Notes under the pieces: model-generated | What the model saw: only the letters and a program-made list of their open reading frames with translations | Database searches by the model: none | What the model was told of the DNA's origin: nothing | Position numbers and translations under genes: made by a program | NCBI RefSeq assembly: GCF_018889955.1 | Contig: NZ_CP076545.1 | Location: forward strand, 310,001-374,000 | Reading direction: 5' to 3' | Length of the DNA: 64,000 bases | Source: Collinsella sp. zg1085 | Lineage (GTDB): Bacteria; Actinomycetota; Coriobacteriia; Coriobacteriales; Coriobacteriaceae | Shown here: piece by piece, positions 1 to 64,000 of the stretch | How the letters are laid out: every line of letters starts with the position of its first letter | Numbering within the stretch: position 1 is the stretch's first letter

Positions 1-401
1 CGTCTTACGAGAACGCTACCAAGCTGAGCGATTTTGCGGGCGCTACCGTTCTTGGTCAAAAAGACACCATGCTTGATGATGTTATTGACGAGATTCCCGA
101 TGTTATTCACAAGACACCGGTTGATTCGGTGCCCACGGTATTTAGCAACCTCAAACAAGGTACCTGCGATGCGGTGACCTTCAATACCGAGAACGAGGCT
201 GGCTATATCAAGCAAAACCCCGACTTTGTTGCCGTTAAGTTTGCACCAGGTGAGGGTTTCAAAGAAGAAGTTCCCTGCAATGTTGGTATGAAAAAGGGTT
301 CAACGAAGCTGTTGGAAACCATTGACAAAACCTTGGCTGAACTGAAAGAGGATGAGCGTCAGAAGCTTTGGGATGCGGTTCTTGAGCGTCAGCCTGCCTA
401 A
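1..401 (+). CDS. amino-acid ABC transporter substrate-binding protein (C-terminal part)
   Basis: The reading frame is open from base 3 to the TAA at 399-401, so the gene begins upstream of the window; about 133 residues are present. This is the C-terminal lobe of a type 2 periplasmic-binding-protein fold of the polar amino-acid family. It includes a segment of the type DAVTFNTENEAG, where solute-binding proteins of this family turn back to lobe 1, and ends in a helical stretch (LLETIDKTLAEL, then QKLWDAV). The role would be extracellular capture of an amino acid for the permease and ATPase that follow directly (12 bp to the permease). Signal peptide and ligand residues are off the window, so the substrate cannot be named. 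The internal ATG at 69 is not a start. Confidence 0.9.
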   Translation, partial: SYENATKLSDFAGATVLGQKDTMLDDVIDEIPDVIHKTPVDSVPTVFSNLKQGTCDAVTFNTENEAGYIKQNPDFVAVKFAPGEGFKEEVPCNVGMKKGSTKLLETIDKTLAELKEDERQKLWDAVLERQPA

Positions 402-413
402 GGGGGCTACCCT

Positions 414-1574
414 ATGAGTTATTTCTCGCGCCTTGCCACCTTTGTGCGGGCGAATCATCGCTACGTCTATTTGGGCACGAGCGTTATTGCAGCTCTAGGT
501 CTTGCGTCAGCACAAGAGTTGGCAACGTCGTCGAGTTTTTTGTATCCCACAGGCATCGTTCAAGATGTCCTGTGGGGCTTTCTTTGGGCATGGCTGGCGC
601 TTGCGGCGGCAGCACTTGCTTCAAAGATTGTTTTGCGTGCGCGCTACGCTGAAACATCGCTGTTTTCGGGCGCAAGTAAGCGCGGCATTCCCGCTGCAGC
701 TCTTAGGTGGGGCTCTTATCTCATTGTGCTGATTACCTGCCTTTTTATAGTTGACCGCTATGTGGTGGGAACGTATGACTTTGCTATGGCAAGTATTGCG
801 CTCGACTCTAATCCGCCTGATTTTTTGTCCGGTCTTATTTACATGACCTATAAGAGCTGGCCACTGTTGCTGAGCGGTATTGGCACCACAATTGCCCTAG
901 CATTTTTTGGCACCATTATTGCCTTTTTCTTGGGGCTTATCTTGGTCTTTGTATATCTACAGCAGTTTGACCGTGTCGATAACGACTTTGTCCGCTTTGT
1001 GAAAACAATTGGTCGCGGCTTTGCAAGGCTTTACAGCACTATCGTGCGCGGCACACCCATGATGGTGCAGGCACTGCTTATTTATGCGGCGGGTTTTGTG
1101 GTTGTTCGCGGCTTTGGGCTCAACACGGCAGAAGCAAATGCGGTTTGGAGCCAATTTAGCGCGGGCTTGGTTACAATTTCGCTCAACTCCACCGCCTACC
1201 TTATGGAGGTACTGCGCGGTGGTATCGAGGCGGTAGACCCAGGTCAGGCTGAGGCTGCGCGTTCGCTTGGCCTTTCTCAGTGGCAAGCTATGAGGCGCGT
1301 TGTATTTCCGCAGGGCATAAAGCACGCAATTCCCGCGCTAACAAACGAAATCATCATCAATATCAAAGACTCGTCGGTTCTCTCCGCGATTGGTGTCTTT
1401 GACCTGTACTTTGCAACAACCACTATCGCTGGTCTGTATTACCGTCAGATGGAAGTGTATGTAGTTGCCATGGCTATCTATCTGGTTCTGACACTTATTG
1501 CTGGTCGTATGCTTGAAGCCTTGGGGCGCAAGCTCGGTGCTTCCGAATCCAAGACTTTTCTCAGCTCAAATTAA
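414..1574 (+). CDS. polar amino-acid ABC transporter permease (HisM/GlnP type)
   Basis: 386 residues. The start ATG follows an AAGGGGGC ribosome site in the 12-bp gap after the binding protein. The N-terminal third has extra membrane segments (around residues 17-35, 50-70 and 95-115). The C-terminal half is the classical permease domain, beginning around residue 150 (LLLSGIGTTIALAFFGT). It carries the TIVRGTPMMVQ stretch and the EAA coupling loop EAARSLGLSQWQAMRRVVFPQ (split here only in description), which docks on the ATPase. Family knowledge: it forms the membrane channel of an amino-acid importer. It is longer than the usual 220-250 residues because of the N-terminal membrane extension, a form common in Gram-positive bacteria. 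It is the middle gene of a three-gene operon. Confidence 0.9.
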   Translation: MSYFSRLATFVRANHRYVYLGTSVIAALGLASAQELATSSSFLYPTGIVQDVLWGFLWAWLALAAAALASKIVLRARYAETSLFSGASKRGIPAAALRWGSYLIVLITCLFIVDRYVVGTYDFAMASIALDSNPPDFLSGLIYMTYKSWPLLLSGIGTTIALAFFGTIIAFFLGLILVFVYLQQFDRVDNDFVRFVKTIGRGFARLYSTIVRGTPMMVQALLIYAAGFVVVRGFGLNTAEANAVWSQFSAGLVTISLNSTAYLMEVLRGGIEAVDPGQAEAARSLGLSQWQAMRRVVFPQGIKHAIPALTNEIIINIKDSSVLSAIGVFDLYFATTTIAGLYYRQMEVYVVAMAIYLVLTLIAGRMLEALGRKLGASESKTFLSSN

Positions 1575-1586
1575 GGAGGCAGGCAT

Positions 1587-2402
1587 ATGACACATACTAC
1601 TCCTGCTGATACGGTTGCTCACACAACAGATGAGACACAGGGTTTTGGTGCCAAGGCTTACCTCGGCGATGTTTTAATTGCTGTTGAGGGGCTACGCAAG
1701 AGCTTTGGCGAGCTTGAGGTGCTTAAAGGCATCAATCTCACAGTTGCAAAAGGTGAGGTTGTTACCCTTATTGGCGCTTCTGGCTCAGGCAAATCAACCT
1801 TGCTGCGCTGCTTAAATTTGCTCGAAGAACCAGATGAGGGCAATGTCTGGTTTCAGGGCAATAATCTCACCGATTCGCGCTGCGATGTAAACGCGCTTCG
1901 TCAACACATCGGCATGGTATTTCAGGGCTTCAATCTGTTTAATAATATGGACGTGCTTGCAAATTGCACGTTGGCTCCTGTGTTGCTAAAAAAGGCAAGC
2001 AACGATGAGGCTGAAGCGCTGGCAATGAAGCATCTTACAAGTGTTGGCTTGGCTGACTTTGCGCATGCCGATGTGAGCCGATTGTCGGGTGGACAAAAGC
2101 AGCGGGTAGCTATTGCGCGTGCATTGTGTATGGACCCAGAAATTATGCTGTTTGACGAGCCCACGAGCGCGCTTGACCCTGAGATTGTGGGCGAGGTGCT
2201 TGATGTTATGAAAAGCCTTGCGCACGATGGTATGACCATGATGGTGGTAACGCACGAGATGGACTTTGCACGCACGGTTAGTGACCGCGTGGTGTTTATG
2301 GACCAAGGGGTTATCTGTGAAGAGGGTAGCCCTGAGCAGATTTTTGGCAACCCAACACATGCTCGTACGCGCGAGTTTTTGGCACGCTACCTTGAGGCAT
2401 AA
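1587..2402 (+). CDS. polar amino-acid ABC transporter ATP-binding protein
   Basis: 271 residues, 12 bp after the permease behind a strong AAGGAGG site. It shows Walker [11 protein letters not shown]-loop MVFQGFNLF, signature LSGGQKQ, Walker [15 protein letters not shown] and the switch histidine in VVTHEMDFA. This is the complete pattern of a GlnQ/HisP-type ATPase that energises import of an amino acid. About 30 residues precede the usual GlnQ start; they are polar and may be a genuine extension, since the ribosome site supports the ATG at 1587. It is the last gene of the operon, with a 13-bp perfect hairpin about 100 bp downstream. Confidence 0.93.
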
Positions 2403-2498
2403 TAGGTTTTACGGTAGAGCCTGTTGCGCTTTGTGCTTGCTGTATTCGTGTTTATAGAGTGGCAGCAAGGTATATGAGAAGAGGCTGCTTCGCATGGA

Positions 2499-2532
2499 GG
2501 TGGGGTATCGGTGCCGGAGCCGATACCCCACC
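2499..2532 (+). terminator. 13-bp perfect hairpin after the amino-acid ABC operon
   Basis: GGTGGGGTATCGG (2499-2511) pairs perfectly with 2520-2532 around an 8-base loop. The tail GTTTGTAT is only weakly T-rich. It sits between the ABC operon and the start codon of the M20 peptidase, so it is probably a transcription terminator, possibly an attenuator. Its presence inside the longest ORF argues against the upstream ATG at 2494 as a start. Confidence 0.6.
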
Positions 2533-2556
2533 GTTTGTATAGGGGAGCGTGATGGT

Positions 2557-4134
2557 ATGAAGAAGGTATCAGCTGCATTAAGGTCTGAGCTTGGACAGGG
2601 AAGCGAATCAAATGCGCTTGTATCTGATGACAAGTCAAATGTTCCGGCTGGTAGTGCAGTGGCTGAGCTACCGTCTTGCTGTGGTGCCAGCGCAGGGGGC
2701 GAGGCGCAGCCTGGGCTTGGTGTTACGCAATTTTTTGCTCACGAAGATGATTATCCTGAGCTGGACGAAGCAGCCATATCGGCGCGCCTTGGTGCGGTGA
2801 TTGCGGTGCCTAGCATCAGCACGACGGACGCGCGTCAAACTAATCGTGCGGCCTTTGAGGAGCTTCATACCTTGTTGCGCCATCAGTGGTCTCGTGTTTT
2901 TGCTGCTGCAGAGCTTATACAACAGGATTTATCCCTGCTTCTGCTTATTCCCGGCTCTGACCCTACACTTGACCCTATCATGATGATGGCGCACCTCGAT
3001 GTAGTGCCTATAGTACCTGGTACTGAAGTCGATTGGACTCATGCACCCTTTTCGGGTTATGTCGATGAGACCTTTATTTGGGGTCGTGGTGCAATTGACA
3101 TGAAAAGCCAGCTTACAGGCATGTTTGAAGCTGTTGATTTTGTCTTGTCTCAAGGTGTTGAGCTGCGTCGAGGTCTTATACTCGCCTGCGGGCAGGACGA
3201 AGAAACGCTTCAGCAGGGTTCAAAAGCACTTGCTGCGGAGCTTGAGCAGCGTGGTATTCACCCAGCGTTTTTGCTCGATGAGGGCGACTATCGTATCGTT
3301 GACGGCGCAGTTTATGGGGCACCGGGCATGCACCTGATGCATGCCGCGCTTGCCGAAAAGGGCTATGCCGATGTAATACTCACGGCTAAAAGTTCGGGTG
3401 GTCATTCGTCAAATCCCTATGGTGGCTCCTCGCTTGAGGTCTTGGCACACGCAATTAGTCGTATCGCTAATCTTACATGGCCGGTTACTCTAACACCGCT
3501 TACGCAAGCAATGCTCCTTCGCTTGCTGCCTGAACTGTATGAAGGTCCGCTGGTAGAGATGGGTATTAACTCGGCAGATGAGCTTGTGACCCAAGCAGAT
3601 GAGATTGCCAAGGCTTGTCTTGGTCACCCTGAGCTTTATCCCTTAGTTACTACAACTTGTGCGCCTACCATGATTGAGGGCGGTTCAACGGGGGCTAATG
3701 TGCTCCCACAAGATATGTGGGCAAATATCAATTTTCGGACGCTTGCTGGTACAACAGCACAGGACGTGCTCGCACGTTGTCAGGCCGCAATCGCGGATTT
3801 GCCGGTTACGGCGACACTAGGTCCTGGTGCTACCGACCCTAGTCCTGCTGACGCTCTGCCCAGTTTTGGCTTTGATGCTATCGCGCATGTTGCAGCACGC
3901 TATTTCCAAGAGCAACAAAACCCCATCACGCTTGTGCCAAGTACGGTGATTGGTGCTACCGACGCTGCAAGTTATAGCAAAATTTGTTCTGAGTGTATTC
4001 GCTTTTCTGCCTTTACGGTGGATGATGCTGAGTCTCAGCGGGGCGTCCATGGCACCGATGAGCGCATCAGCCGCCGCGCCTATCTGCAGGGAATCCGTTT
4101 TTACATTCGTTTGATTACCGAAGTTGCTGCCTAG
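2557..4134 (+). CDS. M20 family metallopeptidase (carboxypeptidase/dipeptidase type)
   Basis: 525 residues from the ATG at 2557, preceded by AGGGGAG at 2541-2547; an earlier in-frame ATG at 2494 lies across a hairpin and has no ribosome site. Metal-ligand motifs of the M20 family are all visible: AHLDVVP (around residue 146), the bridging aspartate in GRGAIDMK, the catalytic and ligand glutamates in GQDEET, a later acidic ligand in LDEGDYRI, the dimer-domain histidine in GGHSSNP, and the C-terminal ligand histidine in GVHGTDERI. The family hydrolyses terminal peptide or N-acyl amino-acid bonds with two zinc ions. The closest architecture is the carboxypeptidase S/PM20D1 branch. The first 60 residues are polar and lack a signal peptide, so it acts in the cytoplasm. 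The substrate is unknown. Confidence 0.88.
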   Translation: MKKVSAALRSELGQGSESNALVSDDKSNVPAGSAVAELPSCCGASAGGEAQPGLGVTQFFAHEDDYPELDEAAISARLGAVIAVPSISTTDARQTNRAAFEELHTLLRHQWSRVFAAAELIQQDLSLLLLIPGSDPTLDPIMMMAHLDVVPIVPGTEVDWTHAPFSGYVDETFIWGRGAIDMKSQLTGMFEAVDFVLSQGVELRRGLILACGQDEETLQQGSKALAAELEQRGIHPAFLLDEGDYRIVDGAVYGAPGMHLMHAALAEKGYADVILTAKSSGGHSSNPYGGSSLEVLAHAISRIANLTWPVTLTPLTQAMLLRLLPELYEGPLVEMGINSADELVTQADEIAKACLGHPELYPLVTTTCAPTMIEGGSTGANVLPQDMWANINFRTLAGTTAQDVLARCQAAIADLPVTATLGPGATDPSPADALPSFGFDAIAHVAARYFQEQQNPITLVPSTVIGATDAASYSKICSECIRFSAFTVDDAESQRGVHGTDERISRRAYLQGIRFYIRLITEVAA

Positions 4135-4304
4135 CTAGATTTCGCTGTAGCTTCTTTGGGCGTGCGCTGTATGTAGGCTCGCCTTATTTGAAGTGAGCGC
4201 GGGTATGGTATGCTTAAACGTCTAAAAACGTTTGCTTGGGGTATAGGGTTTAAGCAGGAGTTGGTTTTAGGCACCTCTCGCACCGGATACACAAAGGAGT
4301 TCGC

Positions 4305-4331
4305 ATGTCCTTTACGCTCGATAAGCTCTAG
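4305..4331 (+). CDS. 8-codon leader ORF upstream of prfA, ending in UAG
   Basis: An AAAGGAG site at 4293-4299 precedes ATG at 4305 by five bases, and the frame (M S F T L D K L) stops at TAG 4329-4331. A small hairpin (GGGCACC/GGTGCTC type, about 4340-4355) and then the prfA ribosome site follow. The ribosome site is as good as that of any gene nearby, so translation is likely. UAG is read only by release factor 1 among the two bacterial factors, which suggests an autoregulatory leader (inference). The alternative is a remnant of the start of a lost gene; the peptide resembles the first residues of some PrmC proteins, which normally neighbour prfA. Confidence 0.4.
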   Translation: MSFTLDKL

Positions 4332-4390
4332 CTCTGCGGGGGCACCGTGGTGCTCATATGCAATGCCCTCTATCGATTGAAAGGATTATC

Positions 4391-5461
4391 ATGCGCGACA
4401 AGCTTGAAAAACTTATTGAGGCTTATGCCGAGCTCGAAAAGAAACTCTCCGATCCTGCAGTTGTAGCCGATCAAAAAGAATATATGCGTCTTGCAAAAGA
4501 GCATGCACATCAATCTGAATTGGTTGCACGTGCCCGCGAATATGTGCAGGCGCTCGATGATATTGATGCTGCAAAAGAGATGCTCCATGAGACGAGCGAT
4601 GCTGACGAAAAGGAGATGTTGCAGGAGGAGATAAGCTCAAACGAGGCAAAACTGCCCCAGCTTGAGGAAGATATCAAGTTCATGCTTATCCCCGGCGACC
4701 CCAACGACGAGAAGAATACGATTGTTGAGATTCGTTCTGCTGCAGGTGGTGATGAGGCGGCTATTTTTGCCGGCGACCTCTTTAAGATGTATCAGCGTTT
4801 TTGCGAAATGCATAAGTGGAAAATCACCGTACTCGATTCAAGTCCTAGCGAGGTAGGCGGCTTCAAAAGTATTGAGTTTAAGGTTGAGGGCGACAAAGTA
4901 TATTCGGTTATGAAGTACGAAAGCGGCGTGCACCGAGTACAGCGTGTTCCCAAGACTGAGAGTCAAGGGCGCATTCAAACCTCAACAGCAACCGTGGCAG
5001 TGCTTCCCGAGGCAGAAGAAATTGACATTCAGATTGACCAGGGTGACCTGCGTATTGATACCTATTGCGCCTCAGGTCCTGGCGGTCAGTGCGTAAATAC
5101 CACGTATTCGGCGGTGCGCATTACACATCTGCCTACCAACACGGTAGTGCAGTCGCAGGAGCAGCGCAGTCAGATTCAAAACCGCGAGGTGTGCATGCAG
5201 ATGTTGCGTGCGCGTTTGTATGAGATGGAGTTGGAGCGTCAGCAGGCAGAGTTGGGTGCAGAGCGCCAGAGCCAGATTGGTCACGGTAACCGTTCGGAGA
5301 AGATTCGCACCTACAACCAGCCGCAAGATCGCGTAACTGATCACCGCATTGGTTTTAATAGCACCTATAACAATGTGCTTTTGGGCGAGCAGCTGCCAAA
5401 TGTCATTGATGCCTTGGCGGCAGCTGACCGTGCGGAGAAACTTGCTCACGCAGTTGACTAA
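4391..5461 (+). CDS. prfA: peptide chain release factor 1
   Basis: 356 residues from ATG 4391 (site GAAAGGA); the longer frame from 4358 has no ribosome site and exceeds the family length. It terminates translation at UAA and UAG. The stop-codon-reading motif is PKT (in RVPKTESQG), which fits the PxT tripeptide of RF1 rather than the SPF of RF2. The peptidyl-hydrolysis motif GGQ is present (GPGGQCVNTT). The residue after GGQ is cysteine where most RF1 proteins have histidine. The N-terminal helical domain, the IVEIRSAAGGDEA stretch and the C-terminal RVTDHRIGF segment are typical. The usual partner prmC is not next to it; the gene is followed by the gene-free region R1. Confidence 0.97.
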   Translation: MRDKLEKLIEAYAELEKKLSDPAVVADQKEYMRLAKEHAHQSELVARAREYVQALDDIDAAKEMLHETSDADEKEMLQEEISSNEAKLPQLEEDIKFMLIPGDPNDEKNTIVEIRSAAGGDEAAIFAGDLFKMYQRFCEMHKWKITVLDSSPSEVGGFKSIEFKVEGDKVYSVMKYESGVHRVQRVPKTESQGRIQTSTATVAVLPEAEEIDIQIDQGDLRIDTYCASGPGGQCVNTTYSAVRITHLPTNTVVQSQEQRSQIQNREVCMQMLRARLYEMELERQQAELGAERQSQIGHGNRSEKIRTYNQPQDRVTDHRIGFNSTYNNVLLGEQLPNVIDALAAADRAEKLAHAVD

Positions 5462-5595
5462 GGCGGGTGTTGAGCTTACGTGCGAGCTGTCTCTGGCTTG
5501 TTGTTTGCGCATTAATCCGGGTGAATGAATTGCACGTTTGTTGGGTGGTATAGTTTTCACTTCGCCAACTTGATGATTGATTTGCAGGTTTACGA

Positions 5596-5659
5596 GGTGG
5601 CATAGTCTTTTCACGGGAACTGCGCTTCGCGAAAGTTCCCTTAGAAAAGCTATGCCACC
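5596..5659. repeat. R1 module 1: 64-bp hairpin
   Basis: GGTGGCATAG(T)CTTTTC (5596-5612) pairs with 5644-5659. Inside it GGGAACT (5615-5621) pairs with AGTTCCC (5634-5640) around GCGCTTCGCGAA. A degenerate direct copy of the left arm (GGGTGGTATAGTTTTCAC) lies about 50 bp upstream, giving two direct arms and one inverted arm. It is nearly identical to 14226-14289. Confidence 0.85.
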
Positions 5660-5743
5660 CTTATGTTGTGGCTCAGCTATTCCTAGTTCACAGGTCAGTT
5701 TGCTCCCACTTTGCAGACAGCTTTTCATTGCATTTCAGTGGGT

Positions 5744-5799
5744 CGAATGGTTGCATTCTTCGAATGTGCTCCGCAGAATTCTCCGAGTACAATCATTCG
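5744..5799. repeat. R1 module 2: hairpin with constant loop
   Basis: CGAATGGTTG (5744-5753) pairs with CAATCATTCG (5790-5799), with one G-T pair. The loop carries the block ATTCTTCGAATGTGCTCCGC followed by AGAATTCTCCGA. The same loop recurs in module 3 within a different stem. Confidence 0.75.
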
Positions 5800-6038
5800 T
5801 CCTTTTCTTAGAGTAAATGTCAAATACATATACAGCACTTAGCTCATCCCACACCCTGCTATGCGATAGCAGCACATTCCCACACCACGCTATGTATAAG
5901 CAGTGCGTATAAGATGAAGAAGTTTTTGTTGAAGATTTTACGCGGCAAAGGAATACACTCCTCAGGTAGACTGCACCACCCGACAAACTACCCAGTAACG
6001 TGGGTTCAGCAAAACTGTTGGTTTCTCAAGTTGAAATC

Positions 6039-6100
6039 GACCAAGGTATTGCATTCTACGAATGTGCTTCGCAGAATTCTCCGAACGCAATACCTTGGTC
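6039..6100. repeat. R1 module 3: hairpin with constant loop, different stem
   Basis: GACCAAGGTATTGC (6039-6052) and GCAATACCTTGGTC (6087-6100) form a perfect 14-bp stem. The loop is ATTCTACGAATGTGCTTCGC then AGAATTCTCCGAAC, matching module 2 of R2 except for one base. CGAA/TTCG inside it can form a further small stem. Confidence 0.8.
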
Positions 6101-6233
6101 TTACGTCTGTCCTTCGTGCTTGAGACAAACGAACATTCCAATAAAGCTGTGTCCCGAGAGCACTTCTCTGAAAAAAAGTTCATTTCTTTTCTATGTGGGC
6201 AGATTTCAAAACACCGCCGACTTAAATGAGCAA

Positions 6234-6399
6234 TTTTGACAGAAACGGGCAACCTGGCACTAAATTCTGACAAAAACGGGCAATGTGGCAATAAACCCCC
6301 TGCAGCAGGAAAAGATACACTTCATCTACCTACAGGTTTATAAAACAACAAATAACCCACGGGGGTTCTACACTGCCAAATTGCCCATTTCTGTCAAAA
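6234..6399. repeat. R1 module A: long-armed inverted repeat with doubled left arm
   Basis: The left arm begins TTTTGACAGAAACGGGCAA (6234-6259 in full). A second direct copy begins TGACAAAAACGGGCAATG (6268-6290). The inverted copy is at 6374-6399. The core holds ACCCCCTGCAGCAGG, CATCTACCTACAGG and AACCCACGGGGGTTCTACA. The two left arms compete for one right arm, so alternative folds are possible. Confidence 0.8.
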
Positions 6400-6596
6400 G
6401 AGAGTTGGACTAGCATCGCCCGCGCGATTTAAGGTCTTGAACAAACCCTAGTTACCGAGCAAGTGCGACGCAATCTCTAACATAAGTCACAGCTGAAGTC
6501 GCAACAACCGAGCTTAACTTGACACCCGCGTAATATTTCTGACCTATACATCAGCAGTATTGACTACCAAGATGCTCAATCAACACCTCTGACCAG

Positions 6597-6765
6597 CGCT
6601 TTGGCAAAAATGACTAATTTGACGCAAAAACCTGTCATTTTTGACGAATTTGACGTAAGTCGACAACTGTAGCTTTACTCACAGCTCATCTACCTGCAGT
6701 TTTGCAAATCAAATACTAACCCGCTGGGTTATAGAGAGTACAAATTCGTCATTTTTGACAAAGCG
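6597..6765. repeat. R1 module B: long-armed inverted repeat with core related to module A
   Basis: CGCTTTGGCAAAAATGACTA (start of arm 6597-6621) is inverted at 6741-6765 with two mismatches over 25. A second direct element TGACGAATTTGACG lies at 6642-6655. The core CATCTACCTGCAG ... CTAACCCGCTGGGTT (6687-6730) is recognisably related to that of module A although the arms differ. Confidence 0.75.
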
Positions 6766-6993
6766 ACAGGTGTAACTTATTGCAGTGGCAAGAGAGTCGG
6801 CACTCGATACGGCGAAATAGTGCTGCTGTCTCGCTTTGCGATGCAATGTCGGTACGCTACTCTAACATGCAGCAGCTCACTATTGGTGTGCTACAGTAAT
6901 GTTTCGGCTGACTGGGAAGCTGCAGGGATTCATGGAGCAAACAATGCTCCTACGAAATTGCGACAACTCTGAGGCTCTGGAAGTTAATTAATC

Positions 6994-7123
6994 TAGTGTA
7001 CGTATTTTTGCCCACATCCCAAGTATAGGGGGTCTGTACAAGTATGTTTTTCAGCATTTCCGCAGGAAAGACGCTTTACTTCAGTAGAGTGTACTTGACC
7101 CTTTGCAACAAATTCGTACACTA
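6994..7123. repeat. R1 module C: inverted repeat TAGTGTACG
   Basis: TAGTGTACGTATTTTTG (from 6994) is inverted at 7106-7123. The interior has TATAGGGGGTCTGTACA and GCAGGAAAGACGCTTTACT, both also present in R2. It has the same arm-core-arm layout as A and B, but core similarity is weaker. Confidence 0.65.
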
Positions 7124-7217
7124 AACGGATTTGCTTTACAGCGAAGGCAGAAACCTTAAGAGTCATACCTCGAGATGTGTAAACGAAGGCTTCAAACCTC
7201 GCCTACTTCAAAATCAA

Positions 7218-7306
7218 CCTGCTGGAAAACCCATTTGTCTGGTCAATGTATAGAGCCGTAGCCTCCCTAGGCTATAGCCTTCTGTGTCACCGTGTTTTCC
7301 AGCAGG
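7218..7306. repeat. R1-specific 13-bp inverted repeat with inner hairpin
   Basis: CCTGCTGGAAAAC (7218-7230) is perfectly inverted at 7294-7306, enclosing TAGCCT/AGGCTA (7259-7274). It lies 39 bp beyond the stop codon of the minus-strand TM2-like gene and may end its transcript. R2 has no counterpart. Confidence 0.6.
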
Positions 7307-7344
7307 CTAGAATCTTTAAGAGCAAAAAATAAATACTAAACTGC

Positions 7345-7770
7345 TTAGAAACTTGCTCCAACCATGTAATAGGCTGCAACGCACCACGCCACTGCAACGA
7401 TAATAAGAGCAGATAAGAGGATATAACGCAGACTTGTATTCTCTTCGCCGGCTTTCAGAAATTCGCTTGAAGCATTTGCAACGTATCCCATATTTGCATA
7501 CGCAAATGTTGCGCGTATGAGATTGACTGCGACAAAAGCAAGCAGAACCCAGCGTAGATACATCCATGGGATGAATTTGAAATAGAACGGTGTAAGCAAG
7601 GCAAGCACGGTAGATAGAAGCATACGCCCGCCAAGGTAAGCTGAGCTACCGCCAAAGCACCCTAAAAAGAGAGTGATGATTCCATACATATACCGAGACT
7701 TCTTGACAGTCTTTTGATTATGGTCTACAGCCTTAATGTTTGCCATAATCGATGAAGTATTCGTTGACAT
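7345..7770 (-). CDS. small TM2-domain-like membrane protein
   Basis: 141 residues; the start at 7770 is supported by AGAAGGGGG upstream on the minus strand. After a polar N-terminus of about 25 residues come hydrophobic segments at roughly 28-45, 50-70, 72-90 and 115-137. The FLGCFGGSSAYLGGR stretch resembles the FLG-G-H-FYLG signature of TM2 domains, although the histidine/phenylalanine part is altered. TM2 proteins are small membrane proteins of uncertain function. It stands alone between R1 and the ybaB promoter region. I cannot assign a role. Confidence 0.7.
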   Translation of the reverse strand: MSTNTSSIMANIKAVDHNQKTVKKSRYMYGIITLFLGCFGGSSAYLGGRMLLSTVLALLTPFYFKFIPWMYLRWVLLAFVAVNLIRATFAYANMGYVANASSEFLKAGEENTSLRYILLSALIIVAVAWCVAAYYMVGASF

Positions 7771-8144
7771 ATGAACCCCCTTCTGCAGAGCACATTTTGT
7801 TGGAAGTCAGCTGATAGACGAAAAAGACCTACTTCCCATGACTTCGCAAATCCTTAGTACAATTATTTATTATTTTTTTCTTAACATTTGACCCTATCGG
7901 TGAGCGGTATAAAAACCTTGGTAAACGGTATCTTTTATGAGCTAATTGTGTGTGAATGTATCAAACAAAATGAGGCAAAAGCGAGGAGTTATAAATTCAG
8001 CTCATCATGAGGGGTTGTAATATCCCTATATTACACCACAATCCCCGTTGCCCGCCTATCGTGGTACCATGCTAGTTACATGAATGCTGTACCAGCGTTC
8101 ACTCACGAGACATCAACGAGATACTTTTTGGCAAGGAGCGCCTT
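7771..8144. other. intergenic region with hairpin, upstream of ybaB
   Basis: A 374-bp divergent spacer between the TM2-like gene and ybaB. It contains an AT-rich tract (7860-7885) and a hairpin at 8011-8046, where TGTAATAT (8016-8023) pairs perfectly with ATATTACA and GGGGTTGT pairs with ACAATCCCC. A plausible promoter is TTTGAC (7886) followed 17 bp later by TAAAAA. No gene or known RNA is recognised; dnaX, the usual upstream neighbour of ybaB, is absent. Confidence 0.5.
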
Positions 8145-8462
8145 ATGGGCATGAACATGAATCAAATGATGCAGCAAGCTCGAAAAATGCAAGCACAGAT
8201 GGCAAAAGTTGAGGAAGAGCTTAAATCTACAACAGTAGATGCGTCAGCAGGCGGCGGTATGGTAAAAGTGGTCGTCAATGGTTCAATGCAGCTTGAATCT
8301 ATCACGATTGATCCAGAGGCCTTGGACCCATCTGACGTAGAGATGCTGCAAGATATGATTGTTGCCGCCGTAAATGAGGCGCAGCGCGGCATTGCAGAAA
8401 TTGCCAATCGCCAGATGAGCGCCGTGACCGGCGGTATCAATTTACCGGGCATGCCGTTTTAG
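8145..8462 (+). CDS. ybaB: YbaB/EbfC family nucleoid-associated protein
   Basis: 105 residues behind AAGGAG. The N-terminal helix MNQMMQQARKMQAQMAKVEEEL, the central VKVVVNGSMQLESITIDPE strand region and the ALDPSDVEMLQDMI segment are the family signature (length 100-110). The homodimer binds DNA and is nearly always encoded before recR, as here (36 bp gap). It is abundant and poorly understood functionally. It probably shares a transcript with recR and the cation efflux gene. Confidence 0.93.
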   Translation: MGMNMNQMMQQARKMQAQMAKVEEELKSTTVDASAGGGMVKVVVNGSMQLESITIDPEALDPSDVEMLQDMIVAAVNEAQRGIAEIANRQMSAVTGGINLPGMPF

Positions 8463-8498
8463 CGCCTACGGCCTAAGTGTTAGATACGCAACGTAGTT

Positions 8499-9095
8499 AT
8501 GTCAGCAAATCAAAGCCTCCAAATCTTACTTGATGAGCTTGGTCGTCTTCCAGGCATCGGTCCTAAGTCGGCACAGCGTATTGCTTATTATTTGCTTGAG
8601 TCTGATGCCGAAGAAGCTCGCCGTTTAGCAGATGCCATTTTGATGGTTAAGCAGCAGGTACATTTTTGTAGCCGTTGTTTTAATTATGCAACTGCCGATG
8701 AGTGTTCTATCTGCATTGATTTCACGCGCGATACACACCGAATCTGCGTGGTAGGGGAGCCGCGTGACGTAACAGCTATTGAGCGCACGGGAAGTTATCG
8801 GGGCTTGTACCACGTGCTTGGTGGTGTAATTTCTCCAATGGATAAAATTGGTCCTGAGGATTTGCACATTCGTGAGCTGCTTGCACGTTTAGGAACAGAA
8901 GATATTACCGAGGTCATTATTGCTACCAATCCCAATATTGAGGGAGAGACAACAGCCAGCTATTTAGCGCGTATCATAAAGCCGCTTGGCGTTGAGGTAA
9001 CGCGCCTGGCAAGTGGTTTGCCGGTTGGCGGCGACCTTGAATACGCTGATGAGCTGACGCTTGGACGAGCTATTGAAGCGCGCCGAGCGCTTTAA
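8499..9095 (+). CDS. recR: recombination protein RecR
   Basis: 198 residues, the canonical length. An N-terminal helix-hairpin-helix ([20 protein letters not shown]) is followed by a C4 zinc finger ([16 protein letters not shown]), a Toprim domain ([17 protein letters not shown]) and the C-terminal Walker-like region ending [13 protein letters not shown]. With RecF/RecO it helps load RecA at gaps and daughter-strand breaks. The start ATG at 8499 has only a poor ribosome site, which fits coupling to ybaB upstream. Confidence 0.97.
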
Positions 9096-9106
9096 GGGCT
9101 TGTGGT

Positions 9107-10342
9107 ATGAGCACATCTAAAAACAAGAAACAACCGCCAAAGAATCAGCCGCAAAAAATACTTGCTGATATACGGCTTGCGCTTACGCCGGGTATGTCAG
9201 AAGAGCTGCGCAATAATCCCGAGCGCCGTGCACGCATGGGTACCCTCGTGAGTGTGTTGGGCATTTTGCTCAACGTGCTGCTCTGTGTTGTAAAAGGTCT
9301 GGTTGGACTTGCAATTTCCTCGGTTGCCATGGTGGCCGATGCAATAAATAACCTTTCAGACGCATCAAGCAACATCATAAGTATGGTAGGTTTTCGACTG
9401 GGACGTCGTCCTGCCGACCGCCAACATCCCTACGGACACGGCCGTTTTGAATATCTTGCAGGCATGGTAGTTGCGGTGCTGGTGACTTCGGTAGGGTTAG
9501 AGCTTATCCGCAGCTCGGTTGAGAGTATTATGCAGCCTGAGCCTCTACACACGAGCCCAGTTGCGTTTTTGGTGCTTGTTGTATCTATTGTGATAAAACT
9601 CGCCATGATGGCTTTGAATATGCGCGTGAGCGCCTCAATTGTCTCTGAGCCGCTGCGTGCAACTGCGCTTGATGCACGAAACGATGCCATAGCGACGGGC
9701 GCCGTGTTGGCGTGCATTATAGTTTCTGCAGTAACTGGTATTAATATGGACGGCTGGGCAGGTCTGGCAGTTGGTATCTTTATCCTGGTGAGCGGTCTTA
9801 TGTTGGTGCGCGATACTATCAATCTGCTGCTTGGCAAAGCTCCTACCAATGCAGAAATTGATGCCATTTTGCAGCGCATTCTTTCGTATCCGCATGTGCT
9901 TGGCACGCACGACCTTATGGTGCATGATTATGGCCCTGGTCGAAAATTTGCTTCAGCGCATGTTGAGATGCCCGCTGAGCTCAATCCGCTTGAAAGTCAT
10001 ATGGTACTTGACCAGATTGAGCAGGATTTTTTATCTGAGTGCAATCTTATTATGACCCTGCACTACGACCCTTTGGTAACCGATGACCCCGAGCTGCAAG
10101 ACATTCGTAATTTTGTAGCCGAGCAGGCAACAACTATAGATGAGCGCTTAAGCGTGCACGATGTTCGTCGCGTAGTTGGTCCCACTCATACCAACATCAT
10201 ATTTGATTGTGTAAAGCCCTATGATGTTGTACTCACTGAAGAAGAGTTAACTTGTTTACTAACTGAGCGGGTGCAGGGGCGCTACCCTCGGGCTTTATGC
10301 AAAATAACCTTTGACGAATCGTATGTAAGCTCCTCACAGTAA
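9107..10342 (+). CDS. cation diffusion facilitator (CDF) metal efflux transporter
   Basis: 411 residues, 11 bp after recR behind AAGGG. Six membrane segments lie around residues 45-240. They carry the CDF metal site (VADAINNLSDASSN in TM2) and the HPYGHGRFEYLAG signature, followed by a second D-x-x-x-D site in TM5 (ALDARNDAIATG). The cytoplasmic C-terminal domain carries the HDLMVHDYGP segment. CDF proteins export Zn, Mn, Fe or Co by proton antiport; the metal cannot be read from sequence. The C-terminal tail (beyond about residue 320) is longer than usual and contains a second ferredoxin-like stretch. Confidence 0.9.
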   Translation: MSTSKNKKQPPKNQPQKILADIRLALTPGMSEELRNNPERRARMGTLVSVLGILLNVLLCVVKGLVGLAISSVAMVADAINNLSDASSNIISMVGFRLGRRPADRQHPYGHGRFEYLAGMVVAVLVTSVGLELIRSSVESIMQPEPLHTSPVAFLVLVVSIVIKLAMMALNMRVSASIVSEPLRATALDARNDAIATGAVLACIIVSAVTGINMDGWAGLAVGIFILVSGLMLVRDTINLLLGKAPTNAEIDAILQRILSYPHVLGTHDLMVHDYGPGRKFASAHVEMPAELNPLESHMVLDQIEQDFLSECNLIMTLHYDPLVTDDPELQDIRNFVAEQATTIDERLSVHDVRRVVGPTHTNIIFDCVKPYDVVLTEEELTCLLTERVQGRYPRALCKITFDESYVSSSQ

Positions 10343-10488
10343 ACCGGTATTTCCTGCAACTTTGAGCTTCCTTAGCAATTTACACTCAGAGTTTTTGTTC
10401 CGGGCGGTACAATGTTTCAACATGGTTAATCCGTAGGTGCTCTCGCCGGAGCATCTTGCATGTACACCTATTGAGAGGAGAGGGGTAT

Positions 10489-13400
10489 ATGGCACGTACG
10501 TTCAAATCTATGGACGGTAACGAGGCTGCAGCATACGTCTCGTATGCGTACACGGAGGTGGCGGGTATCTATCCCATCACCCCATCGAGCCCCATGGCCG
10601 ATCACGTAGACATTTGGGCTTCCCAGGGTATGAAAAATATCTTTGGGGCTAAGGTTAACGTGGTTGAAATGCAGTCCGAGGCTGGCGCTGCTGGTACGGT
10701 TCACGGGTCTTTGGGCGTTGGCGCGCTCACGACCACCTACACCGCATCGCAGGGTCTGTTGCTGATGATCCCCAACATGTACAAGATTGCAGGTGAGAAT
10801 CTGCCAGCGGTCTTTCATGTAAGCGCACGTACCGTGGCAACACATGCCTTGAACATCTTTGGCGATCACTCCGACGTTATGGCTGCTCGCCAGACTGGCT
10901 TTGCAATGCTTGCCGAGGGTAACGTTCAGGAGGTTATGGACCTTTCCCCGGTTGCTCATCTGGCAGCTCTTGAGGGTTCGGTCCCTTTTATCAACTTCTT
11001 TGACGGCTTCCGCACCTCGCACGAGATTCAAAAAATTGCCGTGTGGGACTTTGAGGACTTAAGAGAGATGTGCGACATGGACGCTGTACAGCGCTTCCGT
11101 GACCACTCACTCAACCCAGAGCGCCCCAGCGCCCGTGGTTCTCATGAGGATGGCGACATCTTCTTCCAGCACCGTGAGTCTTGCAATCATTTCTACAACG
11201 AGCTTCCCTCGGTTGTAGAGAGCGTCATGGCAAAAGTGAATGCCAAGCTGGGCACCAACTACGGCCTGTTTAACTACTACGGCGCTGAGGATGCAGATCG
11301 TGTTGTTATCTGCATGGGCTCGTTCTGCGACACGCTTGAAGAGGTTATTGACTACCTGAACGCTCATGGCGAGAAGGTCGGCTTGGTGAAGGTTCGCCTG
11401 TTCCGTCCGTTCTCCATCAAGCACTTTGTTGATGCGTTGCCAAAGACCGTTAAAAAGATTGCTGTTATGGACCGCACCAAGGAGCCAGGCTCCATTGGTG
11501 AGCCGCTGTATCAAGACGTGGTATCAGCGCTTTATGAGGTAGGCAAGTCAGATATTACCGTTGTGGGTGGCCGCTATGGCTTGGGTTCAAAAGACACCAC
11601 ACCGGCCTCAGCCTTTGCTATCTTTGAGGAGCTCGCTAAGGACGCTCCAGCACGTGAGTTTACCGTTGGCATTGTCGATGACGTAACCAAGCTTTCTCTA
11701 GCCGAGAAGCCCGCTCCTAACACCGCAGCTGAGGGCACCATCGAGTGCAAGTTCTGGGGTCTTGGCGGCGACGGTACCGTTGGTGCTAACAAGAACTCGA
11801 TTAAGATTATTGGTGACCATACCGATAAAAACGTTCAGGCATACTTCCAGTATGACTCCAAAAAGACGGGCGGCATTACCATCAGCCACCTGCGCTTTGG
11901 CGACCAGCCAATCCGTTCAACCTATTACGTAACCAAGGCAGACTTTGTGGCCTGCCATAACCCCAGCTACGTCGTTAAGGGCTTCAAGATGGTTCGCGAC
12001 GTAAAGCCTGGTGGTACCTTCCTAGTTAACTGCCAGTGGACACCGGAGGAGTTCTCCAAGCACCTCAACGCAGAGGCTAAGCGCTACATTGCAAAGAACA
12101 ACATAAACGTCTACCTGATTAACGCTGTTGATTTGGCTGAGCAGGTTGGCATGGGCAAGCGCACCAACACGGTGTTGCAATCGGCCTTCTTTGCGCTGGC
12201 TGGCGTGCTTCCTCTTGAGGACGCCTTGCAGTACATGAAAGATGCTGCCACCAAGTCATATGCCAAGAAGGGTCAGGCTATCGTTGACGCCAACCATAAG
12301 GCTATTGATGCTGGTGCAACGGCATTTGTTAAGTTTGAGGTGCCTGCTGATTGGGCAGAGGCTGTTGACGTAGTTGAGGACGAAGTTCCTGTTGAGCTTA
12401 AGAGCGCTATCGCTAAGCAGGTTCATGAGATTTTGAACCCAGTTTCACGCATGGAAGGCGATAGCCTGCCCGTCTCTGCCTTTGTGGGTCATGAGGACGG
12501 ACAGTTTGAGATTGGTGCTTCGCAGTACGAGAAGCGCGGTGTTGCATTCCAGGTGCCGGTATGGGACCAGGACAAGTGCATTCAGTGCAATCAGTGCGCC
12601 TATGTTTGCCCGCATGCTTCAATCCGTCCCTTTGCTCTGGACGATGTTGAGCTTGCCGCAGCACCTGAGAATATGCGCGTAATTGATGTTCGCAACCCCA
12701 AGGGCAAGGGTCTGCACTTTGCTATTTCTGTCAGCCCGCTCGACTGCATGGGCTGCACCAACTGCGCAAAGGTTTGCCCCAAAGACGCTCTTACCATGGT
12801 GTCGCAGGAGAGTCAGCTCGAGGAGCAGAAGGTCTTCGATTACGCTGTGGCTCACGTTAGCGAAAAAGAGCAGCTCATCAACAATACGCTGGTGGGTACC
12901 CAGTTCAAGAAGCCGCTGCTTGAGTTCTCAGGTTCTTGCGCAGGCTGCGCCGAGACGGCATACGCTCGTTTGATTACGCAGGTTGCTGGTGACCGCATGT
13001 TTGTTTCCAATGCAACGGGCTGCTCTTCCATTTGGGGTAATCCTTCGGCACGTAGCCCATTTACTACCGACGCAAACGGTCATGGTCCGGCGTGGAACAA
13101 CTCGCTGTTTGAGGACAACGCCGAGCACGGTTTGGGTATGCTGCTTGGTTATGAGGCAGTTCAGGATAAGCTGGTTGTTGTCGCCGAAAAGATGATTGCA
13201 AGCGACACAGAGAGCGACGAGCTTAAGGCCGCAGCACAAGAGTGGCTTGATAGTCGCCATGGTGCCTATGAGTCCAAGGTAGGCGCTGCCAAGCTCTTGG
13301 CTGCCTGCGAGGCCTCTGAGAGCCCGCTTGCTAAAGAGATTCTTGCCGATAAGGAATATCTCACCAAGAAGTCCTTCTGGATTATGGGCGGTGACGGCTG

Positions 13401-14031
13401 GGCCTACGACATCGGCTTCGGTGGTCTTGACCACGTTATTGCATCGGGTCATAACGTCAACATCTTTGTCTTTGATACCGAGGTGTACTCCAACACCGGT
13501 GGTCAGGCATCTAAGGCATCAAATATCGGTCAGGTTGCCCAGTTTGCAGCAGCTGGCAAGGTAACCAAGAAGAAGAGCTTGGCTGAGATTGCTATGAGCT
13601 ATGGTCACGTATACGTGGCACAGGTTGCTATGGGTGCAAATCCCACTCAAACGCTCAAGGCAATTACTGAGGCCGAGGCTTATGACGGTCCTTCCATCAT
13701 CATTGGTTACAGCCCCTGCGAGATGCACTCCATTAAGAAGGGTGGTATGCAGAACTGCCAGATGGAGATGAAAGATGCAGTAAGCTGCGGGTATTGGAAC
13801 CTCTTCCGCTTCAATCCGGCAGCAGCGGCTGGCAAGCGCTTTGCGCTTGATTCTAAGGCGCCGGCGGGTGGCTATCAGGACTTCTTGATGAACGAAGCAC
13901 GCTACGCTGGTTTGACGCGTTCGTTCCCCGAGGCAGCTGAGGAGCTCTTTGCTCGGAGCGAGAAGGAAGCTATGGAGCGCTATCAGCATCTGGTACGCTT
14001 GAAGGACGTGTATAACGCGGTCGAAGAATAG
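10489..14031 (+). CDS. nifJ: pyruvate:ferredoxin (flavodoxin) oxidoreductase
   Basis: 1180 residues from ATG 10489 (site GAGAGGAGAGGGG); the longer frame from 10456 starts upstream of that site. It oxidises pyruvate with CoA to acetyl-CoA and CO2, reducing ferredoxin. All domains are fused in the usual order. Domain I is pyrimidine-binding (YPITPSSPMADH), then the CoA/transketolase C-like and gamma domains (FWGLGGDGTVGANK). Two 4Fe-4S clusters follow, CIQCNQCAYVCP (around residue 697) and CMGCTNCAKVCP (around 753). The TPP domain has SCAGCAE (around 817), a C-C pair for the proximal cluster, and GGDGWAYDIGFGG. It is an oxygen-sensitive enzyme marking an anaerobic energy metabolism, and its codon use is markedly cleaner than its neighbours, consistent with high expression. 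Confidence 0.98.
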   Translation: MARTFKSMDGNEAAAYVSYAYTEVAGIYPITPSSPMADHVDIWASQGMKNIFGAKVNVVEMQSEAGAAGTVHGSLGVGALTTTYTASQGLLLMIPNMYKIAGENLPAVFHVSARTVATHALNIFGDHSDVMAARQTGFAMLAEGNVQEVMDLSPVAHLAALEGSVPFINFFDGFRTSHEIQKIAVWDFEDLREMCDMDAVQRFRDHSLNPERPSARGSHEDGDIFFQHRESCNHFYNELPSVVESVMAKVNAKLGTNYGLFNYYGAEDADRVVICMGSFCDTLEEVIDYLNAHGEKVGLVKVRLFRPFSIKHFVDALPKTVKKIAVMDRTKEPGSIGEPLYQDVVSALYEVGKSDITVVGGRYGLGSKDTTPASAFAIFEELAKDAPAREFTVGIVDDVTKLSLAEKPAPNTAAEGTIECKFWGLGGDGTVGANKNSIKIIGDHTDKNVQAYFQYDSKKTGGITISHLRFGDQPIRSTYYVTKADFVACHNPSYVVKGFKMVRDVKPGGTFLVNCQWTPEEFSKHLNAEAKRYIAKNNINVYLINAVDLAEQVGMGKRTNTVLQSAFFALAGVLPLEDALQYMKDAATKSYAKKGQAIVDANHKAIDAGATAFVKFEVPADWAEAVDVVEDEVPVELKSAIAKQVHEILNPVSRMEGDSLPVSAFVGHEDGQFEIGASQYEKRGVAFQVPVWDQDKCIQCNQCAYVCPHASIRPFALDDVELAAAPENMRVIDVRNPKGKGLHFAISVSPLDCMGCTNCAKVCPKDALTMVSQESQLEEQKVFDYAVAHVSEKEQLINNTLVGTQFKKPLLEFSGSCAGCAETAYARLITQVAGDRMFVSNATGCSSIWGNPSARSPFTTDANGHGPAWNNSLFEDNAEHGLGMLLGYEAVQDKLVVVAEKMIASDTESDELKAAAQEWLDSRHGAYESKVGAAKLLAACEASESPLAKEILADKEYLTKKSFWIMGGDGWAYDIGFGGLDHVIASGHNVNIFVFDTEVYSNTGGQASKASNIGQVAQFAAAGKVTKKKSLAEIAMSYGHVYVAQVAMGANPTQTLKAITEAEAYDGPSIIIGYSPCEMHSIKKGGMQNCQMEMKDAVSCGYWNLFRFNPAAAAGKRFALDSKAPAGGYQDFLMNEARYAGLTRSFPEAAEELFARSEKEAMERYQHLVRLKDVYNAVEE

Positions 14032-14039
14032 GTAGTAAG

Positions 14040-14075
14040 GACCTACGCCGCCTCTTTTCTGAGGTGGTGTAGGTC
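14040..14075 (+). terminator. hairpin after nifJ
   Basis: GACCTACGCCGCCTC (14040-14054) pairs with GAGGTGGTGTAGGTC (14061-14075) with two G-T pairs and a TTTTCT loop. It starts nine bases after the stop codon. No T tract follows, so termination may be imperfect, or the hairpin may stabilise the 3' end of the transcript. Confidence 0.65.
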
Positions 14076-14225
14076 GAGCTAGCTTTGTGTTTGCTGATTG
14101 ATTTGCAAGCCTGTTGGGTGATATTGGCCTTTCGCATCGTCTAAGTTAGGCGAATGGTTCGTAAGCTTACGGGGTGGCAGAGGCTTTCTCTTCGTTAGTT
14201 TGACGAGTGAATTGCAGGCGTATGG

Positions 14226-14289
14226 GGTGGCATAGTCTTTTCACAGGAACTGCGCTTCGCGAAAGTTCCCTTAGAAAAGCTATGCCACC
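14226..14289. repeat. R2 module 1: 64-bp hairpin
   Basis: Same as 5596-5659, with a single clear difference in the inner stem (A for G). A degenerate direct arm, GGGGTGGCAGAGGCTTTCTC, lies upstream at 14170-14190. Confidence 0.85.
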
Positions 14290-14369
14290 CTTATGTTGCA
14301 GCTCTATCTCACCTGTTTTATGAGCTAATTCACCCTCTCAATAGATTACTTATTACCTCATATCAACTG

Positions 14370-14429
14370 GACGAATGATTGCATTCTACGAATGCGCTTC
14401 GCAGAATTCTCCGAACACAATCATTCGTC
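14370..14429. repeat. R2 module 2: hairpin with constant loop
   Basis: GACGAATGATTG (14370-14381) and CAATCATTCGTC (14418-14429) form a perfect 12-bp stem. Where R1 has a G-T pair, R2 has A-T, a pairing-preserving change. The loop matches that of module 3 of R1 except for one base. Confidence 0.8.
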
Positions 14430-14636
14430 GTTTTCCTTAGAGTAAATGCCAAATACACATACAGCAGTCGGTTCACTTACGCCCTGCCATGCGATAGCAT
14501 CACATATAAGAAGAAAGGAGTTGGGTTGTAGCTTTACCAAGGCAAAAGAGATTCACGCCTCAGGTAGACTGCACCAACCGAAAATCTACCTAGAAACGTA
14601 AGCTAAGCATAATGGCTCGTTACTCAACTTAAATAA

Positions 14637-14698
14637 GACCAAGGTATTGCATTCTACGAATGTGCTACGCAAAATTCTCCGAACGCAATACCTTGGCC
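14637..14698. repeat. R2 module 3: hairpin
   Basis: CCAAGGTATTGC (14639-14650) pairs with GCAATACCTTGG (14685-14696). The loop differs from module 3 of R1 at two positions (TGCTACGCAAAATTCTCC). Confidence 0.8.
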
Positions 14699-14831
14699 TT
14701 TCGGCTGCTCACTGTGCTTGAAGCAAACTGCATCTCAATAAAGTTGTGTCCCGAGAGCACTTCCCTGAAAAAGCACCTCGTTCCTCTCTTGTGCGGACAG
14801 ATTCCAAAACACAACCAACTTGGATGAGCTG

Positions 14832-14997
14832 TTTTGACAGAAAGGGGCAATTTGGCAGTAAAACCTGACAAAAACGGGCAATGTGGCAATAAACCCCCTG
14901 TAGCAGAAAGAATTGCACTTCATCTACCTGCAGGTTTACGAAACAACAAATAACCCACGGGGGTTCTACACTGCCAAATTGCCCGTTTCTGTCAAAA
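14832..14997. repeat. R2 module A: long-armed inverted repeat with doubled left arm
   Basis: The left arm (14832-14857) pairs with the inverted arm (14972-14997) at 25 of 26 positions. The second direct left arm is at 14866-14888. The core has ACCTGCAGGT and AACCCACGGGGGTTCTACA, as in R1. Confidence 0.82.
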
Positions 14998-15195
14998 GAG
15001 GGTTGGACTGGTAGTGCCAGCCATAGAAAACAGCGTATCGAAAAACTTAACTTCCGAGTGTTCGTAGCTCAACTTCCAACATAAGTTGTAGCTGAAGCCG
15101 CAACAACCGAGCTTAACTTGATGCCTGTCTAATATCTCTGACCTATACATAGGCAGTATTGACTGCCAAGATATTCAAACAACCCTTCTAACCTG

Positions 15196-15364
15196 CGCTT
15201 TGGCAAAAATGACTAATTTGACGCAAAAATCTGTCATTTTTGACTAATTTGGTATAAGGAGACAATTGTTGCTTTATACGCGGCTTATCTACCTGCGTCT
15301 TTATGAAACAAATACAAACCCGCTGGGTTATAGAGAGTACTTTTTAGTTATTTTTGCCAAAGCG
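15196..15364. repeat. R2 module B: inverted repeat CGCTTTGGCAAAAAT
   Basis: The arm 15196-15216 is inverted at 15344-15364 with one mismatch in 21. The right arm differs from R1 (GCCAAAGCG instead of GACAAAGCG) in a way that restores pairing with the left arm. The core keeps CCCGCTGGGTTATAGAGAGT. Confidence 0.75.
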
Positions 15365-15593
15365 ACAGCTGTAACTTATCTATGTGACAAGAGCGTTAGC
15401 ATCTGATACGGCGTAATAGTGCTGCTATTTCGTTCTGCGAAGCAATGCCGATATGTTAACCCAACGTGTAACGATGCATCGTTGTCTTGTCGCAGCAATA
15501 TCCTGGCGTAATGGGAAGTCGCAGGGATTCTTGGAGCAAACAATGCTCCTGCGAAATTACGAAAACTCAGGGCTTCTGAGAGGCAAATCGTTT

Positions 15594-15720
15594 TAGTGTA
15601 CGAATTTTTGCCAGCAGCCGACTATAGGGGGTCTGTATAAGCAAGGTTTTCAGCATTTCAGCAGGAAAGACGCTTTACTGCAGTAGAGTGTACTTGGCTC
15701 TAGTCAAAAATCGTACATCA
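15594..15720. repeat. R2 module C: inverted repeat TAGTGTACG
   Basis: TAGTGTACGAATTTTTG (15594-15610) faces a partly matching inverted arm at 15705-15720. The interior block CTATAGGGGGTCTGTA is shared with R1. Confidence 0.6.
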
Positions 15721-15809
15721 CATCGATTTGCCCCTAAAGCCAAGCAACCAAACAACACATTGAGCCGTAGCATCTACCGCATACCTGCGCAGCGTCTAAG
15801 CCCTAACCC

Positions 15810-16823
15810 CTAAAAGGTTGAGTCGCCCCACGAAATAGTGCAGTCAAGCTCTTGATGCTGAATTTCAAGCTCCCGATCGCCGAGGGCTTCAAGCAAAATA
15901 CGACCCGCTTCTGTTCCTTCCGCATCGGCAGGCTGACACACCACAGACACCGATGGCGTTGCCACGCGCACCCATTCGGTGTTGTCAAAACCTAACAGAC
16001 CAAGCCGCGGCATATGCTCATAGAAAGGTCGAAGTGCCACATAAATATCAGCAAGCGCCCAGCAATTGGCAACAAAAATCAGTGTAGGGGTTGTCTTGTC
16101 AAAATAGGTTTCAACAAAGGAAACCACTTGATCGCGGTCAACTCCCTCATCTTGCAGAATAAACTCGTCGTAGCTCAGACCGTGCTCTTTTAGCGCATCG
16201 GCAAAACCCGTGACGCGCTCCACACGACTTGAAATAAGTCCCGGGTTTGCGGTAATCAGCAAAAAGCGCTTATATCCTCGTTGAATGCATTCAGAAACTG
16301 CTTGGAAAGATGCCTCATAGTTGTTTGCTTTCACCCAGTGCGTCTGCGTGTCGTACATACGTGAGTCAATACAAACCAGCTCTTTACCTGCCTCGGTAAT
16401 CATCTTGTGAATACCCGCTGATTGTGCCGTTGGCTGCAGCACAAATCCATCCACTCCCAGCGCAAGCAGCTGGTCGATAATAGCGAGCTCATTTGCGGTG
16501 TCATAGCTCGAATTGCATACGAGCACCCGGTAATCGTCCTCGCGCACCACATGATCAATCGCCTTCACCAAGATATTCGAGAAAGAATTGGTGATATTAC
16601 CGATGATGATGCCCAGAAGGCGCGTATCTTTATCATTAAGGCCGCGCGCAAGGGGGCTCGGCTTGTACCCGGTTTTTTCGATAGCTTCGGTAATTTTCTC
16701 CTGGGTAGCCAGCGACATACGCTCCGTTTTGCCATTGAGGTAAAAGGAGACCGTTGTCTTAGAAACACCAGCCATGTCAGCGATGTCACGTATAGTCAAT
16801 CGCCGGGCGGGACGGTTGGTCAT
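15810..16823 (-). CDS. LacI family transcriptional regulator
   Basis: 337 residues from the ATG at 16823 (GAAAGGTG upstream on the minus strand); a longer frame to 16847 lacks a site. The N-terminal LacI helix-turn-helix and hinge (TIRDIADMAGVSKTTVSFYLN, written here as one motif region, residues 10-30) continue with the YKPSPLARGL hinge helix. A periplasmic-binding-like effector domain follows (LLGIIIGNITNSFS to the C-terminus). Such regulators usually respond to a sugar. No sugar gene is adjacent: upstream and divergent is a small iron-related membrane protein, downstream is R2. The target is therefore unknown. Confidence 0.92.
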   Translation of the reverse strand: MTNRPARRLTIRDIADMAGVSKTTVSFYLNGKTERMSLATQEKITEAIEKTGYKPSPLARGLNDKDTRLLGIIIGNITNSFSNILVKAIDHVVREDDYRVLVCNSSYDTANELAIIDQLLALGVDGFVLQPTAQSAGIHKMITEAGKELVCIDSRMYDTQTHWVKANNYEASFQAVSECIQRGYKRFLLITANPGLISSRVERVTGFADALKEHGLSYDEFILQDEGVDRDQVVSFVETYFDKTTPTLIFVANCWALADIYVALRPFYEHMPRLGLLGFDNTEWVRVATPSVSVVCQPADAEGTEAGRILLEALGDRELEIQHQELDCTISWGDSTF

Positions 16824-16940
16824 GAAGCACCTTTCTACGCTATTCAAAATAAGTGTATCATCATGTGCTTATTTATATCGTCTTGGCATAGCTATCTCTT
16901 TTGCGTTAAAGTTAGATAAAGAAAACACGAAGGGGGCAGT

Positions 16941-17153
16941 ATGAATCTCACTGACCTTGCCGTTTTGGCGATTATTCTAGGAGCGCTCGTGGCGGTGTTT
17001 TTGCGTGTGGCACGTAAAGGTACCTGCGGAGACTGTTCATCAGGCGGAAGCTGCTCGGGACATTGTGGGAGTGACCATCACGCTTCATGTCCCGCGGTAA
17101 AAGGTGTTGATCAAATCGCTGAGGAGCTTTCCCACGGCATGCACAAACATTAA
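16941..17153 (+). CDS. FeoB-associated Cys-rich membrane protein
   Basis: 70 residues behind AAGGGGG. One N-terminal membrane segment (residues 5-23) is followed by a short basic stretch and a Cys-rich motif CGDCSSGGSCSGHCG, then a His-rich tail ending HGMHKH. This matches the small FeoB-associated family, normally encoded at the end of feoAB ferrous-iron operons. No feo gene is in the window, so this is either a stray copy or a relative with a separate metal-binding role. It is divergent from the LacI-type gene and 87 bp before glnA. Confidence 0.75.
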   Translation: MNLTDLAVLAIILGALVAVFLRVARKGTCGDCSSGGSCSGHCGSDHHASCPAVKGVDQIAEELSHGMHKH

Positions 17154-17172
17154 GTTAATCTGGTATCTTTAC

Positions 17173-17188
17173 GAAACGCCCGCGAAAC
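17173..17188. promoter_or_regulatory. possible GlnR-type box upstream of glnA
   Basis: GAAAC (17173-17177) and GAAAC (17184-17188) are spaced exactly 11 bp, with a weaker GGTAT half-site 11 bp further up. This resembles the 11-bp-periodic gTnAC/GaAAc half-sites bound by actinobacterial GlnR. It lies 53-68 bp before the glnA start. The match is partial. Confidence 0.3.
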
Positions 17189-17240
17189 ATCATTATGGGA
17201 AAGTGATGCCAAGATTTTGGGCACGAGAAGGGTCACCAGT

Positions 17241-18581
17241 ATGGACTTGCAGCAAAACATCGATTTTGTCCTGCGCACCGTTGAAGAGCGCAATATTCGC
17301 TTTATCCGCCTATGGTTTACTGACGTTCTAGGGCGTCTTAAAAGTTTCGCCATTGCTCCTGAAGACCTGGAGATTGCGTTTGAAGAGGGTATTGGCTTTG
17401 ACGGCTCGAGTATCGAGGGCTTTTGTACGCCTGACGAGGCCGATATGCTGGCGTTTCCTGACCCTACAACCTTTCAGATTTTGCCGTGGCGCCCAAGTAA
17501 TGATGGCGTTGCTCGCATTTTCTGCGATGTCTACTCACCCGACCGCAGTCCCTTCCCAGGCGACCCGCGTGAGGCTTTGCGCCGCATGTTTATGAAGGCG
17601 GAGCGTGCAGGATATATCCTAAACGTGGGCGCTGATATGGAGTTTTATTATTTCCCTGACGAAAAAACGCCAGAGCCTCTTGATGATGTAGGTTATTTTG
17701 ACTTGACGCCGCAGGATTCGGCACGTGATTTACGTCGTTCTATGGTGCTGCGACTCGAAAAAATGAGTATCCCGGTTGAGTACACCTATCACAGCTCAGG
17801 TCGCTCGCAGCATGGCATTAGCCTGCGTCACGCTGAGGCGCTCAGCATGTCTGACGCGCTGATTACCGCCAAGCACGTCATTATGCTTGAGGCTTATGAG
17901 GCCGGTATTCACGCAACCTTCATGCCCAAGCCACTTGCACACGAGGCTTCGAGCGGCATGTTGCTGCATCAGTCCCTGTTTAACCATGATGGCGAAAATG
18001 TATTTTGGGGCGCAGATGATGAGAAATATCATCTCTCGGATATTGCAAAGAGCTACATGGCAGGCATTCTTGACCACGCGGCAGAGCTTTCAGCGATAAC
18101 AAATCCAACGGTTAATTCATATAAGCGTCTACAGGCTGGAAGCGATATTACCCCTGCGTATGCTACTTGGGGCTTGCGTAATCGCTCAGCTATGATTCGC
18201 GTGCCAATTTATAAGCCAGGAAAGCACCAGTCCTGTCGCATCGAGCTACGCACGCCTGACCCTATGGCCAACCCGTATCTGGTTAATGCGGTTACTCTAG
18301 CGGCGGGTCTTGATGGCATTGAGCGCGGTTTGAGCTTGCCTTCAGAGTGCACCGGTGATTTGCTGCGCATGTCTGACCATGAGATTCGCCAGCGTGGCAT
18401 TACGCCTTTGCCACGCAGCCTTGATGCGGCGCTTGATATTTTTGAGCAATCTGATTTTATGCGGGCGGCCTTGGGTGAGCACATTCACAGTTTCTTCCTC
18501 AAGAAAAAGCGTGAGGAATGGCGTCGGTATGCAAGCACTATTACCGAGTGGGAGCTCAAATACTACTTGGCTAATTCGTAA
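17241..18581 (+). CDS. glnA: type I glutamine synthetase (GSI-alpha-like)
   Basis: 446 residues from ATG 17241 (GAGAAGGG site); a TTG at 17217 would add eight unlikely residues. It makes glutamine from glutamate, ammonia and ATP as a dodecamer. It shows the beta-grasp N-domain with FDGSSIEGF, the metal ligands in VGADMEFYYF (the usual NxGxEPEFFLF region), the ATP-site KPLAHEASSGMLLHQSL (usual KP...GSGMHxHQSL), NSYKRL and RIELRTPDPMANPYL. Its length of about 445 and lack of the roughly 25-residue insert and adenylylation-tyrosine region point to the GSI-alpha form. Such enzymes are controlled by feedback and transcription rather than AMP attachment. The next gene is a GlnR-like regulator. A second, type III enzyme begins at 62191. 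Confidence 0.95.
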   Translation: MDLQQNIDFVLRTVEERNIRFIRLWFTDVLGRLKSFAIAPEDLEIAFEEGIGFDGSSIEGFCTPDEADMLAFPDPTTFQILPWRPSNDGVARIFCDVYSPDRSPFPGDPREALRRMFMKAERAGYILNVGADMEFYYFPDEKTPEPLDDVGYFDLTPQDSARDLRRSMVLRLEKMSIPVEYTYHSSGRSQHGISLRHAEALSMSDALITAKHVIMLEAYEAGIHATFMPKPLAHEASSGMLLHQSLFNHDGENVFWGADDEKYHLSDIAKSYMAGILDHAAELSAITNPTVNSYKRLQAGSDITPAYATWGLRNRSAMIRVPIYKPGKHQSCRIELRTPDPMANPYLVNAVTLAAGLDGIERGLSLPSECTGDLLRMSDHEIRQRGITPLPRSLDAALDIFEQSDFMRAALGEHIHSFFLKKKREEWRRYASTITEWELKYYLANS

Positions 18582-18678
18582 GAGACACCAGCTTGGGCGG
18601 ATAAAACATGGCAGCCCGCTCAGGCATAATACATGGTAGAGTGTATGCCAGCACTTCTGTTGTTTGGGGAGGGAAGCC

Positions 18679-19341
18679 ATGGCAGAAAAAAGCGTCCTAT
18701 TCATGGCTCGTACCACGCGCTTTCATGAGTATGTCAGAACGCTCAGCACCAGTATTGGCGCAGAGGTTTTTGTTGCAACACCTGACTCCCCGGGGGCAAG
18801 CTCTGATTTTAACCTGCTGGTGCTTGATGCCGATGGTGTGAGAAGCGACCGATTAGAGCAAATTGCCAAGTGGCTTGAGGGTAGAGGGTCTATCCCTATG
18901 CTCTTGTTGGTAGTTGATGAGGGCTTATCTGAACTGTGTATTCCTCCGCATGTGCGGGTGGATTTTGTCTGTGCAGGTGCCTCTGAGGCAGAGCTTGAGC
19001 TGCGTGCGCGTCGTTTGCTGGGCGAAGATGACCCCTTTTGCTCTGAGGATGTGGTTTCAATTGATGGCATGACCATCAACTTGGCAACCTATCAGGTGAC
19101 GCTTGATGATAAGCCTGTTGATTTGACACTTATGGAATACTCGCTCTTGTCGTTTTTGGTAACTCATCCCAATCGAGCCTATAGCCGCGAGGTGTTGCTC
19201 CATCGTGTGTGGGGTTTTGAGTATTGCGGCGGCACACGTACTGTTGATGTGCATATTCGTCGTATTCGCTCTAAGGTGGGACCACAGATTGCGGCTCATA
19301 TTTCAACCGTTCGAGGCGTAGGATATTTGTTTAAGGAATAG
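18679..19341 (+). CDS. glnR: GlnR-like OmpR-family transcriptional regulator (orphan)
   Basis: 220 residues from ATG 18679 with GGGGAGGG upstream. The N-terminal half is a degenerate receiver: LLVLDADG is present but the surrounding acidic pocket and lysine of true receivers are not. The C-terminal winged helix is complete: LTLMEYSLLSFLVTHPNRAYSREVLL, then GGTRTVDVHIRRIRSKVG and the wing STVRGVGYLF. The architecture matches the actinobacterial nitrogen regulator GlnR, which has no cognate kinase. Position directly after glnA supports the role (98 bp gap). The symbol is an inference from architecture and context; an ordinary response regulator is the alternative. Confidence 0.75.
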   Translation: MAEKSVLFMARTTRFHEYVRTLSTSIGAEVFVATPDSPGASSDFNLLVLDADGVRSDRLEQIAKWLEGRGSIPMLLLVVDEGLSELCIPPHVRVDFVCAGASEAELELRARRLLGEDDPFCSEDVVSIDGMTINLATYQVTLDDKPVDLTLMEYSLLSFLVTHPNRAYSREVLLHRVWGFEYCGGTRTVDVHIRRIRSKVGPQIAAHISTVRGVGYLFKE

Positions 19342-19383
19342 ACCTCAAGGCTCAAGACGTGCTGAGGCACTTTGCAGCAAAGG

Positions 19384-19420
19384 AAATCTCCGGGTCCGTG
19401 ATATTCGCGCGCCCGGATTT
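19384..19420 (+). terminator. hairpin after glnR
   Basis: AAATC(TC)CGGG (19384-19394) pairs with CCCGGATTT (19412-19420) about 40 bp after the glnR stop. A weak T-rich tail follows (ATGTTCTT). Confidence 0.45.
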
Positions 19421-19610
19421 ATGTTCTTGGAAGCAAAGATAATTTCTACTTCCTTGGTTGTACGCGCGGGCAACTACATATGCGTAGGCGGCGTTTCTTA
19501 ACAACTACTCATAAAGTCCTTGCAATTTCATTAAGGTCTTTCTTTGTACCTTTTTGAATGATTGATGCTGGGGTACAACGGTTGCAGTGAGCTTGTGAGA
19601 AAGGATAGCT

Positions 19611-21143
19611 ATGAGTGATAACATGTTCCCCCAACGACCCGGCACGACAAACAATTTGAACGATTCAGCTTCTGATGCTTCGGCATCTACTACGCAGCAT
19701 TTACCCGCACGCCCAGGTGAGCGCACAGCTATAGGTACAACGACTCAGCCACCTGTATCTTCTGCGTTTGAACAAACACAACAAGTTCAGTGGCCTGCGT
19801 TTGACTCAGATTCTGCTCAGACGCAACAGTCTTTTCAGTCTCAAGAATCTGTGTATGCCCAATCCGTGCAGCAGGTTCAAAATCCGCCTCAAGTGCAGAC
19901 TCCGCTCGTAAAAACCCGTTTGTGGCCAGTTTTTGTTGCTGGTTTTGCAGGCATACTCTTGGGTGGCGGCTTGCTGTTTGGAACATACGCGCTGGGTATG
20001 TTGCCTAGTATGTCTCGGCAAACTGTTGCAACGCGCGATGGCGGGCGAAGCAACTTCACGGTAAAAGGTGAGGATAGCGGTCTTGCTGAGACTGTCGCTG
20101 CAAAAGCGCTTCCTTCGGTTGTGTCAATTGCAACAACTGGTCAGGCTAAGTCAGGGCTGTTGCCGGGAGGGTCGGCAGGGCCGTCTGAGGGTGCTGGCTC
20201 CATTGGGTCAGGTGTCATTCTTGACAAAGAGGGTCACATTCTCACCAATCATCATGTAATTGAGAAGGCTCAAACAATTTCAGTTACGCTTAACAGCGGC
20301 GAGACCCGTGAGGCTGAGCTGGTGGGCTCTGATGCATCATCAGATTTGGCAGTACTTAAGATTAAGGATGCTGATGGCCTTGATATAACCCCTATTGATG
20401 TGGGAAATTCTGAAGATTTAGCTGTTGGTGCTTGGGTTATGGCCATTGGTAGCCCCTTTGGAAATGAGCAGTCAGTTTCTACAGGTATCGTGAGTGCGCT
20501 CTATCGTTCAACGGCGCTGCCATCTTCGTCAGGCACAAGCATTTATGCCAACATGATTCAGACCGATGCAGCAATTAATCCGGGCAATTCGGGTGGTGCG
20601 CTGGTTAATAAAAACGGTGAGCTTATTGGCATCAATTCGGTCATTGAGAGTTATTCGGGGTCAAGCTCAGGTGTTGGTTTTGCTATTCCCATTAACTACG
20701 CAAAGCACATCGCTGATCAAATTATCGAAGGCAAAACGCCGGTACATGCATATTTGGGCGTAACATTAACCAGCATCAATGCGCTTTCGGGTGCTAACGA
20801 CGGCATTCAAGGCGCGCGCGTGATGGCCGTTGAAGAAGACGGTCCGGCGGCAAAGGCTGGCATCAAAAAAGGCGATATTATTACTAAGATAAATGGTGAG
20901 CCTGTTAATTCGGCAGATGGGCTGATTATTGCTATGCGCGAGCATGAGGTTGGGGAAAAAGTGACCCTGACGGTGCAGAGGAGCTCGGGCGAGCAGGAGA
21001 TTGATGTTGAGCTTGGTTCGGATGAAGCTTTGCAAAATGCGCGCGAGCAAGATTCAACCGAGAACGGTTCTGGTAACGGAATGTCAAACGAGGAGTTCCT
21101 CGAGTATCTGAAGAACCTGTTGGGTAATCGCGGGCGTGAATAG
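19611..21143 (+). CDS. HtrA/DegP-type membrane-anchored serine protease with PDZ domain
   Basis: 510 residues; AGAAAGGA precedes ATG 19611. A cytoplasmic Gln/Ser-rich N-terminus of about 100 residues leads to one membrane segment (103-128), then an external trypsin-like domain and a PDZ domain (about 385-480). The triad is visible: His in LTNHHVIE (about 213), Asp in SSDLAVLKI (about 244), Ser in NPGNSGGAL (about 326). The family degrades or refolds damaged exported proteins; in Gram-positive bacteria it is often under a two-component or stress regulator. The Gln-rich N-terminus is typical of actinobacterial members. It is monocistronic: a T-tailed hairpin follows. Confidence 0.93.
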   Translation: MSDNMFPQRPGTTNNLNDSASDASASTTQHLPARPGERTAIGTTTQPPVSSAFEQTQQVQWPAFDSDSAQTQQSFQSQESVYAQSVQQVQNPPQVQTPLVKTRLWPVFVAGFAGILLGGGLLFGTYALGMLPSMSRQTVATRDGGRSNFTVKGEDSGLAETVAAKALPSVVSIATTGQAKSGLLPGGSAGPSEGAGSIGSGVILDKEGHILTNHHVIEKAQTISVTLNSGETREAELVGSDASSDLAVLKIKDADGLDITPIDVGNSEDLAVGAWVMAIGSPFGNEQSVSTGIVSALYRSTALPSSSGTSIYANMIQTDAAINPGNSGGALVNKNGELIGINSVIESYSGSSSGVGFAIPINYAKHIADQIIEGKTPVHAYLGVTLTSINALSGANDGIQGARVMAVEEDGPAAKAGIKKGDIITKINGEPVNSADGLIIAMREHEVGEKVTLTVQRSSGEQEIDVELGSDEALQNAREQDSTENGSGNGMSNEEFLEYLKNLLGNRGRE

Positions 21144-21343
21144 CAGATGTATAGTGCTGTGAGCTTTGTGCTTGTGGTTGCTGAGGGTGTGCTGCCTTGG
21201 TGTGCAGCTGACGACGTGCGGTATGCGGCAACCAGTTTAGCTCATGCGGGAGCTACGCAGCGGCTTTTGTGCAGCTCATGACATGTGGCGCTTGATTTAT
21301 AGTGCATGAACTGAACGAGCATTCTTATAGAAGGTATCCCTTG

Positions 21344-21377
21344 CGAGGTAGATGTAAATGCATCTGCCTCGTTTTTT
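21344..21377 (+). terminator. rho-independent terminator after htrA
   Basis: CGAGGTAGATG (21344-21354) and CATCTGCCTCG (21361-21371) form an 11-bp stem with one G-T pair, followed by TTTTTT. Confidence 0.88.
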
Positions 21378-21402
21378 GTGTCGCATTAAGCTTGCTGTAC
21401 CA

Positions 21403-21464
21403 AATGTCGCTTTCAAAAACGAGTATCTTGCGTGGCCGCGTTAAGCTTCGTTGATAGCGACATT
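21403..21464. repeat. dispersed 60-bp palindrome, copy 1
   Basis: ATGTCGCTTTCAA (21404-21416) is inverted as TTGATAGCGACAT (21451-21463). Copy 2 follows 50 bp later. Confidence 0.85.
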
Positions 21465-21513
21465 GTGGAAAAGGTGCGGGGTATTGCCTCCCTCTACCCA
21501 GCGCGCTTCACTT

Positions 21514-21576
21514 AAATGTCGCTATCAACGACAAGTAACGCTCAGGCTTGCGATGCTCACTATTGAAAGCGACATT
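21514..21576. repeat. dispersed 60-bp palindrome, copy 2
   Basis: ATGTCGCTATCAA (from 21516) is inverted as TTGAAAGCGACAT (21563-21575). The interior CGACAAGTAACGCTCAGG resembles copies 6 and 7. Confidence 0.88.
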
Positions 21577-21639
21577 CGCCTAAAAAGCGTTCTTGCAACT
21601 GATACCGAAAAGGGAACGTGTCAAGCGAGCGCCAAATAG

Positions 21640-24027
<2,388 letters not shown>

Positions 24028-24066
24028 GACGCACAATTCTAGCGTGCCTCATTGCTCCGATGCTTC

Positions 24067-24129
24067 AAATGTCGCTTTCAATGCGCATTAAAATGCTGCC
24101 GCGCGCTACTCGTTGTTGAAAGCGACATT
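24067..24129. repeat. dispersed 60-bp palindrome, copy 3
   Basis: ATGTCGCTTTCAA near 24069 is inverted as TTGAAAGCGACATT (24116-24129). It sits between convergent genes. Confidence 0.88.
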
Positions 24130-24161
24130 GCGGTGGCGGAGACAATTGCGGTGGCGGAGAC
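24128..24161. repeat. 16-bp direct repeat adjoining the palindrome
   Basis: TTGCGGTGGCGGAGAC occurs at 24128-24143 and 24146-24161, overlapping the last bases of the palindrome. Related words continue downstream. Confidence 0.7.
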
Positions 24162-24380
24162 TGAGGTAGCGCAGGTAGCAACAGTGACATTGCGCTAGTG
24201 ACATAACAGCAGCGTGATGTTGGCAGCGGAGATATTGGCAGTACAGACAGCGGAAGTGCAGATGGCAGTAGCGGAGATAATGACAGCACGTGATAGCGTT
24301 AGTGCAAATTGCAGCGAATGTACGGCCATGTGAGGGCATGCAAGCAGGGCTATCTGTTGTTGTAAGCTGCTCGTGCAGCC

Positions 24381-24977
24381 TTAGCTCTCATCAAGACAAT
24401 GCGCTTCAATGATGCGTTTGAGCTCGTCTATGCCTGTTCCGTCACTTGATGATGTGATAAGCAGGCTTTTGTTGTCCACGCCAAGTAAACGTGCGATATG
24501 TGCACGTTGTTGCGCCGCGCGTCCCCGACTAAGCTTGTCAGCCTTGGTAAGCGCAATCACAAAAGGCAACTCGGCATCTTGCAAATAGCTAATCATCTGC
24601 AAGTCGAGTTGAGAGGGATCGTGGCGAATATCAATGAGTGACACAACTAGGTTAAAGCTGCGCTCTAGCTCAAAAAACTCACCAATCAACTCGCCCCAAC
24701 GCTCCCGCTCACTCTTTGAGCGCTGGGCATAGCCGTATCCGGGGAGATCAACAAAATGAACCCCGTCAGCCTCAAAGAAATTTACATTGGCGGTTTTGCC
24801 TGGCGTACTTGAGACTTTTACCAAGCCTCGCCTGCCAAAAATCTTGTTCATGATGCTTGATTTGCCTACGTTGGAGCGGCCAACAAAACTTACTTCAGGG
24901 CAGGTAGACGCAGGAATTTGTGATACCTTGCCGTAGCTTGCAACAAAGTGGGCAAGCTGGTAGTTAATCTGAGACAT
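24381..24977 (-). CDS. engB: ribosome biogenesis GTPase EngB (YihA/YsxC)
   Basis: 198 residues from ATG 24977, with AAGGAG upstream on the minus strand; the longer frame to 25037 would run into the end of mtnN. It shows G1 GRSNVGKSS, G2 region with SSTPGKT, G3 DLPGYGYA, G4 TKAD and G5 SSSDGTGI. A small TrmE-Era-type GTPase required for late assembly of the large ribosomal subunit. The canonical length of about 195 supports the start. It lies 44 bp after mtnN, so probably in the same transcript. Confidence 0.96.
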   Translation of the reverse strand: MSQINYQLAHFVASYGKVSQIPASTCPEVSFVGRSNVGKSSIMNKIFGRRGLVKVSSTPGKTANVNFFEADGVHFVDLPGYGYAQRSKSERERWGELIGEFFELERSFNLVVSLIDIRHDPSQLDLQMISYLQDAELPFVIALTKADKLSRGRAAQQRAHIARLLGVDNKSLLITSSSDGTGIDELKRIIEAHCLDES

Positions 24978-25021
24978 TAGAACTCCTTGAAGGACATCGA
25001 TGTGAGTAAGAAATCGTGAAA

Positions 25022-25963
25022 TTATTTGGTTGGGCACGCAGCAGAGCCATCACCAAACTTTTCGGACAGGTGCTGGCTTGACAGTTGAGCATCCTGTTCA
25101 ACTGAGTGCCCACTAGCCTGCTCGATAATGCAGTCGATGAGCTCAAGTATTAGCTCACTTGCTGTGCGTGCATATCGCGCAAGGTCAAATTGCCGACTAC
25201 TCAGGGCATCATATTCCTCGTCGCAGTTATCAGAAATGGCGCGCAGCACGAGACAATCTACGTTGTTTTTAGCAGCGACATGGGCAATTGCTGCACCTTC
25301 CATTTCGGCACAATCGGCATGAGTGGCGGCAATAACCTTCTCACGCATTTTCGCTCCTGAAACAAAACGGTTGCCTGTAGCAATAACTCCGCGGCAATAG
25401 CGCTTCTGCGGTTCTTGAGTAGACGCTCCTGGAGAGGTTTCTTTATGAGGTGGTGTATCTGTTTGAAACGATATATTTGCTTGAAACGGCGTATCTACTT
25501 GAAGTGGTGCATTTGTTGTCTGGCTGACCGTTAAACCTTGGCTTTCAACATGTATATAGCCACGTTTAAGAAGAAGTGTTTCGGCGATGTCTACAAGTGC
25601 TGGCGTGCTTGAAAACTCTTCAAGGTGGGGGTGTGATTCGGCAAGCAGGGGCGTATCGGTATCGGTATAGCGAAGTTGCTCGCCAATCACAATGTCATCA
25701 ATGTGAAGCGCCGGATTAAGTCCGCCAGCAATGCCTGAAAAAATGAGGTACTGCGGTTGATATTGGCTGATGAGATGCTGCGCTGCAGCAGCGGCGTTGA
25801 CAGTTCCCATGCCCGCAACCGTTGCAACAAGCGATGCTTGTCGATACGTTCCTATTGCAACATTTAAGCCGGCGCACGCAATACGCTCTGCTCCGGGCAG
25901 AGTTTCAAAAAGATGGGCAACTTCCTTTTCGAGCGCACCTAAAACGGCAATACACAGAGGCAT
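25022..25963 (-). CDS. mtnN: 5'-methylthioadenosine/S-adenosylhomocysteine nucleosidase with a repeat-built loop insertion
   Basis: 313 residues against about 230 in the family. It cleaves adenine from MTA and SAH, feeding methyl-cycle recycling. The core motifs are present: GALEKEV near the N-terminus (catalytic Glu), IFSGIAGGLNP, EMEGAAIAHVA for ribose binding and SDNCDEE with the catalytic Asp. Between roughly residues 170 and 205 there is an extra Gln/Thr/Pro-rich stretch with a six-residue period (LQVDTP, FQANIS, FQTDTP), encoded by imperfect 18-bp tandem repeats at about 25440-25515. It lies where the family has a surface loop before the RGVIATGNRF strand. The C-terminal 30 residues are also extra. 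Function is probably intact. Confidence 0.9.
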   Translation of the reverse strand: MPLCIAVLGALEKEVAHLFETLPGAERIACAGLNVAIGTYRQASLVATVAGMGTVNAAAAAQHLISQYQPQYLIFSGIAGGLNPALHIDDIVIGEQLRYTDTDTPLLAESHPHLEEFSSTPALVDIAETLLLKRGYIHVESQGLTVSQTTNAPLQVDTPFQANISFQTDTPPHKETSPGASTQEPQKRYCRGVIATGNRFVSGAKMREKVIAATHADCAEMEGAAIAHVAAKNNVDCLVLRAISDNCDEEYDALSSRQFDLARYARTASELILELIDCIIEQASGHSVEQDAQLSSQHLSEKFGDGSAACPTK

Positions 25964-26094
25964 GGTTATCCTGTCTTTAACATACGGGTATATGTTCTCA
26001 TACTACCATTGCAGGAAGGAGCAGGAGAGGGGATAGCGCGCGGGTTTATTATGGGGTATCGAAGCTAAGACAATCCAGTAGTGCATTGAGCGCG

Positions 26095-27030
26095 CTAAAT
26101 CGTCGTGCTATTCGCAGCGCCAGCGCATTCGCTACCAACGTGTACGCCATCAATTGTCTCAACGCGAGCACCCTTTGTATCGCAGCCAAGTACATGTACC
26201 GCAAAGGCTGGAAACGTATCGCGCACGGCAGACGCGCAGCCCTGTGCAACGAGCTTGTTGCGCGAAACGGCAAGCAAGCTTGGACCTGACCCAGAAATCC
26301 ATAGGGTTGCCATGTTAGTTTGCTGGCAAATATCGCGCACCGCGCTATATTCGGGGATAAGCGCCTGCCGGTAGGGTTCATGTAAGAGGTCGTGGTTTGC
26401 TGCTCTGAGCAGCGCTTCGTCGCCGGTTTCAAGACCACGTATCATGCCCGCCGCGCGTCCAATCTGCGCCACACCAGTGGCAAGTGCAATCTCTTGCGGG
26501 ACAACGCGCCTTGCGTCCTCGGTCTTAACTTCATAGGACGGAATCATTGCGACAAAGTTCAAATCAGGATGAACGGTATAGCTAAGGCTCTGAACAGTAC
26601 CATCTGCGCCGGTAAACGAGCAGACAAGGGAGCCTAACAGCGCAGGTGCAACATTATCGGGGTGCCCTTCAATGAGCGTTGCTACACGCAGCAGCTCAGC
26701 AGCGCTAAGCTTGAGCCCAGCTAGAGCAGCCGCGCCAAGAACGCCTGCAACTACACAGGTAGAGCTTGAGCCAAGGCCTCTCGCAAAAGGAACTTCGCTA
26801 GCAATGTGAATACGCGCGCCCTGTTGAGCAACCCCCCAGGTTTTCCAGGCTGTGCACATTGAGCTATATACCAGATTATCAGGTCCTTGGTATGCAGCTG
26901 GACAGCCACTAATGGTGAGTTCTTCTGCTGCTTCAATATCAAAGTGTGCAAAGAGTGTTAAGGCAAGCCCTAGCGTATCGTAGCCTACACCGACATTTGC
27001 AGAGGTGGCGGGCACGGTAATACGAATCAT
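26095..27030 (-). CDS. thrB: homoserine kinase
   Basis: 311 residues from ATG 27030 with AAAGGA upstream; an ORF start at 27048 has no site. It is a GHMP kinase making O-phosphohomoserine from homoserine and ATP. Motifs: N-terminal VPATSANVGVGYDTLGLAL, the ATP loop PFARGLGSSS, EGHPDNVAPALLG, and the C-terminal WISGSGPSLLAV. It lies 76 bp downstream of thrC on the same strand, and together they convert homoserine to threonine. A second minus-strand frame overlaps its 3' part (26049-26438) but is a shadow. Confidence 0.96.
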   Translation of the reverse strand: MIRITVPATSANVGVGYDTLGLALTLFAHFDIEAAEELTISGCPAAYQGPDNLVYSSMCTAWKTWGVAQQGARIHIASEVPFARGLGSSSTCVVAGVLGAAALAGLKLSAAELLRVATLIEGHPDNVAPALLGSLVCSFTGADGTVQSLSYTVHPDLNFVAMIPSYEVKTEDARRVVPQEIALATGVAQIGRAAGMIRGLETGDEALLRAANHDLLHEPYRQALIPEYSAVRDICQQTNMATLWISGSGPSLLAVSRNKLVAQGCASAVRDTFPAFAVHVLGCDTKGARVETIDGVHVGSECAGAANSTTI

Positions 27031-27106
27031 ATGGTCCTTTCTTTGCAAGATGCGCTCGTGCGCGAACAGAGGCAGAAGAGCAGCAAGAACGCTACCGCAA
27101 GATTAC

Positions 27107-28720
27107 CTAGGTAAGCATTGTCGCAGCTTGTTCAACAACACGGGGCAACTCGTCAATGTCGGCAACGCTCGTGTGCAAAACGCGTTGCTCACGCAGCGTG
27201 GCGAGTTGGGCGGGTGCTTGGGTGTTTGTTGCAGCTTCAAGTGCGCTCATGCAATCAAAGTCATCTGCAGGTGTTTCAAGACCTAAGGCATCAGCCACAA
27301 CGCGGGGGAACTTGTATGGGCTTGCCGTTGAAAGCAAAACGCGTGCTGCTGTGTTAGGTGTTGGTGCGATTTCGCCTAGTACGTGATAGCCACATGCCGT
27401 ATGTGGGTCAATGAGATAGTGATTGCGCTCCCAGCAGCTCTGAATAGCCGCGTTTACCTGCTCCTCGTTAGCCCAGCTACCATCAAAAACCGTGCGAATA
27501 CGGGCAAGCATGTCAGCGGGAATGGTATAGCTTCCCTGATTAGCAAGCTTATCCATAAAAGAGGAGACCAGCTCCGTATTGCCTTGTGCAAAGTAGTACA
27601 GCATGCGTTCGAGATTAGATGATACAAGGATGTCCATACTGGGTGAGCTGGTGGTGTAGAACGGGCGCAGGCGGTTGTAAACGCCGGTTTCAAGGAAGTC
27701 AAAGAGTACGTTGTTTTTATCGCTTGCTACCAAGAGCTTGGCAACCGGAAGTCCTAAGCACTGAGCGTAGTAGCCGGCTAAAATATCGCCAAAATTACCG
27801 GTAGGGACACAAAACTCAACGAGTTCGCCCGGCATTATGCTACCTTGTCGAATAAGTTGTGCGTAAGCAGAAAAATAGTAGACAACCTGCGGAACTAAGC
27901 GGCCAACGTTGATAGAGTTGGCACTTGAAAGTACGACGTTCTGTGCTGCAAGCCGCTCTTTAAGCTCGGCGTTAGCAAAGATATGTTTAACCGCCGTTTG
28001 AGCATCATCAAAGTTTCCGCGCACTGCACAGACGGTAACGTTTGAGCCGGTTTGTGTGGTCATTTGCAACTCTTGTACGCGGCTGACCTTTCCTTCTGGA
28101 TAAAAGACAACGATACCAACACCTGGAGCATCGGCAAAACCAGCGAGCGCGGCTTTGCCGGTATCACCTGAGGTGGCCGTGACAATGAGGACGCGCTCGT
28201 CGGTAGCTTTGGCGGCGGCTACGGCTTCATCCACAGCCTCGGCCTCGGTATCTAGCTCAGAGCTCGTTGCAGTTGTGCCAACAGTACCGTTATTTGTCTT
28301 GTTTTCAGCAGCAGCACCTGTACGTGCCATGAGCCGTGGCAGCATTTGCAGAGCTACATCCTTAAAAGCGCTCGTGGGTCCATGGAAAAGTTCAAGGACA
28401 AAGCTGGGGACATCGGTTGAGCTATCTGGAGCACAGGGCAGCGCTACGAGTGGAGTAATTTCGGTATGGGCAAAGCTTGAGCCGTATGCCTCATCTACAC
28501 ACTGAGCAATTTCATCCGCCGTGAAATCAGGTAGTAACATTGCCATTATCTCATGTGCAAGCTCGTGATACGACTTTGCTGCAATAGTGTTTACGTCGAT
28601 GTTTGTTAATCCCAGGTCATCTGAGACAAAGAGTCCACCGTCTGATGCAAGACCTTGTCGAATGGCTACGCGCGCTGTCTTATTGTTGTTCCGCGCACGT
28701 GTACTATGATAGGTGCCCAT
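27107..28720 (-). CDS. thrC: threonine synthase
   Basis: 537 residues; AGAGGAG precedes ATG 28720 on the minus strand. A PLP enzyme converting O-phosphohomoserine to threonine. The PLP lysine is in FHGPTSAFKDVALQ (about residue 118), with the phosphate loop TATSGDTGKAAL, VCAVRGNFDDAQ and SSANSINVGRLVPQ. This is the longer, E. coli/yeast-type enzyme. About 40 residues of Ala/Glu/Thr-rich low-complexity sequence (roughly 136-177, just before the TATSGDTG strand) exceed most relatives. The gene is divergent from lysC with a 90-bp intergenic promoter region and leads the thrC-thrB transcript. Confidence 0.96.
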   Translation of the reverse strand: MGTYHSTRARNNNKTARVAIRQGLASDGGLFVSDDLGLTNIDVNTIAAKSYHELAHEIMAMLLPDFTADEIAQCVDEAYGSSFAHTEITPLVALPCAPDSSTDVPSFVLELFHGPTSAFKDVALQMLPRLMARTGAAAENKTNNGTVGTTATSSELDTEAEAVDEAVAAAKATDERVLIVTATSGDTGKAALAGFADAPGVGIVVFYPEGKVSRVQELQMTTQTGSNVTVCAVRGNFDDAQTAVKHIFANAELKERLAAQNVVLSSANSINVGRLVPQVVYYFSAYAQLIRQGSIMPGELVEFCVPTGNFGDILAGYYAQCLGLPVAKLLVASDKNNVLFDFLETGVYNRLRPFYTTSSPSMDILVSSNLERMLYYFAQGNTELVSSFMDKLANQGSYTIPADMLARIRTVFDGSWANEEQVNAAIQSCWERNHYLIDPHTACGYHVLGEIAPTPNTAARVLLSTASPYKFPRVVADALGLETPADDFDCMSALEAATNTQAPAQLATLREQRVLHTSVADIDELPRVVEQAATMLT

Positions 28721-28810
28721 AGTGCTCCTCTATGTTTGGTAACTTATATGACATGGTATCCCAAGCTGTGAGGCAAAACCCGCAAAGGCATGAAAGGTAA
28801 CCACTCTGTC

Positions 28811-30160
28811 ATGATTAAAATTGCTAAGTTTGGCGGATCATCCGTTGCCGACGCCGAGCAATTCAAAAAGATTCGCGCGATTGTCTCTTCCGATACAGAC
28901 CGTCGCTTTGTGGTAGTCTCGGCTTGTGGACGCCGCGGAAAAGGCGATTCTAAGGTGACCGACCTGTTGTATCTGGTGAGCGCGCATCTTAACTACCAGG
29001 TATCCTGCGATGATTTGCTTGCGGATATCGAGAGCCGTTATGTATCAATTGCAGAGGAGTTGGGGTTGAGCTACCCCATTCATCAGGAGTTTGCGGCCTT
29101 TGCCAAGGACGCTCGCGCCGGTCGCTTAAGTACCGAGTGTTTAGTTTCTCGTGGCGAATACTTTACTGCACGACTCATGGCAGAGTACCTTGAGCTGCCT
29201 TTCTTAGATGCTGCTGAGGTGATTTGCTTTCATCATGACGGCACGCTTAACTGGGAGCTTACTGAGACAAAGATTCGCGAGCGCGCGCCTCAGGGCGGCT
29301 TTGTGCTGCCAGGCTTTTACGGCGCTACGCGCGATGGCCAGATTAAGCTGCTCGACCGCGGCGGCGGTGATATTTCGGGTGCTATTTTGGCAAAGTGTCT
29401 ACATGCTGATTTGTATGAGAACTGGACCGACGTTTCGGGTTTTCTGTCTGCTGACCCACGCATCGTTGATAACCCTGATTCCATCGGGCGCATCACCTAT
29501 TCTGAGATGCGGGAACTCTCATACATGGGCGCGTCTGTGCTGCATGAGGAGGCAATCTTTCCGGTTCGCGAGGCTGATATTCCTATCGTAATTAAAAATA
29601 CTAATCGACCCAATGACCCTGGTACGGTGATTCGTGAGTCCGCAGGCGCCTCAGACACGGAGCCTATCATTACCGGTATTACTGGCAAGCGTGACTTTGT
29701 GGCAGTGCATGTTATGAAGAGCCATATGTGTGATGAGGTGGGCGTGCTGCGGCAAACCTTGTCGGTTTTTGAGCGGTATCGGGTGAGTGTAGAGCATATC
29801 CCCACCGGCATTGATTCATTTGCGGTGGTTGTACAGGGCAAAGATGTTAAAGACAGCCTTTGGTCTATTGTTGCCGATATCAAGCGCGACGTGCAGCCCG
29901 ACGAGATAAAGGTATCAGACAAGCTAGCACTTATTTCAACAGTTGGACGTAATATGGTGGGTCGTCCTGGTGTGTCTGGCAGCTTGTTTGCCGCGCTTGG
30001 ACAAGAGGGCATTTCAATTCGAATGATTGCTCAAGGCTCAGAGGAAATTAACATTATTGTTGGCGTGCATGATGATGATTTTGGTCGTGCAATTAGGGCT
30101 ATTTACAGTGCATTCTCAGACGGAAGTCATATTTTAGAGTTACATGAGCTGAAGCGCTAG
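28811..30160 (+). CDS. lysC: aspartate kinase (monofunctional)
   Basis: 449 residues from ATG 28811; an ATG at 28790 is possible but its ribosome site would be only a base away. First step of the aspartate family: aspartate to aspartyl phosphate. KFGGSSVAD starts the kinase domain, with VVVSACG, SRGEYFTA and GRGGGD-type LLDRGGGDISGAI. Two C-terminal ACT domains follow (about 300-449; VGRNMVGRPGVSG, ISIRMIAQGSEEINI), the usual site of lysine/threonine feedback. The length fits class III-type single-chain kinases. It is followed 72 bp later by asd. Confidence 0.95.
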   Translation: MIKIAKFGGSSVADAEQFKKIRAIVSSDTDRRFVVVSACGRRGKGDSKVTDLLYLVSAHLNYQVSCDDLLADIESRYVSIAEELGLSYPIHQEFAAFAKDARAGRLSTECLVSRGEYFTARLMAEYLELPFLDAAEVICFHHDGTLNWELTETKIRERAPQGGFVLPGFYGATRDGQIKLLDRGGGDISGAILAKCLHADLYENWTDVSGFLSADPRIVDNPDSIGRITYSEMRELSYMGASVLHEEAIFPVREADIPIVIKNTNRPNDPGTVIRESAGASDTEPIITGITGKRDFVAVHVMKSHMCDEVGVLRQTLSVFERYRVSVEHIPTGIDSFAVVVQGKDVKDSLWSIVADIKRDVQPDEIKVSDKLALISTVGRNMVGRPGVSGSLFAALGQEGISIRMIAQGSEEINIIVGVHDDDFGRAIRAIYSAFSDGSHILELHELKR

Positions 30161-30232
30161 AAGATTGCTACACGAGCGTTTCATGAGTGCTATGTGGTGA
30201 GCTTTGCGCGCAAGGCAAGAAAGGAACAAAAA

Positions 30233-31282
30233 ATGGCTGAGCGGATTACCTTAGCAATTCTGGGTGCAACAGGAGCAGTGGGTACACAGATGCTGCGCTG
30301 CCTTGAAGAGCAAGATGTACCCGTAGGAACTCTCAAATTGCTGGCGAGTGCCCGCAGTGCTGGCGAAGAGCTCGTATTTCGGGGTCAAACGGTGCGTATC
30401 GAAGAGGCACGTCCTGAGGCGTTTGAGGGCTGCGATGTTGTTTTAGGTGCGGTGGAAGATGACCTTGCAAAGGCCTTGCTGCCTGAGGCAGTCAAGCGCG
30501 GTGCTGTGGTGGTTGATAACTCGCATGCATTTCGCTTAAACGATAGTGTGCCGCTTGTGGTTCCCGAGATTAACGGTGCTGATATTAGCTGGCATGAAGG
30601 CATCATCTCTAATCCAAACTGTGCAACTATTATTGGCTTGGTGCCCACATGGCCTCTGCATCAGTTAGGTCGCGTAACACGCATGGTAGTATCCACCTAT
30701 CAGGCGGCAAGTGGTGCAGGTGTTGCGGGTATGAAGGCGCTTGAGGCAGAGCTGGCGGCACTGGGAACGGGCACTGAGCTTCCGCGTCCTCATGCTTTTG
30801 TGGCGCAGTTGGCAAATAATCTAATCCCACAGATTGGTGGCGAATCCGAGGCGGGTTACACATCCGAAGAGCTCAAGCTGCTCTATGAGGGTCGCAAGAT
30901 TATGCATGAGCCAGATTTGCGCGTGAGCTGTACTTGCGTGCGTGTGCCGGTGCTTCGTTCGCATTGTGAGAGTATTACGCTTGAGTTTGAGCGTCCTGTT
31001 TCGCTTGAAGATGCGCGTGCAGCTCTTGCAGCAGCTCCGGGCGTGAAGCTTGTTGATGACCTCGATGCAGCAGATGCGCACAATCGTTTTCCTATGCCGC
31101 TTGATACCAGTAATCAAGACCTTATTTGGGTGGGTCGCCTACGACGTGATTTGTCTAACCCAGACTTAGAGCGCGGCTTGAGTTTTTGGTGCGCAGGCGA
31201 CCAGATTCGCAAAGGTGCAGCAACTAATGCTGTGCAGATTGTTAAGCTGCTGTGTGAGCAGGGTTTGGTGGTACGAGCGTAG
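30233..31282 (+). CDS. asd: aspartate-semialdehyde dehydrogenase
   Basis: 349 residues from ATG 30233 (GAAAGGA site). It reduces aspartyl phosphate with NADPH to the semialdehyde, the branch point for lysine/diaminopimelate, threonine and methionine. N-terminal GATGAVGTQML binds NADPH, the nucleophilic cysteine is in SNPNCATI, and RVPVLRSHCESI contains the catalytic histidine. The C-terminus AGDQIRKGAATNAVQI is standard. lysC-asd plus divergent thrC-thrB form a compact aspartate pathway block. Homoserine dehydrogenase, needed to join them, is not in the window. Confidence 0.97.
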   Translation: MAERITLAILGATGAVGTQMLRCLEEQDVPVGTLKLLASARSAGEELVFRGQTVRIEEARPEAFEGCDVVLGAVEDDLAKALLPEAVKRGAVVVDNSHAFRLNDSVPLVVPEINGADISWHEGIISNPNCATIIGLVPTWPLHQLGRVTRMVVSTYQAASGAGVAGMKALEAELAALGTGTELPRPHAFVAQLANNLIPQIGGESEAGYTSEELKLLYEGRKIMHEPDLRVSCTCVRVPVLRSHCESITLEFERPVSLEDARAALAAAPGVKLVDDLDAADAHNRFPMPLDTSNQDLIWVGRLRRDLSNPDLERGLSFWCAGDQIRKGAATNAVQIVKLLCEQGLVVRA

Positions 31283-31316
31283 CCGAGCCTCTCAGCAGGT
31301 AAACGCTAAGGTAGGT

Positions 31317-31347
31317 GAGCACGCGTCTGGGCGCGTGCTCGTTTTTT
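31317..31347 (+). terminator. rho-independent terminator after asd
   Basis: GAGCACGCG (31317-31325) pairs perfectly with CGCGTGCTC (31332-31340), followed by GTTTTTT. The T tract reaches the stop codon of the convergent msrAB gene. Confidence 0.92.
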
Positions 31348-32362
31348 ATTGACGCTCAACAAGTGATTTGAGATAGCCATATCCACGCGCATCCATGTCG
31401 GCGAGCGGAATAAACTCAAGCGCTGCTCCATTGATGCAGTAGCGCTCACCGCCTAGCTCAGTGGGTCCATCATGAAAGACGTGTCCAAGATGCGCATTGC
31501 CGCGGGCGCTTTTAACCTCTGTTCTAAAACGACCTGGTAAGCTGGGGTCGCCATATTCTTGAATAACGCTAGTAGCAATGGGCTTTGAGAAGGCTGGCCA
31601 GCCGCAGCCTGAGTCAAACTTATCCGTGCTTGAAAACAAGGGCTCGCCCGTGGTGCGGTCAACGTAAATACCGGGCTTGAACTCGTGGTCTAAAGGACTC
31701 GAGAAGGGTCGCTCGGTATAGGCGTGCTGGGTTACCTCAAAAGCCAAGTCATCAAGGTTTGCCTTGAGGGTCTCTTCGTCGGGCTTGTTATAGTTTTGCG
31801 CAAGAATTGCAAAGTCCTGGGCGTGCGCTTGTACAAAAGCCTCAGCTCCATTCAGATTGACATGGCAGTAGCCACCGGGATTAACATCGAGGTAATCTTG
31901 GTGGTAGTCTTCAGCTGGCCAAAACGCGTGAAGCGGCTGAACTTCAATGGCAACTTTTCCTTTATGTTTGATGTCAAGCTGGCGCTGCAGTTGATACATC
32001 TGTGCTTCGATAACGGCTTTATCCTGCTCGTCTGTCCAAAATATGCCCGTGCGATACTGTGGACCTAAATCGCCACCTTGGCGGTTGACGCTCGTTGGGT
32101 CGATAGAGCATAAATAGGCCTGAATGATAAGGGCAAGCGAAATTTCGCGCGGGTCGTAGATGAGGTGCACTGTCTCAGCGTAGCCGGTAGTTCCGGTGCA
32201 GACTGCGCGGTAGCTGGGGGATTTGATGAGCGGGTCGCCGTTGGCGTAGCCCACTTCGGTTGATATAACACCAGGCAATCGTTTAAGAAAGGCCTCGGTG
32301 CCCCAAAAACAGCCGCCTGCTAGGTAAATCTCTTTGTGTATTGATGTCGATGCGATACCCAT
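31346..32362 (-). CDS. msrAB: peptide methionine sulfoxide reductase MsrA-MsrB fusion
   Basis: 338 residues behind GAGGAGG. The N-terminal MsrA has its catalytic cysteine in GGCFWGTE (Cys18), with the YHQDYLDVNPGGYC segment. The C-terminal MsrB (from about residue 200) has SGCGWPAFSKPI, HLGHVFHDGP and the catalytic cysteine in RYCINGAAL. The two paired CxxC zinc motifs of many MsrB proteins are absent (TGEPLFS and SARGNAHLGH take their places), so this is the zinc-free type. It repairs both stereoisomers of methionine sulfoxide, useful to an anaerobe meeting oxygen. No signal peptide, so cytoplasmic. Confidence 0.96.
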   Translation of the reverse strand: MGIASTSIHKEIYLAGGCFWGTEAFLKRLPGVISTEVGYANGDPLIKSPSYRAVCTGTTGYAETVHLIYDPREISLALIIQAYLCSIDPTSVNRQGGDLGPQYRTGIFWTDEQDKAVIEAQMYQLQRQLDIKHKGKVAIEVQPLHAFWPAEDYHQDYLDVNPGGYCHVNLNGAEAFVQAHAQDFAILAQNYNKPDEETLKANLDDLAFEVTQHAYTERPFSSPLDHEFKPGIYVDRTTGEPLFSSTDKFDSGCGWPAFSKPIATSVIQEYGDPSLPGRFRTEVKSARGNAHLGHVFHDGPTELGGERYCINGAALEFIPLADMDARGYGYLKSLVERQ

Positions 32363-32763
32363 GGTACCTCCTCGTGTTGAATGAATCTTGTAGGGCTTGT
32401 ACCCAACTTAGGGCGCATGTCGCTTTCAATTCGTTTCAGGTTTCAAATCTTAGCCACTCGCTATTGAAAGCGACATTGGTACTCAGAAAGATTGCAGTGA
32501 AGGCATCAGCTTGGGTAAATCACTCGGCTTGGCTCAACAAGTCAGCTCAGCTTTGCTGTCATGCGGCGATACGCATCAGCAAATATCGAGTTGCATGTAA
32601 GCCTTCAACCTAGTGCATATTCAACGACGCATCAATAGGCAGACCAGTTATCGATTTATTTAACCGTTCATCTGGAAAATTCCCGGCATTGCATTATGCG
32701 CGCTCGTTCTTTCAGTTTAAGCGAGTAAGCTAGAGCCTAACAGGAGTGATTGGCGGATAAGCG
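32363..32763. other. 401-bp intergenic region with palindrome copy 4
   Basis: A divergent spacer between msrAB and the ABC ATPase gene. Apart from the palindrome at 32417-32476 I see no gene, RNA or strong promoter motif. Confidence 0.5.
32417..32476. repeat. dispersed 60-bp palindrome, copy 4
   Basis: ATGTCGCTTTCAA (32417-32429) is inverted as TTGAAAGCGACAT (32464-32476). Confidence 0.88.
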
Positions 32764-33465
32764 ATGGCCTATATCGAGTTCAAACAGGTTCATAAGGTGT
32801 ATGGCAGCGGCGAAGCTGAGGTGCGTGCGCTTGATGGTGCAAGCTTTTCGGTTGAGCGCGGTGAGTTAGCAGTTGTGTTAGGTGCATCAGGTGCCGGTAA
32901 AACTACCGCGCTGAACATTTTAGGCGGTATGGATATAGCAACATCGGGAACTGTATGTGTGGATGGACGTGATATTTCTGTAGCTCGTGAGCAGGATTTG
33001 GTAGAATATCGCCGCTCAGATGTTGGTTTTGTATTTCAGTTTTACAATCTTGTTCCTAATTTAAGCGCACTTGAAAATGTCGAGTTAGCAGCTCAAATTT
33101 GTCCTAATTCACTTGACCCAGTGGCAACGCTTGCAGCGGTGGGGCTTGAAAATCGTATGGCAAATTTTCCGGGTCAGCTTTCGGGTGGAGAACAACAGCG
33201 CGTTTCAATTGCGCGTGCTCTGGCAAAAAATCCTAAGCTGCTTCTGTGCGACGAGCCAACCGGCGCGCTTGACTATCAAACGGGCAAACAGGTGCTCTCG
33301 CTGCTTCAAAAAACCGCACGTGAGAAGCACTTAACAGTAATTATCATTACCCATAATTCGGCCTTAGCACCTATGGCAGACCGCCTGATTCGGTTCAAAA
33401 GTGGGCGTGTTGTATGTGAAGAAATCAATACACACCCAACTCCCATTGAAGAAATTGAGTGGTAG
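32764..33465 (+). CDS. ABC transporter ATP-binding protein (LolD/MacB type)
   Basis: 233 residues. It shows Walker [30 protein letters not shown] (Q-loop and the helix typical of the MacB/LolD/FtsE group), signature LSGGEQQR, Walker [13 protein letters not shown] and the switch His in IITHNSA. These ATPases drive FtsX-fold permeases as mechanotransmitters rather than classical transporters. The permease starts 2 bp after its stop codon, so they are translationally linked. Confidence 0.92.
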
Positions 33466-33467
33466 CT

Positions 33468-36400
33468 ATGGCTCAGCGGCGGCATGCTCGGGCATGGTTG
33501 ATTGATATTTGGCGTACGGTTATCAAAAATCCTAAGCGCTTTATCTCTATGTTTATTATTACCGCTCTAGGCGCCACCATGTTGGTTGGCTTGCGGGCGG
33601 CGTGCGAAGACCTGCGGCAGACGGCGGACAGGTTTTTTGATGAGCAACATTTGTATGACATTGCTATTCATTCAACCCTTGGGTTCACTGCTGACGATAT
33701 TGATGCGATGTCGCAGGTAAAAAACGTTGAGCTTGCAGTTGGTTCATATACCGAGCGTGTGTATACGCGGGTAGGAACAACTACAGAGAAGCTCGATGTG
33801 AGTGCTTTGAACGGCGCAAACATGAACCAGCCGCGCGTGCTTGAGGGGCGTTTGCCGCGCTCGGCATTTGAGGTGGCTATTACGCCGCGCTATCAAGAAG
33901 CTGCGGGTGTTAAGCTGGGGGAGCGTGTTAGTTTTTTCTCGCCATCAGACCAGCAACAGGTCATGCGCACAGGAGACGGTGAGGGCTCTGCGACAGTAGA
34001 AGATGCCGGTGAAAAAACCGCTGTCAAGCTAGATGACCCAGCAGCTCCTCGAGCAATTTTTGCTCGCACAAACTACACCGTTGTAGGCGTGGTGCGCGAC
34101 CCAATGGACATCAACCCCGATAGCGCGTCGATGGGTTTTCGGACACGTTCGGCTACCAAGTATCGGTTTTTTCTAACGCCCGAGGCAGTGCTTAAGCCTG
34201 AGGTTTTTACCGTCGCGTACGTGCATGTTAGAGGCGCTCATGTGCTCAATACCTATAGCGATGCGTATACCAGTCTCATCGGGCAGGCAAAAAGCGCTCT
34301 TGAAAAGATAAGATATGCGCGTGAACAGACTCGTTCAGAGGATGTGCGAACAGAGGCACGTGCACGAATTGAGAAAGAGCAAACACGTGCAAACAAGCAA
34401 CTCGATGATGCGGCAGCACAACTTTTGCGTGCACAGACCCAGCTTAGAGCAAGTGCTCAAGAGCTGTCCGAGGGTCGTCAGCAGCTGAGTTTGCAATCCG
34501 CGCTGGCTGGGTCGCAGATACATGCCGCTCAAGATGAACTGGCAGAACAGACGCGCGCGCTCAAGGCGGCTGAGTTGCAGCTACAGGAAAAGGAGAGCCA
34601 GCTAGCTCGCGGTCAGTCTGAGCTTAAGCAGGGCTATCAAGCGTTTGAGCGCAAAAAAGCTAAGGCATATGAGGAGACGCAGGAGCGTGTGTCGGCTCAG
34701 TTTGCTGCGCATTATGCTGAGCTTGATGACCAAGAACGCCAGCTTCAAGGGACAATTGAGACGCTTGCCTCACAGATTGAGGACATATCTGCAGGCTTTA
34801 TTCAGGCGGGAGTCACTTGGCCAGATACAGCTTGGCGCTCCTTGACCAGCCCATATGCTCTTGCTCATCCATCACAAGGCGACGAGGCACGTGCTGCGTT
34901 TTCTGAGGCATTGGCCGAAGCGATACAAACCGCATACCCACGGCTTGAGGGCGATATAGCAGGCTTGCGAGCCACGCGTGAGGAGTTGGAACAGCGCCTT
35001 GCAGAAGTGCGTGCACATCGAGAGCAGCTGGGCAATCAAACTCCGCCTCCTTCTGATGATGCTCTAGCTGAGCTTGACGCACAGATTGAGGCAATAGAAC
35101 AGCAGCGCAGCATGGTTGCTGCACGTATCCAGTCGCTGGAGTCTTTGCTTGCACCAACAACACAAGAGCGTGTCGCTGAGCTGGCACGTGCTTGGCAGCA
35201 AGCGCATGGTGGCCTTGCTAAGCTGGCTCACGGTCGGCAGCAGGTGCAAGAACAAGAACGGTCTGCTCAAGAGTGTGCTCGATTACAGCTTGAGAAGCAG
35301 CTCGATAGTTCGGCTGCTGAGCTTCAGGCACGCAGCACCGAACTCGCCATGGTTCAGCAACAGCTCACCTCAGCACGCGCATTGCTTGAGCAAAACAGAC
35401 GGGCACTTGCTGCAGGTGCGCTTACCCTTGCGTCAGAACAAGCATCCGCTCAACAAGCTTTATCAAAAGCCGCTGAGCGCTTGGCGCGCGGCGAGGCGCG
35501 CTACGTCCTCGGTGAGCGTGATTATCAGGCCGGTCTTGCTACGTACGAGGCAAATAAGGCTACAGCTGCTCATACTTTTCAAGATGCTTACCGCCGCCTA
35601 GACAAGATTGAGAACGCTGTTTGGTATATCCAAGACCGCACGGCGTTGCCCAGCTTTACATCGGTTGACTCAGATGCTCAATCAATTGAATCAATCGCTA
35701 CAGTTTTTCCCATACTATTTTTTGTTGTTGCCATTTTGATGAGTCTAACAACTATTACGCGAATGGTTGTGGAAGACCGCGGACTTATTGGCATTTACAA
35801 GGCTTTGGGCTATGGTCGCTTAATTATCATGGCAAAGTATCTGGTATATGCGCTAACAGCGTGCATAGCTGGAGGCATCCTGGGCGATATCCTGGGCTTT
35901 GTCGTGATGCCTGAGGTTTTGTTTATTATCTTCAGAACGATGTATGCCTTAACCGACTTTGAATTGCATATGTCAGCATTAACTGCGGTGTTTGGGATTA
36001 TCTTTTTTGTTGCAGGCATGTTGGGCGCAACCTTGGTGGCATGTGCGCACGCTAGCGCCGAAGAAGCTGCATCTCTGATGCGTCCCCGTGCTCCACGTGC
36101 TGGTGCTCGTATTTTGTTGGAACGCGTGCGTCCGCTGTGGAGCCGCCTGAGCTTTTTGAATAAGGTGACTGCGCGCAATGTATTTCGGTATAAGAAACGC
36201 GCTCTCATGACCATTATTGGTATTGCGGGATGTACAGCGCTTATGATTTGCGGCTTGGGCATTAAGGACACGGTTGTTTCGCTTCGGGAGCGCCAGTATG
36301 GTGATGCAGGATTGGTGCATTATGATTTGCTGGCTGTTGCAGCTCCATCTGATATTGACGCAGCAGCTTCCGCGCTCGATGCAACAGGGGCAGTGATACA

Positions 36401-37289
36401 GAAGTTGCCCGTATATGTTGACAGCGTTACCGCGAGCTATCAGGGCCGTCGCGAGAGTATCCAGCTGATGGTGGTGCCCGAGCCGGCTGACCTCGCGCCG
36501 TTTGTCGATGTGCTTGCGCAGGATGGCCGCGCTATATCAGTTCCCACAGCAGGGGCAAAAGCGGTGCTTACCAAAAATGCCGAGCAGGTGTTGGGCTTTC
36601 ACGCAGGGAGCGATACCGTAGGGCTCCAAGATCAAAGTCTTGCCGAAGCGCAGGTACAGGTTACAGACGTTGCGCTTAACTATCTGGGTAATGTCGCTTA
36701 TATGAGTGAGGCATCATACCGTGCAGCGTTTGGTAAAGATGCTACTCCTAATGCCTATCTTGTTCAGTTGCGCTCTACGGCGGCTGAGCAGATTAGTCTT
36801 GCTGATACGCTTGGGCTTAATCCGGTTTTTATAACCTTGAGCAGCGTTGCGCGCATTTCAACTCAGTTCCAAGAGACCTTTATGATTATCGATGTCGTTG
36901 TCTATTTGGTTACGGTCATGGCGGCAGCTTTGGCATTTGCGGTTGTGTTTGCGCTATCTACCACAAATATTTCTGAGCGCGCCCGTGAGCTGGCAACCAT
37001 TAAGGTGCTCGGTTTTCGTCCGAGAGAAATGCATCGGTATATCAATAAGGAGACAGTGATTTTAGCACTTATAGGCATGCTGGCAGGCTGTCCGTTGGGC
37101 TATGGCATTACGCGGCTGCTGACCATAGTTTTGCATATGCCGTCGTTGTACTTTGATACCGTGGTTGACCCAAGGACCTATCTTATTGCATCAGGTGCCT
37201 CGTTGGTGTTTGTGCTGCTAGTAAATCGCATTACCAATCGCTCACTTGATAACATCGTAATGGTTGAGGCGCTCAAAAGTGCAGAGTAG
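33468..37289 (+). CDS. FtsX-fold ABC permease with a very long coiled-coil insertion
   Basis: 1273 residues from ATG 33468. Membrane helix 1 is at about residues 20-42, then an extracellular domain to about residue 270. A continuous coiled coil of roughly 420 residues follows (about 285-710), rich in Gln/Glu/Ala/Leu. Three membrane helices (about 745-900, FtsX domain) come next, then a second FtsX half with helix near 925, an outer domain to 1140 and three C-terminal helices. This is the 8-10-helix permease layout of Gram-positive MacB-like systems (with the preceding ATPase). The stalk would extend outside the membrane and may bridge the cell wall. Substrate and partner unknown; similar long-stalk permeases are seen in other Gram-positive bacteria. 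Confidence 0.87.
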   Translation: MAQRRHARAWLIDIWRTVIKNPKRFISMFIITALGATMLVGLRAACEDLRQTADRFFDEQHLYDIAIHSTLGFTADDIDAMSQVKNVELAVGSYTERVYTRVGTTTEKLDVSALNGANMNQPRVLEGRLPRSAFEVAITPRYQEAAGVKLGERVSFFSPSDQQQVMRTGDGEGSATVEDAGEKTAVKLDDPAAPRAIFARTNYTVVGVVRDPMDINPDSASMGFRTRSATKYRFFLTPEAVLKPEVFTVAYVHVRGAHVLNTYSDAYTSLIGQAKSALEKIRYAREQTRSEDVRTEARARIEKEQTRANKQLDDAAAQLLRAQTQLRASAQELSEGRQQLSLQSALAGSQIHAAQDELAEQTRALKAAELQLQEKESQLARGQSELKQGYQAFERKKAKAYEETQERVSAQFAAHYAELDDQERQLQGTIETLASQIEDISAGFIQAGVTWPDTAWRSLTSPYALAHPSQGDEARAAFSEALAEAIQTAYPRLEGDIAGLRATREELEQRLAEVRAHREQLGNQTPPPSDDALAELDAQIEAIEQQRSMVAARIQSLESLLAPTTQERVAELARAWQQAHGGLAKLAHGRQQVQEQERSAQECARLQLEKQLDSSAAELQARSTELAMVQQQLTSARALLEQNRRALAAGALTLASEQASAQQALSKAAERLARGEARYVLGERDYQAGLATYEANKATAAHTFQDAYRRLDKIENAVWYIQDRTALPSFTSVDSDAQSIESIATVFPILFFVVAILMSLTTITRMVVEDRGLIGIYKALGYGRLIIMAKYLVYALTACIAGGILGDILGFVVMPEVLFIIFRTMYALTDFELHMSALTAVFGIIFFVAGMLGATLVACAHASAEEAASLMRPRAPRAGARILLERVRPLWSRLSFLNKVTARNVFRYKKRALMTIIGIAGCTALMICGLGIKDTVVSLRERQYGDAGLVHYDLLAVAAPSDIDAAASALDATGAVIQKLPVYVDSVTASYQGRRESIQLMVVPEPADLAPFVDVLAQDGRAISVPTAGAKAVLTKNAEQVLGFHAGSDTVGLQDQSLAEAQVQVTDVALNYLGNVAYMSEASYRAAFGKDATPNAYLVQLRSTAAEQISLADTLGLNPVFITLSSVARISTQFQETFMIIDVVVYLVTVMAAALAFAVVFALSTTNISERARELATIKVLGFRPREMHRYINKETVILALIGMLAGCPLGYGITRLLTIVLHMPSLYFDTVVDPRTYLIASGASLVFVLLVNRITNRSLDNIVMVEALKSAE

Positions 37290-37317
37290 CTAAGGATAGT
37301 CGAACTGTTTTGCGTGA

Positions 37318-37406
37318 GGGTGGATATTAGTTTTGTAGCAGCTTGCCGTCGCGCGTGAGCCTGTGAGTGTGATAGGAGCTCTGCTCGCGCGGCTCATCCA
37401 CCCTTT
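37318..37406 (+). terminator. long branched hairpin after the ABC permease
   Basis: GGGTGGAT (37318-37325) pairs with ATCCACCC, enclosing a second stem built from GCGCGTGAGC and GCTCGCGC, followed by TTTT. Just beyond is GCCGTA-TACC-TACGGC (about 37408-37423). It is probably the end of the ABC transcript. Confidence 0.55.
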
Positions 37407-37584
37407 TGCCGTATACCTACGGCATGTACAATAAATCATCACGAGCTGTGCACACATGCGGAAATTGGCCGAAGACCGGCCTGTGTGATAAGTTCAAGCT
37501 CTAAGTATTCTTAATCTGTGTAACACTGGTACGGCGTTCGTGAACCGTGCGAGCGGATACGGCTAAGTGAGGGAGACTGTAATC

Positions 37585-39396
37585 GTGCTGCTTGAGCAGA
37601 TAGCAAAACCATCCGATATACAGGCTTTTTCTATGCAACAGCTGCTCGACTTGTGTACCGAAATTCGCCAAGCTATCCTGTTTCGCTCATCGCTGGATGG
37701 CGGGCATGTGGGTTCAAATCTTGGCGTAGTTGAGTTGACGGTTGCGCTGCATCGGGTGTTTCATGCGCCACAAGATTGTATTTTGTTCGATGTCTCTCAT
37801 CAGACCTATGCGCATAAAATGTTAACTGGCCGAGCGGCTGCGTTTTTAGACGCTGAGCGGTTTTGTGAGGCCTCGGGTTTTGCGAATCCTTTTGAGTCTG
37901 AATATGATGCATTTGTGATGGGGCACACGTCAACATCTATAAGCTTGGCATGCGGATTTGCGCTCGCACGCGCACAACGTGGTAGCAGTGAAAACATTGT
38001 TGTTGTGATTGGCGACGGCTCGCTATCGGGTGGTATGGCGTTTGAGGGCTTGGATCACCTGGCTGAGCTGGGCGTGGGCGTCCTTGTGATTGTGAATGAC
38101 AATAATTGGTCTATTGCCGAGAATCATGGCGGAATATATCGTAATTTGGCTGAATTACGTCGTACACAGGGGACAGCATCTCATAATATATTTGAGGTAC
38201 TTGGCTTTGAATATCATTATCTTGAGGCGGGAAATAACCTCGAGCTGCTCATGAGTTCCTTGGCGTGTTATCGCGATTTAGACCATCCAGTGGTCTTGCA
38301 TGTGCATACACTAAAGGGTTGTGGTTTTGCACGTGCTGAAGCTGACCCTGAGGCTTGGCATCATCCTGGGGTATTTGAGCTGCTAAAAGGCGAGTGCGGT
38401 TTTGAGCAGGCAGATGGTGTGTGCAACTTGGCTCTGGGTACAGGTCAAACCCCCCAGACCCCCCAAACTTATGCTGACATCTCAGCGGATATTCTTCTGA
38501 AACGCATGAAGCAAGACCCGTTGCTGGTGAGTGTGAGTGCCGCAACACCGTATTTACTTGGTTTTAGCCCCGAAAAGCGCTCTCAAGCAGGCACACAATT
38601 TGTCGATGTTGGTATCGCCGAACAGCATGCAGTTAGCTTCGTAACTGCACTTGCAGCAGCTGGAGCACGTCCTGTGTTGGGAATTTATAGCGTCTTTTTG
38701 CAGCGTGCTTATGACCAACTTTGGCACGATATGTGTCTCAATAATGCGCCGGTGACCTTGGTTGTTTGCGGTTGTTCGGTTTATGGAAGCCATGATGCCA
38801 CGCACTTAGGTTTTTTTGATATTCCCTTGCTTGCGGGTTTGCCAAATTTGACCTATCTTGCTCCCGTTTGCTGCGAGGAATACGAGGCCATGCTTGCGTG
38901 GGCGATTGCCTATACGGGAGGTCCGGTGGCAATTCGTATGCCGGGACAAGGCATTATTTCACGACCTGATTTGGCACCAGCATCCAATATGTCATTTGCT
39001 GACCCGCGCTATCAGGTGGTTCGTAAAGGCTCTCGTGTCGCCATTCTTGGGCTAGGTTCGTTTTTTGAGTTGGGCGAGTCTGTTGCCGGGGCGCTTGCAA
39101 AGCATAATTTATATGCGACTGTTGTTAACCCCCGTTTTGCTTTAGGCGTTGATGCGCAAACTTTACACGAGTTGGCAGCATCGCATGAGCTAATTATTAC
39201 GCTTGAAGACGGTGTGCTTGAAGGCGGTTGGGGCGAGCAGCTTGCCCGTGAGCTGGGAACATCAGGCGTTGGCGTAAAGTGTTATGGATTTAAGAAGTCT
39301 TATCCTGATCGTTTTGATACCGAAGCTTTTTTGTATGAGCAGGGTTTAACTGTCAAGCAGATTAGCGAGGACGTACTCCATTATTTTGGAATGTAG
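37585..39396 (+). CDS. dxs: 1-deoxy-D-xylulose-5-phosphate synthase-like TPP enzyme
   Basis: 603 residues from GTG 37585, 10 bp after GGGAG; a GTG at 37567 lies before that site. It has the DXS order of domains: GGHVGSNLGVVELTVALH, GDGSLSGGMAFEGLD (TPP/metal), VNDNNWSIAENHGG, then VGIAEQHAVSF (catalytic Glu), YSVFLQRAYDQ and the C-terminal transketolase domain. DXS condenses pyruvate and glyceraldehyde phosphate in the non-mevalonate isoprenoid route and precedes vitamin B1/B6 synthesis. It departs from standard DXS: the conserved DRAG tetrad before GxDGxTHxG is replaced (CGCSVYGSHDATHLG), although Asp and His remain. It may be a divergent true DXS or a paralogue. No isoprenoid gene is nearby. 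Confidence 0.8.
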   Translation: MLLEQIAKPSDIQAFSMQQLLDLCTEIRQAILFRSSLDGGHVGSNLGVVELTVALHRVFHAPQDCILFDVSHQTYAHKMLTGRAAAFLDAERFCEASGFANPFESEYDAFVMGHTSTSISLACGFALARAQRGSSENIVVVIGDGSLSGGMAFEGLDHLAELGVGVLVIVNDNNWSIAENHGGIYRNLAELRRTQGTASHNIFEVLGFEYHYLEAGNNLELLMSSLACYRDLDHPVVLHVHTLKGCGFARAEADPEAWHHPGVFELLKGECGFEQADGVCNLALGTGQTPQTPQTYADISADILLKRMKQDPLLVSVSAATPYLLGFSPEKRSQAGTQFVDVGIAEQHAVSFVTALAAAGARPVLGIYSVFLQRAYDQLWHDMCLNNAPVTLVVCGCSVYGSHDATHLGFFDIPLLAGLPNLTYLAPVCCEEYEAMLAWAIAYTGGPVAIRMPGQGIISRPDLAPASNMSFADPRYQVVRKGSRVAILGLGSFFELGESVAGALAKHNLYATVVNPRFALGVDAQTLHELAASHELIITLEDGVLEGGWGEQLARELGTSGVGVKCYGFKKSYPDRFDTEAFLYEQGLTVKQISEDVLHYFGM

Positions 39397-39930
39397 CTTC
39401 ATAGAAAGTTTTATTGTCCGCGCAGGTCAGGGCTATATGTTTTTGGATGTGAAAATACTGCTATGTGAGACATTCAGGCTGAGTAAAGGCTGTGGGTGTT
39501 TTGCCGTGCAGGCTGTGTGAGATGTACGTTTTGCGCGGGGTGTACAGGCTTTGCAGGCATTTTGGCAGTGCGATGTATTCGGGTAGCACAAGCATGCGGT
39601 TAGTACTTTTGTGCAGTTTGCGAGAGGCGTTGTGGGTAGTTCGTGCTATGCGAGTTGCATGAAACACGTAGAATGTATGTAACATATAACCCGCGTGGCA
39701 CTTGCATAATACCAAAGCCCAGCATCTGAAACGTATTGTGCTCACACGTTACACGACACATGCCAATCAACTCCAGCACGCGCGGATACAGGTTATTTAA
39801 TACGCAACATGTACCGCCTTATGTGCAGCAAGCACATGCACGTCACTCAACGCACGATACCCAACTCGTACCGCACAATATCTAATACCCAACGCAAAAT
39901 ACCTGATATTCGACCCGTAACACACAGCGC

Positions 39931-40010
39931 GCGCTACGCGACACGCGACACGTATGCCGCAACGCGCAATGCGCGACACGCGACACGCGACACGTAACAC
40001 GCGAGATGAA
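39931..40010. repeat. degenerate tandem repeat of CGACACG units
   Basis: GCGACACGCGACACGTA (39938-39954) and GCGCGACACGCGACACGCG (from 39971) are separated by diverged units of the same composition. No spacers of constant length, so not a CRISPR array. Confidence 0.75.
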
Positions 40011-40054
40011 TGCTGCAACGCATATAACCCTTGCCAATAGTTACTCGCACCCTC

Positions 40055-40113
40055 ATGTCGCTTTCAATGAGTTGTATCTCAAGTTGTCTATCTGCTCCGC
40101 GTTGAAAGCGACA
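40055..40113. repeat. dispersed 60-bp palindrome, copy 5
   Basis: ATGTCGCTTTCAA (40055-40067) is inverted as TTGAAAGCGACA (40102-40113). Confidence 0.85.
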
Positions 40114-40287
40114 CACGTAAAGTTAGAACTAAATTAAACAAGTGCTATTTAAATAACTCTTGTAGTTTTATTCATCTAATCAGGCATTTTACCTGCGGTG
40201 ATAGATTGATGCGTCGATTTTGGTAGATGCACAAATATTATTTTCGATTCTCGAGCAATTCTCGTTTTTTGAGCGCATGCTTGAACT

Positions 40288-41265
40288 ATGACAATGATTC
40301 TCTCACATAACACCGCTTGGCTTGTATACAGATACATGCACAGAACAGATATTGCCCCACGGCGGAGGCGACTCTCGACCGCTCTTCTGAAGCAAGCTCC
40401 AACGGCGTTAGAGGTAGACCGCGCGAGGGAGATGCTTGCTTGTTTGTCCGATGAACCAGCTGAACTGCATGTGATTAACGTTGGAACTTCGCAGCGAGGT
40501 CGTCGGAAGGATGTGGTATATCATCGAACGAGCGCGGCATACCTAGGAGAGCTCATCTATTTGGGGAATGAAATATACATGGTTGCACCTGAGTTGCTTT
40601 TTATCCAAGCAGGACAGTGGATGAGTTTTTGGCAGCATGTTGAGTTTGGGTATGAACTGTGCGGCTCATATCTAGGGTTTCCGGTGTTTGCGAGGTCTGC
40701 TGATAATCAAAAGCGCGCTTCACTGAGGCGAGCGGTTTTGGCTCAGGCAATTTCAGTCCATGTGCATATGCGTGGCGTTGCGCGGGCTCGCCGAGCGCTT
40801 TGGTATGTACGCGAGGGGTCGCGTTCTCCTATGGAGACAGCAATGATGGTTTTGTGGGTTGTTCCAAAACGGCAAGGTGGTTTAGGGATTCGTGCAATTG
40901 AGATGGATGTTCATATTCCTATTGAAAGAGAGTTTCAAAATATGACTCGTCGCTCGCATTTTTATCTGGATGCTTATGTTAGACATGCTAGGCTGAACTT
41001 TGAATATGATGGTCGACAGCATCGTTTAGACACTCAAATTGCAACTGACCATGAGCGCGATAATGTTTTAGCAAGACAAGGAATACGCGTTTGTAGAATT
41101 TCAGCGTCACAGCTAAACATAGCATCCGAGTTTCGTCGCGTGGTAGCTTTTGTGGCTGAATGTTTGCGGTATAAGTTGCCGCAAGATGCGGACTATTATG
41201 TTAAACAGGATAAACTCAGACGATTTGTGATACGCCACTATGATATATATGCTCGGGCGGCGTAG
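40288..41265 (+). CDS. DUF559-like (restriction-endonuclease-fold) protein
   Basis: 325 residues. The C-terminal part (about 200-285) has a pattern like the Vsr/DUF559 nuclease fold: a conserved glutamate in SPMETAMM, an aspartate in YLDAYVRHARLNFEYDG with the E-x-D pair, then a H-x-x-R-D region (TDHERDNVLARQGIRVCRIS). The N-terminal 100 residues resemble a winged-helix/antitoxin-type domain as in AbiEi-like proteins, weakly. Such stand-alone proteins are common in Coriobacteria and actinobacteria with no proven role; association with defence or DNA transfer is only suggested. The start has no good ribosome site. The base composition is lower in GC than neighbouring genes and it follows a low-complexity region, hinting at acquisition. 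Confidence 0.6.
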   Translation: MTMILSHNTAWLVYRYMHRTDIAPRRRRLSTALLKQAPTALEVDRAREMLACLSDEPAELHVINVGTSQRGRRKDVVYHRTSAAYLGELIYLGNEIYMVAPELLFIQAGQWMSFWQHVEFGYELCGSYLGFPVFARSADNQKRASLRRAVLAQAISVHVHMRGVARARRALWYVREGSRSPMETAMMVLWVVPKRQGGLGIRAIEMDVHIPIEREFQNMTRRSHFYLDAYVRHARLNFEYDGRQHRLDTQIATDHERDNVLARQGIRVCRISASQLNIASEFRRVVAFVAECLRYKLPQDADYYVKQDKLRRFVIRHYDIYARAA

Positions 41266-41401
41266 TCTCGTGTGAAAACCTAAGTTTGAGTTGTATGCAT
41301 ATATGGATTACTTGAAGTATGAGATGCGTAATGAGTTTTCTCAATGTCAAAAATTAGATATGCTAAACAAAATGATTACAGAAAGTAGAAGGCGGATAGT
41401 T

Positions 41402-42025
41402 GTGAAAGCTGTTGTATATCGTGATTTTCAAAATTCAGACCAAGAGGCGTTAGTTGAGATTTTGCGTGCGCAATGGCACGCGCATTATACGGACACAACA
41501 ATCGGTAGTCTTGAGGCAACAGGAGATTTGGCGCATTTTCTTGGAAAGGCTACCTTTACTTGCGTTGCAGAGCTACATGGTGAGGCATGTGGGATTATTG
41601 CAGCGCGCATAGGAAAGGCAAGCCAGCAAACCCAGAAGTATTGGCAAGGCGTGTATGAAAAGGCTATGTCTGATTTGCAATTCCAAGACACGGGTGCGCA
41701 CGCGCATGGGTTGCAGTATTTTGATGCGGAGCAGCGTGTAAACCGGCAGCTCCTAGAGCGTTCTGGTATGTCTGGTTCTGCAGAGGTAGTCTTGCTGGCG
41801 GTTAGCCCAGCTGCGCGTGGGTATGGAGTTGGTCGGGCTCTGATTGACGCTGCACGTGCATATCTAGCAAGCCAACAAGCACTTCCTGCATATTTGTTCA
41901 CTGACACAAGTTGTACCTGGGAGTTTTATGAGCATCTAGGTTTTATACGCGAGGCACAGTATGTGACGAGCTTAGAGGAGCGGCAGGTGCTTCCTGAGGA
42001 GATGTATCTTTATCGTATTGAGTAA
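41402..42025 (+). CDS. GNAT family N-acetyltransferase
   Basis: 207 residues from GTG 41402, with GAAGGCGG upstream; the frame is open from 41291 and an ATG at 41372 is also possible. The acetyl-CoA site is clear: VVLLAVSPAARGYGVGRALIDAARAYL (motif A, R/Q-x-x-G-x-G/A form), preceded by a substrate domain and followed by CTWEFYEHLGFIREAQY (motif B). It transfers an acetyl group to an unknown amine. It probably shares a transcript with the preceding nuclease-fold gene; a T-tailed hairpin follows. Confidence 0.85.
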   Translation: MKAVVYRDFQNSDQEALVEILRAQWHAHYTDTTIGSLEATGDLAHFLGKATFTCVAELHGEACGIIAARIGKASQQTQKYWQGVYEKAMSDLQFQDTGAHAHGLQYFDAEQRVNRQLLERSGMSGSAEVVLLAVSPAARGYGVGRALIDAARAYLASQQALPAYLFTDTSCTWEFYEHLGFIREAQYVTSLEERQVLPEEMYLYRIE

Positions 42026-42058
42026 CTCGTTGGCTTTAACACAGAAGAAGCTGCTTTG

Positions 42059-42085
42059 AAACCTAGCCAATGGCTAGGTTTTTTC
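42059..42085 (+). terminator. rho-independent terminator after the GNAT gene
   Basis: AAACCTAGCC (42059-42068) pairs perfectly with GGCTAGGTTT (42072-42081) around AAT; the T run continues to 42084. Confidence 0.9.
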
Positions 42086-42143
42086 TTGTGCGGTTCGTGT
42101 TTGGAGAGGCGAGCGAGGAGAGGCGAGTGTTTGAGATGGAAGC

Positions 42144-42204
42144 AATGTCGCTATCAAGAGCGCGCGAGGGGAAGTTTTCTGATGCAGTGCGTTGAGGGCG
42201 ACAT
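42144..42204. repeat. dispersed 60-bp palindrome, copy 6
   Basis: ATGTCGCTATCAA (from 42145) is inverted as TTGAGGGCGACAT (42192-42204), a more diverged right arm. Confidence 0.75.
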
Positions 42205-42620
42205 AAGAAGCAAAAGGCTAGGGCGCGGAGAGAGAAAAAGGGGGATAACCTAGTAATCCCCCTGCGCACTTAATAGTCTTATCAATCCAAGCAATCCTGT
42301 GGCTAGATATGCTTGTTACCTAGCTCGGTAACTCAGCAGTCTAGCAACTTAACAGCTCAGCAACCTTGCAAGCTAATAACCCAACTTGGGAACCCGGCAA
42401 CTTTACAAGTAAGTCCAGCGGCTTAGCAAGAGCCTAGCAAGCCAACTGGCTGCAATAGCTTCAAGAAGCAAAGTAACCGCAGCTCTCTGCATTCGCAGCA
42501 CTCTTAGCAGCTCCGCACCCTAGGAAAAGCCTTACTTCTTTCAAGAGCTTCTCCTACGCCCGTAAAAATCTCAGGGGCTCACCACAGAAATCTATATATC
42601 GGTAGATATAGCGCCGGAAG

Positions 42621-44360
42621 CTATAAGGTCCACGATGCAGATTTTTTTTGCAGGTGAACCATATGAGCAAATAAGCCATGCTGCTCAAGAAGCTCTTGCG
42701 GGCTTCCTTGCTCGGAAACAGTACCATCCGAAAGCACTACAATCTTATCGGCATGTTCGACAGTTCGCATACGATGAGCAATAACAAGAACGGTTTTCCC
42801 TGCTAAAAGGCGTGATAAAGCCTCTTGAACATGTGTTTCATTTTCGACATCAAGCGACGCTGTGGCCTCATCAAGAAGAACAATCGGCGCGTCTTTGAGC
42901 AAGGCTCGCGCAATAGAAATGCGTTGGCGCTCACCACCTGAGAGCTGTGAGCCATTCTCGCCAATGCGGGTGTTGTATCCATCAGGCAGGCGCAGCGCAA
43001 ACTCATCGCACATAGCCGCCGCTGCTGCTGCTCGTACCTCATCATCACTTGCATCTTTTTTGCCAATACGAATGTTTTCCATAATGCTGGTATCAAAAAG
43101 AACAACATCTTGGAAGACCATGGAGTAGTGCCCAAGCAGCACTTCGGGATCGATTTGGGAGATGTCTACGCCGCCCATGCGCACGGTACCCGATTGAATA
43201 TCCCAAAAACGTGCAGCTAGCTTTGCAACAGTAGATTTACCACTGCCACTTGGTCCTACCAGCGCCGTAACTTGTCCCTCAGGTGCTGTGAATGAAATAT
43301 CGTCAAGCACTTGCGTTCCCGTGCCCTTATTGTATGCAAAGCTTACATGCTCAAAGCAGATATCGTGCCCCGAGGGTTCAAAGTGCGCTGAGCCTTCTTG
43401 TGTTGGATGGTTTTCGAGCTCCCGCATGCGATTAAGGCTATATTTCATATCGTTGAGTTCAGCGATAGCAGCTAAAATAACGCTAATTGGGTCATAAACA
43501 CGAGTAACTACCAGCAAAAAGGCAAATAGCACCATAAGGCTAATCTGATTAGAAATAACTAGGAGCGACCCCAGGAGAACGGTTGAGGCCATACCGAGGC
43601 GCAAAAACGCAGTAGTTGAGGTTACCGGCACCCCAAATGTATATTCGAGAGATATACGCGCTTGTTCGTAGTTATCAATTTCGTTGAACAGCTTTGTTTG
43701 ATACGTTTCGTTGGTGTTTGAGGAACGCAGCTCACGATTACATTCGATGTATTCTTGAAGTTTGTCAAGCATAGCAAGATGACAAGCGTTTTTGTGCTGG
43801 ATTTTTTTGCCACTGATTTTTTGGGTGCTCAGCAAAATAAGAATAGCAAGAGGCACCGGCCACAAGGCGGCAAGGGCAAGTTCCCAGTGGTATATAAAGA
43901 GCATGATTGCAATAATGCCGGTTGTAATACCCACAGCAAAAAGCCTTGGCATAATATGTGAAAACATACGTTCTTGGTCTGAACAGTCTTTAAGAATAAT
44001 TGAGGTCAAATCGGTAAGATCGCGCTGTCCAAAAAATGATAGAGGCAGTTTGCGCAAATGCTCAGACAGGCTAATTCGTTTACGGGCAGATTCGCCATAT
44101 ACAGCCACGTAGCTCAAGTTGTATTCGAGGTATTGCGTGATAAACATAGCCACTAAAACAGCCGCAATAGCAACAAGAAACCCGAGAAGGTCGGGAAGGG
44201 GCTGTTTAGCATCAAAGATGTGTTGCACGTACATCTCGCTTGCAAGAAATAGCACTGAGACGGGAGCCATTAGCGTTAGATTTGAAACAACGCAGGCAAG
44301 AATTCCCTTTTTAAAAACCGTGAAGCCTGTTTCACTTAATACAAAGGTGTCACGCAACAT
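42621..44360 (-). CDS. ABC exporter-fold transporter, fused membrane and ATPase domains (second subunit)
   Basis: 579 residues from ATG 44360 with GGAGG upstream; the start overlaps the end of the upstream gene by 11 bp, so translation is coupled. Six membrane helices (about 20-310) are followed by a complete ATPase: GPSGSGKST, MVFQDVVLFDTS, LSGGERQRISIARALL, IVLLDEATASLD. With the upstream homologue it forms a heterodimer. Pairs of this kind next to a divergent AraC regulator include the YbtPQ/IrtAB siderophore systems, which use the exporter fold for import. That reading is an inference; multidrug export is the alternative. Confidence 0.9.
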   Translation of the reverse strand: MLRDTFVLSETGFTVFKKGILACVVSNLTLMAPVSVLFLASEMYVQHIFDAKQPLPDLLGFLVAIAAVLVAMFITQYLEYNLSYVAVYGESARKRISLSEHLRKLPLSFFGQRDLTDLTSIILKDCSDQERMFSHIMPRLFAVGITTGIIAIMLFIYHWELALAALWPVPLAILILLSTQKISGKKIQHKNACHLAMLDKLQEYIECNRELRSSNTNETYQTKLFNEIDNYEQARISLEYTFGVPVTSTTAFLRLGMASTVLLGSLLVISNQISLMVLFAFLLVVTRVYDPISVILAAIAELNDMKYSLNRMRELENHPTQEGSAHFEPSGHDICFEHVSFAYNKGTGTQVLDDISFTAPEGQVTALVGPSGSGKSTVAKLAARFWDIQSGTVRMGGVDISQIDPEVLLGHYSMVFQDVVLFDTSIMENIRIGKKDASDDEVRAAAAAAMCDEFALRLPDGYNTRIGENGSQLSGGERQRISIARALLKDAPIVLLDEATASLDVENETHVQEALSRLLAGKTVLVIAHRMRTVEHADKIVVLSDGTVSEQGSPQELLEQHGLFAHMVHLQKKSASWTL

Positions 44361-46188
44361 AAGATGTGCCTCCAATTTTCCAAGAAACTGACGCTTGATA
44401 GTTCTTCCAAAGTTGTGCATAGCGACCGTTTGCCTGCAGCAGCGTTTCATGTGTTCCCTGCTCAACAAGTTGGCCTTGTTCCATAACATATATACAATCG
44501 GCGTGCATAACCGTTGAGAGGCGATGCGCAATCATGAGTACCGTTTTACCGTGGCAAAGCTTTGCAAAAGCTTGTTGAATAAGGGCTTCATTTTCGGGGT
44601 CTGCAAAGGCAGTAGCCTCATCCAAAACAATAATAGGTGCATCTTTTAAAATGGCACGGGCAAGGGCGATGCGCTGACGTTCTCCTCCAGAGAGATATAC
44701 ACCATGCGTACCAATGATGGTATCAAGACCCTGCGGCATCTTAGCAATAATATCGTCGCACTGAGCTGCATGCGCGGCGGCTTCAATATCTGCATCACGT
44801 GCATCAATGCGTCCTGCACGGATATTGTCGCGGATACTCTGTTTGAGGAGGTGGTCGTTTTGAAACACGCAGGCGATAGAATCCATGAGTACTGACGGCT
44901 CAATATGGCGCACATCAACGCCGCCAACTAGAACGCGCCCAGATGAAGCGTCCCAAAAGCGCGGGAAGAGACTAGCAAGCGTAGATTTTCCGCCTCCGCT
45001 CTCGCCAACAATGGCAACTGTTTGACCGGGAGCAATGCTCAGGCTGACATTGTTGAGCGCGTTACGGTTGGCTCCAGGATAGCTAAAACACACCTGTTCG
45101 AGTGTAAGTGAGCTATCTTGTGGACGCTGTGTTTCTTCCTCTGTTGCGCGTTTCATGATGGGCATTTCAAGAATAGATTGCACACGTACGATAGCATCTT
45201 TGCTTAATTCAATGGTTTCGCTTGCATACATAACCTTGTTCATGACTGAAGTTGTAAGAGAAGAAAACAGCGCGTAAAACAGAAAATCAATAACAAAAAG
45301 CTTGAAGTCGGTGGCATGTGCAGCCAGCAAAATACTTACGGGCACAATGATGGCAAAGGTGCCGTTGATAGCAACAAGCTGAGAAACCTGCGGCACGCGA
45401 CAAAAAATAGTGTATTTGGTTGCCATGTCGCGGTAGCTGATAATTGCCTCATGGAATGCCCTGCATGAATATACTGTCTGCTGAAACATTTTAAGCACCG
45501 GAATTCCGCGTACATATTCGGTTCCGGCTTCGCTCATGCGCGTTAATGCGTTTTGGTAGAGCTCCATAAAGCTACTATCTTCGCCATCGGCTTTATGAGT
45601 AAACATCAATGAAAGCGCAGCAATTGAAATGACGATGGGAATGAGGCAAACCGCTCCCATAATAGGGTCAAATAAGAACATGCAGATAATGTAGGCAATA
45701 GGTGCCACGATGGATGCGACAAAGTCGGGCAGTTTATGCGCAATCAAATCCTCTGTTTGACCAGCTGAAATGTCGATAATACGCCGAATATTTCCGCTTG
45801 CTGTTTGGTCAACAAGTCCCAAGCTGACACGGTCTAGGTGATTGATGCAGGTCTTGCGCATATTGCTTGCAATACGAAAGGCGCAGTTATGTGTCATCAT
45901 GAGCGCACAGAAGTACAAGAAGCTTCCTGCAACAACGGCAGCAAAGGCACCCCATGCATAGGGGGCAACATCGCTTGCTTGGTCATAATAGGGTGCTACC
46001 AGTATAAAGTTTCTAATGATGTACCAAACAAGAACAAAGGGGACAACAGTAAGAACGCCGTTAAGCGCGGCAAGCAAGCAGCCTAGATAGGCTCGCCAAG
46101 CATGCGAGTCTGCATAAACGGCAAGCTGCTTGAACGGGTGCAAATCTTTGCTGGGCTCCGTGTTGGGTGCTACTGCAGGCTGAGACAT
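44350..46188 (-). CDS. ABC exporter-fold transporter, fused membrane and ATPase domains (first subunit)
   Basis: 612 residues from the second ATG at 46188, correctly spaced from AAAGGA; an ATG at 46194 abuts the site. Six membrane helices (residues 30-330), with the coupling region REGxE-type EAGTEYVRGIPVLKMF, are followed by Walker A GESGGGKST, CVFQNDHLL, LSGGERQRIALARAIL and IIVLDEATAFADPE. The Walker-B-adjacent glutamate is retained in both subunits, so both sites could hydrolyse ATP. It is the first gene of a two-gene operon divergent from an AraC regulator. Confidence 0.9.
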   Translation of the reverse strand: MSQPAVAPNTEPSKDLHPFKQLAVYADSHAWRAYLGCLLAALNGVLTVVPFVLVWYIIRNFILVAPYYDQASDVAPYAWGAFAAVVAGSFLYFCALMMTHNCAFRIASNMRKTCINHLDRVSLGLVDQTASGNIRRIIDISAGQTEDLIAHKLPDFVASIVAPIAYIICMFLFDPIMGAVCLIPIVISIAALSLMFTHKADGEDSSFMELYQNALTRMSEAGTEYVRGIPVLKMFQQTVYSCRAFHEAIISYRDMATKYTIFCRVPQVSQLVAINGTFAIIVPVSILLAAHATDFKLFVIDFLFYALFSSLTTSVMNKVMYASETIELSKDAIVRVQSILEMPIMKRATEEETQRPQDSSLTLEQVCFSYPGANRNALNNVSLSIAPGQTVAIVGESGGGKSTLASLFPRFWDASSGRVLVGGVDVRHIEPSVLMDSIACVFQNDHLLKQSIRDNIRAGRIDARDADIEAAAHAAQCDDIIAKMPQGLDTIIGTHGVYLSGGERQRIALARAILKDAPIIVLDEATAFADPENEALIQQAFAKLCHGKTVLMIAHRLSTVMHADCIYVMEQGQLVEQGTHETLLQANGRYAQLWKNYQASVSWKIGGTSYVA

Positions 46189-46520
46189 ATGCATTCCTTT
46201 CTTTAGTAGCTTTGCGGGAACGTGCTGAAGAGGCGGCTGAGTGGACGGCGCAGGATGGTTGTTGATGGGGCTACCGTGAATGATGTGCGTGTCATGTCGC
46301 TATCAACGACGACCAACGGCTGAGTAAGAGATGCTCGTCGTTGAAAGCGACATAGTTGTTTTGTTACAGGTTCCATACGCATTTCCCTTCGAGTTTTACA
46401 GCGTACTCTGTTAAGATTAACCATAACTAACTTATTCAAGTAAGGGCCATTGACCTCAGTGAGTATGCGAATAAGGACGCGCGCCTAAATTATTTGGACG
46501 CGCGGCTAACAGGAGGACGT
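46189..46520. other. divergent promoter region between the ABC pair and the AraC gene
   Basis: 332 bp. Palindrome copy 7 is at 46294-46353. A candidate promoter for the AraC gene is TTGACC (46450-46455), 16 bp, TAAGGA (46472-46477). AT-rich sequence at 46405-46440 (TTAAGATTAACCATAACTAA) could bind the regulator. Confidence 0.4.
46294..46353. repeat. dispersed 60-bp palindrome, copy 7
   Basis: ATGTCGCTATCAA (46294-46306) is inverted as TTGAAAGCGACAT (46341-46353). The interior extends the stem: ACGACGA against TCGTCGT. Confidence 0.88.
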
Positions 46521-47480
46521 ATGTTTACCCTCGGCAAAGAGTTGCTCCACATGTACGAAGAGCCTGTCTTGCAGCTTGATATGGATATTCGGAAAGGCGA
46601 GACGTGTCTTTTGAGTCAGGGCAGTTATGAGTGGGGTACAGCGCGCACTGTGGCCGTACCTCTTGCACGTGATGCGGCGTTTTTCTTGGTTGATATTTTG
46701 CCTCAGCAGGAAGTTTGTCTACAAGAGTGCCCTGGGACGTGTCTATGTGCGAGTGTTATGTCTGAGGCCTCCGCGTCAATGCTTCCGCAGGCTCCGGCTC
46801 AGCCGTTGTGTAAACAGCGGAATGTGGGCGTGTTTGCTATGGACTGCCCTCGTGAGACGTATACCATGCAAAAAGATACTCACTATCTTTCATATACTTT
46901 TTGCTGGTTACCGAGCTACCTCGAGAGAATGAGTACCTTTGCTGGCGGAAGCTATGGACAGCTGTTCGAGCGCACAAGTCCTCAGTATCAAAATGATTTG
47001 CCTCGCGAGTTGGCACAGTTGTTACTCAATTTAGATGTCGGCCAAATTGAAGCCCCAGGCATGATGCCATATTTTCAAGGTATTGGGCTTCATGCGTTGT
47101 CGCTGCTCAATAGTTCTGTTCAGTCACACTACGATGCGCACCAGCGTTTTGGCTCACGCGAACAGCAGGTGGTAGTTGCTCAGGCAAAGGCACTTATGCA
47201 GCAAAACTTGTCAGCTTCGATTCATTTAGAAGATGTGGCTCATGATGTGTATGTAAGTCGGAGTTATTTGTGCGCTGCATTTAAGGCGGAGACAGGTTAC
47301 TCGGTGCTCGATTGGCTTCGTCGTGAGCGTATGGTGCGAGCGCAGGAGTTGTTGTTGCAGCCAAAAGTTCCCATTCGAGTAATTGCAGAGCAAGTTGGAT
47401 TTAAGCACCTTAGTAGCTTCTCGCAGTGCTTTAAAGCTCAAGTAGGTTGTTCACCGCGCGCATGGCGAGCTCAGCTATAA
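46521..47480 (+). CDS. AraC family transcriptional regulator
   Basis: 319 residues from ATG 46521 behind AGGAGG; the frame is open back to 46494 without a site. The C-terminal 100 residues are a double helix-turn-helix of the AraC type: LEDVAHDVYVSRSYLCAAFK, then IRVIAEQVGFKHLSSFSQCFK and the SPRAWR end. The N-terminal 210 residues are a poorly conserved sensor domain. It is divergent from the ABC pair, which it probably activates, as YbtA-like regulators do when bound to a siderophore (inference from layout). Confidence 0.9.
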   Translation: MFTLGKELLHMYEEPVLQLDMDIRKGETCLLSQGSYEWGTARTVAVPLARDAAFFLVDILPQQEVCLQECPGTCLCASVMSEASASMLPQAPAQPLCKQRNVGVFAMDCPRETYTMQKDTHYLSYTFCWLPSYLERMSTFAGGSYGQLFERTSPQYQNDLPRELAQLLLNLDVGQIEAPGMMPYFQGIGLHALSLLNSSVQSHYDAHQRFGSREQQVVVAQAKALMQQNLSASIHLEDVAHDVYVSRSYLCAAFKAETGYSVLDWLRRERMVRAQELLLQPKVPIRVIAEQVGFKHLSSFSQCFKAQVGCSPRAWRAQL

Positions 47481-47622
47481 GTTTTGCCTCAATTGAGTGC
47501 ACATGAATGCGTATAGAGAGTGGCAAATACGCAGTTTGGCGGGCTAGCTTGTATAAGCGCGGGTCATTTGGAGTATGACAGCTGAAATAACGTAGCGGTG
47601 CAGATTGGCGTGTTGCTTGCTT

Positions 47623-47684
47623 AAATGTCGCTATCAACGGTGAGTAGATGGGTGCCGCTCGATAGATTTAGTTGAAAGCGACAT
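47623..47684. repeat. dispersed 60-bp palindrome, copy 8
   Basis: ATGTCGCTATCAA (from 47625) is inverted as TTGAAAGCGACAT (47672-47684), between the convergent AraC and DeoR genes. Confidence 0.86.
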
Positions 47685-47726
47685 ATGCGCAATGTTGAGC
47701 TGGATAATAGAAATACCCGCAGCAAC

Positions 47727-48536
47727 TTATTCTGCTGTGTGAAGTCTCGGCCGTTGCTCGCTTGGCAGCTCGTCAATCATTGCAGCAAGCACACCTGCAG
47801 GATCGCGATCCATAACGATGTCGTCAAATTCAGAGAGCTCGGCAAACCGTATCATGCCCTGAGCAGCAACTTTACTGGCATCCAAAAGAGCAACGCGACG
47901 TTTGGCAGCTTGCAGCATGGCAGTTTTAACTTCAGCCATAGGGGGAAAATCTGTCATAAACCCACGCACAGGAACAAAACTTCCCGGACAGACAACGGCA
48001 AGGTCAACATGGAGCAGCGCAAGAGAGGCGTGTGCAAGTGGGCCATATACATATCGATGGCTTTTACGTACACACCCGCCGAGGACTATGGCATTTACCT
48101 GCGGCATGCTCTCATCGATGAAATCTGCAATGGTAAGATCAGGGGTAATGATTGTAAGGTCAGCGATGCCTTCAAGCGCGCGAACAAAGGCAAGAGCAGT
48201 GGTTCCCGAATCAACAAGCAGCGTGTCGTGAGCTTTAACAAGTGTGCGTGCAACCTGGGCAATTGCCTGTTTGGCCGGGGCATTGACGTTTATGCGCTTG
48301 TCTTGCACCGAGACAGTGAGTGTTCGCTGTAGAGAAATTGCTCCGCCATGCGTGCGTTGTAGTTTTCCGGCTTGGGCCAGGGCGTCAAGGTCAGAACGAA
48401 TAGTTACCGCACTGACCTTAAAGGTGCGAGCAAGCTCTGCTACATGGACAGCAGACTCATGGGTAAGGAGTTCAAGAATTGCGGCTTGTCGCTCTTGGGC
48501 AAAATTGACTGTATTCTTGCGGCTTGTGTGGCGCAT
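47727..48536 (-). CDS. DeoR family transcriptional regulator
   Basis: 269 residues. The N-terminal DeoR winged helix (RQAAILELLTHESAVHVAEL, then FKVSAVTIRSDLDAL) is followed by LQRTHGGAI and the C-terminal phosphosugar sensor domain (LLVDSGTTALAFVRAL, GGCVRK, DASKVA). DeoR proteins repress sugar-catabolic genes and are released by a phosphorylated sugar. It is divergent from the aldolase gene at 48855, with 318 bp between and paired operators (listed), so the aldolase is its likely target and it may control itself. GAAAGG precedes the start. Confidence 0.93.
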   Translation of the reverse strand: MRHTSRKNTVNFAQERQAAILELLTHESAVHVAELARTFKVSAVTIRSDLDALAQAGKLQRTHGGAISLQRTLTVSVQDKRINVNAPAKQAIAQVARTLVKAHDTLLVDSGTTALAFVRALEGIADLTIITPDLTIADFIDESMPQVNAIVLGGCVRKSHRYVYGPLAHASLALLHVDLAVVCPGSFVPVRGFMTDFPPMAEVKTAMLQAAKRRVALLDASKVAAQGMIRFAELSEFDDIVMDRDPAGVLAAMIDELPSEQRPRLHTAE

Positions 48537-48584
48537 ATGGACTCTGGCCTTTCGTAGTAAATTTGCTCTTTCTTTTAGAATAAG

Positions 48585-48705
48585 AAAACGAAAGTATAAT
48601 CATCTACGTACTAGGAGACTCTGGACAAGAATATAATACTTACTGATAGATTCTTCAAAAGATGCGGGCACAATCAAATATTTAACTTGCTTTTACTTTC
48701 GTTTT
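48585..48705. promoter_or_regulatory. inverted operator pair between deoR-type regulator and aldolase
   Basis: AAAACGAAAGTA (48585-48596) and its exact inverse TACTTTCGTTTT (48694-48705) lie near each divergent gene; a third related TTTCGTAGTAA is at 48550-48560. TTTCGTTTT-like words are typical operators of DeoR-family sugar regulators. The pair, 109 bp apart centre to centre, could allow a repression loop across both promoters. The rest of the 318-bp spacer shows nothing else. Confidence 0.6.
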
Positions 48706-48854
48706 ACTCAAAGTATACAGCGCATAAGCGGCACAAAGCTGCCCTATATATAGGTGCGCTCGCGTACAATGGCTTTAGTGTTTGTTTGGTATCAGATATG
48801 TCGCTGATAGCGCCACTGATAGCAATAGCTGCCTATGAGAAAGAAGGGCTTATT

Positions 48855-49706
48855 ATGCTGGTAACTACAAGGGAGATGCTTCAGGATGCACGTAAACATC
48901 ACTATGGTGTTGGTGCATTTAATGTTGAAAATCTCGAGTTTGTCATGGCAATTCTGGCTGCTGCAGAAGAAACAAAATCGCCGGTCATTATGCAAACAAC
49001 GCCAGGAACCATCAAAACTGCTGGTCTTGACTATTTTTATGGCATGGTAGCCGCAGCTGCTGCACGTACGGATGTTCCAGTGGCGCTGCATCTTGATCAC
49101 GGCGACGGCTTTGAGCGTTGCATGCAGGCAATGAAAACAGGATATACCTCGGTTATGATTGACGGCTCGCATGTGCCCTTTGAGGAAAATATTGCGGTAA
49201 CCGCACCAGTGGCTCGTGTGGGACGCGCTCTTGGCATTCCGGTTGAGGCTGAGCTTGGCAAGGTTGGCGGCAAAGAGGACGATGGTCCTTCCGTTGAGGG
49301 AGAAAACCCTTATACCGACCCTGACGAGGCTGTCGAGTTTGTTGAGCGCACCGGTTGCACCAGCTTAGCTATTGGTGTTGGCACGGCACACGGCATCTAT
49401 GCGGGAACGCCACATATTCAGCAAGATGTTGTAAAGGCCATTGCTTCCAAGCTGGATATTCCGCTGGTATTGCACGGAACCTCAGGTGTGCCTGATGAGC
49501 AGGTTGCTGAGGCCATCCAAAACGGTATTTGCAAGGTGAACTATGCAACCGAGTTGCGCCAAGCATATACCAAGGGATACCAGGACTTTGTTGCTGCTCA
49601 TCCTGAGAATTTTGACCCTAAAAAGCCAGCGCATCAAGGTATGGACGAGATTGTCAAGATTGTCAAAATCCGCATGCAAAATCTTGGGTCGGTTGGTCGC
49701 GCTTAG
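48855..49706 (+). CDS. class II fructose/tagatose-bisphosphate aldolase (GatY/KbaY type)
   Basis: 283 residues from ATG 48855 (GAAGGGC site); the frame opens upstream at 48687 inside the operator region and is not used. Zinc aldolase signatures: VPVALHLDHGDG (metal His and catalytic Asp), GYTSVMIDGSH, EAELGKVGGKEDD, LAIGVGTAHG, LVLHGTSGVPDEQ. It splits fructose- or tagatose-1,6-bisphosphate to dihydroxyacetone phosphate and glyceraldehyde phosphate. The length and the YGVGAFNVEN start are of the short GatY/KbaY/FbaA-like branch. Regulation by a DeoR protein favours an inducible hexose or hexitol route, but no transport genes are adjacent. Confidence 0.92.
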   Translation: MLVTTREMLQDARKHHYGVGAFNVENLEFVMAILAAAEETKSPVIMQTTPGTIKTAGLDYFYGMVAAAAARTDVPVALHLDHGDGFERCMQAMKTGYTSVMIDGSHVPFEENIAVTAPVARVGRALGIPVEAELGKVGGKEDDGPSVEGENPYTDPDEAVEFVERTGCTSLAIGVGTAHGIYAGTPHIQQDVVKAIASKLDIPLVLHGTSGVPDEQVAEAIQNGICKVNYATELRQAYTKGYQDFVAAHPENFDPKKPAHQGMDEIVKIVKIRMQNLGSVGRA

Positions 49707-49750
49707 GTTGCGCTTAGGTCGCGTACTTTAGCCAAGAGAATTGAGCTAGA

Positions 49751-49788
49751 GACCCCCGCATGTTACATTCGCTGTAGCATCGGGGGTC
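49751..49788 (+). terminator. hairpin after the aldolase gene
   Basis: GACCCCCGCATGTTAC (49751-49766) pairs with GTAGCATCGGGGGTC (to 49788) with small mismatches. There is no T tract. It is placed 44 bp after the stop codon. Confidence 0.55.
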
Positions 49789-49880
49789 CAATGCTATGTA
49801 GTCCTTCCAAGGCGGCGCAACTAACATGTACTGGTGGTTGTGCGCGGACACCACGCCTTACAAACTGACGATGGAGTCCT

Positions 49881-51008
49881 ATGGCTGTCAAAACTACTGC
49901 TGCGTGTGACCAACCCTTATCATCGAGTGAACAACATGCGAGCAGCTGCAACAACTGCACCACCGTTCGATGCACCGCGGCTTCGCCTGTCGATACCGGC
50001 TTGAGTACTGAGCGAGCCGCACGTAGTCCCCGCAATTGCCATGCGCACCCCAATCAAGCGATGCTTAACGACCCCATAATACCGCCTGAGGACCGTTTGC
50101 CTGGTGCCTTGCGCGGTGCGGGAGCGCGTCCACCTATCTTTTGGAAATCCCTACTAGTTATCATGGCACTTATTTGGGGATTCTCGTTTTATGTCATGAA
50201 AGAGATTCTTGATACGCTGCCGCCTTCATATATGCTCGCTGTCCGGTTTTTGGTATCAGCCCTTGTGCTGGGAATACTGTTCTTCAAGCGTATACGCGCA
50301 CACTTTAGAGCACGCACGCTGTGGTGGGGCATGTTGCTCGGTGCGCTTATGTGGGCAGGTTATACCTTTTTGTCTTTGGGTCTTGTTGAAACAACGGCAG
50401 GAAAAAACGCGTTTCTAACCGGTACTTACTGCGTTATGGTGCCCTTTGTGGCTCATCTTGTGACGGGTGAGACGCTGACACGTTATAACGTAGGCGCAGC
50501 GCTGCTTTGTTTAGCAGGCATAGGGTTTGTTGCACTCGATAATTTTTCGCTGGCAACAGGCGATTTGCTAACGCTCATTGGCGCGCTGTTTTTTGCACTG
50601 CAAATTGCATATATGTCAAAGGCTGGCACTAACTTTGACATTAATGTTTTAACGTTTTGGATGTTTCTGGTAATCGGTGTGCTCAGCTTAAACTTAGGCA
50701 TGCTAACCGAAACAGCTCCTCCGTCTTCGGCGTGGACTCCGTCGTTTGTGGGCATGTTGCTGTTTTTGGCAATTATTTGTACCTGTGTGGGTCTTCTTAT
50801 TCAAAACTTGGCAGTTGCACACGTTCCGGCATCGACAGCATCGTTGCTGCTGTCGCTCGAGTCTCCTTCAGGTGTCTTTTTCTCGGTGATGCTTGCCGGC
50901 GAGTTGTTGTCTGGCCGTTTGCTTGTGGGTTTTGGGCTTATCTTCTTTTCAATTATTGTGGCAGAAACAAAGCTTGCGTTTTTATTTCGCACAAGCAGGC
51001 GAGCTTAG
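49881..51008 (+). CDS. DMT superfamily (EamA) transporter with Cys-rich N-terminal tail
   Basis: 375 residues from ATG 49881, with GATGGAG upstream. Ten membrane segments from about residue 90 (SLLVIMALIWGFSFYVMKE) to 365 form two EamA repeats, the second starting near 225. The family exports or takes up small metabolites such as amino acids. The first 85 residues are unusual: polar and with several cysteines (CNNC, VRC, RNCH). The ATG at 50061 would remove most of this but lacks a ribosome site, so the tail may be real. Substrate unknown. Confidence 0.85.
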   Translation: MAVKTTAACDQPLSSSEQHASSCNNCTTVRCTAASPVDTGLSTERAARSPRNCHAHPNQAMLNDPIIPPEDRLPGALRGAGARPPIFWKSLLVIMALIWGFSFYVMKEILDTLPPSYMLAVRFLVSALVLGILFFKRIRAHFRARTLWWGMLLGALMWAGYTFLSLGLVETTAGKNAFLTGTYCVMVPFVAHLVTGETLTRYNVGAALLCLAGIGFVALDNFSLATGDLLTLIGALFFALQIAYMSKAGTNFDINVLTFWMFLVIGVLSLNLGMLTETAPPSSAWTPSFVGMLLFLAIICTCVGLLIQNLAVAHVPASTASLLLSLESPSGVFFSVMLAGELLSGRLLVGFGLIFFSIIVAETKLAFLFRTSRRA

Positions 51009-51106
51009 CGCGCTGGCTTGCATCTAGGTGGTCGCGCGAATAAACACGGCTCATTTACACCCACGCGCGTGTTGAGCGCATGCCGTGCCGCACAGCAGAC
51101 GAAAGT

Positions 51107-51143
51107 ACCGGTATACTAGCCGGTGATAAAAGACCGGAGAGGA
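51107..51143 (+). promoter_or_regulatory. hisS promoter -10 flanked by ACCGG inverted repeats
   Basis: TATACT (51112-51117) lies between ACCGG (51107-51111) and CCGGT (51120-51124). CCGGT can also pair with ACCGG at 51133-51137, which adjoins the ribosome site GGAGAGGA. This allows either an operator over the -10 or a short leader hairpin. No T-box is present. Confidence 0.35.
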
Positions 51144-51149
51144 TGCACT

Positions 51150-52460
51150 ATGCAAGCACAAAAGGCAGAGGGTACCAAAGACCTTATGGGCAATGAGATG
51201 CGCGCTTGGATGCGCATGCAAGAGATTGCAGGCACTATCTTTTCACGCGCTGGCTTTGAGCGCATTGAAACCCCTGCGCTTGAACAACTCGATGTCTTTG
51301 TGCATGGTATTGGTCAGTCAACTGACGTTGTGCGCAAGGAGATGTTTCGGGTCTTCTCGGGTGCCAATTTTGAGCGTGTGCTTGAAATGGGAAGTGATAC
51401 GGCGCTTAAAGCTAAGCAGCGTCTTGCCCTGCGTCCTGAGGGAACGGCAGGCGTGGTGCGCTCAATTGTTGAGAATCACCTGGTACCTCAGGGTGCTGCA
51501 CCGTTCAAAGGCTATTATGCAGAGGCGATGTTTCGTGGCGAGCGGCCGCAAAAAGGTCGTTTGCGTCAGTTTCACCAGATTGGCCTTGAGTGGATTGGCG
51601 CTTCGGATGCCGCCGCTGATGCTGAGTGCATCATGATGCTTATTGATTTTTATCAGGCAGTGGGTTTTGGTGCGAGTGATATGCGTTTGCTTATTAATTC
51701 GATGGGCGATCCGGCGTGCCGACCGGCATATCGTGAGCTTGTACGCAGCTTTATTTTGGAACACAAGGACGAGATGTGCGATGAGTGCCTTGAGCGTGCT
51801 GAGATAAATCCTTTGCGTGCCTTTGACTGTAAAAATGAGCACTGCCAACTTGTGATGAAGGACGCACCCCTTGCACCGGAACACCTATGCGCCGACTGTG
51901 ACGAGCATTATGCTCAAGTTAAGGCATATCTTGATAGAGCAGGTATAAGCTATGTTGAGGACCCAACGCTTGTGCGTGGCCTTGATTATTACACCCGCAC
52001 GGTATTTGAGGTTGAAGTGCCCGGAGCCGGTGTTGGTTCAATTGGCGGCGGTGGTCGCTATGACGGGCTGGTTGAGCTTGAAGGCGGCAAGCACACGCCC
52101 AGCGTGGGTTTTGCCCTTGGTTTTGAGCGCGTGTATCTTGCTCTTGAGGCACTTGGCAAGCCTTTTATGGTAGATAAGGGTACTGGGATTTTTGTGGCAA
52201 CAACTGGACCAGATATGCGCCTAGAAGCTTTTTCGATTTGCCGTAAATTGCGGCAAGCCGGCTGGTATGTTGAAGCTGACTACCAGCAGCGTTCACTCAA
52301 GAGTCAGTTTAAGCTGGCCGATAAGTTGGGTGTGAGCCATATTCTGGTGCTTGGAGCTAATGAGCTGGCAGAAGGCTGTATCAAGCTACGCGATATGCAA
52401 ACGCACGAAGAGACTCTTATCAAGCGAGATTCTTTGCTCGAAGAGCTTGCTGCTCTATAA
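51150..52460 (+). CDS. hisS: histidyl-tRNA synthetase
   Basis: 436 residues from ATG 51150 behind GAGAGGA; the open frame from 51123 includes the promoter region. A class II synthetase charging tRNA-His. N-terminal GTKDLMGNEM, motif 2 (FRGERPQKGRLRQFHQIGLE), the histidine-binding signature LVRGLDYYTRTVFEV, motif 3 SVGFALGFERVYLAL, and a C-terminal anticodon-binding domain (from about 335). AMRPEGTAGVVR-type motif is ALRPEGTAGVVR here. The canonical length supports the start. It appears monocistronic. Confidence 0.97.
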   Translation: MQAQKAEGTKDLMGNEMRAWMRMQEIAGTIFSRAGFERIETPALEQLDVFVHGIGQSTDVVRKEMFRVFSGANFERVLEMGSDTALKAKQRLALRPEGTAGVVRSIVENHLVPQGAAPFKGYYAEAMFRGERPQKGRLRQFHQIGLEWIGASDAAADAECIMMLIDFYQAVGFGASDMRLLINSMGDPACRPAYRELVRSFILEHKDEMCDECLERAEINPLRAFDCKNEHCQLVMKDAPLAPEHLCADCDEHYAQVKAYLDRAGISYVEDPTLVRGLDYYTRTVFEVEVPGAGVGSIGGGGRYDGLVELEGGKHTPSVGFALGFERVYLALEALGKPFMVDKGTGIFVATTGPDMRLEAFSICRKLRQAGWYVEADYQQRSLKSQFKLADKLGVSHILVLGANELAEGCIKLRDMQTHEETLIKRDSLLEELAAL

Positions 52461-52711
52461 GCATGTCCTGCTCGCATGATGGCAGTGCGCAATGCATGAG
52501 TATCAACTGCTTTGGCAAGCCGGATAGAATCTGGGGCGATGCCTCAGAGAGCTTGCTTGCTTGCCATAAGACCGTGCTCATGCAATTTGTATCAGCAGAT
52601 AGTTTTCGAGCTCTAAATGTAACAAAGCATTGACAACAGCGCTTGAAACCACGCTTGAGCCAACTGCAGCGTATAATTGAGCGAGCTATAATCTATCAGG
52701 AAGGATTGGCC

Positions 52712-55468
52712 TTGTCTGAGATTGCAGAGATTGATATTCCTGAGAGCTTGCGCGATAACTTGGCGCTTTTTTTGCGTCTTGAGCGCAAAGTGCTCAATGA
52801 GTACGACCCACAGGTTTGTGAGCTTTTTGACAAACTGCTCAGCCATGTTGTGTTGGCTAATGAAGGAAACCCTGGTGCCGATGCAGCTCTTGAAACAATT
52901 GACGCTGAGGGTATACCTACCGGATCCGGAATAGGTGCCGAGGCCTTTCGCGATGCCGTAGCGCTTATTGATACGCTTGACCTAGACCACGCTCAGATGC
53001 TTGTACGTGCGTTTACGTCGTTCTTCCATCTGGCTAATTTGGCAGAAGAGAACTACCGTGTTGCCGCGCTGCGTGAGCGTGAGAGCTTGGTAACGCTTAG
53101 CGATGAGACAGAAGCTGGAGACGCTTTTGTGCTGCCAACACAGGTTGACCCTGCCAATGAGCTTACGGTTGCTTTTAAGCGCTTGGTTGATGAAGTGGGA
53201 CAAGAAGAGGCCTTGCGCTTGCTCAACCAGCTGGAGTTTCATCCGGTCTTTACGGCACACCCCACCGAGGCGCGTCGTAAGGCGGTTGAGGGCAAGATTC
53301 GCCGTTTAGCAAAGCTGCTTGAAGAGCGCCCTCATGTAGGTGGCACCGATCTTTTAGAAAATGAGCGTCACATGTTGCAAGAGATTGACGCTCTGGTGCG
53401 CACGTCGCTTATTGCGCGTAAAAAGCCTACTCCAGTTGAGGAAGCCTCAACGATTCTTGAGATTTTTGACCGCACCCTATTTGACACAATCCCTCTGGTA
53501 TATCGCCGCTTTGACAATTGGCTGCTCGGCGATAAAGCAGGAACAGTTCCTCCTGTTTGTCCGGCATTTTTTCACCCAGGGAGTTGGATTGGCACTGACC
53601 GCGATGGCAATCCTAACGTAACTGCAAAGGTGAGCCGTGAGGTGGCGCGCACCTATGCTGAGCATATTCTTGCCAAGCTTGAGCATAAATGCCGCCGCGT
53701 GGGTCGTAATCTCACGCTTGAAGTAACGTATACCAACCCCTCAAAAGAGCTGCTTGACCTTTGGAATCATCAGGTTGAGATGAGCGAGGTAATTACCACA
53801 CGCGCTGCTGGAATTTCGGCACATGAAATGCATCGCGCTGTAATGCTTGTTATGGCGGAGCGTCTCAGTGCAACAATTCGTCGCAACGCCGATACTATGT
53901 ATAAAAACGCTGAGGAGTTTCTTGCTGATTTGCGCGTTGTGCAGCGCTCCCTTGCTGAGGCTGGCGCTGTGCGCGCAGCATATGGACCTGTTCAAACGCT
54001 TATTTGGCAGGTTGAGACCTTTGGTTTTCATTTGGTTGAAACTGAGTTCCGTCAACATTCAGTGGTGCACGCGCGGGCTTTGGCAGATATTCGCGCGCAT
54101 GGTCGAAACGGCGAGCACGGTGCACTTGACCCTATGACGCGTGAGGTACTAGATGCGTTTAGGGCACTTGGCATGATTCAGCGCCGTTATGGCATCAAGG
54201 CCGCGCGGCGCTATATCATCTCGTTCACCAAGAGTGCGCAAGACGTGGCTGATGTGTATGAGCTTGCACAGCTGGCCTTTTCGCATGAAGCTGATGTGCC
54301 TGAGATAGACGCCATTCCGCTATTTGAGCAGCTTGAAGACCTCGAAAACTGTATTGATGTGCTTGATGGCATGCTAAAGGTTCCGGCGGTGCAGGCGCGT
54401 TTGGCATGCACAGGCCGGCGTATGGAAATCATGCTGGGCTATTCTGATTCTTCAAAAGATGCAGGACCGACAACTGCAACCCTTGCTCTGCATACGGCTG
54501 AGGAGCGTATCGTTGCCTGGGCAGCCCAGAACGATATTCAGCTTGTGCTCATGCATGGTCGTGGCGGTGCTGTTGGTCGTGGTGGAGGTCCTGCTAACCG
54601 TGCGGTACTTGCCCAGCCTAAAGGCTCGGTCAACAGCTGCTTTAAGCTAACCGAGCAAGGTGAAGTTATCTTTGCGCGCTACGGTAACCAGGCGCTTGCT
54701 GCGCGCCATGTTGAGAGCGTTGCCGCGGCAACCTTGCTTACCAGTGCTCCATCGGTTGAGCGTATCAATACTGAGATGACCAACAAGTACGCCTCTATGG
54801 CAGAAACCTTGTCTAAACTCTCGCATCAGAGCTTCCTTGAGCTGTTGCATAGCGAAGACTTTACGCCGTGGTTTAGTACGGTAACGCCGCTTACCGAGGT
54901 AGGCTTGCTGCCTATTGGCAGTCGTCCCGCAAAACGTGGTCTAGGTGCAAAATCCCTTGATGACCTGCGTACTATTCCGTGGGTATTTAGCTGGAGCCAG
55001 GCGCGTATTAACCTAGCTGCGTGGTATGGCTTGGGCTCTGCCTGTGAGCAGCTGGGCAATCTTGCCTTGTTGCAGCAGGCATATCGTGAATGGCCGCTAT
55101 TCAGCACCTTTATTGACAATATTGAGATGTCAATTGCAAAGACTGACCAGCGTATCGCCAAAATGTATCTTGCCTTGGGTGGACGCGAAGATTTGGCAGT
55201 TAAGGTATTTCATGAGATGAGCCTTACCCGCAAATGGACGCTTGCTATTGTTGGTGATGAGTGGCCGCTTGAGCATCGGCGAGTGCTCGGCCGCGCGGTG
55301 CGCATGCGAAACCCCTACGTTGATGCACTCTCTTTGGCACAGGTGCGTGCACTTCGTGAGGTGCGCATGCGGCAAGAGGAGCTTTCTGAAGAGGCTAAGG
55401 CAAACTACTTGAGCCTTATTTTGGCAACGGTAGCAGGAGTATCAGCTGGTTTGCAAAATACCGGCTGA
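52712..55468 (+). CDS. ppc: phosphoenolpyruvate carboxylase
   Basis: 918 residues. No ATG is available near the start: the best choice is TTG 52712, six bases after AGGAAGGA (52698-52705); TTG 52643 lies before that site. It adds bicarbonate to PEP to give oxaloacetate, the anaplerotic entry to aspartate-family amino acids. Catalytic His in VFTAHPTEARRK, the LGYSDSSKDAG stretch, the glycine loop MHGRGGAVGRGGG and the C-terminal MRNPYVDAL ... LQNTG (allosteric-site end) are all present. Full length for the bacterial form. A rare start codon combined with a good ribosome site may lower expression. Confidence 0.96.
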   Translation: MSEIAEIDIPESLRDNLALFLRLERKVLNEYDPQVCELFDKLLSHVVLANEGNPGADAALETIDAEGIPTGSGIGAEAFRDAVALIDTLDLDHAQMLVRAFTSFFHLANLAEENYRVAALRERESLVTLSDETEAGDAFVLPTQVDPANELTVAFKRLVDEVGQEEALRLLNQLEFHPVFTAHPTEARRKAVEGKIRRLAKLLEERPHVGGTDLLENERHMLQEIDALVRTSLIARKKPTPVEEASTILEIFDRTLFDTIPLVYRRFDNWLLGDKAGTVPPVCPAFFHPGSWIGTDRDGNPNVTAKVSREVARTYAEHILAKLEHKCRRVGRNLTLEVTYTNPSKELLDLWNHQVEMSEVITTRAAGISAHEMHRAVMLVMAERLSATIRRNADTMYKNAEEFLADLRVVQRSLAEAGAVRAAYGPVQTLIWQVETFGFHLVETEFRQHSVVHARALADIRAHGRNGEHGALDPMTREVLDAFRALGMIQRRYGIKAARRYIISFTKSAQDVADVYELAQLAFSHEADVPEIDAIPLFEQLEDLENCIDVLDGMLKVPAVQARLACTGRRMEIMLGYSDSSKDAGPTTATLALHTAEERIVAWAAQNDIQLVLMHGRGGAVGRGGGPANRAVLAQPKGSVNSCFKLTEQGEVIFARYGNQALAARHVESVAAATLLTSAPSVERINTEMTNKYASMAETLSKLSHQSFLELLHSEDFTPWFSTVTPLTEVGLLPIGSRPAKRGLGAKSLDDLRTIPWVFSWSQARINLAAWYGLGSACEQLGNLALLQQAYREWPLFSTFIDNIEMSIAKTDQRIAKMYLALGGREDLAVKVFHEMSLTRKWTLAIVGDEWPLEHRRVLGRAVRMRNPYVDALSLAQVRALREVRMRQEELSEEAKANYLSLILATVAGVSAGLQNTG

Positions 55469-55515
55469 TGTGCGTTGTGGGAGAGGGTAAAAGAGCTGCA
55501 TAGCTCAGATATGGG

Positions 55516-55815
55516 CTAGGGCAGCTCGATATGCTTTATATCCTTCTTGTGACTCTTGCGATAGAGCGAAAAGCGATGTCCAATAACTTGCACCACATCA
55601 GCTTCAAGCTGCTCAGCTAAGGCTTCGGCTGCCTCGCGAGCAGTGAGCTCGCTGCCGTCTTGAACACCACATTTGATGAGCTCATGCGCCTCAAGGGCAT
55701 CTTCAACCTGTTTACGCACGCCATCGGTAATATCGGCTTTGCCCACAAATACCGAGGGGTTTGCATGATGTACGAGGCTTCGCAAATATCGAACTTGCTT
55801 TCCAGAGAGTGCCAT
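55516..55815 (-). CDS. yhbY: YhbY/CRM-domain RNA-binding protein
   Basis: 99 residues from the ATG at 55815; an upstream frame to 55875 has no site. A single CRM domain: LSGKQVRYLRSLVHHANPSV, VGKADITDG, ELIKCGV and the end IGHRFSLYRKS (G-x-x-x-x-L-Y-R). The family binds the pre-50S ribosomal subunit. The usual GxxG loop is GKAD, with the second glycine altered. Convergent with ppc, 47 bp apart; upstream is the PFL gene on the same strand. Confidence 0.92.
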   Translation of the reverse strand: MALSGKQVRYLRSLVHHANPSVFVGKADITDGVRKQVEDALEAHELIKCGVQDGSELTAREAAEALAEQLEADVVQVIGHRFSLYRKSHKKDIKHIELP

Positions 55816-55984
55816 GTGTATTCCAATCTTGCCCTGAGCAATTAAACATATCCATGATGGAGCATACTGTAACACAGCCGCAGCCAGCGGCGCGCTTTAA
55901 GCTCCATTGGCAGTATGCCTGAGAGCGCGTGTCATCGCCCGTGCTATGTGTGTGGTGCGTTATGGGTACTAGCTTGGAGCTCCG

Positions 55985-57349
55985 TTAGTTTTTGAGCGAG
56001 TTTAGGGGAGCCGGGAAACGCCCGCCGCGATGCGCAAAGACTGTCCCCGCGTGTTTGTTAACCGGCATCACAGGTGCCTTGCCAAATAAGCCGCCCCATT
56101 CAACCGCTTCGCCCTCACACTTGCCAATCGCAGGGATAATACGAACCGCTGTTGTCTTGTTGTTAATAACGCCAATCGCCATCTCATCAGCAATGATGCC
56201 GGCAATGGTTTCAACGCTGGTATCACCAGGTACCGCAATCATATCCAAGCCAACAGAGCAGACGCAGGTCATGGCTTCAAGTTTTTCGAGGCTGAGTGCA
56301 CCTGACTCGGCAGCAGCAATCATGCCAGCATCTTCTGATACAGGGATAAATGCGCCTGATAGTCCGCCCACACTTGAGCTGGCCATAACTCCACCTTTTT
56401 TGACGCAGTCGTTGAGGAGTGCAAGTGCGGCGGTGGTGCCAGGGCCTCCACACTGACCAACTCCCATGATTTCGAGGATGCGCGCGACAGAGTCTCCTAC
56501 TGCTGGTGTTGGGGCAAGCGATAAATCAACAATACCCTTTGATACCCCTAGGCGACGAGCGGCTTCGCGGCTCATCAGCTCGCCTGCACGAGTAATCTTA
56601 AAGGCTGTTTCTTTAATTTGCTCTGCTACTTGCATAATATCTGCGGTTTTAGGCAGCGCTTTTAGGGCGGCAGCCATAACGCCAGGACCAGAAACGCCTA
56701 CGTTTATCACAGCATCAGCCTCACCGCTGCCGTGTACTGCACCAGCCATAAAGGGGGAGTCTTCCACCATGTTGGCAAAGACAACAAACTTTGAGGCGGC
56801 AACGCATTCACGGTCGGCGGTTAGCTCAGCAGCGCGCTTGATGAGCTGCGCCGCAAGCAAAACGGCGTCCATGTTAATTCCAGCACGCAGGCTTGCCACA
56901 TTCAGGCTCGAGCAAACTCGCTCGGTTGCTGTGAGCGCTTCGGGAATGCAAGCAATGAGACGACGATCTGCATCTCCTATGCCTTTGTGTACAAGAGCAG
57001 AAAAGCCTCCTAGGTAGTCAATACCTAAGGTATGAGCAGCTCGGTCGAGGGCGTGCGCCAGTGGAACCAAGTCAAGAGCGGGGCTTGCTGCAGCAATTTC
57101 TGCAATTGGTGTAACTGCCACACGTTTGTTAACAATAGGAATACCGTATTCGCGTTCAAGGTTTTCGGCGGTAGGCACGAGATGTTCGGCTGTTTTGGTG
57201 ATGTGGTCATAGATTTTAGTACACATACGCTCAAGGTTTTCATCGGCGCAGCCTTTGAGCGAGATTCCCATGGTGATTGTGCGAATGTCGAGGTGCTGCT
57301 CGACCACCATGCCACGTGTTTCAGCAATCTCTTGTTGGGTAATTGACAT
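55985..57349 (-). CDS. PFL (UPF0210/DUF711) family protein
   Basis: 454 residues behind AGGAGC. The whole chain matches the family layout: N-terminal [13 protein letters not shown], a central [32 protein letters not shown] region, [35 protein letters not shown] and the C-terminal end [12 protein letters not shown]. The fold is related to pyruvate formate-lyase/glycyl radical architecture in outline, but no catalytic function is established and no glycyl-radical loop is visible. Many bacteria encode it beside a small ACT-domain protein; that partner is not adjacent here. Confidence 0.9.
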
Positions 57350-57525
57350 AGCTGCTCCTGAGCCGTGTTAAGAATACATGATAGGTATTGTAGCGTCCTT
57401 ATTCGGTGTTTGTTGCCGTTGTATCACCGTGCGTTCGTTGCGTAACATATCTAAAAATTTTGCGCCCGCACTCGCATGGCTATAAGACATGCCTATACTG
57501 CAAACATTGCGTTATGAGGAGGCAT

Positions 57526-60111
57526 ATGAGCTGCACTGCTAACACAACATCGGGTGATTATATTTGTGCGCTAACTGAGATGGGCACCAAGCCAGAGATG
57601 TATCGGCCGCGCACACTTGACACACTTGTCTATGCAGATGCTGAGCTGCGCCTCGTGCTTGAGGGCAAGCGCCATCTGCTCTTTGATGGCGGCATGGGCA
57701 CCATGCTACAAGAGGCAGGTCTTGCGGCTGGTGCCTTGCCTGAGCTGTTGAACCTTGAGCAGCCTGATGTAGTGACGCGCATTCATCGTGCCTATGTAGA
57801 AGCAGGGTCTGAGGTTATTACGACGAATACCTTTGGCGCCAATGCGCTCAAGCTTGCTCACGGAACCACAGAGGTATCGGTTAGTTCCGTTATTCAAGCT
57901 GCCGTTGTCTGTGCCCGTGCAGCATCGCCACGCTACGTCGCTCTTGATATGGGGCCTATTGGTTCACTTTTGCGACCCTTGGGAACGCTTAGCTTTGATG
58001 AGGCGCATGATTTATTTGCCGAGCAGGTACAAGCTGGTGTTGCTGCAGGCGTTGACTTGGTTGTCATTGAAACGATGACCGATTTGGCAGAAATTAAGGC
58101 GGCAGTTCTTGCGGTAAAAGAAAACTCGCAGCTGCCAATATGTGCCACGATGACCTTTGAGGCGGATGGCCGTACCTTTTTGGGGACAAGCCCTGAGATT
58201 GCTGCTGTAACACTAGATGCCTTAGGTGTTGATGTAGTGGGTATTAACTGCTCACTCGGCCCGGCTGAGCTTCGACTTCTTGCACAGCGCATGATGGCGG
58301 TAAGTGCTAAACCTATTATGGTTCAGGCAAACGCTGGGCTTCCTCATGCCGACTGCGGGCATGCAGTCTATGACATTCAGCCAGAAGAGTATGCTGAGGC
58401 TGTTGCCGGCATGATAAACGGCGGAGTTGGAGTAGTAGGCGGTTGCTGTGGTACCACGCCCGCCTATATTCAGGCGCTAGCTGGGCTTCTGCAGGGGCAT
58501 ACACCATCTCCGCGAACCTTAGCCCCAGCACTCACGGTGACTTCGGCGCAAGCCATGGTTCGCCTTCCACAAGGTAAGCATCAGATTGCCGTTATTGGTG
58601 AGCGCATTAACCCAACTGGTAAAAAGCGGTTGCAGAAAGCATTGCGCTCAGGAATGCTTGACTATGTTGTGGAGCAGGGGATTTCTCAACAGGAGCAGGG
58701 CGCAGACATCTTGGATGTCAATGTTGGTTTACCCGATGTAGACGAAGCGCGCATGTTGCCCCAGGTCGCCGAAGCAATCGCCGCAGCTACAACTACGCCG
58801 TTACAGATTGACTCAACCGACCCTGTAGCACTTGAAGCTGCTGTTCGTCGATATGCTGGTATTCCTATCATCAATTCGGTCAGCGGCAAAGAACACGTTA
58901 TGAACGAGGTATTTCCGCTTGTCGCGCATTATGGGTGCTGCGTGGTAGGTCTGGCACTCGATGATGCAGGAATCCCTGATACGGCAAAAGGTCGTGTTGC
59001 GGTTGCACAGCGCATTATCGATGGTGCCGAGCAGTGGGGTATTGGTCGCGAACGCCTGCTGATTGACTGCTTAGTTATGACGGCATCTACCAACCAGGAG
59101 CAGGTGGGTGATATTTTACAAGCCGTGCGCAGTTGTAAAGATGAGCTGGGTGTTAAAACGGCGCTGGGCGTGTCAAACGTTAGTTTTGGGCTACCGGCGC
59201 GTGAGCTGTTAAACGCAACGTTTTTGGCGGCAGCTTTCGGGGCGGGCTTAGACGCACCTATCTTAAATCCGGGCTCAGCGCGATATATGGACACCGTGCG
59301 TGCGTATCGAGTGCTTAATACTGAGGATAAGGGCTCGGGTGCATATATCGAGCGCTACGCAGCGTGGGGTGACCCGTATAAAGTTCCGGTGGACGGCACG
59401 GGTGTATCGGTAACACCGAGCTCTACAGATGCTGCCAAATCAGCTCAAGATACTAACTCTCTGGAGGCAGGCAATGAGAATCCGGAGGGTTCTATTCGCC
59501 ACGCAGTTATAACCGGGCGGCGAGCTGAGGTGGTAGCTGCAACAGAGGCATTGCTGCAAGTTCAAGACGCTATGGATGTTATCAACGAGCATTTAATTCC
59601 TGCCCTTGATGAGGTGGGTCAGCGCTTTGACCGTGGTGAGTTCTTTTTGCCGCAGCTCATGGCCTCGGCTGAGGCCGCGCGTGCGGGCTTTGATACCATC
59701 AAACGTCTTATGCCAGCTCAGCAGCTTGCCGAGAAAGGTGCGCTGGCACTTGCGACCGTGCATGGTGATATTCACGACATTGGCAAAAACATCGTAAAGA
59801 TGTTGCTCGAAAACTACGGCTATACGGTGTATGACTTAGGGCGCGATGTTCCGCCCGAGCGTGTGCTTGAGGCTGTGCAAGAACATAAGCTCAAATTGGT
59901 GGGGCTCTCGGCGCTCATGACTACAACGGTTGGCGCTATGAAAACAACTATTGAGCTGTTGCATGAGCACGCGCCAGAAGTTAAAACGATGGTAGGCGGT
60001 GCAGTGCTCACGCCTGAATTTGCGAAAGAAATTGGCGCTGACTTTTACGCAAAAGACGCCGCCGAAAGTGCGCGTATCGCGGAGACGGTTTTTGGCGGTC
60101 AAGCCGATTAG
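57526..60111 (+). CDS. metH: cobalamin-dependent methionine synthase lacking the reactivation domain
   Basis: 861 residues from ATG 57526 behind GAGGAGG; the open frame from 57406 has no site. Domain order: homocysteine-binding barrel (about 40-330) with zinc cysteines in INCSLGP and GGCCGTTP; pterin-binding barrel (about 350-600; IGERINPTGKKRLQ, IDSTDPVALE, INSVSGKEH); a Ser/Asp-rich linker; cobalamin cap and Rossmann domain (about 660-861) with the B12-coordinating histidine in GDIHDIGKN. The fourth, AdoMet-binding activation domain of E. coli MetH (about 1227 residues) is absent. It is supplied by the convergent gene, whose 3' end overlaps this one by 4 bp. Confidence 0.96.
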   Translation: MSCTANTTSGDYICALTEMGTKPEMYRPRTLDTLVYADAELRLVLEGKRHLLFDGGMGTMLQEAGLAAGALPELLNLEQPDVVTRIHRAYVEAGSEVITTNTFGANALKLAHGTTEVSVSSVIQAAVVCARAASPRYVALDMGPIGSLLRPLGTLSFDEAHDLFAEQVQAGVAAGVDLVVIETMTDLAEIKAAVLAVKENSQLPICATMTFEADGRTFLGTSPEIAAVTLDALGVDVVGINCSLGPAELRLLAQRMMAVSAKPIMVQANAGLPHADCGHAVYDIQPEEYAEAVAGMINGGVGVVGGCCGTTPAYIQALAGLLQGHTPSPRTLAPALTVTSAQAMVRLPQGKHQIAVIGERINPTGKKRLQKALRSGMLDYVVEQGISQQEQGADILDVNVGLPDVDEARMLPQVAEAIAAATTTPLQIDSTDPVALEAAVRRYAGIPIINSVSGKEHVMNEVFPLVAHYGCCVVGLALDDAGIPDTAKGRVAVAQRIIDGAEQWGIGRERLLIDCLVMTASTNQEQVGDILQAVRSCKDELGVKTALGVSNVSFGLPARELLNATFLAAAFGAGLDAPILNPGSARYMDTVRAYRVLNTEDKGSGAYIERYAAWGDPYKVPVDGTGVSVTPSSTDAAKSAQDTNSLEAGNENPEGSIRHAVITGRRAEVVAATEALLQVQDAMDVINEHLIPALDEVGQRFDRGEFFLPQLMASAEAARAGFDTIKRLMPAQQLAEKGALALATVHGDIHDIGKNIVKMLLENYGYTVYDLGRDVPPERVLEAVQEHKLKLVGLSALMTTTVGAMKTTIELLHEHAPEVKTMVGGAVLTPEFAKEIGADFYAKDAAESARIAETVFGGQAD

Positions 60112-60941
60112 CAGGTGCTTACATCGCGCTTTATAGGGGCATAGCAGCGGGTTTTTCTGGCGCGGAAAGGGCAGCTTGTTCGTAAGCGACACCCATCACA
60201 GCTGGGGCGTGTGCTGGCATCAGCTACGTCTCCCTTAAAAAGGCCAATCATGGCAGTGACACTTTTGCTAGGAAGCAAAAGATTGGTAGCAGATACGTTA
60301 AGCCCAATAAGCCGCGTTGCATTAAGGCTTGCAACAAGTACCGGCTGTACCTCAAGCGGACAATCTCCATAGCCACAGGAAAACCGCCAGTTAGTTTTCA
60401 TACCTGCTTGCGCTGCAAGAGCTTGAACACGTTTGTCCATAGCCTCAATAGCACTTTCAGCTGCAGCCGAACAGGCGGCATCTAATACCGCAGATTCTAC
60501 AGGGGTAGCACTTCCCATAGTGCGCAGCCGCCGTTCGCTTTCCATGCCAAGTGTACAGGCTAAAACGGCACAGTAGGTAGCATCTTTTAGATGACGAAAA
60601 ATATCTCTACCCTGAAGTTCAATTGTGCTTTTACAAAGATGAATAGCGGGCTGACCGTTAGTGTCAAGCCGGTTTGCATCAACGGGGAAGAGTCGAAATA
60701 CGCCTTTGGGAATAAAGTGCTCTTCGACATCGGCAACCACGGCATCAATGCGCTCTTGTAAATCAGTTGTAATTGTCTGCCCGCTGTATCCTAAGAACTT
60801 AAGCATTTCGGTGCGGTCAACGGGTGGACGCTCAGCGCGATTGGGGCGGTAGAGCTGTGGGGTTTTGAGCGCGTGCTCAAGTGCAGCGTGCGCCTCATCT
60901 TGCTGATGCACCGCGTCATCACTAAGGCTATGTATGTGCAT
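60108..60941 (-). CDS. stand-alone methionine synthase activation (AdoMet-binding) domain protein
   Basis: 277 residues from ATG 60941; a TTG at 60959 would add six. It corresponds to the C-terminal reactivation domain of MetH, encoded separately. The RFSCGYGDCPLE segment matches the conserved R-x-S-x-G-Y-x-x-C-P AdoMet-site motif, followed by IGLNVSATNLLLPSKSVTAMIGL. The C-terminal tail CDGCRLRTSCPFRARKTRC, with five cysteines, is extra and could bind a metal or cluster. It would reductively methylate oxidised cob(II)alamin on MetH. The gene faces metH tail to tail with a 4-bp overlap, an unusual arrangement for partners. Confidence 0.88.
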   Translation of the reverse strand: MHIHSLSDDAVHQQDEAHAALEHALKTPQLYRPNRAERPPVDRTEMLKFLGYSGQTITTDLQERIDAVVADVEEHFIPKGVFRLFPVDANRLDTNGQPAIHLCKSTIELQGRDIFRHLKDATYCAVLACTLGMESERRLRTMGSATPVESAVLDAACSAAAESAIEAMDKRVQALAAQAGMKTNWRFSCGYGDCPLEVQPVLVASLNATRLIGLNVSATNLLLPSKSVTAMIGLFKGDVADASTRPSCDGCRLRTSCPFRARKTRCYAPIKRDVSTC

Positions 60942-61068
60942 ATGCTTTTTGCGCCTCAATTCAGTGGTGTAGTGGTATCTGTCCTCTTGTTCTTTGTAAA
61001 ACGAGCCGTGATGCTAATCTGCTACGCTGTCAACAGTTGCATCATCGACATAGCACCACAGTTGATGC

Positions 61069-61938
61069 TTACCGTGCTGCGCTCATACACGCCCGAGCAA
61101 CGTCTGCGCGATTCATAGTATAGATATGTAGACCATCAACGCCATGAGCACGTAAATCTTCTATTTGCTGACAGGCGTATTCTATTCCCGCCGCTCGAAG
61201 CGATGCCGGGTCATCTTCCCAGCGGGCAAGCAACTTGATGACGGGAGCAGGAAGTGATGCCCCGCAAAGAAAAATCATACGGCTAATTTGTTGCTTGCTC
61301 ATAAACGGCATGATACCTGCCGAAATGGGAACCGTGATTCCTGCTTGCGTGGCAAGTTCTTGAAAACGATAGAAATAGATATTGTCAAAAAAGAGCTGCG
61401 TTACAAAAAATGAAGCCCCTGCATCTTGCTTTTCTTTGAGATGGGCAATGGAGCGGGCGAGGTCATCGCAGGCAATATGTCCCTCAGGATACGCTGCTGC
61501 TCCAACGCAAAAGCCGGCTTCTACCAGATGAGGAATAATGTCTTTTGCATAGCGAAAATCAGCAGGACGGCTTGAGCTTGCTTCGTGGAGAGGAACATCA
61601 CCACGTAGAGCCAGAACGTTTGCAACACCCGCTGCCTTAAGCTCAGCAATTTTTACAGCAAGATCATCTTTGAACAACGAAATACAAGTTAAGTGCGCCA
61701 TGGAGGGAATATGGGTTTCTTGGGCAATGAACTGAGCGATAGCTGCTGTAGCACCTTGGTTGCCAGAGCCTCCCGCCGAATAGGTTACGCTCATAAAATC
61801 GGGCTGCTCAACTGCAAGGGCACGCGCAACTTCTTGCGCATGTTCAAAGCTCATTTCACCTTTTGGTGGAAACATTTCAAACGAAACAGGCTTGGATTTT
61901 GTGCGCGCAGCATCGTCAAAGCAGGTGTCAATACGCAT
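61069..61938 (-). CDS. metF: 5,10-methylenetetrahydrofolate reductase
   Basis: 289 residues from ATG 61938 with AAGGAGG upstream. It makes 5-methyltetrahydrofolate for MetH, using FAD. Barrel signatures: SFEMFPPKG (catalytic Glu), FMSVTYSAGGSG, LALRGDVP (folate-site Asp), FFVTQLFFDN and PISAGIMPF. The usual length is 280-295. It follows the activation-protein gene's upstream region by 127 bp on the same strand, so metF could be the first gene of a metF-activation transcript. It is divergent from glnN. Confidence 0.96.
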   Translation of the reverse strand: MRIDTCFDDAARTKSKPVSFEMFPPKGEMSFEHAQEVARALAVEQPDFMSVTYSAGGSGNQGATAAIAQFIAQETHIPSMAHLTCISLFKDDLAVKIAELKAAGVANVLALRGDVPLHEASSSRPADFRYAKDIIPHLVEAGFCVGAAAYPEGHIACDDLARSIAHLKEKQDAGASFFVTQLFFDNIYFYRFQELATQAGITVPISAGIMPFMSKQQISRMIFLCGASLPAPVIKLLARWEDDPASLRAAGIEYACQQIEDLRAHGVDGLHIYTMNRADVARACMSAAR

Positions 61939-62190
61939 GAGCCCTCCTTGATGGGCGTATGTACGCACTGCTCAACAGGTATTGGTCAAATCCCGCAATT
62001 CGCGTGAGTGCGTAGCAAAACGGTGTACGTGTGATGATTATATCGGCGTCAGAAAACAGCGTCGTAAACGTCGCGTGGTGAAACAACTCTGCAATAGGAC
62101 ATATCGTGAAATTTCGCTATCATGAGCAGCTGTATATGCATGAAGGCTATGCAGGTAGGCTGAGGGGTCGTACTGCATTAAGGGGGCAAG

Positions 62191-64000
62191 GTGGCTGACC
62201 TGACACAACGCTATGGTACTGAGGTTTTTTCAGATGCCGTCATGAAAAAGTGGTTACCTAAAGATGTGTACAAAAAGCTTGTTGCTACCATAGCCGATGG
62301 TGAGCCGCTCGACCTCGATGTTGCAAATGCGGTTGCCCATGCCATGAAGGAATGGGCAATGCTTCGGGGCGCCACGCATTACGCGCACTGGTTTCAGCCT
62401 CTATCAGGCATTACGTCGGAAAAGCATGATAGCTTTTTGGAGCCGGTAGGAGATGGCACCTCTATTACCTTGTTCTCTGGGAAAAACCTTGTGCAGGGTG
62501 AGTCGGATGCATCAAGTTTTCCTAATGGTGGCCTGCGTGCAACCTTTGAGGCACGTGGCTATACCATTTGGGATGTAACCAGCCCTGCCTTTGTAAAAGA
62601 TGAAGTGCTGTGCATTCCCACGGCGTTTTGCAGCTACAACGGTGAGGCTCTCGATAAAAAGACCCCGCTCTTGCGTTCGATGACAGCCTTGGATACTCAG
62701 GCTAAGCGTATTTTGGCGCTGTTTGGCAAGAAGCCCAAGCGCGTGGTTCCCTACGTTGGTAACGAGCAGGAATATTTCCTTATTCGCAAGGACGCCTATC
62801 GTCGTCGCCGCGACTTAGTAATTTGCGGCCGCACGCTCTTTGGAGCAACACCGTGTAAAGGACAAGAGCTTGAAGAGCATTATTTTGGTGCTATTCGTCC
62901 AACGGTTTCAGCCTTTATGAAGGAGTTGGACGATGAGCTGTGGGCCTTGGGTATTCCGGCAAAGACTAAGCATAACGAGGTAGCACCGTGTCAGCACGAG
63001 CTCGCTCCGGTTTACTCGGAGTGCAACGAGGCAATTGATAACAATCTTTTGGTTATGGAGAAGATGAAGCTGATTGCTTCGCGCCATGACCTTGTTTGTT
63101 TGCTGCACGAAAAGCCCTTCCGCGGCATCAACGGCTCAGGTAAACACAACAACTGGTCGCTTGGCACCGCCGATGAAAACCTCCTTGATCCAGGTGATAC
63201 GCCGCTTGAGAATCTGCAATTTGTAGCTTTTTTGACAGCGGTTATTGAAGCGGTTGATGAGTATGCAGACTTGCTGCGCATGTCGGCTGCAAGCTGTGGA
63301 AACGACCATCGTCTGGGTGCACATGAGGCGCCGCCGGCCATTATTTCAATCTTTTTGGGCAACCAGCTCACCGAGCTTGTTCAAAAGATTATGGATGGCA
63401 AGGCAAGCGTTCATGCAACCGATGGCGTGCTTGATTTAGGCGCGCATACTCTGCCTAAGCTTATGCGTGACAATACCGACCGCAATCGTACAAGTCCTTT
63501 TGCGTTTACCGGCAATAAGTTTGAGTTCCGTGCGGTAGGCTCTGAGGCTAATGTGTCAGATGCAAATATGGTGCTCGACACAGCGGTGGCAAAGTCTTTG
63601 AAGGACATGGCCGATGCGCTTGAGGGGCTTGACCAAGCTCAGTTCCCAGCGGCGATGCTTGAGTACTGCAAGCAAAAACTCATTGAGCACCGACGGGTTT
63701 TGTTCTCAGGTGATGGATACTCTGAGAACTGGCATACCGAGGCAGAAGAGCGCGGACTGGTTAATAATCGAACAACAGCAGACGCTCTGGTATGCATGAC
63801 CTCTGATAAGAGCATTGCGCTCTTTGAAGAAATGGGCGTACTGAGCCGTGAAGAGCTGATTTGCAGATATGATTGCAAGCTTGAGAAGTACAACAAGCTT
63901 ATGAATATTGAAGCGACAACCATGGTGCGCGAGGCGCGTCGAACGTATCGTCCGGTAATCACGGCTTATGCTACTAAGGTGGCAAAGGGTCTTGAGACGA
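62191..64000 (+). CDS. glnN: type III glutamine synthetase (N-terminal 603 residues; truncated by the window)
   Basis: The start is GTG 62191, five bases or so after AGGGGGC; the frame stays open to the end of the window. GSIII enzymes are about 700 residues, so roughly 100 are missing. Typical stretches: the N-terminal [21 protein letters not shown]-type [26 protein letters not shown]-like [30 protein letters not shown] (metal Glu); [71 protein letters not shown]. It forms a double-hexamer unlike GSI. The organism thus has two ammonia-assimilation enzymes; their division of labour is not visible here. Confidence 0.95.

Follow-up and report, generated by a model that had tools for sequence, protein, structure and literature searches.

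R1 and R2, two non-coding regions in a window of 64,000 nucleotides from the genome of Collinsella sp. zg1085, are two of at least 44 clusters of one modular, composite repeat that is dispersed through this 1.72-Mb genome. Each module is a hairpin made of a conserved tip, the core, and an exchangeable stem. The core common to modules A, B and C (core 1) is best explained, with a probability of roughly 0.55, as a terminator-embedded RNA motif of the 3'-untranslated region, probably bound by a factor, which has been amplified in this species into multi-hairpin repeats. These findings suggest a type of RNA end structure that has yet to be described.

The alignment of R1 (5560-7145) with R2 (14190-15731) has 77.1% identity over 1585 columns, and the order and orientation of the modules are identical (Table 1). 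A sequence-only reading of the window had described collinear inverted-repeat modules with uneven divergence, and both parts of this description hold: inverted arms are present in R1 and R2 where it had placed them, and the modules are 87.7% identical (657 columns) vs 66.9% for the spacers (934 columns). Module A is the best preserved (98%), followed by C (95%), D (91%), B (87%), E (84%) and F (81%). Neither region had been thought to encode a protein, and a codon-usage caller places no genes in them. Two mechanical minus-strand open reading frames (218 and 109 amino acids) overlap R1, neither being called as a gene. The same reading had argued for selection on structure rather than a recent duplication. 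Selection on structure is supported by the retention of the modules while the spacers drift, and by the strong cross-species covariation of the A-type hairpin. The dispersal of the modules within one genome shows that duplication or mobility also took part.

Table 1. Modules of R1 and R2 and the flanking genes (positions in the window)
Feature	Position	Strand	Description
Gene left of R1	4358..5461	+	peptide chain release factor (PCRF and RF-1 domains)
R1 tandem repeat	5523..5595	+	~53-bp repeat, two copies (5523, 5575); contains left arm of A
R1 module A	5596..5659	+	hairpin with core 1 (AC opposite UUA loop)
R1 module B	about 5751..5802	+	hairpin with core 1, second stem (UNC opposite UYC loop)
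R1 module C	6039..6100	+	hairpin with core 1, third stem
R1 module D	6234..6402	-	26-bp inverted arms, left arm duplicated at 31 bp; core 2 on minus strand
R1 module E	6597..6768	-	25-bp inverted arms; core 2 on minus strand
R1 module F	about 6981..7136	unassigned (.)	inverted arms flanking a third core
Gene right of R1	7345..7770	-	141-aa protein, no Pfam match
Gene left of R2	10468..14031	+	pyruvate:ferredoxin/flavodoxin oxidoreductase; start is the chosen ATG at 10468
R2 tandem repeat	14096..14224	+	~53-bp repeat, three copies before A (14096, 14152, 14205)
R2 module A	14226..14289	+	
R2 module B	14369..14429	+	
R2 module C	14635..14700	+	
R2 module D	14829..15000	-	
R2 module E	15196..15364	-	
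R2 module F	15579..15735	unassigned (.)	
Gene right of R2	15810..16823	-	LacI-family regulator

The clusters, all 44 of which are intergenic, have a total length of 33.6 kb and fill about 2% of the genome. Their number is a minimum: in the first search 40 of 58 candidates were scored, and further places that lie in none of the 44 clusters came to light later (genome positions 67819, 1520139 and 1598876, for example). Some clusters are a solo D or E, some have the order of R1 and R2, and others run A-B-C-D-E-F and then continue with inverted C', B' and A'. Hybrids of the left arm of B with the right arm of C are found at genome positions 260271, 1275532, 1297469 and 1649061. Since modules occur solo, inverted and as hybrids, R1 and R2 are composites, and the proposal that they are two special 1.5-kb regions acting as one unit finds no support. 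Across the genome the D arm is matched 79 times and the E arm 34 times, and reversed control patterns not once. Every one of the 79 D-arm matches belongs to one of 30 short units with the opposite arm at most 260 bp away; thus, no longer parent element with D arms is apparent in this genome.

In core 1, a short stem joins a small internal loop (AC opposite UUA, or UNC opposite UYC) to a tip, which in most relatives is GUGCGCUUCGCGRAAC. The core is carried by three different stems in the window's genome, and is also found in families f1 and f5. A covariance model finds core 1 in 57 of 395 Coriobacteriales genomes, mostly those of Thermophilibacter, where the stems that bear it are unrelated in sequence with their complementarity kept. 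A search at the level of the phylum matched 9 of 396 genomes: eight belong to this order (this genome included) and the match in the other is marginal (E 9e-4). Two places in genome G024 (L308 and L309), near-perfect hairpins without the conserved internal loop, were left uncounted as support. In an alignment fitted to the covariance model, whose rows are related to each other, 16 of the 20 base pairs change on both sides. The covariation score is 0.381, compared with 0.153 for shuffled and at most 0.095 for slid alignments, and on all five measures the observed value was reached by none of 500 shuffles. A search of related genomes for more copies with covariation had been proposed as a check; it has now yielded both.

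In relatives, the position of core 1 follows a rule of strand and distance. The set analysed comprises 71 of 79 matches, seven that repeated a place already included having been removed, and represents best-scoring or hand-picked places and not a random sample; a further place at purL (L118), on the same strand and directly past the stop codon, is outside the 71. Core 1 lies behind a same-strand gene, without overlap, in 68 of the 71 instances. In 67 of these 68 clean instances it is a GC-rich hairpin 16-44 nt past the stop codon, which is a feature of terminators, and the remaining one is at 104 nt, behind another copy. The upstream genes include groEL, rplX, rpsJ, leuS, purL and pyk, and the instances are not independent, as the 69 proteins encoded upstream fall into 20 families. 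Of the 68 clean instances, 35 are followed by a same-strand gene and 32 by one on the opposite strand, with one undecided. Gene strands were mixed at first because simple open-reading-frame and codon callers chose wrongly between the strands of GC-rich DNA, and the caller was then reseeded (GC3 above GC1). Simple calling had visibly reversed the purL gene next to L117. Since the reseeding was chosen after the first results, NCBIfam matches of the upstream frames are the better evidence for the strand rule; such matches were obtained for 19 of 20 representatives, 13 of them above the curated cut-off.

Orthologous 3' ends reveal that core 1 is present or absent on the same stem at one terminator. 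Among the groEL 3' ends of 28 genomes, 23 carry core 1 in the sense orientation, one is better read inverted and four have no clear match; the groEL core of G178 looks inverted. In two of these four, G202 and G188, groEL ends in a plain hairpin with a T-rich tail, and the outer stem GAGCCCCCGG/CCGGGGGCTC is common to these two and to the core-bearing G095 and G078. Downstream of rplX, core 1 is found 48-52 nt past the stop codon in 13 of the 18 3' ends that could be parsed by pattern, 12 of the 30 loci being outside this count; the rplX ends of G180 and G195 are plain T-tailed hairpins. By eye, the T-tract past the stem is clear in G195, G179, G188 and G202 and weak in the others.

The arrangement is looser in the window's own genome, where A is 91-271 nt from the stop codon, further than core 1 in relatives, and lies in the sense strand in 21 of 29 cases only. 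The second core, shared by D and E, is read in R1 and R2 on the minus strand, toward the opposing gene, and follows no strict strand rule (23 same-strand and 11 opposite-strand cases in this genome). Matches of a sequence-only model of core 2 in 92 of 395 genomes, with E values reaching 0.02, include low-scoring ones due to chance, and an inverted-repeat test was used in its place: core 2 lies inside inverted repeats, i.e. long hairpins, at 16 of 29 loci vs 2 of 971 control windows. The core of F was found in one (G017) of the 394 other genomes.

No Rfam family scores above its gathering threshold in the window, in agreement with the earlier impression that no known RNA class is present. E-value searches, one covering 2.7 kb around R1 and one covering 11 related loci, brought up nothing relevant: their hairpin rows belonged to miRNA and Dictyoglomi-1 models, far below gathering. 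A decayed copy of a known transposon or phage segment, the case that was to refute the sequence-only reading, was looked for with the D arms, the Y1 transposase and viral contigs and was not found. The Y1 transposase (RAYT, PF01797), the one transposase family tested, has no match in this genome and is present in five of the ten genomes searched. A phage origin was set aside, each core pattern matching just one viral contig. Core 1, which we take to resemble the uptake signal of Haemophilus, was also considered as a DNA-uptake sequence. Uptake sequences number a thousand or more per genome; the idea was dropped with 2 to 32 core matches per Thermophilibacter genome, some of them counted on both strands. 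The element was not found described in the literature searched, subscription journals being mostly outside its reach, and the main texts of PMC3733652, PMC12306157, PMC8632094 and PMC11109978 make no mention of Olsenella, Atopobium or Collinsella. The HRC-28-1 motif, a multi-stem, proposed 3'-UTR element ending in a terminator, is similar in kind; according to PMC8632094 it is reported from 33 examples, mostly of Polynucleobacter, in one gene neighbourhood, and differs from this repeat in sequence and taxon.

A selfish origin, which we regard as rather unlikely, has to be weighed against these observations. The core would then be a short mobile DNA unit that a transposase acting in trans inserts into the tips of palindromes such as terminators, or swaps from one tip to another, and the 3'-untranslated region would merely be where palindromes are. 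The solo D and E copies, non-coding units of about 170-185 bp with 25-26-bp inverted ends, resemble miniature elements (MITEs), and the many composites, the 30 units with paired D arms, the fact that orthologous groEL and rplX hairpins may have core 1 or lack it, and the inverted-looking core in G178 would all be expected of such an element; so would the draft genome G390, with eleven scored core-2 places, the inspected copies of which share one arm family. The usual miniature element is reversed here, however, as the ends vary between relatives and the inside is conserved. No parent element with D arms was found in this genome, no target duplication was seen by eye at the flanks of solo D and E copies, the Y1 gene is absent here and in four of the nine other genomes tested, and core 1 keeps strictly to its strand and distance in relatives. 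REP/BIME sequences with their RAYT (Y1) transposases are also comparable. According to PMC3733652, these are short dispersed intergenic palindromes, single or in mosaics, as here, which are suspected to act in termination and mRNA stability; one end of the palindrome bears a GTAG or CGTC tag that is left unpaired. In our repeat, by contrast, the tip is conserved while the stem changes, and cores 1 and 2 also sit on unrelated stems in other genera. By eye, no such tag is seen beside A, and B ends in a CGTC that is paired.

Could the hairpins be ordinary intrinsic terminators, with functionless tips that are alike through common descent? Their position past the stop codons of the same genes in many related species and the outer stems common with plain, T-tailed groEL hairpins are in keeping with it. 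Core-bearing hairpins differ from Rho-independent terminators in their conserved, structured tip and their often long outer stems, and their T-tract looks weak by eye. Against the idea, the core hardly varies between genera or among 20 gene families, whereas its stems have been replaced through compensating changes. Together with the one core on three stems in the window's genome, and its presence in f1 and f5, this makes common descent of idle tips quite improbable. A riboswitch or attenuator embedded in the terminator, like the HMP-PP riboswitch, would act on the gene downstream, for which the 35 same-strand neighbors, including rplE after rplX, leave room; we consider it very improbable, since 32 of the 68 instances face a gene on the opposite strand, which leaves nothing downstream to control, and the core stays with the upstream gene, trailing its stop codon. 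That R1 and R2 are each one large structured RNA of about 1.5 kb is hardly credible: their collinear order and similar spacing recur at several other loci, but single, inverted, recombined and incomplete arrangements of the modules exist as well, and comparison with relatives assigns A-B-C and D-E to opposite strands.

If core 1 is a 3'-UTR motif embedded in terminators, as we prefer to think, its mode of action can be described tentatively. The parts of R1 and R2 would be hairpins of the kind found at the 3' ends of mRNAs and would be transcribed; in relatives, core 1 forms the tip of a terminator-like hairpin just past the stop codons of everyday genes. The stem, which can change freely provided that it remains paired, may end or protect the transcript, and the fixed core is a putative docking site for a factor, most likely an RNA-binding protein. 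Such a factor might strengthen termination or shield the 3' end from exonucleases. In the window's species the hairpins have multiplied, probably through recombination or transposition in trans, to give multi-hairpin repeats at no fewer than 44 intergenic places. We would count as unlikely, and offer as speculation, an extension in which a few small conserved cores are interchangeable RNA cassettes (about 45 nt for core 1 and about 80 nt for core 2) that move between the tips of terminators and of other palindromes throughout the Coriobacteriales and land in hairpin loops; their RNA form, kept to the sense strand for core 1, would attract a dedicated factor to housekeeping mRNAs at the 3' end.

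The tips of terminators are usually taken as free of sequence constraint. Conserved ones are called unusual in PMC8632094. The tip of the core is kept across two families, although its stem has been exchanged, either one base pair at a time or as a whole, and because it stays constant on changing stems, a binder of the tip is directly testable. If a factor does end or protect groEL, ribosomal and glycolytic transcripts by such means, RNA control in this group would have a further layer, new as far as the literature searched is concerned. The species of the window is an example of the outcome when such hairpins multiply, with about 2% of its genome filled by them.

The regions R1 and R2 of the window, each built from the hairpin modules A-B-C-D-E-F, are collinear as the sequence-only reading had described them: they align at 77.1% identity across 1585 columns, with the arms (the stems) at the places it had proposed. 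The divergence is indeed uneven, identity being 87.7% in the modules versus 66.9% in the spacers. Codon usage gives no gene in either region, in agreement with the claim that neither codes for a protein. No known RNA class had been recognized, and the window has no Rfam gathering match; a lax Rfam search of 2.7 kb around R1 returned a single row at chance level. The repeats are real, but R1 and R2 are not a sole pair, because at least 44 clusters with the same modules are present in this 1.72-Mb genome.

With R1 as query, 146 matches are found in the genome. The stretches fetched around them contain 44 clusters, which measure 169 to 2069 bp each (33,634 bp in total), and none overlaps a called gene. 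Both flanking genes are on the plus strand at 16 clusters and on the minus strand at 12; a further 11 clusters lie between convergent genes and 3 between divergent ones, and for 2 at an edge the arrangement is unknown. Solo D and solo E units (~170 and ~185 bp) also occur. The D arm has 79 matches, all inside 30 paired units, and the E arm has 34. At several loci the order A-B-C-D-E-F is followed by inverted C', B' and A'. Two near-identical solo D units ~1.8 kb apart, whose left flanks also match, adjoin two 984-bp genes, an arrangement as after tandem duplication. R1 and R2 both lie between convergent genes; A, B and C are on the same strand as the left gene, and D and E would share that of the right gene if they are read as in the relative G045. 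The tandem repeats ahead of both A modules can be likened to D, whose left arm is duplicated at 31 bp.

Coordinates of R1, R2 and associated features
Feature	Sequence	Position	Description
R1	window	~5560-7145	modules A to F
R2	window	~14190-15735	modules A to F
Tandem repeats	window	5523-5609	~53 bp units containing A left arm
Tandem repeats	window	14096-14239	~53 bp units containing A left arm
Extra hairpin	window	7216-7312	between R1 and gene 7345-7770, downstream of that gene; arms ~15 bp, different centre (sequence and fold)
Gene	window	7345-7770	minus strand
Two non-ribosomal genes	locus L157	2665-4162	between rpsJ and rplC, directly after core hairpin; one with phosphoglycerate-mutase-like start (by eye)
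Solo D unit	own genome	496853
Solo D unit	own genome	498658

The whole element was found in 0 of 97 relatives in a first search, and short weak matches in 3 of 97: G078 (A core), G017 (F core) and G045 (E core). Each lies at a module centre and is itself a hairpin or beside one. As these matches hit module centres on differing arms, the tip (the core) is the conserved part and the stem is replaceable. The same holds within the window's genome, where A, B and C have one core (core 1) on three stems and hybrid copies join the left arm of B to the right arm of C.

A sequence-only model of core 2, the tip of D and E, was made from the E centre; it has 11 scored copies in the own genome and weak places in many genomes. 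Core 2 lies inside an inverted repeat of score at least 16 in 16 of 29 loci from other genomes, versus 2 of 971 control windows drawn at those loci; the other 13 are outside any such repeat. Its arms are up to ~40 bp long and vary from genus to genus; some are repeated in tandem, like that of D. The G045 hairpin lies ~32 nt after a same-strand stop codon; elsewhere the strand relative to genes is mixed. In the draft genome G390 (L225 and L250-L258), at least 10 inspected copies with ~50 bp arms of one family make the core-2 hairpin a separate dispersed repeat. At five Thermophilibacter loci (L235, L245, L265, L266, L268) both arms consist of tandem GTATGTACACCC-like units. In several genomes of the window's genus the hairpin is found at one place with the same arms (L246-L249, L267), and L246, L247 and L267 have a second copy ~1.4 kb off. 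Core F has one outside relative among 394 other genomes.

Among 395 Coriobacteriales genomes, 57 (the own genome included) match a covariance model of core 1 built from seven sequences; the richest genus is g18 (Thermophilibacter and former Olsenella). A second model, trained on these matches, gives 18 in G203, 32 in G095, 14 in G182, 16 in G070, 2 in G179 and 31 in the own genome, part of these rows being the opposite strand of a place already counted. In a draw of 396 genomes from the phylum, 9 have a match: 8 of these are Coriobacteriales, and the one other is a marginal case. Selection on structure, as the sequence-only reading had suggested, is supported by strong covariation in core 1: 16 of 20 pairs are altered on both sides, and the score is 0.381 versus 0.153 for shuffled and at most 0.095 for slid alignments. 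This score is flattered by an alignment that had been fitted to the model. The instances of core 1 are related, represent one genome per species and do not form a random sample.

The genes around core 1 were called with a caller seeded on third-position GC; with simpler callers the strands had earlier come out mixed, and these calls proved wrong wherever they were checked. Core 1 lies behind a same-strand gene without overlap in 68 of 71 instances, 16-44 nt from the stop codon in 67 of the 68 and at 104 nt, behind another copy, in one. L152 overlaps a called ORF, with the end of a same-strand gene 16 nt upstream, the contig of L151 has no upstream gene, and L184, inside a called ORF, is the single clear exception. 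The 69 upstream proteins group into 20 families; 19 of the 20 representatives match NCBIfam in the frame as called, and 13 of them exceed the curated cut-off (PurL, leucyl-tRNA ligase, PNPase, formate-THF ligase, GroEL, pyruvate kinase, an aminopeptidase, glutamate synthase, glutamate dehydrogenase, branched-chain transaminase, phosphoglycerate mutase, L24 and S10). In G056, from the window's own family, cores lie by eye 38 nt after the apparent rpsJ end and 31 nt after that of an aminopeptidase. In the own genome, A is farther from stop codons than core 1 in relatives, at 91-271 nt in 21 same-strand cases (n=29 with a neighbour); A in this species multiplied together with its surroundings.

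Among 28 groEL 3' ends, 23 have the core in sense, one (G178) is better read inverted and 4 are without clear match. Those of G181 and G195 have, by eye, diverged cores, and those of G188 and G202 are plain hairpins with T-rich tails. G202 and G188 have the outer stem GAGCCCCCGG/CCGGGGGCTC in common with core-bearing G095 and G078, in the same place. At rplX the core lies 48-52 nt after the stop codon in 13 of 18 parsed 3' ends; G177, G183 and G187 have forms that are, by eye, altered. The hairpins of G180 and G195 are plain and T-tailed. The rplX-rplE gap, 312-956 nt where parsed, holds the core hairpin in some genomes. Comparison of plain and core-bearing hairpins at groEL and rplX places the core in the position of the terminator's plain loop.

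The sense strand, the fixed distance, the exchange of stems with covariation and the place at the terminator tip argue that core 1 is an RNA element located at the 3' ends of mRNAs, its conserved tip being a putative docking site. A factor would dock on this tip, and core 1 may then affect termination or decay.
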